Shown here: in pieces, positions 1-43,270 of the stretch
How the letters are laid out: each line of letters opens with the position of its first letter
Position numbering within the stretch: position 1 is the stretch's first letter
Notes under the pieces: model-generated
Told to the model about the DNA's origin: nothing
Databases searched by the model: none
The model's input: only the letters and a program-made list of their open reading frames with translations
Translations under genes and position numbers: made by a program
Assembly: GCA_009780985.1 (NCBI GenBank)
Contig: WQYZ01000012.1
Location: 1 to 43,270, forward strand
Source of the DNA: Oscillospiraceae bacterium
GTDB taxonomy: Bacteria > Bacillota > Clostridia > Oscillospirales > WRJC01
Direction of reading: 5' to 3'
Length of the DNA: 43,270 nt

Positions 1-37
1 ATAAATAAAAATAAAGTTTATTATAGGAGCGATTTAT

Positions 38-895
38 ATGCCGTATGCATACTACGTGACGACAAAAGAAATTCTTGAGAACGCGCGGGAAAATAATTAT
101 GCGGTCTGCGCCTTTAACGCCGAAAATCTCGAAATGGTTCAGGCTATCGTCTGGGGGGCAGAGGAAATGCGCGCGCCCGTTATAATCCAGACCACTCCGT
201 CTACAATAAAATATGCCGACTGCGAATATTTTTACGCAATCGCGCATACCGCCGCAGAAAAGGCGCAAATCATTGTCGCCCTGCATTTAGACCACGGCAG
301 CAGTTTCGCGCTCGTCTGCAAAGCAGTCAGGGCGGGTTACAGCTCTGTGATGATTGACGGCAGTCAGAAGCCGTTTGAGGAAAATATAAAAATAACGCAG
401 AAAGTCGTCGAGCTTGCTCACTCTGTCAATATACCCGTCGAGGCAGAACTCGGCAAAGTCGGCGGAAAAGAAGATGATATGGAATCTGATGGGGATGTCT
501 ACACAAATCCCGAAGACGCAGTAGAATTTGTTAAACAGACGGATATAAATTCGCTCGCAATCGGAATCGGCACCGCCCATGGATTATATAAAGTCCCGCC
601 GAAATTGGATTTGGACAGGCTGTCGCAGATAAAGAAAGTGGTCGATGTGCCGTTAGTTCTTCACGGCGCGACGGGATTATCGGACGAAGTGATAAAAGAA
701 TGCGTAAAACGCGGGATAAACAAAATCAATTTTGCAACTGAGTTGAGACTTACATACACAAACGCGGTGCGCGAAAAGTTGAATTCGGACGAAAAAATAA
801 TCGACGTGAAAGTCTACAGCGATTATGCGCGTAACTGCGTGAAAGAGTTGGTAAAAAGCAAGATTATGCTGTCCGGTTCGTCTGGGAGAATATAG
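38..895 (+). CDS. class II fructose-bisphosphate / ketose-bisphosphate aldolase family (GatY/KbaY/FbaA-like)
   Basis: ORF track; AFNAENLEMVQAIVWGAEEMRAPVIIQ, ALHLDHG, VEAELGKVGG, LVLHGATGL and INKINFATELR are class II aldolase motifs; RBS-like taggag upstream. Confidence 0.93.
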   Translation: MPYAYYVTTKEILENARENNYAVCAFNAENLEMVQAIVWGAEEMRAPVIIQTTPSTIKYADCEYFYAIAHTAAEKAQIIVALHLDHGSSFALVCKAVRAGYSSVMIDGSQKPFEENIKITQKVVELAHSVNIPVEAELGKVGGKEDDMESDGDVYTNPEDAVEFVKQTDINSLAIGIGTAHGLYKVPPKLDLDRLSQIKKVVDVPLVLHGATGLSDEVIKECVKRGINKINFATELRLTYTNAVREKLNSDEKIIDVKVYSDYARNCVKELVKSKIMLSGSSGRI

Positions 896-897
896 AA

Positions 898-1143
898 ATG
901 AGATTTAAATTATTGCCAGATGCAAAACGTTATCTCGACTCGCTTGATAAGGAAACGGTTAAACAAATATATGAGGCATTGCGTAAAATAACTAAAGAAC
1001 CGCCAATCGGCGATGTTAAAAAATTGCAAGGTTATGAGAATTTGTATAGGCTTCGTCTTGGTGGTTTAATGATTATTTTTGAAAAAAAAGCCAATCATAT
1101 TATCGTGGAAAAAATCGCGCCGCGAGGACAAGCATATAAATAA
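898..1143 (+). CDS. RelE/ParE superfamily type II toxin
   Basis: 81 aa; KLLPDAKRYLDSLDKETVKQIYEALRKI...YRLRLGGLMIIFEKKANHIIVEKIAPRGQAYK fits the RelE fold. Confidence 0.82.
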   Translation: MRFKLLPDAKRYLDSLDKETVKQIYEALRKITKEPPIGDVKKLQGYENLYRLRLGGLMIIFEKKANHIIVEKIAPRGQAYK

Positions 1144-1157
1144 GGAGGGAAGACAAT

Positions 1158-1388
1158 ATGTCTATTTTAAAAGAAATGGCAGTAAATTATATAAATGATT
1201 TATCGGAAGATACTATTACGGCATTATTGCCGCTTTTGAAGAATTTGGCAGATAATTCTATATATTTAGAAAATGTTTCATTCGATGAACTGACAGACGA
1301 TGAAAAAGAAGCCGTAATAAAAGGACGAAAAGATTATGGCAATGGCGATTATATAGATTTTGAGGATTATATAAATCAGCGGGAGTAG
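1158..1388 (+). CDS. putative cognate antitoxin of the RelE-like toxin
   Basis: 76 aa acidic protein directly downstream of the RelE-like ORF; C-terminal DELTDDEKEAVIKGRKDYGNGDYIDFEDYINQRE resembles antitoxin tails. Confidence 0.6.
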   Translation: MSILKEMAVNYINDLSEDTITALLPLLKNLADNSIYLENVSFDELTDDEKEAVIKGRKDYGNGDYIDFEDYINQRE

Positions 1389-1392
1389 GAGA

Positions 1393-1866
1393 TTGTTAAT
1401 GGAAATACGTTTGGCAACTGTGGAAGATTGCGGCGAAATGACTGAGCTTCGTATTGCTATGAGAGAAGAACGCGATAAAGAAGAATGGTTAATCTCGAAA
1501 GAACAATTTAAAAATAACTCTTATAATTACTTTTATAAAAACATATCAAGCTGTGATTTTATATCATATGTCGCGGTTTGCGACGGTAAAATCGTGGCTA
1601 TGAGCGGACTTGTGTTTTATACAGTTCCTCCGCTTCCATCGGTGTTATTAAACGGGAAAGCCGCATATTTGATGAATATGTATACTGCGCCTTTATACAG
1701 AAACAGGGGAATAGCGACTTCGTTACTGCATGAGACAGTAGAATACGCAAAAAGACAAGGGTGCGATATTGTCAATCTGAACTCTTCCAAAATGGGACGC
1801 CCTTTATATGAAAAATATGGTTTCATAAAATCCGATAACGAAATGAGATATTATCTTAACAGATAA
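1393..1866 (+). CDS. GNAT family N-acetyltransferase (start probably at 1399)
   Basis: MEIRLATVEDCGEMTELRI...AYLMNMYTAPLYRNRGIATSLLHETVEYAKRQGCDIVNLNSSKMGRPLYEKYGF: GNAT motif A (RNRGIA) and motif B. Confidence 0.9.
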   Translation: MLMEIRLATVEDCGEMTELRIAMREERDKEEWLISKEQFKNNSYNYFYKNISSCDFISYVAVCDGKIVAMSGLVFYTVPPLPSVLLNGKAAYLMNMYTAPLYRNRGIATSLLHETVEYAKRQGCDIVNLNSSKMGRPLYEKYGFIKSDNEMRYYLNR

Positions 1867-1912
1867 AACAAATAAAATTTATGATGAATTTAAAACGGGG
1901 AGTGAACAAATC

Positions 1913-3397
1913 TTGCCTGAAAAAGATTATATACTCGGCATAGACATAGGCACGTCGGCGTGCAAAGCGGCGGTTTTCGACAAAAATGGCAATGTGATTA
2001 TTTCTGAAACCGGCGCGTATAATATATATTATCCAAAAGACGGTTACGTCGAACAGAAACCCGGCGAATGGTGGGCTGTCGTCTGCAAATCGATAAAGAA
2101 TATATTCGCCTCCGGCAAAGTGAGCCCTGAAGATATAAAAGCCGTCGGATTGGACGGTCAAAGCTGGTCGGCTATCTTAATCGACAAAAACGGCGAAGTC
2201 TTGTTTGATAATCCGATCTGGATGGATACAAGAGCGTCTGAAATATGCGGGGAAATAAGAGAAACTGTCGGCGAAAAAAACATTTTTGACTTATGCGGTA
2301 ATCCTTTCGCTCCTACATATACGACGCCGAAAATTATATGGTTCAAGCGCAATTATCCTGATATATTTAAAAAAACATATAAAGTTATGCAATCAAACAG
2401 CTATATAGTTTATAAACTCACAGGCGTATTGTCGCAGGATTTATCGCAGTGCTACGGTCTGCATTTCTACGATATGCGCAAACAAATGTGGGATAAAAAC
2501 ATGGCGGACGCTATGGGAATCGACGTGAATCTGATGCCAGAGATATATAACTGTCACGATATAGTCGGCGGAATTACGCGGGAAGCGGCGGCTTTGACCG
2601 GCTTATCCGAGGGAACTCCGGTTGTCGCGGGCGGACTTGACGCGGCGTGCGGAACTCTTGGCGCGGGGGTTATCACGGATGGAGAAACGCAGGGAATGGG
2701 CGGACAATCCGGCGGTATGAGCATATGTTGCGACGAATATAAATCCCATGAAAAATTGATTTTATGCAATCATGTCGTGCCGGGCAAATATTTATTGCAG
2801 GGCGGGACTATCGGCGCGGGGGCGTCATTTAAATGGCTGAGAGAGAATTTTTTCAGCGATATGCAATTCTCCGAAATGGACGAAATGGCAAAAAAGATCC
2901 CATGCGGTTCCGACGGCGTGATTTTTCTGCCTTATATGGCGGGAGAGCGCAGTCCGATATGGGATCCGAAAGCGAAAGGCGTGTTTTACGGCTTTGATTT
3001 TTCCAAGAATAAAGCCCATTTTATACGTTCCGTCATGGAGGGCGTGGCGTATTCGTTACAGCATAATATAGAAACGGCGGCTGAAACAGGGAGCAATATA
3101 CGCACTTTGTATATAACGGGCGGTTTGGCGAATTCGGATTTATGGATGCAGATAAAATCTGATGTGACAAATAAACCTGTGGCAGTCCCGTTAAGCGACA
3201 CGGCGGGCACTCTCGGCGCGGCGATACTCGCGGGAATAGCCGTAGGGATATACAGCGATTTTGCCGACGCCGTCAAAAACACCGTGACTATACGCAAAAC
3301 GTATTATCCCAACCCTGAAAATCACGAACTATATATGAAAAGATATTCGACTTACCGCGGGATTTATGAGAAGCTGAAAGAGATTATGGGGAAGTAA
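1913..3397 (+). CDS. xylB: FGGY-family carbohydrate kinase, xylulokinase-like
   Basis: YILGIDIGTSACKAAVFDKNG, GLDGQSWSAILID, WMDTRA, GGLDAACGTLGAGV, YITGGLANSDLWMQIKSDV. Confidence 0.88.
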   Translation: MPEKDYILGIDIGTSACKAAVFDKNGNVIISETGAYNIYYPKDGYVEQKPGEWWAVVCKSIKNIFASGKVSPEDIKAVGLDGQSWSAILIDKNGEVLFDNPIWMDTRASEICGEIRETVGEKNIFDLCGNPFAPTYTTPKIIWFKRNYPDIFKKTYKVMQSNSYIVYKLTGVLSQDLSQCYGLHFYDMRKQMWDKNMADAMGIDVNLMPEIYNCHDIVGGITREAAALTGLSEGTPVVAGGLDAACGTLGAGVITDGETQGMGGQSGGMSICCDEYKSHEKLILCNHVVPGKYLLQGGTIGAGASFKWLRENFFSDMQFSEMDEMAKKIPCGSDGVIFLPYMAGERSPIWDPKAKGVFYGFDFSKNKAHFIRSVMEGVAYSLQHNIETAAETGSNIRTLYITGGLANSDLWMQIKSDVTNKPVAVPLSDTAGTLGAAILAGIAVGIYSDFADAVKNTVTIRKTYYPNPENHELYMKRYSTYRGIYEKLKEIMGK

Positions 3398-3432
3398 AAA
3401 TTAAATTTTAGATATATCAAAATATAGAAAAA

Positions 3433-4467
3433 TTGGGGAGAAAGTTTATGAAAGCGGCGGTTTTATACGCAAACGACGATATAAGATACGACGACTATGC
3501 AGACCCTGTTATAGATGGAGAAAATGTGATTGTAAAAGTACATGCGGCGGGAATATGCGGTTCTGACGTGCCAAGGGTTTTATATAACGGCTCGCATTAT
3601 TATCCCAATGTCTTAGGGCATGAATTTTCAGGAGAAATCGTCGAGGTCGGCGAAAATGTGAAAGATTTTTCAATCGGCGAAAAAGTCACGGGCGCGCCTC
3701 TTATGCCGTGCATGAAATGCCCGGACTGCCAGAAAGGCAATTACTCGCTGTGCAAATTTTATGATTTTATCGGTTCAAGACGTCAGGGTGCATTTGCAGA
3801 ATATGTGAAACTCCCGGCAGTCAACACAATCAAATTCGATAATTCTATATCATATGAACAGGGCGCGTTTTTTGAGCCGTCTACAGTCGCGCTGCACGGA
3901 CTTCGGGTTAATAATTATACCGGCGGATATGACGTTGCAATACTCGGGGGCGGCACAATAGGACTTTTTACTATGCAGTGGGCGAAAATATTCGGCGCAA
4001 AAAGCGTTACTGTATTTGACATATCAGACGAGCGTTTGGATTTGTGCAAAAAAATGGGCGCTGATTATGTTGTTAATACGCAGACTGACAAAATAGGCAA
4101 AAATTTATATCATATTGTGTTTGAGACGGCTGGAAACAATTTAACAATGCAGTCTGCGTTTGAAATCGCGGACAATAAAGCAAATGTCTGCTTTATCGGC
4201 ACTCCGACAAAAGATTTGACTTTTACGCCGGCACTTCTTGAAAACATGAACCGGAAAGAATTTAAACTCACAGGCTCATGGATGAGTTATTCCGCTCCGT
4301 TCCCGGGAGAAGAATGGCAGCTTACAGCGCATCATTTCAAAACGGGACAGTTAAAATTCGACGATAAGTTTATATTTAAAAAATTTGATTTAAAACAGGC
4401 GAAAAACGCGTTTGATTTATATAAAACTCCGGGGCAGGTTAAAGGCAAACTCATGTTTATAATATAA
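3433..4467 (+). CDS. zinc-dependent medium-chain alcohol dehydrogenase (galactitol-1-P/sorbitol dehydrogenase-like; start probably at 3448)
   Basis: AAGICGSDVPR, LGHEFSGEIVEVGENV, CMKCPDCQKGNYSLC, VAILGGGTIGLFTMQWAK. Confidence 0.92.
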   Translation: MGRKFMKAAVLYANDDIRYDDYADPVIDGENVIVKVHAAGICGSDVPRVLYNGSHYYPNVLGHEFSGEIVEVGENVKDFSIGEKVTGAPLMPCMKCPDCQKGNYSLCKFYDFIGSRRQGAFAEYVKLPAVNTIKFDNSISYEQGAFFEPSTVALHGLRVNNYTGGYDVAILGGGTIGLFTMQWAKIFGAKSVTVFDISDERLDLCKKMGADYVVNTQTDKIGKNLYHIVFETAGNNLTMQSAFEIADNKANVCFIGTPTKDLTFTPALLENMNRKEFKLTGSWMSYSAPFPGEEWQLTAHHFKTGQLKFDDKFIFKKFDLKQAKNAFDLYKTPGQVKGKLMFII

Positions 4468-4532
4468 TTTTTTCATAAAATATATAAATATAATTTAAAA
4501 ATTAATTTAAGAAAGGGGATTTCATATATAAA

Positions 4533-6044
4533 ATGAAAACCAAAAAATTTTTATGTTTTATCTTGTCAATTTTGATTTCTTCATCCGCATTGCTTGCGGC
4601 ATGTTCTACCGCTAAAACAAGCGATACAAACACGGCGGATACTTCCGATACAGCCGTAACAGACGCCAGCGGGAATACTGAGGAAACAACTCAGGCGCTA
4701 TATCAAATTCCAACTCATGATTACGGCGGATATAATATGCGCGTATTGATTCCCAACCACGACGACTGGGCTATGTCCACAATCAAAGCGGTTGCTTCGA
4801 CAGACACAGGCGAAGAGGAAGAAAACGGCGACCCGTTAAACGACGCAATCTACAAAAGAAATGCAGAGGTTGAACAGGGACTTAACGTTAAAATTACTGA
4901 AATAAAAGTCTCCGGTCCTGAAAGCCCGGCTAAAAAAGCGATTCTTGCCGGTTCGGACGATTACGACGTCGTATTTACAGATTCCGCTCAGGCAGGACTT
5001 ATCGCCACTCAAGGACTTTATCTCAATTTGGACGATGTGCCGGGGCTGAATTTAGATCAGCCCTATTGGAGTCAGAACGCAAATCAATCAGCGCAACTCT
5101 TGGGCAAACTGTACTTTACTACGTCAGATGCGAATATTATCACAAACGACGCTATCTGGCTGTTGTATTTTAACAAAACAATACTTCAGAATCTTGGGCT
5201 TCAGGATCCTTACGCATTAGTCAGAAACGGTACATGGACGATTGACGCAATGTACGATATGGCGAAAGCCGCCACCAAAGACATCGACGGCGACGGCAAG
5301 TTCACGGTCAAAGACCAATGGGGAATATCCACTCACAGCAGCAGTTTCCTCGCGTTTCTTGAAGGTCAGGGGGAACAGCTCGTTCAGTTGGACAATACAG
5401 GCACTCCGAATCTTGTGAACCCCGACGACAAATTTGTAAACGCATTTGTAAAAGCGCACGATTTTATGGACAAAACAAACGGAGTATATCTCCCTGCCCA
5501 GGACGGATATACCGGTTCAACTCCGGATTTGAATCATGCGTCAAAGACTTTTATGGCGAATATGTCGTTATTCTGCGGCGAAGTTCTCGCATGGGCGCGC
5601 ACGTTCAGACAGATGACCGCCGATTTCGGTCTGCTGCCGTATCCGAAATACGACGCAAATCAGTCGAACTATTATACCATGATGATTGACACGGTTCCGG
5701 CGTTCGGTATTCCCGTAACAGCTCCGGATCCTGAACGCACAGGCACATTTATGGACGCTTTCACCGGAGCTTCAAGCACGACGATTATACCCGCATATTA
5801 TACGGTTTCCCTTGAGGGAAAATTCACCAGAGACGAGGATTCAATCGAAATGCTTAATATTATCAGAGACGGAAGAACTTTCGACCTTGCGATTTTGTAT
5901 AATTGGGGAGGCTTTTACAGTGCGCTTACGACTTACGGTATGTCTGTCAGCGGAACAAATCCGCAGACAGTCTTTGACAAAAATTCAGGTAAAGTAAACG
6001 ACGCTATACAAAAGACGCTCGACGCGTATAACAGTATGCAGTAA
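4533..6044 (+). CDS. extracellular solute-binding lipoprotein (ABC sugar-type)
   Basis: Signal peptide with lipobox LLAAC; homologous along its length to the protein at 7163-8632. Confidence 0.85.
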   Translation: MKTKKFLCFILSILISSSALLAACSTAKTSDTNTADTSDTAVTDASGNTEETTQALYQIPTHDYGGYNMRVLIPNHDDWAMSTIKAVASTDTGEEEENGDPLNDAIYKRNAEVEQGLNVKITEIKVSGPESPAKKAILAGSDDYDVVFTDSAQAGLIATQGLYLNLDDVPGLNLDQPYWSQNANQSAQLLGKLYFTTSDANIITNDAIWLLYFNKTILQNLGLQDPYALVRNGTWTIDAMYDMAKAATKDIDGDGKFTVKDQWGISTHSSSFLAFLEGQGEQLVQLDNTGTPNLVNPDDKFVNAFVKAHDFMDKTNGVYLPAQDGYTGSTPDLNHASKTFMANMSLFCGEVLAWARTFRQMTADFGLLPYPKYDANQSNYYTMMIDTVPAFGIPVTAPDPERTGTFMDAFTGASSTTIIPAYYTVSLEGKFTRDEDSIEMLNIIRDGRTFDLAILYNWGGFYSALTTYGMSVSGTNPQTVFDKNSGKVNDAIQKTLDAYNSMQ

Positions 6045-6076
6045 CGCGGTAAAAATATTGGGAGGAATAATTTGAT

Positions 6077-7099
6077 ATGAAAAAAGCCCCAACAAAAATA
6101 TTAAAAAATAACGGCAAAGATTTTGAAATCCCATGTATCGGTTTGGGAACTTTCGGCTCGGACAAATTTTCGCCGGAACAGGTGGCAAACGCCGTCAAAG
6201 GCGCGGCGATATACGGTTACAGGTTGTTCGACTGCGCGTCCGTTTACGGTAACGAAGACGTAATCGGCAAAGTGTTTGCGGACGTCGTAAACGAGGGAAT
6301 AGCAAAACGCGAAGAACTTGTCATAACGTCGAAAGTCTGGAACGATATGCACGGCAGAGGCGATATTCTGCTATCCTGCGCGAAAAGCCTGAAAGATTTG
6401 AGATTGGATTATATAGACATATATTTTGTGCACTGGCCATTTCCGAATTATCATGCGCCGGGCTGTGACGCAGACTCGAGAAACCCCGATTCGCGCCCGT
6501 TTTTCACCGACGAATTTATGGCTTGCTGGAGACAGACCGAAAGGCTTTACGATATGGGGCTTGCCAGGAGTATAGGCATGTCTAACATGACTATACCTAA
6601 ACTTGAAGCCGTTCTGCCGCAGTGCAGGATTAAGCCTATGGTGATCGAAATCGAGCTTCACCCGGCGTTCCAGCAGGAAGAACTGTATAATTACTGCATT
6701 TCAAAAGGCATACAGCCCATAGGCTACTGTCCGATAGGTTCGCCGAACCGTCCGGAGAGAGATAAAACTCCCGAAGATATTGCCGCGACAGAATTGCCGG
6801 AAGTAGTCGAAATCGCAAACGCGCACAATATTCACCCCGCTCTTGTCTGCCTAAAATGGGCAGTCCAGAGGGGACATATTCCTATACCGTTCTCCGTAAA
6901 CAATTACAAGAGCAATTTAGATTGTGTGTTGCCCGGCGCGCCGGGCGGCGACCCGCTGACTTCCGAAGAAATGGCGGAAATCAAAAAAGCCGACAAAAAA
7001 TGCAGGCTTGTCAAAGGTCATGTATTTTTATGGGAAGGCGCGTCCGACTGGCGTGCCTTGTGGGACGAAAACGGCAAAATCCCGGGCTGGAAAGAGTAA
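6077..7099 (+). CDS. aldo/keto reductase
   Basis: IPCIGLGTFGSDKFSPEQV, YRLFDCASVYGNEDVIGKV, SKVWN, DLRLDYIDIYFVHWPF, RSIGMSNM, LKWAVQRGHIPIPFS. Confidence 0.94.
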   Translation: MKKAPTKILKNNGKDFEIPCIGLGTFGSDKFSPEQVANAVKGAAIYGYRLFDCASVYGNEDVIGKVFADVVNEGIAKREELVITSKVWNDMHGRGDILLSCAKSLKDLRLDYIDIYFVHWPFPNYHAPGCDADSRNPDSRPFFTDEFMACWRQTERLYDMGLARSIGMSNMTIPKLEAVLPQCRIKPMVIEIELHPAFQQEELYNYCISKGIQPIGYCPIGSPNRPERDKTPEDIAATELPEVVEIANAHNIHPALVCLKWAVQRGHIPIPFSVNNYKSNLDCVLPGAPGGDPLTSEEMAEIKKADKKCRLVKGHVFLWEGASDWRALWDENGKIPGWKE

Positions 7100-7120
7100 T
7101 AGAATATATTTTTGCACATT

Positions 7121-7152
7121 AAAAAACACCGGCTTTAAAGCCGGTGTTTTTT
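7121..7152. terminator. bidirectional intrinsic terminator between convergent genes
   Basis: Perfect 32-bp palindrome aaaaaacaccggcttt/aaagccggtgtttttt: GC core with A-tract and T-tract, between stop codons at 7099(+) and 7163(-). Confidence 0.9.
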
Positions 7153-7162
7153 ATATCTGCGG

Positions 7163-8632
7163 TCACTTCGCCGCATTATTCATATCTTCAAAGGCTGAGA
7201 CGACTTTATCAATTTCCGCATTTATTTTAGGCTCTACCGCTTCAAGCTGGGAAGCAAGATCCCGGTCGTTTTTTTTGAACATATTCAGGAACATGCCGTC
7301 CCTCAGAATACTTGACCAATACGTGTCGCCTAAATCGTATATCCTGTTATTGAAAATTAAATCGAGCATCTGTGAAGATTCCTCGTCGCGGGCGTATTTT
7401 GTTTTGAGCGAAATATCATAATACGCGGGGACTACCGTCTTAGCCGACTCCGCGTTGAGAGCTTCAAGCACCGTCCCTATCATTTGCAGATTTTTAGCCG
7501 TTACCGGAACTACTCCCGGATTCCCGCCTTCAACGCGGGTATAATAATTTTCCTGATCCGCGGTATATTTCGGATACGGTATTATGCCGAAATCCGTATC
7601 TGAGCCGCGCAAATCGCCGACCATTTTAAATGTGTCGTCATAAAATAACGTATGACTCATATAATAATCCTCTTTGTTCGCAGCAAGACCTCCGCGATAC
7701 CATGAGTTATTATCATATGTTATAGTAAAAATTTTGCTTATGACGGAGGCAAACTTCTCGTCTCCCATCAAAGTAAACTGCGGTATATCGTCGCTTGATT
7801 TCGATATTGACTGCACTCCGGCAGCTATCCAGAAGTCCGGCAGAACATGTTTATCCAACGATATAAGCCCGTAAATATCGCTTCCGTCCATTACCCCGTT
7901 TCCGTCTACGTCTTTGACAGCCGCTTTCGCCATTTCAGAGTATGTATCAAATGTCCAGTTTCCGCTATTGACGAGATTATAAGGACTATCCAATCCCAAA
8001 TCCGAAATCATCTGCTTGTTGAAAAGCAAAACGTGCGTGTAGTCGTAAACTGATAAATTAAACGAACCGTAAGCAAAATACAGATTCCCTCCTATTGTCA
8101 GACTTTTATTAAGAGACTGACTCCAGTACGGCTTGGCAATATTTATATTGGGTATGTCTGAAAGCTTGCAAATCATGTTGGCAACCGCGAGATTCAGGGC
8201 GTCCCGGTCGACAGGTAAATATAACTCATATGCGTCCACTCCGGATTGAACATTTTTTTTAAGCGTCCCCACAGGGTCTATTGCATTTTGGGTAATCTTA
8301 ACATTGAAACGGTCTTCGATTTCACGGTTTCTTTTGTAAACGGCATCATTTAACACATCTCCGGTTTGTTCTTGCGCATCATATAAGACATATAACCACG
8401 CGGCATCCTGCACAGCCATTCTGAATTCTGCGCCGCCGAAATCCTGTTCCGGCAAATTGTCGGCATATATATCTTCCGTGGTTTCTTCGGCAACGCTGGC
8501 ATTGCCGTTATCTCCGTTTAAATTTCCTTCTTTTGATGTATTATCTTTTCCCGAAGCGCTTTTTGCACAGGATATGAACGCAGAAACACTAAGTAAAATC
8601 ACCAAAACTAATAATATAAATTTCTTTTTCAA
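7163..8632 (-). CDS. extracellular solute-binding lipoprotein (paralogue of 4533-6044)
   Basis: Signal/lipobox-like VSAFISC; shared PYWSQ, LYF, NSGNWTFDTYSEMAKAAVKDVDGNG segments with the first SBP. Confidence 0.84.
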   Translation of the reverse strand: MKKKFILLVLVILLSVSAFISCAKSASGKDNTSKEGNLNGDNGNASVAEETTEDIYADNLPEQDFGGAEFRMAVQDAAWLYVLYDAQEQTGDVLNDAVYKRNREIEDRFNVKITQNAIDPVGTLKKNVQSGVDAYELYLPVDRDALNLAVANMICKLSDIPNINIAKPYWSQSLNKSLTIGGNLYFAYGSFNLSVYDYTHVLLFNKQMISDLGLDSPYNLVNSGNWTFDTYSEMAKAAVKDVDGNGVMDGSDIYGLISLDKHVLPDFWIAAGVQSISKSSDDIPQFTLMGDEKFASVISKIFTITYDNNSWYRGGLAANKEDYYMSHTLFYDDTFKMVGDLRGSDTDFGIIPYPKYTADQENYYTRVEGGNPGVVPVTAKNLQMIGTVLEALNAESAKTVVPAYYDISLKTKYARDEESSQMLDLIFNNRIYDLGDTYWSSILRDGMFLNMFKKNDRDLASQLEAVEPKINAEIDKVVSAFEDMNNAAK

Positions 8633-8698
8633 ATTTAATAATCCTCCTGAATATCATTTAACTATACTTATCAAATATCTATAATATCCAAATATTTT

Positions 8699-9760
8699 CT
8701 ATTGTACTTCTAAAGTCCAGTCGTATTTATCTTCGATTTTGCCCCATTGAATACCGGTCAGGGTATCGTAGAGTTTCTGAGCAATCGGTCCGATTTCACC
8801 GCCGTTTATCTCTATTATATTCCCGTTGTCGTTCAATGTGCCTATCGGCGAGATTACCGCAGCTGTTCCCGCACCGAATGCTTCGTTCAGTTTTCCGGCT
8901 TTATTTGCTTCGGTTATCTCAGATAAAGCAACTTTTCTTTCTTCAACCGTATATCCCCAGTCTTTCAATAAATGTATACACGAATCCCTCGTAACTCCAG
9001 GAAGTACGCTTCCCTCAAGACTTGGGGTTATAATTTTGTTGTCTATGACGAAAAATACGTTCATCGTACCGACTTCGTCAATATATTTTCTCTCAACTCC
9101 GTCAAGCCACAAAACCTGAGTATATCCCATATCCTGCGCCCTCTCCTGACCTTTGAGGGACGCCGCGTAGTTTGCGCCGGCTTTGGCAAATCCCAAACCG
9201 CCTCTGACTGCCCGCACATACTCATTTTCGACGTATATTTTAACCGGATCTATGCCCTCGGGATAATACGCCCCGACCGGAGACAGAATTATAATAAATA
9301 AGTAGGTTCCCGAAATTTTAACCCCGATATACGGGTCTGTCGCTATCATAAACGGGCGTATGTAGAGGGAATGATCCGGCTCTGACGGCACCCAGTCGCT
9401 GTCGGTTCTGACTATCGCCTCGATTGCGTCAAGCGCGTCCTGCGGGTCGATTTCCGGCATACAAAGGCGTTCGCAAGTCCAGTTCATACGCGCGATATTT
9501 TTTTCAGGTCTGAATATCTGTACTTTGCCCGATTCTGTCCTGTAGGCTTTAAGTCCCTCGAATAATTCCTGCGCATAGTGGAAAACCATAGCGGCTGGCG
9601 AGAGTGATATATTGCCGAAAGGCACAATACGCGCGTCATGCCAGCCTTTATCTCTGCTGTAATCCATTATAAACATATGGTCTGAAAAATGCTTGCCGAA
9701 AGGCATATCTTTCGGTTTTTCTTTCTTTTGTTTTGTCTGTTCTATTTTAATGTTAAGCAT
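8699..9760 (-). CDS. ilvE: branched-chain amino acid aminotransferase
   Basis: FHYAQELFEGLKAYRTESGKVQIFRPEKNIARMNWTCERLCMP, GLGFAKAGANYAASL, LWLDGVERKYIDEVGTMNVFFVIDNKI, SCIHLLKDWGYTVEER. Confidence 0.96.
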   Translation of the reverse strand: MLNIKIEQTKQKKEKPKDMPFGKHFSDHMFIMDYSRDKGWHDARIVPFGNISLSPAAMVFHYAQELFEGLKAYRTESGKVQIFRPEKNIARMNWTCERLCMPEIDPQDALDAIEAIVRTDSDWVPSEPDHSLYIRPFMIATDPYIGVKISGTYLFIIILSPVGAYYPEGIDPVKIYVENEYVRAVRGGLGFAKAGANYAASLKGQERAQDMGYTQVLWLDGVERKYIDEVGTMNVFFVIDNKIITPSLEGSVLPGVTRDSCIHLLKDWGYTVEERKVALSEITEANKAGKLNEAFGAGTAAVISPIGTLNDNGNIIEINGGEIGPIAQKLYDTLTGIQWGKIEDKYDWTLEVQ

Positions 9761-9797
9761 TTCGATATTTCCTCCGTATATTTTTTCTTTATTATTT

Positions 9798-10397
9798 TTA
9801 TATCAAGTTTCTGAATATTTTTTCTGTAGGAATAAGCAAATCATCTCCGAAAATAGATGTTTTTATATTTCGTCTCCTGACAAATTCTTTGACTGATTCC
9901 AGTTCGAGAGGATCTTCTTCCCTTTCTTTTATTTCTTGTTCGGTGAAAACGCCGTATCTCTTGTCAAACGCGAACTTTCCGTCTGTCAATAAATAAACCT
10001 CGACTTCTTTGTTGGGGATATTTATAATCCAATATTCTTTTACGCCGAATTTCTCATACAGACTCATTTTGGTTATTCTGTCATGGTCGGCATTGTATTT
10101 GCTAAGAACTTCGACGACGAGATCCGGCGCGCCCTCAATATTTTTAGCCGTGATTTTAGACGGGTCGCAGACTATTTTTAAATCCGGTTTGACTTCTTTG
10201 TTCTTTTCGTCGAAATATACATCTACATTTTCTCCAAAAACAGTACATTTTTTGCCGTCTAAAAAATCGCCGAATATCCTTATTAAATTATTGATAATTT
10301 TATTGTGATTAGTTGCGGGACTTGCCATATAATATATCTTCCCGCCGATGACCTCGTATCTTATGGGTTCTCGGAATTCCAAATCCATAACGCTCAT
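9798..10397 (-). CDS. Uma2 family endonuclease-like protein (DUF820)
   Basis: GENVDVYFDEKNKEVKPDLKIVCDPSKI...GAPDLVVEVLSKYNADHDRITKMSLYEKFGVKEYWIINIPNKEVEVYLL matches the Uma2/PD-(D/E)XK-like pattern. Confidence 0.85.
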   Translation of the reverse strand: MSVMDLEFREPIRYEVIGGKIYYMASPATNHNKIINNLIRIFGDFLDGKKCTVFGENVDVYFDEKNKEVKPDLKIVCDPSKITAKNIEGAPDLVVEVLSKYNADHDRITKMSLYEKFGVKEYWIINIPNKEVEVYLLTDGKFAFDKRYGVFTEQEIKEREEDPLELESVKEFVRRRNIKTSIFGDDLLIPTEKIFRNLI

Positions 10398-10566
10398 AAA
10401 TGTTTTACCTCCAACCTTTATTTTATATTTCTGCTGTTTAATATATTATTATAACATAATATTTTATATTTTGCAACTTTTTATTTTAAATAAAATTTAT
10501 ATTATATAAATATATTTCAGGTAATATTTAGACAAATAAAAATTTTATATACGGGGGCATTATTTT

Positions 10567-11871
10567 ATGAACAAAATAAAAGCACAGAAACTATCAGATT
10601 TTATCGCAAGTATCGGGGCAAATTCAGCCGTCCACACGCGCGGGGAATCACTTGAAACAACAATAGAACTTGCGAAATACGCGGGAATAAAATGGTTCCG
10701 TTCCGGCTACGAGGGCGGAGTGGAACCGGAAAAACTTATAAAGTTGCACAAAGAAACAGGCGCAATGATATCTTACGGGCTTGCAAGCGGCGGAAACGAT
10801 ATAAACCGCCTGATAAAAGGGGCTGAAGAACTCGCGGACGCGGGCGCCTTGCTCGCCCTTGATGGTCCAAACGAGCCGAATAACTGGAGCGTAAAGTATA
10901 AAGGCGAAGAGGGCGGCAGGAATTATTCATGGCGCGCAGTAGCCGAACTTCAAAGCGATTTGTACAAAGCTGTGAAGAATAACCCGAAACTCAGAAAATA
11001 CCCGGTGTTTCACATAGGCGGAGAAAACGGCACGCAGACCGACAACTGCGGATTGCAGTATCTTAAAATCCCTGAAAACGTTACAGATACGCTTATGCCT
11101 CCGGGAACAGTCTACGCCGACTTCGCAAATGTCCACAACTATTTCTGCCATCCGTCTGTAGGCGGACTTATCGATAACATAACATGGCACGCCGCAGACC
11201 CGGTCCTCGAAACAGTTCCCGGAAACGGCGGTAAATTTGACAATCTGTACGGCAACTACGGAAAAATGTGGGGCGGCGGTCATTTTGACGGGTATTCCGC
11301 AGCCGAACTTATCAATCTGCCGAGAGTAACCACCGAAACCGGCGTTACAATCGGCTCATATAACGGGGCGGTCACAGAAGATATACAGGGCAAGACTATC
11401 GCGTGCATGTACTTATCGCAGTTCAAAAATAAATACAGTTATACGGCGCTGTATATTCTGCGCGACAGGGTTGACGAGGAAGGCAATCAGACGTTCGGCC
11501 TTTTCACCCCTCAGGATAATCCCCGGAAAGCCGCGCAGTATCTGCATAATATGTCGCATGTGTTAAACGGCGGAAATAATGTTGACAATAATCTTTTACC
11601 AAGGGAATTAGCTTATAATATACATAATATGTCTGATAATGTTCACGATTTGCTTCTCCAAAAGAACAAAAACGAATTTTACCTGATTATATGGGGCGAA
11701 CATTTCACCGGCGGCAAAGACGAAATCGTCCTGGAATTTGATGAAATCCTTCAATCTGCGGACATATACGATACGGTTGAGGGAACAGAAATTGTAAAAT
11801 CCCTGAGAGAGCCCAAAGCAACAAAACTCACGCTGGCAGATCATCCAATTATAGTGAAAATAAAAATATGA
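10567..11871 (+). CDS. putative cytoplasmic glycoside hydrolase, TIM-barrel (clan GH-A-like)
   Basis: DGPNEPNNW resembles a GH-A acid/base NEP motif; VTTETGV is a possible nucleophile strand; no signal peptide. Confidence 0.55.
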   Translation: MNKIKAQKLSDFIASIGANSAVHTRGESLETTIELAKYAGIKWFRSGYEGGVEPEKLIKLHKETGAMISYGLASGGNDINRLIKGAEELADAGALLALDGPNEPNNWSVKYKGEEGGRNYSWRAVAELQSDLYKAVKNNPKLRKYPVFHIGGENGTQTDNCGLQYLKIPENVTDTLMPPGTVYADFANVHNYFCHPSVGGLIDNITWHAADPVLETVPGNGGKFDNLYGNYGKMWGGGHFDGYSAAELINLPRVTTETGVTIGSYNGAVTEDIQGKTIACMYLSQFKNKYSYTALYILRDRVDEEGNQTFGLFTPQDNPRKAAQYLHNMSHVLNGGNNVDNNLLPRELAYNIHNMSDNVHDLLLQKNKNEFYLIIWGEHFTGGKDEIVLEFDEILQSADIYDTVEGTEIVKSLREPKATKLTLADHPIIVKIKI

Positions 11872-11880
11872 TATATGTAA

Positions 11881-11917
11881 AAATCGTAGGGGCAAACACT
11901 GTTCGCCTCTACGATTT
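11881..11917. repeat. GTAGGGGCG-family palindromic element, copy A (short form)
   Basis: aaatcgtaggggcaaacactgttcgcctctacgattt; arms pair with one G-T and one mismatch; intergenic between convergent stops at 11871 and 11927. Confidence 0.85.
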
Positions 11918-11926
11918 GAAACACGT

Positions 11927-12115
11927 CTATTGTTTTTTCGGAAGAATAATCGCGGCGGCGATATACGCTATAATTCCTGTCCCCGCCAAACAGCATAAAA
12001 TAACTGTACCGAGCCTGACAAGCGACGGGTCAATGTTAAAATATTCAGCGATTCCGCCGCAAACCCCGCAAATCATTTTTCCCTGATCAATTCTGTATAA
12101 TCTTTTACCATTCAT
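11927..12115 (-). CDS. PspC domain protein
   Basis: KRLYRIDQGKMICGVCGGIAEYFNIDPSLVRLGTVIL then a hydrophobic helix. Confidence 0.93.
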   Translation of the reverse strand: MNGKRLYRIDQGKMICGVCGGIAEYFNIDPSLVRLGTVILCCLAGTGIIAYIAAAIILPKKQ

Positions 12116-12145
12116 ATATAATCTCCTATCTGATATTTTTATTAT

Positions 12146-12988
12146 TTATTTAATATTTATATTTATGCTTCCGACGCCGCCGTCGATTTTTATATTATAA
12201 TCACCGGCTGACCTCCATGAATCGTTTATTTTGTTTCCGTTGAGTTTTATACTGCCGAGTCCGCCTTTTACATTATAAGCATATGCGGTTACGCTGCCGG
12301 ACAAATCCATATTTATACTTCCGACTCCGCCGTTAATTGTTATATCTCCGTTGGCTTGCCCTGATACATTGATACTTCCAACTCCGCCGTCTATTTTTGT
12401 CTGTCCGTTGATTACTGCGTTAATATCGGAGCCCCCAACTCTGTTGCCAATATTAAGATTACCGGATACAGTCATATTATCCGCGCTAAAATTTCCGACT
12501 CCGCTGTCTATTGTAAAATCTTTTGCGCTTATATCATCTATGTTGATGTTTCCGATATTCCCGGTAAAATAAACTTCGTCGAATAATTTGTCCGCCGGTA
12601 TATAAATATTTATCACGGGAGAACTCTTATTCCAGTTAAACAATCCTGACGGGAGCGTTATAAATCCGAACTTTACCGTGGTCGGATTATACGAAATTGT
12701 AAGAATGTTATTTGACAGGTCGCATTTAAGCTCGCTTTCTATAACGTTTTCAGCCTGAATTGAAATACTGCCTGCGGCATTATCATCGCCTTTGAAGATT
12801 TTAACGCTTGCTATAGTATTGTTTATATTAAGTTTATTTACGTCGCCCGATGTAAAATCTTCAGAAATATCAGTCGTCTTTCCGTCAACATAATTTTCCC
12901 CGAGAGCATACGCCGCTCCGCAAAATAATCCTCCTGCCAAAATAAACACCACTCCTATAATTATAATAATTTTCGCGCCTTTTTTCAT
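12146..12988 (-). CDS. DUF4097-family beta-strand repeat protein, membrane-anchored
   Basis: N-terminal TM helix, then repeats GGVGSINVSG, GGVGSINMDL, GGLGSIKLNG, GGVGSININI. Confidence 0.85.
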   Translation of the reverse strand: MKKGAKIIIIIGVVFILAGGLFCGAAYALGENYVDGKTTDISEDFTSGDVNKLNINNTIASVKIFKGDDNAAGSISIQAENVIESELKCDLSNNILTISYNPTTVKFGFITLPSGLFNWNKSSPVINIYIPADKLFDEVYFTGNIGNINIDDISAKDFTIDSGVGNFSADNMTVSGNLNIGNRVGGSDINAVINGQTKIDGGVGSINVSGQANGDITINGGVGSINMDLSGSVTAYAYNVKGGLGSIKLNGNKINDSWRSAGDYNIKIDGGVGSININIK

Positions 12989-13052
12989 AATTTTCAGATT
13001 CCCCTTCTTTTATTCGGTTGATTCGATTGAACAATTTGCCTGCAGACGATAT

Positions 13053-13835
13053 TTACGCGCCCTGACGCGAGAATTTATTTGCTATTCCGCGTATTACAGA
13101 GCCTGCGAGTTTAAACTCCGATTTAAATACAAAGGCGGACAGTTTTGAAAACAGATATGCCAAAATCATCCCGATTCCCGCGATGATAAGTCCCGCGCCA
13201 ATGGGATAAAACGCCTGCGAAAATGCAAAATGGATAAACAGAGACGATATTCCGTAACCTATGGAAACAAATCCCGCGCCGACCATTATATATCCCGCAA
13301 CCGCTATTGCGGCAATCGCAAACGACACTCCCAACAATCCCATAAAAATACCGAACGCCGCCGAAGCAAGCCCGGTCGCTACAGGCAGCCAAATCGGAAA
13401 CGTGCAGAGCAAAAGCACGAATTTCCACGTATTACTGCCGGATTTTTTTGATTTGTACGAGTTGCTGGAATTATCAGAACTGTTAGAATTGTTTTTAACA
13501 GTCGAATCGTTATTATTATATGTGCTCGAAACATTTTCATAAGTATAATTGTTAAAATCAATTTTAGGATTCTCAGTTTCTTCTTTCAATATGTTTTCCA
13601 CTTTGATTTCTGAGCTGTCCGTACTATCGCCGTTGTCTTTATTTTCTTCTATTTCGTTTTTTATTTTATTCGCTAAATTCTCAGGAGATTCAAATTCCGA
13701 TATAATTTCTTCTTCGTTGTCAGTTCCTGCGTCGGCAAAATATTCTTCGTAATATTTTAAGGCGCCTGCCCTCTCCTCGTCTGTAAGAGAGGATAAATCC
13801 TCTTTTAACTTTTGCAAAAATTCGCTCTTATTCAT
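13053..13835 (-). CDS. DUF1700-family membrane protein
   Basis: MNKSEFLQKLKEDLSSLTDEERAGALKYYEEYFADAG...EEEIISEFESPENLANKI is the DUF1700 N-terminus; multiple TM helices; 4-bp overlap with the PadR stop. Confidence 0.88.
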   Translation of the reverse strand: MNKSEFLQKLKEDLSSLTDEERAGALKYYEEYFADAGTDNEEEIISEFESPENLANKIKNEIEENKDNGDSTDSSEIKVENILKEETENPKIDFNNYTYENVSSTYNNNDSTVKNNSNSSDNSSNSYKSKKSGSNTWKFVLLLCTFPIWLPVATGLASAAFGIFMGLLGVSFAIAAIAVAGYIMVGAGFVSIGYGISSLFIHFAFSQAFYPIGAGLIIAGIGMILAYLFSKLSAFVFKSEFKLAGSVIRGIANKFSRQGA

Positions 13836-14398
13836 TTATCATTTTCTCCCTTATTTGTTTTATCGTTTTCCGAGGTCCGCTTTCCAACTTCCGAATTTCC
13901 CTGAGTTTTGCTTGTTAAAAAATCATCCAGCTTTTTTCCGAGCTTCAATCCCTCGGTTTTTAGCAGTTCTATCTTTTCGTCTATTTTTAAGCTTTCCAAT
14001 TTTTCGTTGATTTTCAGGTTGTCAAATATTTCGCTCAGATATGTGTTTATATTATAGTGCGATGTGTTTCTGTTTCCGTTCTTCACGTCAAAATCCTTAT
14101 CGAAAACCTTGTCTATTTTCTGCTTGTATGCTTCCCATTCTTCTTTATAAAGACTCAATAAAATTCTGCCTTTGTTTGTTATTCTATAATACCGCCTGTT
14201 TCTGCCGAGATATTCCATGTCATAGACTTCGAGGTCGTTGTCTTTTTGCAGCCGCCGCAGAACAGGATATAGCGTAGATTCCGAAATCCCGATTATATTA
14301 TTTACTTCCTGAGTTATTTTATATCCGTAAGTGTCTTCTTCTGCCACAACGGACAATACAATCGCGTCAAGAAGCGAAGCGTTTACAGTGAATATCAA
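13832..14398 (-). CDS. PadR family transcriptional regulator
   Basis: LLDAIVLSVVAEEDTYGYKITQEVNNIIGISESTLYPVLRRLQKDNDLEVYDMEYLGRNRRYYRITNKGRILL. Confidence 0.95.
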   Translation of the reverse strand: MIFTVNASLLDAIVLSVVAEEDTYGYKITQEVNNIIGISESTLYPVLRRLQKDNDLEVYDMEYLGRNRRYYRITNKGRILLSLYKEEWEAYKQKIDKVFDKDFDVKNGNRNTSHYNINTYLSEIFDNLKINEKLESLKIDEKIELLKTEGLKLGKKLDDFLTSKTQGNSEVGKRTSENDKTNKGENDK

Positions 14399-14430
14399 TT
14401 CCTACACACTCCTTCTTTTTGTTTGATGAT

Positions 14431-14462
14431 AATATTATACACCATATAATATTGTTTGTCAA
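14431..14462 (-). promoter_or_regulatory. sigma-A promoter and candidate PadR operator
   Basis: On minus strand TTGACA (14462-14457), 17-nt spacer, TATAAT (14439-14434); AATATTATA-N5-TATAATATT inverted repeat (14431-14453) overlaps the -10. Confidence 0.75.
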
Positions 14463-14500
14463 TAGATATTATAAAAATTTTTTATTTTTTTTGAAATATA

Positions 14501-14631
14501 AGGGCGAATATTATTTAGAAACGGAAATAAACTGGCTGAACAACAGAGATAAACGGACTAAATTAAATACAATAGGTATGGTAAAATCGACAGTTTTAGA
14601 AAGCGGTATGAAAATACTTTTGAACTATTGA
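14501..14631 (+). pseudogene. short remnant of an ISAs1-like transposase
   Basis: In-frame GEYYLETEINWLNNRDKRTKLNTIGMVKSTVLESGMK resembles the C-terminal 'DWL..R..W.GLK.IGMVES' segment of ISAs1 transposases; rest absent. Confidence 0.5.
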
Positions 14632-14710
14632 CTATTAACGCTAAATAATGTATAATATTAACTGCGTTTACTGCGAAATTTTATGAAAAAATAATTTTGG
14701 GGTTGTAAAA

Positions 14711-16414
14711 ATGTTAGATTTTCAAAAAGAATATAGAAATTGGCTTAATAATGCCGACAGTGCGACCAGATTAGACCTTTCGTCGCTGAACGACGCAGAA
14801 ATACAGGACAGATTTTACCGTACGCTTGAATTCGGAACGGGGGGATTGCGCGGAGTTATAGGCGCGGGGCTTAACAGAATAAACAAGTATGTCGTAGGAC
14901 AGGCAACACAGGGACTTGCAAACCAACTTTTAAAAACCAGTAATAATTCGAAATGTCAGGGAGTCGCCATTGCATATGACAGCCGGAATATGTCGCCTGA
15001 GTTTGCCGAAGAAGCGGCGGCAGTGCTCGCGGCAAACGGGATAAAAGTATATTTGTTTGAAAGTCTGCGTCCTACGCCCGAACTGTCTTTTGCCGTCCGG
15101 TATTTAAATTGCGCGTCGGGAATTGTCATAACGGCAAGTCATAATCCCGCAAAATATAACGGATATAAAGTTTACGGAGCGGACGGTTCGCAGATTACTC
15201 CCGAAACTTCAAATATAATCTCATCCGAAATAGCCGGAACAGATATTTTCGGCGGCGTCAGACATATGGACTTTGAATCCGCAAAAACTCTGGGATTTAT
15301 CGAGATTGTCGGGGAATCTATCGATCGGGCATATATTGACCGAGTGAAAGAACAAAGCGTAAATCCGAGCCTTGTTTCGGTAAAAGGCGGAGATTATACG
15401 CTTGTATATACTCCTTTGCATGGCAGCGGGAATTTGCCTGTCAGGAGAGTTTTAGACGAGATTGGATTCAAAAATGTTATCGTCGTATCGGAGCAGGAAT
15501 TGCCGGACGGAAATTTCCCCACAGTAAAATCTCCGAATCCCGAAGAAAAAGAGGGATTCGCCATTGCGATTAAATATGCCGAAATACACAACGCGGATTT
15601 GATTATCGCAACAGACCCTGACGGAGACAGAGTCGGCATTGCAGTCAAAGATGCGTATGGTAAATACAGAACTATGACAGGAAATCAGGTCGGGGTTTTA
15701 TTGACGGAGTATATATCAAGCCAAGGCAGTCTGCCTGAAAACGGCACAGTCGTAAAAACGATAGTGACAACAGATATGGTACGCGGAATATGTCAAAAGT
15801 ACGGGCTTGAACTTGCAGAAGTTTTGACGGGTTTCAAGTATATCGGTGAGAAAATAATGGAATTTGAGGAATCCGGTGATAAAACGTTTGTTTTCGGATT
15901 TGAGGAGAGTTACGGGTATTTAAAAGGCACGTATGCAAGGGATAAAGACGCGGTAGTGGCGAGTATGCTTATAGCTGAAATGGCGTTATATTATCAGATG
16001 CAGGGTTTGACATTATATGAGCAGATGCAGAATTTATACAACGAATATGGATATTACACCGAAGATTTAATATCTGTTACAATGGAGGGCGCGTCGGGGA
16101 TTGAAAAAATAAAGGGAATTATGGAAAATCTGCGGTCAGTCCCGCCAAAAAAAATCGGAGGACTGAAAGTTTCAGCTGTCCGCGATTATAAAACAGCGCA
16201 GAAACGAGACATCGTTTCAGATGAAATACAAGCGATATTTCTACCGAAATCCGATGTGCTGTATTTTGAATTGGAAAATGGCAATAGCTTTGTTGCCCGT
16301 CCGTCAGGGACGGAGCCTAAAATCAAGTTTTACCTGATGTGCCGAGGCGAATCCGAAACGGAGACCGAAAATTTGCTTGAGAATATAAAAGAGTGGGTAA
16401 AACAGAACATATAA
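14711..16414 (+). CDS. pgcA: phosphoglucomutase/phosphomannomutase (PgcA-like)
   Basis: FGTGGLRGVIGAGLNRINKYVVGQATQGLA, GIVITASHNPAKYNGYKVY, ATDPDGDRVGIAV, GFEESYGYLKGTYARDKDAV, RPSGTEPKIKFY. Confidence 0.95.
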   Translation: MLDFQKEYRNWLNNADSATRLDLSSLNDAEIQDRFYRTLEFGTGGLRGVIGAGLNRINKYVVGQATQGLANQLLKTSNNSKCQGVAIAYDSRNMSPEFAEEAAAVLAANGIKVYLFESLRPTPELSFAVRYLNCASGIVITASHNPAKYNGYKVYGADGSQITPETSNIISSEIAGTDIFGGVRHMDFESAKTLGFIEIVGESIDRAYIDRVKEQSVNPSLVSVKGGDYTLVYTPLHGSGNLPVRRVLDEIGFKNVIVVSEQELPDGNFPTVKSPNPEEKEGFAIAIKYAEIHNADLIIATDPDGDRVGIAVKDAYGKYRTMTGNQVGVLLTEYISSQGSLPENGTVVKTIVTTDMVRGICQKYGLELAEVLTGFKYIGEKIMEFEESGDKTFVFGFEESYGYLKGTYARDKDAVVASMLIAEMALYYQMQGLTLYEQMQNLYNEYGYYTEDLISVTMEGASGIEKIKGIMENLRSVPPKKIGGLKVSAVRDYKTAQKRDIVSDEIQAIFLPKSDVLYFELENGNSFVARPSGTEPKIKFYLMCRGESETETENLLENIKEWVKQNI

Positions 16415-16451
16415 ATGAAATTTAAGAATTTCGAAAAGGAGTAACATAAAT

Positions 16452-17162
16452 ATGAAAATGAGCGGCAATACTATACTAATCACAGGCGGAGCGACAGGAA
16501 TAGGATATTCTATGGCAAAATACTTTTCAGCGCGTGATAACGAAGTCGTAATCTGCGGACGACGCATTGACAGATTAGAACAGGCAAAAAAAGAGCTTCC
16601 GGGTCTTCACACAGTGCAGTGCGATGTGACAAATCCCGACGAGCGCAAAAAATTATTAACATATATGAACGAGCATTTCCCAAATATGAATATACTTATA
16701 AATAACGCAGGTATACAGCGCGATATTGATTTGAGCAAAGGCATATCGGAACTTGAATCCGGTGAAAGCGAAATACTGGTCAATTTTGAAGCTCCGGTAT
16801 ACCTGTCAGCTTTGTTTAATCCTATGATAACCGGAAAGGATAATGCGGCAATCGTACATGTGTCGTCGGGACTTGCTTTCCGCGCCGAATATTCGATAGG
16901 AGTGCCTCTGTACTGCGCGACGAAAGCTGCGATCCATGCCTTTTCACTTACACAGCGCAAACAGCTTACGCCTCTTGGCATAAAAGTTATAGAACTGATA
17001 CCGCCCGCAGTTATATCAGAACTGAACCCTGAGGGACGTAAAAAACGAAACTCGGCGGTTTCACTGTATATGATATCTTCAGATGATTATGTCGAATCGG
17101 CGTTATCAAAAATGGAGCAGGGCGAAGATGAAATCAGAGATGAACAAAAAAGGAAATTATAA
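16452..17162 (+). CDS. SDR family oxidoreductase (DltE-like)
   Basis: GNTILITGGATGIGYSMAKYFS, NILINNAGIQ, YCATKAAIHAF. Confidence 0.92.
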   Translation: MKMSGNTILITGGATGIGYSMAKYFSARDNEVVICGRRIDRLEQAKKELPGLHTVQCDVTNPDERKKLLTYMNEHFPNMNILINNAGIQRDIDLSKGISELESGESEILVNFEAPVYLSALFNPMITGKDNAAIVHVSSGLAFRAEYSIGVPLYCATKAAIHAFSLTQRKQLTPLGIKVIELIPPAVISELNPEGRKKRNSAVSLYMISSDDYVESALSKMEQGEDEIRDEQKRKL

Positions 17163-17163
17163 T

Positions 17164-17259
17164 ATGAACACAAATTACGATGTCATAATTTGCGGCGTAA
17201 GGGCGGGAAAAACCCGCCCTTACAAAATGGTAATTTCCGCATATAACAATTTATCCTAA
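17164..17259 (+). pseudogene. N-terminal stub of a Rossmann-type FAD/NAD-dependent oxidoreductase, interrupted by palindromic element copy B
   Basis: MNTNYDVIICG (first beta strand of a DVIIxGxGxxG fold) preceded by aaaggaaattataat; sequence becomes the palindrome exactly where GxGxxG should continue. Confidence 0.5.
17197..17223. repeat. GTAGGGGCG-family palindromic element, copy B (short form)
   Basis: gtaagggcggg-aaaaa-cccgcccttac, 11-bp perfect arms. Confidence 0.85.
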
Positions 17260-17796
17260 AGCCGGCGCAGTTCCGTTCAGTTTGCTGTCGGTTGGGAAAG
17301 GGTTGACATATATCCGCGTGCCGAGCACGCTGTCAAGATTCAAAAGAAGACCTTTGTCGCCGTCAATCATTTTCAGTTTGCTTAGAATATCTCCGTCGTT
17401 AGATTCTTCTTCCACTTGTTCGTTTACATACCACATGATAAACTGATAGCAGGCATGGTCGCTTTCCTGCATGGCGAGAGTTGCGATACTGTTAAGTCCC
17501 GCCGTTACTTTCTGTTCGTGTTCAAGGACTTTTTCGAAAACGTCCTCAACTCCTTTAAATAAAGCGAGAGGCGCATGTATATCGGCAAAAGACGGATTTG
17601 CGCCGCGGTCTAAAACGTACTGATACATATGAATGGCGTGAGCCATTTCTTCCCGCGACTGCACATACAGCCAGTTGGCGGTGCCTTTCAAAGCGGCGCG
17701 TTCTGTAAAAGCCGACATGGAAAGATACAGATATGCCGAGTAGATTTCGGCGTTTATCTGGTCGTTTAACGCTTTTTCTAACTTTTCACTTATCAT
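17251..17796 (-). CDS. ftn: ferritin (Ftn-like)
   Basis: LNDQINAEIYSAYLYLSMSAF, ANWLYVQSREEMAHAIHMYQYVLDRG, WYVNEQVEEE. Confidence 0.96.
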   Translation of the reverse strand: MISEKLEKALNDQINAEIYSAYLYLSMSAFTERAALKGTANWLYVQSREEMAHAIHMYQYVLDRGANPSFADIHAPLALFKGVEDVFEKVLEHEQKVTAGLNSIATLAMQESDHACYQFIMWYVNEQVEEESNDGDILSKLKMIDGDKGLLLNLDSVLGTRIYVNPFPTDSKLNGTAPALG

Positions 17797-17958
17797 TTTA
17801 TTATCTCCTCAATATGATTATTAATAAATTTTATAATATCTGAATTATACCACTCTTAACTATAATTGTCAATATTTTGAAAATTTTTTACAGTTTAATC
17901 CATAAATATTTTTATTGACAAATAGGCTTATATTTCAGACTTATTTCAAAACATACAA

Positions 17959-17984
17959 AAATTCGCAGGAAAAGTTGCGAATTT
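17959..17984 (+). terminator. terminator-like hairpin in the intergenic space before the AraC gene
   Basis: aaattcgca-ggaaaagt-tgcgaattt followed by aattttta. Confidence 0.4.
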
Positions 17985-18012
17985 AATTTTTATATACATT
18001 ATAATAAAACTT

Positions 18013-18897
18013 ATGGAGAAAGATTTTATGATTATATTGGAAAATTTCAATGCCGTACTCGACTATGTGGAAGACCATATACTTGAAGAATTAGACATAA
18101 ATCATCTTGCAGGCATCGCCTGTTGTTCGGTTTATGATTTTCAGCGTACATTTTCGTTCGCGGCGGAAATGTCAATCACAGAATATATCAGAAAACGCCG
18201 CCTGACATTAGCGGGAGCGGAATTACGGCGGGACGGCATAAGAGTTATAGATGCGGCGTTGAAATACGGCTACGATTCTCCTGTATCGTTTGCGCGCACA
18301 TTTCAGGCGTTCCACGGAATTAGACCGAGCGAAGCTAAGAAATCCAATGTTTTACTTAAAACATTTCCCCGAATGAAATTTCAAATATATATGAAAGAGG
18401 TAAATGAAATGAGAATTATTGAAAAAAATAAAATTATTTTAATCGGCTGTCTTGGAAAGCAGGACGCAGGCGCTGTATGGGGGAAATGGGAGGAAATGAC
18501 GGAAACCTACGATATAACATACGGAATAACGGATAATGAGGGAAACAGCGCCGCTTATGAAGTCCGTTTTTACACGGATGGCGGCGAACATATCTTTGCA
18601 GGCGTCGAAGTAAGGCAAATCAATTCTGCTTCATCATGGGAATATTTAAACGTGCCTGCGGCGTTATACGCAATTTTCGAAATAGACCAAAAAATAGACC
18701 AGAGATCGCAATATGATGCGGTTAATAAATGGCTTGACGAGAATAAAACAGCTTATAAACGGTTAGTATGGGACGCGAACGGTAAAGTCAATCCGTCGGA
18801 ATTTGTTATATGTCAATACGACCATCGAACGGCGGGAAAGTTTAAAAAAGACCGAATTATGGAAATGTGGATACCTCTTGAAAAAACAACGTCGTAA
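18013..18897 (+). CDS. AraC family regulator with GyrI-like small-molecule-binding C-terminus
   Basis: AraC HTH: LNHLAGIACCSVYDFQRTFSFAAEMSITEYIRKRRLTLAGAEL...VIDAALKYGYDSPVSFARTFQAFHGIRPSEAKK; C-terminus WMPLEK-like ending typical of GyrI-like domains. Confidence 0.92.
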   Translation: MEKDFMIILENFNAVLDYVEDHILEELDINHLAGIACCSVYDFQRTFSFAAEMSITEYIRKRRLTLAGAELRRDGIRVIDAALKYGYDSPVSFARTFQAFHGIRPSEAKKSNVLLKTFPRMKFQIYMKEVNEMRIIEKNKIILIGCLGKQDAGAVWGKWEEMTETYDITYGITDNEGNSAAYEVRFYTDGGEHIFAGVEVRQINSASSWEYLNVPAALYAIFEIDQKIDQRSQYDAVNKWLDENKTAYKRLVWDANGKVNPSEFVICQYDHRTAGKFKKDRIMEMWIPLEKTTS

Positions 18898-18900
18898 AAA

Positions 18901-19398
18901 TTAAGTTGTCAAATTCAGATTAGACAAATTTATGCCGAGCATCCACCAGGCTATAATATTCAAAAGCAAAAATACAACGGCAAATCCTATAACGCATCCC
19001 AAACGGATTTTATTCAGTTTTATTTTATTTTGCAAAGATTTTAAAATAATCTTCTGACTTGTTTCGTGCGTATAACGTTTATCATCTTCGGCTTTCGGAT
19101 CGTATAAAAACAGGGCGAGAATGATAAATTCAACTACAAGCCAAGTATAATTGCCTACTCCCGCGCCGAAATTTGAATCGTGATTAAAGAGTGAAATAAG
19201 ATTTATAATCACGAACGATACGGCAAATATGCCCATAGATATAAAAATCGTTTTTTTGACTTTTTCACCTGACATTTCCGCTTTTTGATTATATTCCCCG
19301 TGTACCTTTTTATATTCTTCTTCCGGCATTCCGCGCTCTTCTTTTGTTTTCATAAAATCATATTCTTGCGGCATATAAAACTTACCTCCAATTTCCAT
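18901..19398 (-). CDS. hypothetical membrane protein (start may be internal)
   Basis: 165 aa with three hydrophobic segments; convergent with the AraC ORF with a 3-nt gap. Confidence 0.7.
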   Translation of the reverse strand: MEIGGKFYMPQEYDFMKTKEERGMPEEEYKKVHGEYNQKAEMSGEKVKKTIFISMGIFAVSFVIINLISLFNHDSNFGAGVGNYTWLVVEFIILALFLYDPKAEDDKRYTHETSQKIILKSLQNKIKLNKIRLGCVIGFAVVFLLLNIIAWWMLGINLSNLNLTT

Positions 19399-19461
19399 AT
19401 ATTATTTATAACAAGTTTATCACATTTTTATCGATTATGCAAGAGTTTATCATACAATTTT

Positions 19462-20550
19462 TTAAATTTTATGCTCGCAGTATGCGCAGTATGAAACTTC
19501 TCCAAAACCCGGTTTAACAATATTAGGCAGATATTTCTCCGTCTGCGTTATGCATTTGGGATTTGCGCATCTTTTGACGGAATTAATGAAACCGGCGGCG
19601 ATTTTTTCCGCTTCTTTTTCTTTGCGTCCGGCATTTTCAAAAATTTTTATCAGCAACGCCATTCTTATGTACAAGCCGAGTTCCGCCTGTTTAAAATATT
19701 TCGCTCTTTCGTCGTCGTCCACTTCGGGCGAAATCTCTTCGTTTTTCGGAAGGGGGTGGAGAATTATCAAATCGTCTTTGGCTTTGCTTAATTTTTCTTT
19801 GTCTAAGATATATATTCCCCGCTGTTTTTCATACTCGGCTTTATCCGCGAATCTTTCCCGTTGTATCCTCGTCATGTATAAAACGTCGAGTTTGCCTATA
19901 CATTCCTCGATTGTGCCGCATATTATTATCGCGTTGTTTTTTCTCAGATCCGAGACAAAAATTTCGGGAACCTGCAAAGATGGGGTTGATATAAAATAAA
20001 AAGTGTTTCCGCCGTACAAAGAAAAAGCCCTGAGAAGAGAATGAACGGTGCGTCCGTTAAGCAAATCGCCGCAGATTCCGATATCTAACCCAGTTAGTTT
20101 TTTATTTTCACCGTTGCCGATAGTACCTATCGTAAACAAATCCGTCATTGTCTGAGTGGGGTGAAAATGTCCGCCGTCGCCCGCGTTTATTATCGGGACT
20201 TCCGAATATAGCGACGCCGCGAACGCCGCGCCCTCGTTTGCGTTTCTGATAACAATAGCGTCCGCGTAATTCGCGACGATTTTAACAGTGTCCCGCAGGC
20301 TCTCGCCTTTTGATACGGAAGAAGAAGCTATTCCGTCAAAACCGATGACGTTTCCGCCGAGTTTAATAATGGCAGCCTGAAAAGAGAATTTTGTTCTTGT
20401 GCTGGGTTCATAAAACAACGTCGCCAAGATTTTACCTTTGCAACGTTCACTGTATTTTGCGGGATTCGCATAAATATCAACTCCAAGACTAAAAAGATTT
20501 TCCCATTCCGAAAGCGATAAGTCGTTAAAATCAATTAAATTATTCAACAT
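19462..20550 (-). CDS. pyrB: aspartate carbamoyltransferase with C-terminal PyrI-like zinc-binding domain
   Basis: FYEPSTRTKFSFQAA, VIGFDGIASSSVSKGESLRDTV, INAGDGGHFHPTQTMTDLFTI, LHPLP; C-terminus KRCANPKCITQTEKYLPNIVKPGFGEVSYCAYCEHKI (C-x4-C...C-x2-C). Confidence 0.95.
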   Translation of the reverse strand: MLNNLIDFNDLSLSEWENLFSLGVDIYANPAKYSERCKGKILATLFYEPSTRTKFSFQAAIIKLGGNVIGFDGIASSSVSKGESLRDTVKIVANYADAIVIRNANEGAAFAASLYSEVPIINAGDGGHFHPTQTMTDLFTIGTIGNGENKKLTGLDIGICGDLLNGRTVHSLLRAFSLYGGNTFYFISTPSLQVPEIFVSDLRKNNAIIICGTIEECIGKLDVLYMTRIQRERFADKAEYEKQRGIYILDKEKLSKAKDDLIILHPLPKNEEISPEVDDDERAKYFKQAELGLYIRMALLIKIFENAGRKEKEAEKIAAGFINSVKRCANPKCITQTEKYLPNIVKPGFGEVSYCAYCEHKI

Positions 20551-20767
20551 AATTCTTAAATCCCCCGTAAATTTTTTATTTAATACTTTTCAAATATTTA
20601 ATTATACATCAAGTATTGAATATTGTCAACGGGGAAATATAAAATTTTATGGCAATCGTTAAAAATATTTTTTTATTTATTTTTTATTCGATGTACGAGA
20701 AAAATTCACATAAAATGGCTTTAATTTGATTAGAATATTTTGTAAAATAATAAGGTAAGTTTATTAT

Positions 20768-21319
20768 TTGGGCACAGAGGTGAACACAATGATTCTTTCA
20801 GATAAAACAATTCGGGAATTATTATCAAACGGTGAGCTTGGTATTGACCCTCTTGAAGATATTCAAATTCAGCCTGCAAGCGTTGACGTTCGTTTGGGAA
20901 ATTCTTTCAGCGTGATAAAAAGCGGAAATAATATACTTAAAATGGACACGCCTATTGAGTATTATTCTTTAACAGCCGACACGTTTCTTTTATTGCCTAA
21001 ACAGTTTGTTTTAGCGACGACAATAGAATATTTCCGCCTGCCCGACAATTTAACGGCTTTTGTTGAGGGACGCAGTTCGCTCGGGCGGTTGGGATTGTTT
21101 ATTCAAAACGCAGGCTGGGTAGATCCGGGTTTTGAAGGCGAGATTACATTGGAGCTTTTTAATGCAAGCGACCATGCCATTGAACTTTGCGCCGGGCGCA
21201 GAGTAGGACAACTTGTTTTCGCCCAAATGGATTGTAAAGCAGAAAAACCGTATCGCGGAAAGTATCAGGGTCAGCGTACCGCAATGGGGTCCCGTATTCA
21301 ATTAGACTATGAAGTTTAA
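20768..21319 (+). CDS. dcd: dCTP deaminase (start probably at 20789)
   Basis: ILSDKTIRELLSNGELGIDPLEDIQIQPASVDVRLGNSF, VEGRSSLGRLGLFIQNAGWVDPGFEGEITLELFN. Confidence 0.95.
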   Translation: MGTEVNTMILSDKTIRELLSNGELGIDPLEDIQIQPASVDVRLGNSFSVIKSGNNILKMDTPIEYYSLTADTFLLLPKQFVLATTIEYFRLPDNLTAFVEGRSSLGRLGLFIQNAGWVDPGFEGEITLELFNASDHAIELCAGRRVGQLVFAQMDCKAEKPYRGKYQGQRTAMGSRIQLDYEV

Positions 21320-21379
21320 AATAAATGATAAGTATTATATATAGACAACAAATATAAAATGATATTTGGAAGGTAATTT

Positions 21380-21706
21380 ATGAGTAATTTTAATTTTACA
21401 GAAATGCAAAACATGCAAAAGGCTTTACAGGAAAAATATCGTGAAAAATGGACGCCGTTATCACCCGAAACAGGTCGAAGCAGTCTTTTGTGGATGATTA
21501 TAGAGGCAGGCGAAGCGGCGGATATAATAAAAAAAGACGGGGATGCCGCAGTTATCGGCAATATTGAAGTACGCCGTCATTTTATTGAAGAATTGTGCGA
21601 CGTATTAATGTACCTGAACGATGTTATGCTTTGTTACTCTATTACTCCCGAAGAATTAGAGAGCATATATTTGGAAAAGCACAAAAAGAACATGGAACGT
21701 TGGTAA
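21380..21706 (+). CDS. MazG-like all-alpha NTP pyrophosphohydrolase
   Basis: LLWMIIEAGEAADIIKK...FIEELCDVLMYLNDVMLCYSITPEEL: EExxE/ExxD metal-binding pattern of MazG-like folds. Confidence 0.75.
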   Translation: MSNFNFTEMQNMQKALQEKYREKWTPLSPETGRSSLLWMIIEAGEAADIIKKDGDAAVIGNIEVRRHFIEELCDVLMYLNDVMLCYSITPEELESIYLEKHKKNMERW

Positions 21707-21833
21707 CGGTTTTTACCGCTGAAGATTATAATTAACATCTATAATAATTACAGTGACAATTTTATCTGCTCTATGTATGATTAGGAATTAATAAAAAACC
21801 AAAATAAACAAAAATATTCAGGAGGAACAGGCA

Positions 21834-22862
21834 ATGATTAACAAAACAGAATGGGGCTTCGCGAACGGATACAAGGCTTATCTCATAACCCTGAAAAACA
21901 AAAACGGCATGAGCGTCTCGCTCACAAATTATGCGGCGTCAATAGTAAATCTCTGCGTGCCAAATAAAAACAAAGGGTTCACAGACATAATGCTGGGTTA
22001 CGATAATCTTGACGGATACATAAAAGGCAAATCAAGTCAGGGCGCGGCAATCGGACGTTACGGCAACCGTATAGGAGGTGCGAAATTTACGCTTAACGGC
22101 AAAGAATATCTGTTGTATAAAAATGACGGAAATAACTGTCTGCACGGCGGAAGCGTCGGTTACGGAAAGCGCGTATGGAGTGTTTACGGTATTTCGGACG
22201 GCGACAGCCCCTCCGCAGCTTTTTCATACACAAGTCCTGACGGAGAGGAAAACTTCCCCGCCGAAGTAAAGATTATAATCCATTATACTTTAACCGCTGA
22301 AAATTCGTTGAAATTAGATTATTCGGCGGTGCCGGACGGCGACACTATTATAAATCTGACAAATCATTCGTATTTTAACCTCGGCGGGTATGACGCGGGG
22401 GATATTCTTGACACGAGTATGCAGATATTTGCAGATAAATACACGCCTGTCGACGACGCGCTGATTCCGACAGGGGAAGCCGCGCCGGTAAAAAATACTG
22501 TGTTTGATTTCACTGCGCCGAAATTTATCGGCGAAGACGTAAAGTCGGGCAAAATCGGCGGTTACGACCACAACTTTATATTGGGAGAACCGGGGATTAT
22601 GCGCAAAGCGTCGGTTGCTTACAGCAGCAAAAGCGGCATAGAAATGACGACTTACACTGATATGCCAGCAATACAGTTTTATACGGGGAATTTTCTTGAC
22701 GAAATGCAAAAAAATGGCGTCCACCGCGGAAAGCTCGAGGGTTTCTGCCTTGAAACGCAATTTTCCCCGAATACGCCGAATTTGCCTGATTTCCCGCAAT
22801 GCGCATATAAAAAAGGCGAGGAATTTAAATTTGTCACCGAATACGCGTTTTCTGTTAAGTAA
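21834..22862 (+). CDS. galM: aldose 1-epimerase (galactose mutarotase)
   Basis: LTNYAASIVNLCVPNKNKGFTDIMLGYDNLDGYI, GRYGNRIGGAKFTLNGKEY, NNCLHGG, NLTNHSYFNLGG, ETQFSPNTPNLPDFP. Confidence 0.96.
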   Translation: MINKTEWGFANGYKAYLITLKNKNGMSVSLTNYAASIVNLCVPNKNKGFTDIMLGYDNLDGYIKGKSSQGAAIGRYGNRIGGAKFTLNGKEYLLYKNDGNNCLHGGSVGYGKRVWSVYGISDGDSPSAAFSYTSPDGEENFPAEVKIIIHYTLTAENSLKLDYSAVPDGDTIINLTNHSYFNLGGYDAGDILDTSMQIFADKYTPVDDALIPTGEAAPVKNTVFDFTAPKFIGEDVKSGKIGGYDHNFILGEPGIMRKASVAYSSKSGIEMTTYTDMPAIQFYTGNFLDEMQKNGVHRGKLEGFCLETQFSPNTPNLPDFPQCAYKKGEEFKFVTEYAFSVK

Positions 22863-22926
22863 TGCTCGAAGTTGATAAAAGCCATATATTTCAACTATGA
22901 GTTGCGCTATATTGAGAACGCCTCCA

Positions 22927-22955
22927 TTGCACTCAACCATCAGGTGTGGTATAAT
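22927..22955 (+). promoter_or_regulatory. sigma-A promoter of the XRE-family gene
   Basis: TTGCAC (22927-22932), 17-nt spacer, TATAAT (22950-22955). Confidence 0.7.
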
Positions 22956-23008
22956 ATTTTCGAAAACTAATTGTACCATAGTTTTAAATATTATATATGT
23001 ATGTATGA

Positions 23009-23866
23009 ATGGAGGAAAATCAAATGGCAAATTTATCACTTTCAATCGGGCAAATAATTTTAGAATTAAGAAAATCAAAAGGTTCCACGCAGGAAGAGCT
23101 CGCAAATGCCGTAGGTATTTCGCCGCAGGCAGTCAGCAAATGGGAAAACGGAAGCACGCCGGACACAGAGCTTCTTCCTGCGATTGCCGATTATTTCAAT
23201 GTGCCGATAGACAGGCTGTTCGGCAGGACAACGCATCCGAATCTCAGCGAGGCAGTTAATAAATATATTTCTGAACCCGGGTTTTTTAAAGGCGTTGACA
23301 GGGCATTAAACATCTATGCCGCATTGCATTGGGGACTTGCCCATTCCAATGTAGGAGAATTTTATGACCATTTTATAACAAATGACAATGTGGCAGACCA
23401 TAAGTGGAGTGAAGAAGGATATTCTTTAATGACGTCAAACGGATACTGTAACCTCGTGACAAGGAAATTTTGGGAATCCATAAATCTTGATACGGCGTCT
23501 TTCGCAAGGGAATTATTTACGCTTCTGGCTGAACCGGGAATGCTCGAAGTGTTGTTTGCGATACTTCGCAGAAAACATGACGGTCCGGCAAATTTCGAGA
23601 TGATAAAGACCGCTCTTGCCAATGCGGACTGCTCAGATGAGAAGATACAGGAATGTTTGGATAAACTGGTTAAACGGGAAATAATAATATCCGAAGATTC
23701 TCCTTATGATGAAATCGGCAAAATATACGGCTTCTATCCTGAACGCGGATCCGGCGGTCACTGGTATCTTGGCATATGCGCCTTAATCTGCGCCGTGCAG
23801 GTTCTTAAAATGTCTATGGCGAACAGAAACTTTGACGGATTGGGCGCGTGGCCTATAAAACTTTAA
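23009..23866 (+). CDS. XRE-family HTH regulator with uncharacterised C-terminal domain (start probably at 23024)
   Basis: IGQIILELRKSKGSTQEELANAVGISPQAVSKWENGSTPDTELLPAIADYFNVPIDRLFGR is a clear HTH_3; remaining ~210 aa unassigned. Confidence 0.9.
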   Translation: MEENQMANLSLSIGQIILELRKSKGSTQEELANAVGISPQAVSKWENGSTPDTELLPAIADYFNVPIDRLFGRTTHPNLSEAVNKYISEPGFFKGVDRALNIYAALHWGLAHSNVGEFYDHFITNDNVADHKWSEEGYSLMTSNGYCNLVTRKFWESINLDTASFARELFTLLAEPGMLEVLFAILRRKHDGPANFEMIKTALANADCSDEKIQECLDKLVKREIIISEDSPYDEIGKIYGFYPERGSGGHWYLGICALICAVQVLKMSMANRNFDGLGAWPIKL

Positions 23867-23914
23867 GGAGTCAGTAATTTTAAATTGAATCACAGATAAT
23901 AAGAAGGATAAATT

Positions 23915-24889
23915 ATGAGAATTAATTTACTGCCGCCCGACGGTAATGTATACAAAGCAAACTTGCATTGCCACACAAAAGAATATGATTCCGGCGCCGG
24001 ATTTACGACACCGCTGCAAATAAAAGAATTATATAAATCACACGGATATAATATCGTCGCTTTTACAGACCATAACAAACTTACATATAAGGATTATCTG
24101 AACGATGATGCGTTTATGGCTCTTCCGGGATTTGAAGTAACGTGGAACGACCCTGAAACTTTAAAAATATATCATTTTAATTGTTTTCCGAAATATTGCG
24201 GCGTTAAAGAAGATTATTTCCCGTTAAATCTTGAATTTAGTCTTGAAAACGTTAATAAGCTAATTAAATCGTATGTTGACAATGATTATTTGGTAATGTA
24301 TAATCACCCTGCCGCTTCGTTCCACGGTTCTACATTCTATGAAACCGATGAATTTTTAGGTTTAAAAGGTATTTTTGCGGTGGAGATCTATAATCACATC
24401 GTTGAAAAGATAAACCTCACGGGTCGGTCGGATATTTATTACGATACGATGCTGCGCAATGGGATTAAATTATGGGCGGTTGCGGCTGACGACAATCACA
24501 GCGGAAGTAAGGAGCTTGACTATCCTCCCGATTCGCCGTACAGCAAATATATGGGCGGTTTTGTGATGTTAAAAGCAGAAGAATTAAGTCATGCGTGTAT
24601 TATCACTGCGCTCGAAAGCGGCGATTTCTATTCATGTGTCGGAAAGAACGGAAAAGCTCCGCAAATATACAGTATGTATATCGAGAATAATATTTTCTAT
24701 GCAGATTTCACCCCTGTTAAATCCGTACATCTAAAAAATTCGGTCTGGCACTGTCCGCATAAATTATCTTTAAATGGCGATATTACCCATGTTGAATTTG
24801 AAATAGATAACGGCTGGACGTATATTCGTCTTGAAATAACAGATTCCGACGGATATAAGGCACTCGGCAATCCGTATTTTTTGAAATAA
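23915..24889 (+). CDS. PHP domain metal-dependent phosphoesterase-like protein
   Basis: NLHCHTKEYDSGAGFTTPLQIKELYKSHGYNIVAFTDHNKLT, ALPGFEVTW, MYNHPA, WAVAADDNHS. Confidence 0.88.
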   Translation: MRINLLPPDGNVYKANLHCHTKEYDSGAGFTTPLQIKELYKSHGYNIVAFTDHNKLTYKDYLNDDAFMALPGFEVTWNDPETLKIYHFNCFPKYCGVKEDYFPLNLEFSLENVNKLIKSYVDNDYLVMYNHPAASFHGSTFYETDEFLGLKGIFAVEIYNHIVEKINLTGRSDIYYDTMLRNGIKLWAVAADDNHSGSKELDYPPDSPYSKYMGGFVMLKAEELSHACIITALESGDFYSCVGKNGKAPQIYSMYIENNIFYADFTPVKSVHLKNSVWHCPHKLSLNGDITHVEFEIDNGWTYIRLEITDSDGYKALGNPYFLK

Positions 24890-25449
24890 TGAGTGAGGAG
24901 TTATTATTTATGAACCATATGGGAACAAAAACGCTTGAAACAGATAGATTGATTTTGAGAAAACTTGAAATTAATGACGCAAAAAATTACGCTCCGGTAT
25001 ATTATGAAAGAGAACTCACCGCATCCGGCGGACCGGTTTCACAAAAGCAAATTGAATCCTTGGAAGAAAGAATCAAATATTTTTCGGCAATAGATAAATA
25101 TTACTGGGTCATTGCAGAAAAACACAGCGGTAATCTTATAGGCGAAGTAGTATTTTTTGACTATGATGAAAAGACGCGCTCATGTGTAATTGGTTATGAA
25201 ATGTCTGTAAACAGCAGAAATAAAGGGTATATGACTGAGGCGGTTGCCCGTACTCTGCGGTTTCTGATATTTGAAGTGGGATTTAACAGAATATCGGGCG
25301 GACATCAGTCAGATAATCCGGCTTCCGGCAGAGTAATGGCGAAAGCCGGCATGAAATACGAGGGCACATTACGGCAGGATTTCATGAATAAAGACGGAAC
25401 ATTAGTGGATTCAATACTATACAGCATGATAAGGCAGGATATGGAGTAA
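24889..25449 (+). CDS. GNAT family N-acetyltransferase (RimJ/RimL type)
   Basis: LETDRLILRKLEINDAKNY...IGYEMSVNSRNKGYMTEAVARTLRFLIFEVGFNRISGGHQSDNPASGRVMAKAGMKYEGTLRQDF. Confidence 0.93.
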   Translation: MSEELLFMNHMGTKTLETDRLILRKLEINDAKNYAPVYYERELTASGGPVSQKQIESLEERIKYFSAIDKYYWVIAEKHSGNLIGEVVFFDYDEKTRSCVIGYEMSVNSRNKGYMTEAVARTLRFLIFEVGFNRISGGHQSDNPASGRVMAKAGMKYEGTLRQDFMNKDGTLVDSILYSMIRQDME

Positions 25450-25556
25450 TCTAATTGAGCCGAATAAGCATAACCCTATCCATTCAGTTTGGTAGGCGTG
25501 ATGAAGAAAATCTATATTTTTTACAAGGAAAGAATAATTATAAATTAATCTTTACC

Positions 25557-25585
25557 TTGTATTTTTTATATCCGCATGATATAAT
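25557..25585 (+). promoter_or_regulatory. sigma-A promoter upstream of a leader peptide and methyltransferase
   Basis: TTGTAT (25557-25562), 17-nt spacer, TATAAT (25580-25585). Confidence 0.7.
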
Positions 25586-25616
25586 TTTATTAATATTAAA
25601 CGAAGGGGTGATAATT

Positions 25617-25685
25617 ATGAAACATGCAATTATAGTTACCGTGAAATCAATAAAAACAAACACAAGCGGGAGGGTGACTATATAA
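25617..25685 (+). CDS. candidate leader peptide MKHAIIVTVKSIKTNTSGRVTI
   Basis: 22-codon ORF with RBS-like gaaggggtgataatt, about 25-30 nt after the predicted promoter, ending inside an inverted repeat region. Confidence 0.55.
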   Translation: MKHAIIVTVKSIKTNTSGRVTI

Positions 25686-25761
25686 AACGAACAAATTTGC
25701 GTGCAAATTATTAGTTCTCAACGAACAGAGTTCGTTATATGCCCTCCTAACAGTACGGAGG
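25669..25761 (+). promoter_or_regulatory. translational-attenuator-like region with mutually exclusive folds
   Basis: ccctcc (25742-25747) can pair with ggaggg (25669-25674) or with the RBS ggagg (25757-25761); gttcgtt (25730-25736) can pair with aacgaac (25686-25692) or, as ttcgtt, with aacgaa (25720-25725). Confidence 0.55.
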
Positions 25762-25767
25762 AAAAAT

Positions 25768-26520
25768 ATGAATAAAAATTATATCATGCAACATTGGTAT
25801 GCGACTATCTACGACCAAAAAGTTATACAAGACGATTTTCAGCATATTTTATCAATCATAGGCGATACTCCTGTAAATATTTTGGAAGTTGCTTGCGGAA
25901 GCGGTAGAATTTCTATTCCATTAGCCGAAGCAGGTCATTCAGTTACAGGATTTGATATTGACGAATATATGCTGGCGCGGATACCGCATAACACGGGATG
26001 TTTAACAAACTTTAAATATTTTAAAGCCGACGCTCTTTCAGATGATTGGGGAAATGGGTTTGATGTTGTGGTTTTAGCAGGGAACGTACTTGTCAATATT
26101 ATAACCGATGACGATTACACACGGGGACAAGAACTGTTCATAAAAAAAGCAGCGGCATGCGTGAAACAAAGCGGACATTTATACCTTGATTTTGATTGTG
26201 TTAATTGGCAGGATTCGTCGCCCGAACATGATAAAGAATGGATAGTCTTTGAGGGAACTGACGACCTCGGCACATACGGGAAATATATTGTTATGAGCGG
26301 AGAATATAGCAGTAAAACACGTATTAACAAGGGCGAGCGTCGATATGAAATCACTCCAAATGGCGGTGAAATGTTCGCGGTTGTTAAGCCATTAGTGAAG
26401 CATTTCCCCACTTACGAGCAAGTTATTTCGTGGCTCGAAAAATATGGGTGGGAAATTGAATGGCAAGCCCCTGTTAGTGAAGAAACTTTTCATGCAATTA
26501 TTTGGGCGAGAAAAATATAA
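25768..26520 (+). CDS. class I SAM-dependent methyltransferase
   Basis: NILEVACGSGRISIPLAEAGHSVTGFDIDEYMLA...FDVVVLAGNVLVNI; RBS ggaggaaaaat. Confidence 0.92.
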   Translation: MNKNYIMQHWYATIYDQKVIQDDFQHILSIIGDTPVNILEVACGSGRISIPLAEAGHSVTGFDIDEYMLARIPHNTGCLTNFKYFKADALSDDWGNGFDVVVLAGNVLVNIITDDDYTRGQELFIKKAAACVKQSGHLYLDFDCVNWQDSSPEHDKEWIVFEGTDDLGTYGKYIVMSGEYSSKTRINKGERRYEITPNGGEMFAVVKPLVKHFPTYEQVISWLEKYGWEIEWQAPVSEETFHAIIWARKI

Positions 26521-26532
26521 CAGGAGGATTTT

Positions 26533-27144
26533 ATGAAATTAGTTTACAAAAACCTTGTAATCCGCAAAGCCAGATCTGACGACGCGGAACAACTCTGCGC
26601 ATGGTGGAGCGACGGAAAGATTATGGCTATCATGGGCTCGCCCGACGGCATAAGATGTACGCCGGAGGAAATACGCGAAGGTCTTGACCAGACGAATTAT
26701 CACATAATAGAGCTTGACGGCAAACCAATCGGCGAAATGAACTATGACGATTTCTGCCTTCCCAAGAGTATCATAGAGCGTGACGGTAAACCTATTGGCG
26801 AAATGGAATATCGTAGCATGGAGGGGGCGGCGGAACTCGGTATCAAAATTTGCGACTTCTCCGCACAGGAAAAGGGGTACGGCACGACGCTGCTCACCAT
26901 ATTCATTGACGCGTTGTTCCGTTATTACGGCTACGAGGAGATGATTTTGGACACAGGCATAAAAAATGAGCGTGCGCAGCATGTTTATGAAAAAAAGCTG
27001 GGATTTCGGCGTGTTGGGATGGAAAAGTGCGACAACCCCGACGAGTTGGGAATATATGCGTATATTGTATATTTCAGAATGAACAAAATCGAATGGTTTG
27101 CCTCTCGGAAAGAACCTTTGGAATACATTTACAGTGCTGAATAG
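26533..27144 (+). CDS. GNAT family N-acetyltransferase (AacA4/aminoglycoside 6'-acetyltransferase-like) with internal duplication
   Basis: LVIRKARSDDAEQLCAWWSDG...GIKICDFSAQEKGYGTTLLTIFIDALFRYYGYEEMILDTGIKNERAQHVYEKKLGFRRV. Confidence 0.88.
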   Translation: MKLVYKNLVIRKARSDDAEQLCAWWSDGKIMAIMGSPDGIRCTPEEIREGLDQTNYHIIELDGKPIGEMNYDDFCLPKSIIERDGKPIGEMEYRSMEGAAELGIKICDFSAQEKGYGTTLLTIFIDALFRYYGYEEMILDTGIKNERAQHVYEKKLGFRRVGMEKCDNPDELGIYAYIVYFRMNKIEWFASRKEPLEYIYSAE

Positions 27145-27228
27145 TATAATCATACTCCCGTGATACGCGGAAAACAGTATTATACATCCATTGACAAAAC
27201 TTAATATGTATATATGTATATAAACCCT

Positions 27229-27276
27229 GCTCTAGCAGACAAACACGATACAATGATTTGTCTGCTAGAGCTTTTT
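27229..27276 (+). terminator. strong intrinsic terminator
   Basis: gctctagcagacaaa (27229-27243) / tttgtctgctagagc (27257-27271), perfect 15-bp stem, then ttttt. Confidence 0.85.
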
Positions 27277-27703
27277 GGTTTCCATGACAGTCCATTTCAA
27301 TCCGTATTATTTCGCAAAGAGGTAGGATGTAACATATAATATAATGATGTCAAAATTAATTGCGGTGATTGTCAACATCAAATAATGAAAAAAATAAAGA
27401 AAATATCAATCAATTTAATATAAATATACAGAGTAGGGCTATGAGATGACTATAGAAAAATCAGAGAAAGAAAAGGAGAACAGCAATTATAACAGTTCAA
27501 GGCAGCACAGGGATTTCGGCAGGCACGACATATATATGCCGAAAAATATAAACAATATATATACGGCGAATTCCGCAAGAGTATACACAGGCAGTTATGG
27601 CACGGAGAACAAATTCAGATTATCTTCTGTAAATATGGGGATAACTTGAATTTACAGAATTTGTAAATTATTTACAAGCGGTAATCGTCGGTTTGTAACT
27701 ATT

Positions 27704-27850
27704 TTACTTCTTTTGAATGACATTTAAATCTTTGTCGAAGATTAAAGCGTCAACCGAGGTATTGAGCACATATGCGATTTTTATGAGCGACCCACGACTT
27801 ACTTTTTCGCGCCTGTTTCAATGCGGTTTAACATGGAATATGAGACAGAA
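27704..27850 (-). pseudogene. frameshifted, 5'-truncated XRE (HTH_3) regulator remnant
   Basis: Minus strand reads SVSYSMLNRIETGAK / frameshift / KVSRGSLIKIAYVLNTSVDALIFDKDLNVIQKK*, a recognisable second half of an HTH_3 domain. Confidence 0.7.
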
Positions 27851-27882
27851 CAAAATTATGAAAGCGAATGAAAAAGCAGATA

Positions 27883-29550
27883 TTAAAATATCGTACCATT
27901 CCATTGGACTGTGTATTTAAAATCAATTTGAATACGATTATCGTGGTAAACATAAATTTTGTCAACGAGAGTTGTCAGCATTTCTCTTGACAAATTTTCA
28001 AATGCTACAAAATGTTTATTTTCAGAAAAGGCTTTTTTATTACATTTATCAGATTCATCCGTAATTTCATTTAATCTTAACTTCAGCAAATTAATTTCGT
28101 TTCCACATTTTTTTCGAGTATAATTATACTCTGTTTCCGTCAGTAAACCGTCTTTAAAATCATCATATAAAGAGTTCTTACGCGAGGATAACCGAGATAA
28201 ATTTTGTTTTATTTCCGTACATTCCGTTAATAATTCATTCTCTTTATTATTAATTTGAGGGAAAGCGTTAATTTCGTTTTCTATACCGCACAATAATAAA
28301 ATCTGTTGAGTTATTTCCATAGAAACTGCTTTTTTTAGAGTTTCTTCCGGTATATTTTTTTTTGAACACCCTGCGGATAAATGCTGCGCGTAAGTCGGAC
28401 AAATAAAACTGTAATATGTTTTGCCATTTTTGGCTTCGCGATTTTTCCGGGAGAGCGTTCTGCCGCAATCAGGACAATACACAATCCCAACAAATATACT
28501 TTTTCCCCGCTCTATCCCTTTACGCATTTGTCTGTATTTATCTGTCCGTTTGTTTATAATTTCGTTGACAGCATAAAATACAGATTGTTCAATTATCGGT
28601 TCATGCGTATTTTCTACTACAAACCATTTATCTCTTGATTGATTTTTATGCTTTATCCCTGTGTTTATGTCATTTTTCGTTTTACCCTGCGCCATGTGAC
28701 CGATATATGCTAAATTTGAAAAAATTTCATTGATACTATTCATATTCCATAATATTCTTTTCGCATACCGTTCGGAAGAAATAATATTTTTAGAATATAA
28801 ATAATTTCTCGGAGACATAACTTTTTGCTCATTCAATTTACGGGTAATTTCCAAATTGCTTATGCCGTTAAGTTTCCATTGAAATATATCCCGTATAACC
28901 GGCGCAGTTTCTTTGTTTATTATGAGTTTATGCTTATCCTCCGGCGATTTTAAATATCCGTAGGGCGCGTAATTACCAATAAATTCGCCTTTTTTTTGTT
29001 TTGTTTCATACACGCTTTTAATTTTTTTTGAAATATCTCTCGCATATATGTCGTTTATTAAATTTTTTAGGATAAAAGTTATATTATCTCCGGTTTTTGT
29101 GGGTTTATGGCTGTCGTAACCATCGTTCACGCTGATAAAACGCACTCCTAAAAATGGGAAAACTTTTTCCAAATAATTTCCGGTTTCTATATAGTCTCTC
29201 CCTAACCGCGACAAATCTTTTACGACTATACAATTTATGTCGCCGCGTTTTACAGCTTCCATGAGGCGTTTAAAACCTTCGCGGTTGAAGTCTGTACCGC
29301 TTTGTCCGTTATCGATAAATGTCCCGCATAATTTTAAACAGGGTATAGTTTTAATATATTCGTTAACTAAAAATATCTGATTTTCAATCGCGCCTGTAAC
29401 AAGCGCGGTCTGTTCATCGAACGTCCCCAGATCTTCAACAGAAAGCCTTGCGTAAATCGCCGTTTTATAAACTTTTTCAACCGTTGTAATTTCTTTAACG
29501 CGCGATGTATTTATCGTGTTGTATCTGCTTGTTCTTGCCATTGATTGCAC
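27883..29550 (-). CDS. large serine recombinase (Resolvase + Recombinase + zinc-ribbon); start probably at 29541
   Basis: TAIYARLSVED, VVKDLSRLGRDYIETGNYLEKVFPFLGVRFISVNDGYDS, CPDCGRTLSRKNREAKNGKTYYSFICPTY. Confidence 0.96.
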   Translation of the reverse strand: MQSMARTSRYNTINTSRVKEITTVEKVYKTAIYARLSVEDLGTFDEQTALVTGAIENQIFLVNEYIKTIPCLKLCGTFIDNGQSGTDFNREGFKRLMEAVKRGDINCIVVKDLSRLGRDYIETGNYLEKVFPFLGVRFISVNDGYDSHKPTKTGDNITFILKNLINDIYARDISKKIKSVYETKQKKGEFIGNYAPYGYLKSPEDKHKLIINKETAPVIRDIFQWKLNGISNLEITRKLNEQKVMSPRNYLYSKNIISSERYAKRILWNMNSINEIFSNLAYIGHMAQGKTKNDINTGIKHKNQSRDKWFVVENTHEPIIEQSVFYAVNEIINKRTDKYRQMRKGIERGKSIFVGIVYCPDCGRTLSRKNREAKNGKTYYSFICPTYAQHLSAGCSKKNIPEETLKKAVSMEITQQILLLCGIENEINAFPQINNKENELLTECTEIKQNLSRLSSRKNSLYDDFKDGLLTETEYNYTRKKCGNEINLLKLRLNEITDESDKCNKKAFSENKHFVAFENLSREMLTTLVDKIYVYHDNRIQIDFKYTVQWNGTIF

Positions 29551-31271
29551 ACCTCCCCGTTATTATACTGAATTTTGTTCAGTTTATTGGCATCGTTCAG
29601 TTCATAAAGCGTGCTTAACAAATTCGCGTCTCTCGCTTGAGCTTCGCTCAAGATAAACTCGTCTTTATATCTGAAAATTATTTCAAGCGTGCCGCCCTCG
29701 TAAACAATTATTTTATCAATGAATTTTACAATTAATTCTCTTGTGGGCTCTGTAAAATTATCATACTCCCGCACTGAACTTCGTTCAGTGATATATTCTA
29801 TCCATTTTTTGGTTTCCTGACTTTTTTCATCTGATAATCTGTTGATTTCATTTTGTAGATTTTTAATCGTAGCCTGCAATTCTAATATTTGATAATCGTA
29901 ATTTTTTTTGAAACTTATATATTCGTCGCGGGTTATCGCTTCGTCTTTAAAATCTCCATATAACTGCGCTTTTCGGTTTTCCAACTTATTACAGTCTGCT
30001 TTCCGCGCCTCTATTTGATTGTGCAGCTTCTGCATAACAGATTTATTCTGCAGGATTTCATTTATGCAATGCAGGATTTCATCAATATTTAAAACAGTAT
30101 TGATGTGATGTTTGAGAGCGGTCGTAACGGCTGTAAACAAGACGCTTTCTTTCACTCTGATTCCTGAACAGCCGGCTCTTTTTCCATTTTTATGATTTTT
30201 CAGACAAGCGTGGCATATATATTTTCTGCCTCTCATTGTAGTTACTTTTCGTATTAAACTATATCCGCACTTTGAGCAGAACAACATACTTGAAAATGGA
30301 TGTATATTTGTTTTATATGTGTCTCTGCCGAGCAAATCTGCGATAAGCATAAATTCTTCACGCGGAATTATGGCTTCATGCACATTCTCAACTTTTTCCC
30401 ACTCTGATTTTTCTTTAATTACTTTTTGTTTTATTTTATAATTCGGCGTCGTTGTTTTCCCTTGAATAACTGCGCCTGTGTATGTTTCGTCCGCTAAAAT
30501 ACGCTTTATTGCTATTGGAGACCATTTCGCTTTTATATTTATCTTGAAACTCGTTTTAAAATTCAGCCCTATTGATTTTTTATACTCAAACGGAGACAAA
30601 ACTCCTAAATTATTTAGCTTTTCTGCAATACTCTGGCAGCTCATACCAGATAACTTCCATTTAAATATATCTTTTACAACTTCGGCGGCTATTTCATCAA
30701 CGACTAATTTATTCTTGTTTTCTTTAGACTTTAAGTAACCGAATACCGCAAAACTGCCTATAAAATCCCCTTTTTTGCGTTTGATTTCCAATTGGCTTCT
30801 TACCTTTTTTGATATATCGGCACAATATGCGTCGTTTATAATATTCTTGAAAGGGATGATATATTCGTTCGCAGGGTTTGTTTCATCTGCGCTGTCATAA
30901 CCGTCGTTAATTGCGATAAACCGAACGCCAAGCAGCGGAAACAAAGTTCGGATATATCTTCCGGCTTCGATATAATTTCTGCCGAAACGCGACAAATCTT
31001 TTACAACAATACAATTAATTATTCCTATTTTTATATCGTCAAGCATAGCTTTCAATGCCGGTCTGTCAAATGTAACGCCGGAATACCCGTCGTCAACACG
31101 CTCTGAACATATTTTGATTTCCGGTCTGTCTTTCAGATATTCTTTGACTAAATCTCTTTGATTTGTTATACTGTCCGATTCTATTTTGTCGCCGTCCTCA
31201 CGCGATAATCTTGCGTATATCGAGGCATTCCATAAACGTACTTCGGCTGTTTTTATATCTGTTTTATTCAT
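29511..31271 (-). CDS. large serine recombinase (Resolvase + Recombinase + zinc-ribbon), upstream partner
   Basis: ASIYARLSREDGDKIESDSITNQRDLV, VVKDLSRFGRNYIEAGRYIRTLFPLLGVRFIAINDGYDS, CSKCGYSLIRKVTTMRGRKYICHACLKN. Confidence 0.96.
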   Translation of the reverse strand: MNKTDIKTAEVRLWNASIYARLSREDGDKIESDSITNQRDLVKEYLKDRPEIKICSERVDDGYSGVTFDRPALKAMLDDIKIGIINCIVVKDLSRFGRNYIEAGRYIRTLFPLLGVRFIAINDGYDSADETNPANEYIIPFKNIINDAYCADISKKVRSQLEIKRKKGDFIGSFAVFGYLKSKENKNKLVVDEIAAEVVKDIFKWKLSGMSCQSIAEKLNNLGVLSPFEYKKSIGLNFKTSFKINIKAKWSPIAIKRILADETYTGAVIQGKTTTPNYKIKQKVIKEKSEWEKVENVHEAIIPREEFMLIADLLGRDTYKTNIHPFSSMLFCSKCGYSLIRKVTTMRGRKYICHACLKNHKNGKRAGCSGIRVKESVLFTAVTTALKHHINTVLNIDEILHCINEILQNKSVMQKLHNQIEARKADCNKLENRKAQLYGDFKDEAITRDEYISFKKNYDYQILELQATIKNLQNEINRLSDEKSQETKKWIEYITERSSVREYDNFTEPTRELIVKFIDKIIVYEGGTLEIIFRYKDEFILSEAQARDANLLSTLYELNDANKLNKIQYNNGEVCNQWQEQADTTR

Positions 31272-31586
31272 TCGCTATCCCCTCGTAAATAATTGTTCAA
31301 TAAATTAATATTCGCGTTATTTCGCGTTTATTCTGCAAAAAATTAAATTTCAAAACAGCCTAATTAACTGGAATTAATCTGTGTTGGAATTTATTTCGCC
31401 GTATTCTCCCTGTCACCGGCAACAAATGAATCCATATGTACGCAAATACGCCCGCAGAAATATTTTCGCGGGCAGTATTGTTTTCTTCATAACTTTTATG
31501 TTATACTGTATTATATTACATATTTTCTGCGTTCGGCTATTTTTAACGCAGGATAAGAGAATTTATATTGAGCGAGGTAAAGATGA

Positions 31587-32552
31587 ATGTCACTTGACAA
31601 TAGAATTTCACAAAAAATATACGGATTATACCGCATTGATAAAGACAGCATAAAATCGCTAAACGAATATGGAGAATTGTTTGAATGCGCCATACAGGGA
31701 CAACCATTCATATTGAGAATGACCGATTATAAAACTTTTGAAGAACAGAACGCCGAAGCGGATTTTATAAATTATCTGTATGATAACGGAGTAAACGTGG
31801 CAAATGTTATCCCATCCGAAAACGGTAATCTGGTCGAAAAAATTGAGCATGTCGGTCAAGAAATTTATGCGGTTCTGTTTAGTAAAGCAAAAGGACACCA
31901 TGCTACGTCTGAGGAGTGGAACAGTGCGCTTATAGATAAGTGCGGGCAAATAATCGGAAAAATGCACGTATTGTCAAAAAAATACCCCAATACTTCAAAA
32001 TCGTCTATTATAGATTGGTATGAACACGATGAAATGAATTATTTAAAGCACGTGCCGTCGAAGCATACGGTGATTATTGAAAAATGCAACGCTCTGTTTG
32101 ACGAGATAAAAGCGCTGCCAAGAAACGAAAATACATACGGCTTGATTCATTCGGATGTTGCTCAAGTAAACTTTTTTTTGGACAATGACAGAATAACGCT
32201 CATTGATTTTCAGGATTGTGAACATAACTATTTTATTAACGATTTAGCGGTAATGATTTATTTTGGTATTGAGGATTCTTTTAACGGGAATGACATCAAA
32301 TCCTACAGCAGTGAATTTATCGCTGCGCTTTTAAAGGGATATTCAAGAGAATGCACAATAGAGCCGTTTTGGATAGAGAAAATTCCGCTGTTTTTGAAAT
32401 TAATAGAGATACATCAATTTGTTATGTTTTATTGTTACTGGGATGTTGAAACATTTGACGAGGACCGAAAGGCAAGGTTAAATATATACAGGAAGAATAT
32501 AGAATATGATATTCCTGTTCTTGACGTAGATTTTAAATCATTCTATTGGTAA
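31587..32552 (+). CDS. aminoglycoside phosphotransferase (APH)/choline-kinase-like phosphotransferase
   Basis: YGLIHSDVAQVNFFLDNDRITLIDFQDCEHNYFINDLAVMIYF: Brenner-type HxD...D kinase motifs. Confidence 0.88.
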   Translation: MSLDNRISQKIYGLYRIDKDSIKSLNEYGELFECAIQGQPFILRMTDYKTFEEQNAEADFINYLYDNGVNVANVIPSENGNLVEKIEHVGQEIYAVLFSKAKGHHATSEEWNSALIDKCGQIIGKMHVLSKKYPNTSKSSIIDWYEHDEMNYLKHVPSKHTVIIEKCNALFDEIKALPRNENTYGLIHSDVAQVNFFLDNDRITLIDFQDCEHNYFINDLAVMIYFGIEDSFNGNDIKSYSSEFIAALLKGYSRECTIEPFWIEKIPLFLKLIEIHQFVMFYCYWDVETFDEDRKARLNIYRKNIEYDIPVLDVDFKSFYW

Positions 32553-32678
32553 TAAGCATATATGCGGTGAAGCTGCGCCGTTTTAAATCAACTACGTATT
32601 TTTATATTAAGCACAATAGAAAAGAGGATTATTTATGTATAAATCAGAATTTAGCGATTTGTATTACCGAGAGGAGGA

Positions 32679-32820
32679 ATGCGAATGTTTTGCGATATTA
32701 AAAATGATATAGGGAATCCGACTGTGCGTAAACTTGTAAGCGGAAGCATGTGGGACAAATCTACTGAGGCAATTGACAAAAGAGCTGCAGAATTTCAACG
32801 CAGGGAAGGAACCCTGATTT
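32679..32820 (+). pseudogene. truncated GNAT-like remnant abutting palindromic element copy C
   Basis: Reads ...VRKLVSGSMWDKSTEAIDKRAAEFQRREGTLIY then enters the GTAGGGGCGG element; an upstream in-frame start MYKSEFSDLYYREEE (32636) lies in another frame, suggesting a frameshift. Confidence 0.45.
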
Positions 32821-32822
32821 AC

Positions 32823-32901
32823 GTAGGGGCGGATGGTAATCCGCCCGTGATTTTACGGGACGATTACTTAAATTCAACGAAGTTGAATTTGTGTCCCCTA
32901 C
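32823..32901. repeat. GTAGGGGCG-family element, copy C (long, multi-hairpin form, 79 bp)
   Basis: Outer arms gtagggg (32823-32829)/cccctac (32895-32901); internal hairpins gggcggat/atccgccc, cccgt/acggg, aaattcaac/gttgaattt. Confidence 0.8.
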
Positions 32902-32950
32902 AGTTTCCGGACAGATCTAACGAATATGTCGGTAAAGTCATTATGCTTAT

Positions 32951-33670
32951 TCATTCAAACTTTTCAAGCCCGAATAATGCCTGCCCCTGATAAGGTCGGC
33001 GGTAATCGAAATACATTCGCCACCATTTGTCAATCCGCCGTTTTGAATTTTCATCGTTTAGGTTATCTCTTAATTTGTCTAAGTCCTGTTTCGCGTTCCA
33101 GTTGGCGACATAATTCTCAAACATGTTGTCTGTTTCGCTCGCCATGAATTTTAAATAATATCCAAGCGAGTTGAAAATATCGTTCAGTTCTGAAAGCGGT
33201 AAGACTTCACCCTCAAAATCTAATAGTTCCTGCGGCGGATTCGGTATTTTTGAATATACTTTTTGATATGCTAATATACCGTATTTTTTTAAAAATTTTT
33301 CACCTAAAACGAATGTATTTTGTATTGAGTTGATAGTTTCGCTGCAAATCACAACGTCATATTTTTCATCATCGTTATAATTGGTAACATCTTCGCAGAT
33401 TAATGAAATTTTTTCAACTCCCGCCCGTTTTAGCCGTTCTTTGCCTATTGAAATAATATCTTCACCGAGATTAACGCCGATGCCTGATATTCCAAAGGCT
33501 TCGCTCCATACTTTCAATACCGTCCCGAAACCACAGCATAAATCAAGCACTTTACTTTTTTCATTTAAACCGGCTTCATATCCGAAACGGACTAATTCAT
33601 CAACTGGCACCCAACTTATGAGATGTTTGTTATCTTCGATTTTTTTAATAATATTCTGATAATAATTCAA
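32951..33670 (-). CDS. class I SAM-dependent methyltransferase
   Basis: KVLDLCCGFGTVLKVWSEAFGISGIGVNLGEDIISIGKERLKRAGVEKISLICEDV...YDVVICSETINSI. Confidence 0.9.
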   Translation of the reverse strand: MNYYQNIIKKIEDNKHLISWVPVDELVRFGYEAGLNEKSKVLDLCCGFGTVLKVWSEAFGISGIGVNLGEDIISIGKERLKRAGVEKISLICEDVTNYNDDEKYDVVICSETINSIQNTFVLGEKFLKKYGILAYQKVYSKIPNPPQELLDFEGEVLPLSELNDIFNSLGYYLKFMASETDNMFENYVANWNAKQDLDKLRDNLNDENSKRRIDKWWRMYFDYRRPYQGQALFGLEKFE

Positions 33671-33762
33671 TTCATCACACCTTTCTTTTGCGGATAATAT
33701 AATTCTCTACATTAAACCTTATATCATATTTTATATAAAGGTTTTAAGTGCTCGAACAAAAT

Positions 33763-34737
33763 TTAACGTAATTCATCTGCCAGAACGTCTACATTTTCAT
33801 AAAGCCAATTCGTGACATTAATAATCAAGTCGCGTATAGGTTTATACGCATTGGGAATATTATCGTATTCAGCCGGATTATAATTCCATATCATATGCTG
33901 AAAATAAAATACATATGGCATCATTTCTATATCATAATCGTTCAAAGGAAAATATTTCAAGTAATTATTTATATACCGTTTCAGTCCGTCGCTGTTAATC
34001 TCACCGTTGCCGCACTCAGGAGCGGCAAAAACATATGACCTTATTACCTCAAAGCAAATAGGCATTCTGCACGCCGAAGTCCAGTCAATCACTGTAAGAT
34101 TTTCGCCGTCAGTAATTATCTGTCCCATATGAAAATCTGCGTGCGAATTAGAGTATGTCAATCTATTTATGTTAATATCGAACTTTGCCACCCGTTCCAA
34201 ATACCGCACACGCTCTTCCAAATCAGAAATCAACTGCTTATCTTTTTGCGTAGTTATTGCCTCGTTTAATTTTTCGGTATAATGGTCTTTCAAATAATTT
34301 ATAATGTTTTTGTTAAGGAAATGGTCGCTCATGACCGATTTTAATTCGCCGTAATTTTTAAGAACATCGTGAACTTTGCCGATTGTTACCGCCAATTTTT
34401 CTAAAAACCATTCAGTCGCGGTATTTACTTTCCAAGTTCTGCCTTCGATGAATTCCTGAATATGAAATTGCATATCTTCTGTTTCGACATGATACATTCC
34501 GCCGCTTGTCTTTAACAGCCTTGGCACGCTGATTCCGTTGTCATACAAATATTTTGTCAAATGTCCTTCCTGTTCCATATCATGGTCGCCAAGATGAAGC
34601 GTTTTAACGACATATTTTCCTTTATTCGTTTGCATAGTATAAATTTCGCAAAACTGCCCCTCGATTAATTGTAAATCTTTCACTTCCAAATCATAGTTAT
34701 CCGAAATTAATTTGTTTAACATTATATTATCTGACAT
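33763..34737 (-). CDS. aminoglycoside phosphotransferase (APH) family protein
   Basis: NKGKYVVKTL, YSNSHADFHMGQIITDGENLTVIDWTSACRMPICFEVIRSYVFA. Confidence 0.9.
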   Translation of the reverse strand: MSDNIMLNKLISDNYDLEVKDLQLIEGQFCEIYTMQTNKGKYVVKTLHLGDHDMEQEGHLTKYLYDNGISVPRLLKTSGGMYHVETEDMQFHIQEFIEGRTWKVNTATEWFLEKLAVTIGKVHDVLKNYGELKSVMSDHFLNKNIINYLKDHYTEKLNEAITTQKDKQLISDLEERVRYLERVAKFDININRLTYSNSHADFHMGQIITDGENLTVIDWTSACRMPICFEVIRSYVFAAPECGNGEINSDGLKRYINNYLKYFPLNDYDIEMMPYVFYFQHMIWNYNPAEYDNIPNAYKPIRDLIINVTNWLYENVDVLADELR

Positions 34738-35740
34738 TATTTCCCTCCCTTAATCTGAATCCTCCGCCGCACTGCATTATGCCGTCTGATAAAACATACT
34801 CTACGAGTTTTTTTCTCAAACGCGTATCCGTCGGTGCGTCTTTTATATTATCTTTTGTTATATTGACGAAAACATGGTCAAGCCCGTCATAATTCTCCCA
34901 GTATCTGGTTACTGTAAAGAGACTCTGAAATTTCAGGATATTGCTGTCAGACAGCAGCAATTTTCCAAATGCGGGATCAAACAGCCACGAAAAACAGCCG
35001 AATGCTTTGAAATCAAAATTTAACACTTTCGGGAAAAATTCTTTTGCAATTTCAAAAGATTCAAAGCAAGCGGATTCGTCCAATCTTCCGCCGCGCGGAA
35101 TGTGAACGCTCAGAAAAGGGTCTCCCATTTTTAATCCGATTTGTAATGCTGTCGGCGTCAAATGCCAGTCGATAATATACGCGATTTCAAACACCAACCT
35201 GCCGAGCCTGAACATTCTGCCGCGCAGATGATGTATAAGCCAACTATACCCGTCAAATCCCCATTCATTCCCCTCTTCGTGATGTTGGTTTATACTGATG
35301 GATAATTCGGTTATTGTCGCGATTAATATATCGCGCGGAATCATTTTTTCTTTGTATAATTTCTCCATGTCCTCGATTGCCAGAGTATATACAAATGCTC
35401 CGAACTGCGCCGATTTATCTTTAAATTCTTCATTGACGGCGGAGTATATTTCATCGGGGTTTGTGGAATCAAACGATATGTTTGCGATTTTGTTTTTAAT
35501 TTTCAGGGCTTCGGAAAGCATATTTTCATCTGCGCATATTTTTTTTGCGGCTTCGCTCAGGACTTCCCTGCCGTCCTCGCATAAATTGTAGTATTCAAGA
35601 TACTTTTCAAATTTTTCTAATTCGTTAATAGTTAAATTCCTCCCATATAAAGTTCGTTTTTTAGAATATTTGGGCATAAAAATACCGCAGAAAGCAGCCC
35701 ACACATGACTATTTCTGCGGGAAAGGCATAAAAATAACAC
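34727..35740 (-). CDS. acyltransferase-like protein (NAT_N / GNAT_C type); true start probably 3' of the annotated ATG
   Basis: LGLKMGDPFLSVHIPRGGRLDESACFESFEIAKEFFPK..FKAFGCFSWLFDPAF is typical of the GNAT-like C-terminal domain; conserved part begins near TINELEKFEKYLEYY. Confidence 0.75.
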   Translation of the reverse strand: MLFLCLSRRNSHVWAAFCGIFMPKYSKKRTLYGRNLTINELEKFEKYLEYYNLCEDGREVLSEAAKKICADENMLSEALKIKNKIANISFDSTNPDEIYSAVNEEFKDKSAQFGAFVYTLAIEDMEKLYKEKMIPRDILIATITELSISINQHHEEGNEWGFDGYSWLIHHLRGRMFRLGRLVFEIAYIIDWHLTPTALQIGLKMGDPFLSVHIPRGGRLDESACFESFEIAKEFFPKVLNFDFKAFGCFSWLFDPAFGKLLLSDSNILKFQSLFTVTRYWENYDGLDHVFVNITKDNIKDAPTDTRLRKKLVEYVLSDGIMQCGGGFRLREGNNVR

Positions 35741-35753
35741 ACCCTAAAGTGTG
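35678..35753 (-). promoter_or_regulatory. two tandem terminator-like hairpins in the leader of the acyltransferase gene (attenuator candidate)
   Basis: Minus strand: cacac-tttagg-gtgtg + ttattttta, then ccgcagaaa...tttctgcgg + tattttta; both followed by the repeated string TATTTTTATGCC. Confidence 0.6.
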
Positions 35754-35868
35754 CCACTATATCTGTTACAGAACTATAGTATTCACGAAAGGTTACCATA
35801 AACTCAGCAAAGCTGAGTTTTCTACGGCATAGCACAAATACTTTTATATAATTCGCTATCCCGATTAT

Positions 35869-35904
35869 TCAATTTATAATCGACCTCATATTAACTTTTT
35901 CCAT
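35869..35904 (-). CDS. candidate leader peptide MEKVNMRSIIN
   Basis: 11-codon ORF preceded by agaaggagcgtacaa, downstream of a TTGACA-N17-TAATAT promoter-like element, upstream of the tandem hairpins. Confidence 0.5.
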   Translation of the reverse strand: MEKVNMRSIIN

Positions 35905-36051
35905 TTGTACGCTCCTTCTGCTACGCTCTAAACATAGCTGTTTATTTTTGGTCAGAGTAAATCTAAAAGTTTACTTTATATTATCATATAAATAAGATTT
36001 TGTCAAGAGAAAAAAATGAGACTGATAAAATTATTTTTTATCTTTCCAAAA

Positions 36052-36087
36052 TAAAAAAAGATTGTCCGCATTTTACGCAGACAATCT
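36052..36087 (-). terminator. intrinsic terminator of the MerR gene
   Basis: Minus strand: agattgtctgc-gtaaaat-gcggacaatct followed by ttttttt. Confidence 0.8.
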
Positions 36088-36164
36088 TGGTATTTTTATG
36101 TTTTACTTATTTTTATTTCAAAAAGCCGTATCATATAAGTTTTATCGAAAGTGCTATAATATCA

Positions 36165-37022
36165 TCAAACGCACAACATCCAGCTAATACTGTATTTGTC
36201 CGTCACGAATGCAGCCGAAGATGTCCAACCCCAATCTGAATGGAGTTTATAGTCTTTTCCTTCTTTTGTAAGAATGTCATACGCCCTGCGTAAGTCTTCT
36301 TCGGTTTCCAATCGCACACAGCACCCCTGCAATGGATACTTGTCGGCAACGGGTTCTTCTTCCTGCCGCAGCAAGATAAAAAAACCGTTGACTTCTATCC
36401 CAATATGAGCGGCGCCATTCGGATAGTCTTCGGAGACTTTTTCAACTCCAAAAGCTTTGTGATATAATTCATATGCCTCGATAGGCTTACTCACATTAAA
36501 TATGTTATAAAAATGTGGGAGTTTTCTGACTATATCCGGCTTTTTCTCTAATTTCCCCGTGATTTCCAGCAAACGATTAACATTAGACGAATTGCCGTCG
36601 TAATTGATGTTGACAATCTGGGCTTCGATGTCTTTCGCTTTTTCATAGAGCTGCTTCACATCGCTGTCATTACTGAAGTCGGCATCTTTGATTTGGCGTA
36701 TAAACTCTAAAACAATTTCTTTCAATTCATGAAGAAGGGCAACTTCGTCGTCGATATCGTTTACTTTCTTATCCAAAATTTCCAATACGACATTTGAACC
36801 GGAGATATCGAACACACGTCTAATATCTTTGATACTGATGTTCAGCCTGCGCAGGATTAAAATTTGCTCCAGTCGTTTGATTGCGGATTTATCGTATAGC
36901 CGATATGCATAGTCGTCGCTTCGGGTGCTACTTATCAAACCCATATCCTCATAATAACGTAATGACCGCGTCGTTATTGCGTATCTTTCCGATATTTCTG
37001 AAATTTTAATTAATTCGTTCAT
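36165..37022 (-). CDS. MerR family regulator fused to a VOC/glyoxalase-like (PhnB-like) C-terminal domain
   Basis: IKISEISERYAITTRSLRYYEDMGLISSTRSDDYAYRLYDKSAIKRLEQILILRRLNISIKDI; C-terminus PIEAYELYHKAFGVEKVSEDYPNGAAHIGIEVNGFFILL. Confidence 0.85.
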   Translation of the reverse strand: MNELIKISEISERYAITTRSLRYYEDMGLISSTRSDDYAYRLYDKSAIKRLEQILILRRLNISIKDIRRVFDISGSNVVLEILDKKVNDIDDEVALLHELKEIVLEFIRQIKDADFSNDSDVKQLYEKAKDIEAQIVNINYDGNSSNVNRLLEITGKLEKKPDIVRKLPHFYNIFNVSKPIEAYELYHKAFGVEKVSEDYPNGAAHIGIEVNGFFILLRQEEEPVADKYPLQGCCVRLETEEDLRRAYDILTKEGKDYKLHSDWGWTSSAAFVTDKYSISWMLCV

Positions 37023-37540
37023 AACTTTTTACCTCTTTCGATTATTATTTGTTTAAACATGACTATATATAATTCTTGTTTAAATATATTATAATATTTT
37101 ACCCAACGTCAAAGTCAAGAGGGTTTTATAATATTTTCAAAAATATTTTTTAGAATATTATATAATTTTGTATTTATATATCATATCATCAATAACAAAC
37201 GATGTAAAGATAAATCTTATTCTAAGAATATCTTTTACATAAAAAATGCTATATGACCTTTATGAACCGCGCAGATTAGTTTTTTATCGTACTTAAACCC
37301 ATAACTACGATCCCCCCCTTTTTTTACCCCCTAACACGCCTACACACAACGGAAATAGAGATATATAACGTGAAAACATTCTCGAGAAATCGAACGAAAC
37401 GGTAATTAAAGGTACATAATGGACATGTTATATTAATAGTTTAATAAATTATTATTAACATATTTGTACTATGTTTGGTATATAATACTTTTATAAAATA
37501 AAAATATTATAAAAATAAAAAATATACGGAGGATTTTAAT

Positions 37541-38623
37541 ATGCCGGAACTCACAGGATTCGAGCGCACGAAACTTCTTTTTGACCATAAAAAGCCTGAC
37601 AGGATAGGACTGTATGAACATTTTTGGGGAGATACATATAAAGACTGGTTCGAAAAAGGCAAAATTAAAGAGGGAACTGATTTTACCCTGCATTTTAACT
37701 TTGATATAGCAATGTCCGGGTGGTTCAATTTCGCCGGGGATATGAATTTTCAGCCCGTAGTAGTCGCAGAAGACGAAGACACAATCACGGTAAAAGATCA
37801 GAATTACGCAATTCTTCGCCGTCATAAAAAGCACGACACAACTCCGGAACATGTCGGATTTACGGTAGACTGCCGCGAAAAATGGGAAGAACTGATTAAG
37901 CCGAATATATTCGCCGACCCGAAAAGAATAGACTTCAACGGATACGCAAACGCAAAAAAATATGCCGCCGAGCACGACAAATATTTTATGTGGTCTGGCG
38001 TAAACGTATTTGAGCTTATTCACCCCGTATGCGGTCACGTCAATATGCTCATGGCAATGATTGAAGACCCGGCCTGGGTGCGCGACATGTGTCAGACATA
38101 CGCAAAAGCCACAGTTGGAATGTGGGAGATGCTGTTTGACAAAGAGGGGCTTCCGGACGGCATATTTTTCTATGAAGACATGGGATTCAAGGGCGCGCCG
38201 TTTATGTCGCCCGATATGTACAGGGAATTTATAATGCCCGCGCATGAATTGACGCTTAATTACGCGCACAGCAAAAATCTCAAAGTGATGATGCACTCGT
38301 GCGGATTTGTCGAGCCGCTGCTGCCGCATATGATTGAAGCCGGCATAGACGGATTGCAGGTCATAGAAGTTAAAGCGGGTATGGATCTGCTCAGGATTTT
38401 CAAAAATTTCGGCGATAAAATCGCGCTTATGGGCGGTATCGACGTCCGCACGCTCTATTCCAACGACAAAAAAATAATCGACGCGGAACTCGAAAGTAAA
38501 ATCCCCACGGTCAAACAGGGATACGCGTACTTCCTGCACTCCGATCACTCTATTCCCAAAACGGTCGAGTATGAAACATATAAATATTTCATAGAAAAAG
38601 GGCTTGAATTAGGGAAATATTAA
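37541..38623 (+). CDS. uroporphyrinogen decarboxylase-family protein (MtaA/CmuA-like URO-D fold)
   Basis: FERTKLLFDHKKPDRIGLYEHFWGD...LPDGIFFYEDMGFKGAPFMSPDMYREFIMPAHELTLNYAHSKNLKVMMHSCGFVEPLLPHMIEAGIDGLQVIEVKAGMDL. Confidence 0.9.
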   Translation: MPELTGFERTKLLFDHKKPDRIGLYEHFWGDTYKDWFEKGKIKEGTDFTLHFNFDIAMSGWFNFAGDMNFQPVVVAEDEDTITVKDQNYAILRRHKKHDTTPEHVGFTVDCREKWEELIKPNIFADPKRIDFNGYANAKKYAAEHDKYFMWSGVNVFELIHPVCGHVNMLMAMIEDPAWVRDMCQTYAKATVGMWEMLFDKEGLPDGIFFYEDMGFKGAPFMSPDMYREFIMPAHELTLNYAHSKNLKVMMHSCGFVEPLLPHMIEAGIDGLQVIEVKAGMDLLRIFKNFGDKIALMGGIDVRTLYSNDKKIIDAELESKIPTVKQGYAYFLHSDHSIPKTVEYETYKYFIEKGLELGKY

Positions 38624-38661
38624 AAATATAAATTTTTATAAAGAACGGGGGATTAAATAAT

Positions 38662-39924
38662 ATGCCAAGTTATGAAAAACAAAAAGAAATTCTGCAAACG
38701 CTCGCGAAAAAGGTCGCGGAAATAAGCGTCCTGCCTATACAGGAAAAAACTTTTGAAGCGTGGAAAGGTTTGAACTCACTCAAACCCGAACGTCCTATGT
38801 TTATGATTGACCAGCTTCCGTGGGGGGAATTAAACAGGGACGGCGAAATGAATCTTGAATGCGAAGACTGGCTTCTGCGCCAGTTTGAATGGAATCTACG
38901 CGAAACCCTCTACAGGTGGAATCACATTCAGGACGACAGGGTTGTCACTGGGACGATAAGAGTGCCCAAAGCTATAAGCAATACCGGCTTCGGCATGTAT
39001 ATAAAAGAAGATGTGATAGCCCAAGCTGAAGGAACAGGCGTTTACAGCCAGCATTATATAGATATTCTCAAAACCGAAGAGGACATAGAAAAAATACAGA
39101 CCCCGAAGATTTCGGAGGATAAAGCCGCGTCAAAACAATGGCTCGAAACGGCGAAAGATATTTTCGGCGGGATTTTAAAAGTAACTCCGGGCGGAATAAA
39201 CGCTGAATACGGTCATGTCTGGGACGTTGTCAGCACATGGCACGGCATTGAGGAGTGCATATTGGATATAATCGACAGACCGGAGTTCATACATAAAATC
39301 ATGGATAAAATGTTCGGACTTTTCCAATATCAGCTGGACGAATACGAGAGGCTTGGGCTTATCGACGTCGGACAGCCGCTCATTCACTGCACGGGCGCAT
39401 ACAGCGACGAAATACCGGGATTCAAAGGCGAAAGCGAAGAAGAACTCGAAAAACTCAGGTATTCCGCAAAAAACATATGGACAATGGGAGCCGCGCAGTT
39501 ATTTTCAATGGTATCCCCTGAAGTTCACGACGAGTTTGAAATTTCGTATCAGATGAAATGGTATGCTCGTTTCGGGCTTGGGTATTACGGCTGTTGCGAA
39601 CCTTTGCACAGGAAAATCCATATTATCGAAAAACTGCCGAATGTACGCAAAATTTCAATGAGCCCGTGGGTCGATATGGAAACAGGCGCGGAAGCTATGG
39701 CGGGACGCTTTGTCTTTTCGAGAAAGCCCAATCCGGCATTTTTGTCAAGCGATACGGCATGGATTCCCGACCTTGTGCGCAAGGATTTGACAGACGCATA
39801 CACAATCGCCGGAAAATACGGCAATCCGTGCGAACTTATACTCAAAGACGTCAGCACGGTCGGCAACAAGCCGGAAAGATTGTGGGAATGGGCGCAGATT
39901 GCAAAAGAAGTCTGCGGGAGATAG
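38662..39924 (+). CDS. second uroporphyrinogen decarboxylase-related protein
   Basis: 420 aa; GLGYYGCCEPLHRKIHIIEKLPNVRKISMSPWVDMETGAEAMAGRFVFSRKPNPAFL resembles URO-D-like proteins commonly paired with the shorter form. Confidence 0.75.
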   Translation: MPSYEKQKEILQTLAKKVAEISVLPIQEKTFEAWKGLNSLKPERPMFMIDQLPWGELNRDGEMNLECEDWLLRQFEWNLRETLYRWNHIQDDRVVTGTIRVPKAISNTGFGMYIKEDVIAQAEGTGVYSQHYIDILKTEEDIEKIQTPKISEDKAASKQWLETAKDIFGGILKVTPGGINAEYGHVWDVVSTWHGIEECILDIIDRPEFIHKIMDKMFGLFQYQLDEYERLGLIDVGQPLIHCTGAYSDEIPGFKGESEEELEKLRYSAKNIWTMGAAQLFSMVSPEVHDEFEISYQMKWYARFGLGYYGCCEPLHRKIHIIEKLPNVRKISMSPWVDMETGAEAMAGRFVFSRKPNPAFLSSDTAWIPDLVRKDLTDAYTIAGKYGNPCELILKDVSTVGNKPERLWEWAQIAKEVCGR

Positions 39925-39934
39925 GATTTATTGC

Positions 39935-40014
39935 CGTAGGGGCGGAATCTATTTCCGCCCGTTAACCCCCCGATTTTGTTTTATATCGGGCGGATATTGA
40001 ATCCGCTCCTACGG
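39935..40014. repeat. GTAGGGGCG-family element, copy D (long, multi-hairpin form, 80 bp)
   Basis: Outer arms ccgtagggg (39935-39942+)/ctcctacgg (40006-40014); internal hairpins gggcggaa/ttccgccc, cccgat/atcggg, gggcggat/atccgctc. Confidence 0.8.
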
Positions 40015-40081
40015 ATTCGGATACATTTATTGTATAAATGCGCTATTTTTTGTATTATTCGACCGGATTTACAAAATACTG

Positions 40082-40110
40082 TTGACAGTACACAATGTAC
40101 GGTGTATAAT
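40082..40110 (+). promoter_or_regulatory. consensus sigma-A promoter with palindrome in the spacer
   Basis: TTGACA (40082-40087), 17-nt spacer, TATAAT (40105-40110); gtaca-caa-tgtac at 40088-40100. Confidence 0.8.
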
Positions 40111-40171
40111 ATAAGCGTACTCTTGCAAGGTATAAAATATAAATTTATTTTATTAAAAAGTATAGGAGAGT

Positions 40172-40885
40172 TTGTTTATGGACGAAAATAACGATGATTT
40201 TGGTAATCTTATGGATTTACTTAAGCCAAACCCGCAGCAGGAAAATAAAGATGATTTTGACAACATTATGGATTTACTCAAGCCATCGCCGCAGAAAGAA
40301 GAAAAACGAGAAAATTCTGATTCCAAACTTGACGAGATAAAAACCACGCTTCAAAAATTGCAGGACGAAATCACGCAGTTGAAAAAAGAAAAAGAAGATG
40401 TAAAAAACGACGGCAAAGAAGAAGACCCTGCGTTTGATTCTAAACTTACCGGAGTCACAGATTCTGTGGGAAAATATGCGGCTCAGGAAATGAATAAATT
40501 TTTAGATGAAACCGAAATGAAAGCAATTGGTATTTGTATATGTAAATCCAAAATTCCCGGAGGTAGCGGTACAACAATGACAACATCATGTCTCAAATCT
40601 TTCGATGGCATAAGCGAAGAAGGCGTAGCAGCAGCCGTCGAAGTATTCACAAATCCCAGAAGAATCGCTATTCTGAAAGTCTTGATTGCCCAGCCTCTTA
40701 CGGCTACCGGAATCACCCAAAAAACCGGGCTTGTCGGAGGACAGTTATATCACCATTTATCCGCTCTCGAAAATGCAGGGCTAATCGTCAAAGAAGACGA
40801 TATATACAAAGCTGACGGCGGCACATACGGACTGCTTATCAATCTTTATACGGTTGTAGGCGGAATGAAATTGGCGAAGGAATAG
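40172..40885 (+). CDS. ArsR-like winged-helix regulator with tandem N-terminal motif and coiled coil (start 40172 or 40178)
   Basis: C-terminal EVFTNPRRIAILKVLIAQPLTATGITQKTGLVGGQLYHHLSALENAGLIVKEDD is wHTH; N-terminal DDFGNLMDLLKPNPQQENKDDFDNIMDLLKPSPQKE. Confidence 0.85.
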   Translation: MFMDENNDDFGNLMDLLKPNPQQENKDDFDNIMDLLKPSPQKEEKRENSDSKLDEIKTTLQKLQDEITQLKKEKEDVKNDGKEEDPAFDSKLTGVTDSVGKYAAQEMNKFLDETEMKAIGICICKSKIPGGSGTTMTTSCLKSFDGISEEGVAAAVEVFTNPRRIAILKVLIAQPLTATGITQKTGLVGGQLYHHLSALENAGLIVKEDDIYKADGGTYGLLINLYTVVGGMKLAKE

Positions 40886-40888
40886 AGT

Positions 40889-40952
40889 TTTAGATTGTAG
40901 GGGCGGATTCCCGCCGAACGCGTTCGGCGGGAATCCGCCCCTACAATCTAAA
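40889..40952. repeat. GTAGGGGCG-family element, copy E: perfect 64-bp palindrome
   Basis: tttagattgtaggggcggattcccgccgaacg|cgttcggcgggaatccgcccctacaatctaaa; every base of the two 32-nt halves is complementary. Confidence 0.92.
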
Positions 40953-40982
40953 TTATATAAAATTTTACAGTATCAAATTTGC

Positions 40983-41007
40983 GGGCGGAAATGGATTCCG
41001 CCCCTAC
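40983..41007. repeat. GTAGGGGCG-family element, copy F (right-half only)
   Basis: gggcggaa-atgga-ttccgcccctac; 30 bp after copy E. Confidence 0.75.
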
Positions 41008-41043
41008 GCAATCGTAAATTTTTAATTTCACAAAAAATTTTTC

Positions 41044-41072
41044 TTGACAGAATATAAAACTTATGCTATAAT
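41044..41072 (+). promoter_or_regulatory. consensus sigma-A promoter of rplJL
   Basis: TTGACA (41044-41049), 17-nt spacer, TATAAT (41067-41072). Confidence 0.85.
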
Positions 41073-41089
41073 ATTACAAATATTAAAAA

Positions 41090-41280
41090 TATCCTGAGAC
41101 AACAGGTGCATATAAATTAAATTCTATGAATTTAATTTGCGTAATTTTGCCTGTCGAGGAGAAAAAACGAATTTATATTCCTGAATATTTATATAGTTTT
41201 CTCTTTGCGGTGAAGTTTGTCGTTAAACGTCAGTCATCATCAAAGGGGATTTTTTATTTTAATTTATAGAGTGAATAGAG
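41090..41280 (+). ncRNA. ribosomal protein L10 leader (autoregulatory mRNA structure)
   Basis: Position directly upstream of rplJ and conserved-looking gagacaacaggtgc...ttttgcctgtcgaggagaaaa; boundaries approximate. Confidence 0.7.
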
Positions 41281-41294
41281 GTGAATCAGTAAAA

Positions 41295-41831
41295 ATGCCG
41301 AATGAAAAAGTGCTTGAAGAAAAAAAGCAGATGGTCGCGGATTTGACGGAAAAATTGAAGAACTCGATAGGCGGAGTCTTGGTCGATTATCAGGGAATAA
41401 CAGTTGAACAGGACACGAAGATGAGAACCGAACTCAGAAATGCCGGAGTGGAATATTTCGTATTTAAAAATACTTTGGCAAGACTTGCGGTCAAAAATTG
41501 CGGATATGACGAACTTATCCCGGTTCTCGAGAAAATGACCGCTATTGCCGTCAGCCCGAAAGACCCTGTCGCTCCTGCAAAAATACTCACATCTTATGCC
41601 GAGAAGATCCAGACGTTTAAAATCAAAGCCGGGTTTGTAGAGGGCAAAGTCATAAACGAAGACGGCGTAAATCAACTCGCGACGCTGCCGTCGAAAGAAG
41701 AACTTGTCGCAAAGGTTTTGGGAAGCCTGCAAGCTCCTATTTCCGGACTTGTCACCGTTCTTAACGGAAATCTGCGCGGACTTGCCCGCGTATTACAGTC
41801 TATACACGATAAAAAAGCCGAAGAAGCGTAA
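41295..41831 (+). CDS. rplJ: 50S ribosomal protein L10
   Basis: MPNEKVLEEKKQMVADLTEKLKNSIGGVLVDYQGITVEQDTKMRTELRNAGVEYFVFKNTLARLA; the ORF-track start at 41217 extends upstream into the leader. Confidence 0.97.
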   Translation: MPNEKVLEEKKQMVADLTEKLKNSIGGVLVDYQGITVEQDTKMRTELRNAGVEYFVFKNTLARLAVKNCGYDELIPVLEKMTAIAVSPKDPVAPAKILTSYAEKIQTFKIKAGFVEGKVINEDGVNQLATLPSKEELVAKVLGSLQAPISGLVTVLNGNLRGLARVLQSIHDKKAEEA

Positions 41832-41894
41832 TTGTGTAAAAATTATTTATTAAATTATTGAAATCATAAAATTAAATTTTGGAGGAAAATCAAA

Positions 41895-42278
41895 ATGGCA
41901 TCTGAAAAAACATTAAAATTAATAGAAGAAATAAAAACCCTCACAGTTCTCGACTTAGCTGATTTAGTAAAAGCTCTCGAAGAAGAATTCGGAGTTTCAG
42001 CGGCTGCTCCTGTAGCCGTAGCGGCGGCTCCCGCGGCAGGCGCGGCGGCTGCTCCGGTTGAAGAAAAAACGGAATTTGACGTTATTCTTAAAGCCGCAGG
42101 CGAGAAAAAACTTGAAGTTATCAAAGTCGTCCGCGAGCTTACAGGTTTAGGTCTGAAAGAAGCTAAGGATTTGGTAGAAAGCGCGCCGAAGCCCGTTAAA
42201 GAAGGCGCTTCGAAAGACGAAGCAAATCAGATAAAAGAAAAACTTGCTGCGGCTGGCGCAGATGTAGAGTTGAAATAA
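41895..42278 (+). CDS. rplL: 50S ribosomal protein L7/L12
   Basis: Alanine-rich hinge then [48 protein letters not shown]. Confidence 0.98.
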
Positions 42279-42304
42279 TAGAAATTCTTTAAATAATTTT
42301 ATAA

Positions 42305-42357
42305 TTACAGGGAATATCGGCACATATGTTCGAAAGTGTTCCCTGTAAATTTTTTTA
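42305..42357 (+). terminator. intrinsic terminator after rplL
   Basis: ttacagggaa (42305-42314) / ttccctgtaa (42339-42348) followed by atttttttt. Confidence 0.8.
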
Positions 42358-42527
42358 TATAAAAGTAGTATTAAAGTGTGAACGATTATTAATTTTTGCG
42401 TTTCAGACCCCTCAAAATTTTAATCTATCAAAATTCAAAAGCCGCATTTTTCTATACAATATATTTTTGAAGCCGGAAAAATACAAAAACAGTGTAAAAA
42501 AAATATATTTATTATGTAATTTATTCC

Positions 42528-42557
42528 TTGACAAATTAATACTTATTGTATTATAAT
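42528..42557 (+). promoter_or_regulatory. sigma-A promoter of nrdD
   Basis: TTGACA (42528-42533), 18-nt spacer, TATAAT (42552-42557). Confidence 0.7.
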
Positions 42558-42580
42558 AGAGAGGTCGTGAATTTATAAAA

Positions 42581-42638
42581 ACACTATATGTTGTATTAAA
42601 ATAAATTTAATTTAATAAATATATACTAAATACAGTGC
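42581..42638 (+). promoter_or_regulatory. two candidate NrdR boxes
   Basis: acactatatgttgtat (42581-42596) and atactaaatacagtgc (42623-42638) compared with ACACWATATWTWGTGT; centres 42 bp apart. Confidence 0.45.
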
Positions 42639-42720
42639 ATACATTTAAGATTATATTTAGTTATATTAAACTGCGCAAATCAGGGAAAATATAGAAAAAT
42701 GAGAAAAGGAGATTTAAGCA

Positions 42721-43270
42721 ATGGTTACCAAAATAATTAAGCGAGACGGGAGAGAAGTACCGTTTAATATAGAAAAAATAGCCAATGCAATATTCAAAGC
42801 CGCAAAAGCGATAGGAGGCAGCGATTACGACAGCGCATTGGAGCTCGCGTATAAAGTCGCCGAAGAAATCGAAAAAGATTACGAACGCACCAAAAGACTC
42901 CCTACGGTAGAGCAAATTCAGGACGTGGTGGAAAAAGTCCTGATGAAATCCGGTCACGCAAGAACCGCAAAAGAATATATACTGTACAGAGCGGAACGTA
43001 ACAGAATCAGGGAAATGAACACCCGTCTTATGAAAATATATGAGGACATCACTTTTACGTCGGCTAAAGACAGCGACACTAAACGGGAAAATGCGAATAT
43101 TGACGGCGATACGGCAATGGGAACAATGCTTAAATATGGTTCAGAAGGCTCAAAACAGTTCTGCGAGATGTTTATACTCGACCCTAAATTTTCAAAAGCC
43201 CACCGCGACGGAGATATACATATACACGATTTGGATTTCTATTCGCTTACGACGACATGCTGCCAGATAG
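42721..43270 (+). CDS. nrdD: anaerobic ribonucleoside-triphosphate reductase, N-terminal part (runs off the window; missing from the ORF track)
   Basis: Translation from 42721: MVTKIIKRDGREVPFNIEKIANAIFKAAKAIGG...(ATP-cone)...DGDIHIHDLDFYSLTTTCCQI; RBS aaaaggagattt. Confidence 0.93.
   Translation, partial: MVTKIIKRDGREVPFNIEKIANAIFKAAKAIGGSDYDSALELAYKVAEEIEKDYERTKRLPTVEQIQDVVEKVLMKSGHARTAKEYILYRAERNRIREMNTRLMKIYEDITFTSAKDSDTKRENANIDGDTAMGTMLKYGSEGSKQFCEMFILDPKFSKAHRDGDIHIHDLDFYSLTTTCCQI

What the first reader, a model, noticed from the sequence alone, without database searches (positions are those of the whole stretch)
40889..40952. Perfect 64-bp palindrome (32-bp arms, no loop) right after a regulator gene
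tttagattgtaggggcggattcccgccgaacg is followed directly by its exact reverse complement. Perfect loopless palindromes of this length are unstable in replicating DNA (hairpin cleavage by SbcCD-type nucleases), so its survival suggests very recent formation, selection or active maintenance. It starts 4 nt after the wHTH stop codon. It could also be an assembly fold-back artefact.
Basis: seen in the sequence. Interest (0 to 1): 0.7.

Follow-up and report, generated by a model that had tools for sequence, protein, structure and literature searches.

The report
Long double-foot REP palindrome in REPIN
The perfect 64-bp palindrome is real, but it is an unusually long member of a known class of small mobile DNA hairpins (GTAG-type REP elements) that fill this genome alongside the transposase thought to spread them; its perfect symmetry most likely comes from one DNA-copying slip rather than from a special function.

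Summary
In detail: 40889-40952 is an exact 64-bp palindrome with no spacer, starting four bases after the stop of an ArsR-like wHTH gene. It is not a one-off. Its core, 40897-40944, runs from GTAG to CTAC and belongs to a dispersed family. GTAGGGGCGGAT occurs 42 times in this genome (reversed control 0), and GTAGGGGCG 188 times (control 16). Most copies are head-to-head hairpin pairs (REPINs); about a dozen are solo "double-foot" palindromes. The same genome carries a RAYT (REP-associated tyrosine transposase) with an in-frame pair of GTAGGGGCGGATTCAATATCCGCCC hairpins inside its gene. Published work describes this type: TnpA_REP subclass 2.4 with double-foot REPs. The partner REP of our copy is still present at 40983-41007. 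A sister REPIN (C47) has nearly the same 17-nt loop cap but an ordinary 3' half. In the window, that 13-nt half is replaced by a 24-nt mirror of the left arm plus 8 nt of flank. This fits a fold-back template switch, and explains the symmetry better than REP-dimer deletion. An assembly fold-back is unlikely, since the mirror stops after 32 nt and unique sequence follows. There is no intrinsic-terminator U-tract. New member of a known kind.

The parts
40889..40896 (.). TTTAGATT: 8-nt left flank outside the REP foot, mirrored on the right side
   Evidence: most family members have 0-2 mirrored flank bases
40897..40911 (+). GTAGGGGCGGATTCC: 5' foot (GTAG) and 5' stem half of a type-A REP
   Evidence: identical to 5' half of L021, L008, L171; 14 of 15 in L172
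40912..40928 (.). CGCCGAACGCGTTCGGC: 17-nt nested palindromic cap inserted in the REP loop
   Evidence: CGAACGCGTTCG core occurs at 10 places in the genome, 8 of them inside GTAG-type hairpins; L021 has a variant at the same insertion point
40929..40952 (.). GGGAATCCGCCCCTACAATCTAAA: 24-nt mirror of the left arm plus left flank, replacing the ordinary 3' half ATATCCGCCCG..; its CTAC makes the element 'double foot'
   Evidence: comparison with sister REPINs
40983..41007 (-). partner inverse type-B REP, GTAGGGGCGGAATCCATTTCCGCCC, completing a 111-bp head-to-head REPIN 40897-41007
39936..40012 (.). second A/B REPIN in the window, upstream of the wHTH gene
32823..32901 (+). REPIN inside an outer inverted repeat (TTAGATNTGTCCGGAAAC...), a MITE-like unit dispersed in the genome
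40178..40885 (+). wHTH (ArsR/HTH_5) regulator gene whose stop codon lies 3 nt before the palindrome
   Evidence: PF01022 34.4 bits
40082..40110 (+). promoter-like site of the wHTH gene, TTGACA-17-TATAAT
   Evidence: consensus match only
41044..41072 (+). promoter-like site of the L10 leader/rplJL transcript, downstream of the REPIN
   Evidence: consensus match only
41075..41264 (+). L10_leader (RF00557), start of the next transcription unit
   Evidence: 48.7 bits over gathering score 44

Best explanation
The palindrome is the left member of a head-to-head REPIN (40897-41007) of GTAG-type REP elements, non-autonomous hairpins that are probably spread by a RAYT/TnpA_REP transposase of subclass 2.4 type acting on single-stranded DNA at the GTAG foot. 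Its loop holds a nested micro-palindrome (cap). I infer that during replication the nascent strand folded back at this cap, and the polymerase copied 24 nt of the strand's own left arm, through the REP foot and 8 nt into the flank, before returning to the template. That turned an imperfect REP into an exact 64-bp double-foot palindrome. At the RNA level it would be a very stable hairpin just after the stop codon of the wHTH gene, expected to act like other REPs there (3'-end mRNA protection and/or damping of translation), not as an intrinsic terminator. Shown: family, copy number, partner REP, cap, RAYT with in-gene REPs, sister copies. Inferred: RAYT mobilisation, the template switch (I would give this step about 0.5), the RNA effect.
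For: GTAGGGGCGGAT 42 copies against 0 for the reversed control; GTAGGGGCG 188 against 16. GTAGGGGCGGA is expanded here (59), while two same-genus genomes have 0 and 4. Arrangement is mostly head-to-head pairs plus solo double-foot palindromes. RAYT gene G000:C67:20593-21102 matches NF047646 at 1.3e-21 (77 bits, 3 under its cut-off of 80) and PF01797 above cut-off; it has an in-frame pair GTAGGGGCGGATTCAATATCCGCCC inside the gene, the same arrangement as in related RAYTs of the order. Sister REPINs show type A at the left and type B at the right; L021 has nearly the same capped A and an ordinary 3' half ATATCCGCCCGTG; in the window 13 nt are replaced by a 24-nt mirror, matching the 111 bp length against about 100 expected. 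L006 is a second copy in which one flank has become a 12-nt mirror of the other, unlike its siblings. REPs at or under 15 nt from a stop codon are reported to stall ribosomes in E. coli (PMC12306157). Template switching as a maker of perfect hairpins: PMC8794818.
Against: No sister strain or read data: the pre-switch state at this very site is not seen. RAYT activity on these REPs is untested, and several solo double-foot copies have unlike arms (L116, L108, L045, L114), which fits dimer deletion rather than fold-back for those copies. The mirrored flank could be chance: shuffled pairings give a maximum of 8 or more in 8% of trials. The L021 cap differs in its centre (AAAATG for AACGCG).
Confidence: 0.8

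Rival explanations
1. Central deletion: two capped REPs in head-to-head orientation recombined across their identical caps (CGAACGCGTTCG is its own reverse complement, so it is a direct repeat in an inverted dimer), dropping the middle and leaving GTAG...CTAC. This is the origin proposed for double-foot REPs in the literature.
For: Proposed in PMC6006769. Solo double-foot copies with two unlike arm types occur in this genome (L116, L108, L045, L114).
Against: Needs a trimer here, because the partner inverse REP at 40983-41007 is still in place at REPIN distance. Does not explain why 8 nt outside the feet are also mirrored.
Confidence: 0.25
2. Insertion of a double-foot REP into the centre of a pre-existing 16-bp AT palindrome TTTAGATT/AATCTAAA.
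For: Would explain the mirrored flanks; L050 has a different 8-nt mirrored flank TTAATTGT/ACAATTAA.
Against: Most copies (38 of 42) have mirrored flanks of 0-2 nt, so insertion into palindromes is not the rule. Does not explain the retained partner REP and the cap shared with L021.
Confidence: 0.15
3. It is a selected intrinsic transcription terminator of the wHTH gene, unrelated to REPs.
For: Position just after the stop codon and before the next promoter; strong RNA hairpin.
Against: No U-run follows; the terminator scan finds nothing at this place. The same sequence is dispersed across the genome.
Confidence: 0.04
4. Assembly fold-back artefact.
For: The genome is a 387-contig draft, 88% complete with 6% contamination; no reads are available.
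Against: The mirror stops after 32 nt and unique, sensible sequence follows; independent double-foot palindromes of the family, one a perfect 42-mer, sit elsewhere; the sequence matches sister copies in detail.
Confidence: 0.04

Closest known systems
Double-foot REP sequences of TnpA_REP subclass 2.4 (Quentin et al. 2018, PMC6006769)
   Same: 5' GT[AG]G and 3' C[TC]AC; stem bottom of three G-C pairs; cognate RAYT genes with in-frame REPs inside the gene
   Different: Carries a 17-nt nested cap and 8 nt of mirrored flank, giving a 64-bp exact palindrome; sits as one member of a REPIN
GTAG super-family of REPs (Di Nocera et al. 2013, PMC3733652)
   Same: GTAG tag, head-to-head dimers, location after coding regions, RAYT association; long self-complementary loops known in Bradyrhizobium GTAG-14
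   Different: GTAG is paired with CTAC here rather than unpaired; GTAGGGG is not mentioned in that paper's main text (its figures could not be read)
REPINs (Bertels and Rainey 2011, PMC3116915; abstract only)
   Same: Two REPs in inverted orientation with a spacer, multi-copy, within-genome expansion
   Different: Left REP turned into a perfect double-foot palindrome

Membership tests
GTAG REP super-family | GTAG tetranucleotide at the 5' foot of a G+C-rich stem | tested here: met
   40897 GTAG|GGGCGG...
GTAG REP super-family | many dispersed copies in the genome | tested here: met
   42 and 188 copies against controls 0 and 16
GTAG REP super-family | GTAG unpaired outside the stem | tested here: not met
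   paired with CTAC in this copy, which is the double-foot variant; met in most siblings
GTAG REP super-family | RAYT gene with matching REPs in the same genome | tested here: met
   G000:C67:20593-21102
Double-foot REP, TnpA_REP subclass 2.4 | 5' GT[AG]G and 3' C[TC]AC with three basal G-C pairs | tested here: met
   GTAGGGG...CCCCTAC, definition
Double-foot REP, TnpA_REP subclass 2.4 | cognate transposase gene with in-frame REP insertions | tested here: met
   both in-gene REPs lie inside an uninterrupted frame
Double-foot REP, TnpA_REP subclass 2.4 | transposase placed in subclass 2.4 by phylogeny | not tested
   no subclass reference set was available; assigned by features only
REPIN | two REPs in inverted orientation separated by a spacer | tested here: met
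   40897 (+) and 41007 (-), 111 bp
Intrinsic terminator | hairpin followed directly by a U-run | tested here: not met
   TTATATAAAA follows the palindrome; one search finds no site here
Intrinsic terminator | transcript ends at the hairpin | not testable with these tools
   needs 3'-end mapping

The most novel reading that the evidence does not exclude
REP hairpins in this genome grow by layers: small self-complementary caps (such as CGAACGCGTTCG) enter REP loops, and fold-back template switching then rewrites one arm as the mirror of the other and runs on into unique flanks, so that mobile REPs keep producing longer exact palindromes at new sites.
Probability: 0.3. Interest if true: 0.5.

Novelty: new member of a known kind. 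Interest (0 to 1): 0.3.

Why it matters
It shows, with sister copies in one genome, a plausible before-and-after picture of how an ordinary REP becomes an exact long palindrome, which bears on where double-foot REPs come from (dimer deletion or template switching). It also ties a large REP family to RAYTs that carry their own REP pair inside the reading frame.

Tried and rejected
An orthologous locus was sought with the wHTH protein in 58 relatives, but the closest matches (same genus) are only 28-33% identical, so no empty-site comparison was possible. The single genome-contig scan gave one unrelated Pirellulales record with a lone REP half. Mirrored flanks as a general target preference was tested on 42 elements and rejected for most: 38 have 0-2 nt, total 12-nt matches 154 against 161 by shuffling, though 4 elements reach 5-8 nt (p 0.0075 for 4 or more such elements). 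Intrinsic terminator rejected.

Full report
Observation. The 64-bp palindrome at 40889-40952 is exact and has no spacer. It begins at the fourth base after the stop codon (40883-40885) of an ArsR-like wHTH gene. It is the longest perfect palindrome in the window and in all own-genome stretches examined; the next is 42 bp, and belongs to the same family. As a single strand it folds into one uninterrupted hairpin.

Family. The core 40897-40944 runs GTAGGGGCGGATTCC-CGCCGAACGCGTTCGGC-GGGAATCCGCCCCTAC. GTAGGGGCGGAT occurs 42 times in this genome (reversed control 0), and GTAGGGGCG 188 times (control 16). GTAGGGGCGGA occurs 59 times here, against 0 and 4 in two genomes of the same genus, so the family has expanded in this lineage. 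Reading 73 distinct places and 56 elements with both feet shows three forms: single hairpins, head-to-head pairs of 56-99 bp (REPINs), and solo double-foot palindromes of 26-48 bp with GTAG at one end and CTAC at the other. The palindrome in question is the longest of the solo double-foot type.

Transposase. The genome has several IS200-like Y1 transposases. One, at C67:20593-21102, is a REP-associated tyrosine transposase by its best NCBIfam match (NF047646, 77 bits against a cut-off of 80) and by Pfam Y1_Tnp above cut-off. Inside its uninterrupted reading frame lie two hairpins GTAGGGGCGGATTCAATATCCGCCC, one forward and one inverse, on either side of the HUH motif. Where the reading frame could be followed, nearly all related RAYTs of the order show the same layout with other REP sequences, the forward GTA in codon phase 0 in most. 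Of 30 RAYT loci drawn from the wider phylum, mostly a longer type, 28 could be read and none had such a pair inside. Quentin et al. 2018 describe in-gene REPs as the special feature of TnpA_REP subclass 2.4, together with 'double foot' REPs, for which they suggest central deletion in an inverted dimer (PMC6006769). I assign the subclass by these features, not by a tree.

Anatomy. An inverse REP, GTAGGGGCGGAATCCATTTCCGCCC, lies at 41007-40983. Five other REPINs in the fetched loci pair a type-A REP, GTAGG[GA]GCGGATTC[CA]ATATCCGCCC (capped in L021), with a type-B REP like this one. So 40897-41007 is an A/B REPIN whose A member is altered. The sister L021 (C47) carries nearly the same 17-nt cap at the same point in its A loop but keeps the 3' half ATATCCGCCCGTG. 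In the window this 3' half is gone; in its place is GGGAATCCGCCCCTACAATCTAAA, the mirror of the left arm and of 8 nt of flank. The extra length (111 bp against roughly 100) fits a 24-for-13 replacement. The cap core CGAACGCGTTCG occurs at 10 places, 8 of them in GTAG-type hairpins and 2 in other repeats.

Origin. A fold-back template switch at the cap explains the exact symmetry, the mirrored flank and the retained partner in one step; template switching is a described source of perfect hairpins (PMC8794818). L006 looks like a second case, with one flank rewritten as a 12-nt mirror. Central deletion in a dimer, the published idea, would have to start from a trimer here, but it fits other copies with unlike arms. 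Insertion into a ready-made AT palindrome is possible but not the rule in the family. The origin step is inference; the family identity is well supported.

Function. The element lies between the wHTH gene and a separate promoter-like site and L10 leader. No U-run follows, so it is not an intrinsic terminator by the usual criteria. REPs within 15 nt of a stop codon have been reported to lower translation by stalling ribosomes, and REPs at 3' ends to protect mRNA (PMC12306157). Such effects are likely by position but untested here. No SbcD above the family cut-off was found, but the assembly is incomplete.

Verdict. Real, explained in kind, and ordinary as a class; unusual for length and exactness. 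The useful part is the within-genome comparison that suggests how such perfect palindromes arise.

Noticed in passing
G000:C67:20593-21102 (L178/L041), L179, L181, L182, L184, L185, L187, L190, L193: RAYT genes carry an in-frame head-to-head REP pair bracketing the HUH motif, with a different REP sequence in each gene; the published description places such insertions mostly between HUH and Y.
   Followed up: partly
window 32823-32901; L004, L006, L010 and about 15-20 more: A REPIN (GTAGGGGCGGATGGTAATCCGCCC) sits inside a larger inverted repeat TTAGATNTGTCCGGAAAC, a MITE-like dispersed unit; the first 8 nt of our palindrome (TTTAGATT) resemble its outer end.
   Followed up: partly
G000: ten sites, L117-L126: The self-complementary 12-mer CGAACGCGTTCG recurs as a cap in hairpin loops of REPs and twice in other repeats (L117, L123), as if it were a mobile micro-palindrome.
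   Followed up: partly
window 39936-41007: The wHTH gene is flanked on both sides by A/B REPINs.
   Followed up: no
L127 733-754: A Pirellulales MAG has the REP half GTAGGGGCGGATTCCCGCCGAA in a lone position, apparently inside a gene.
   Followed up: no
window 11881-11917: Another near-perfect GTAGGGGC palindrome with 5 nt of mirrored flank (AAATC/GATTT).
   Followed up: no
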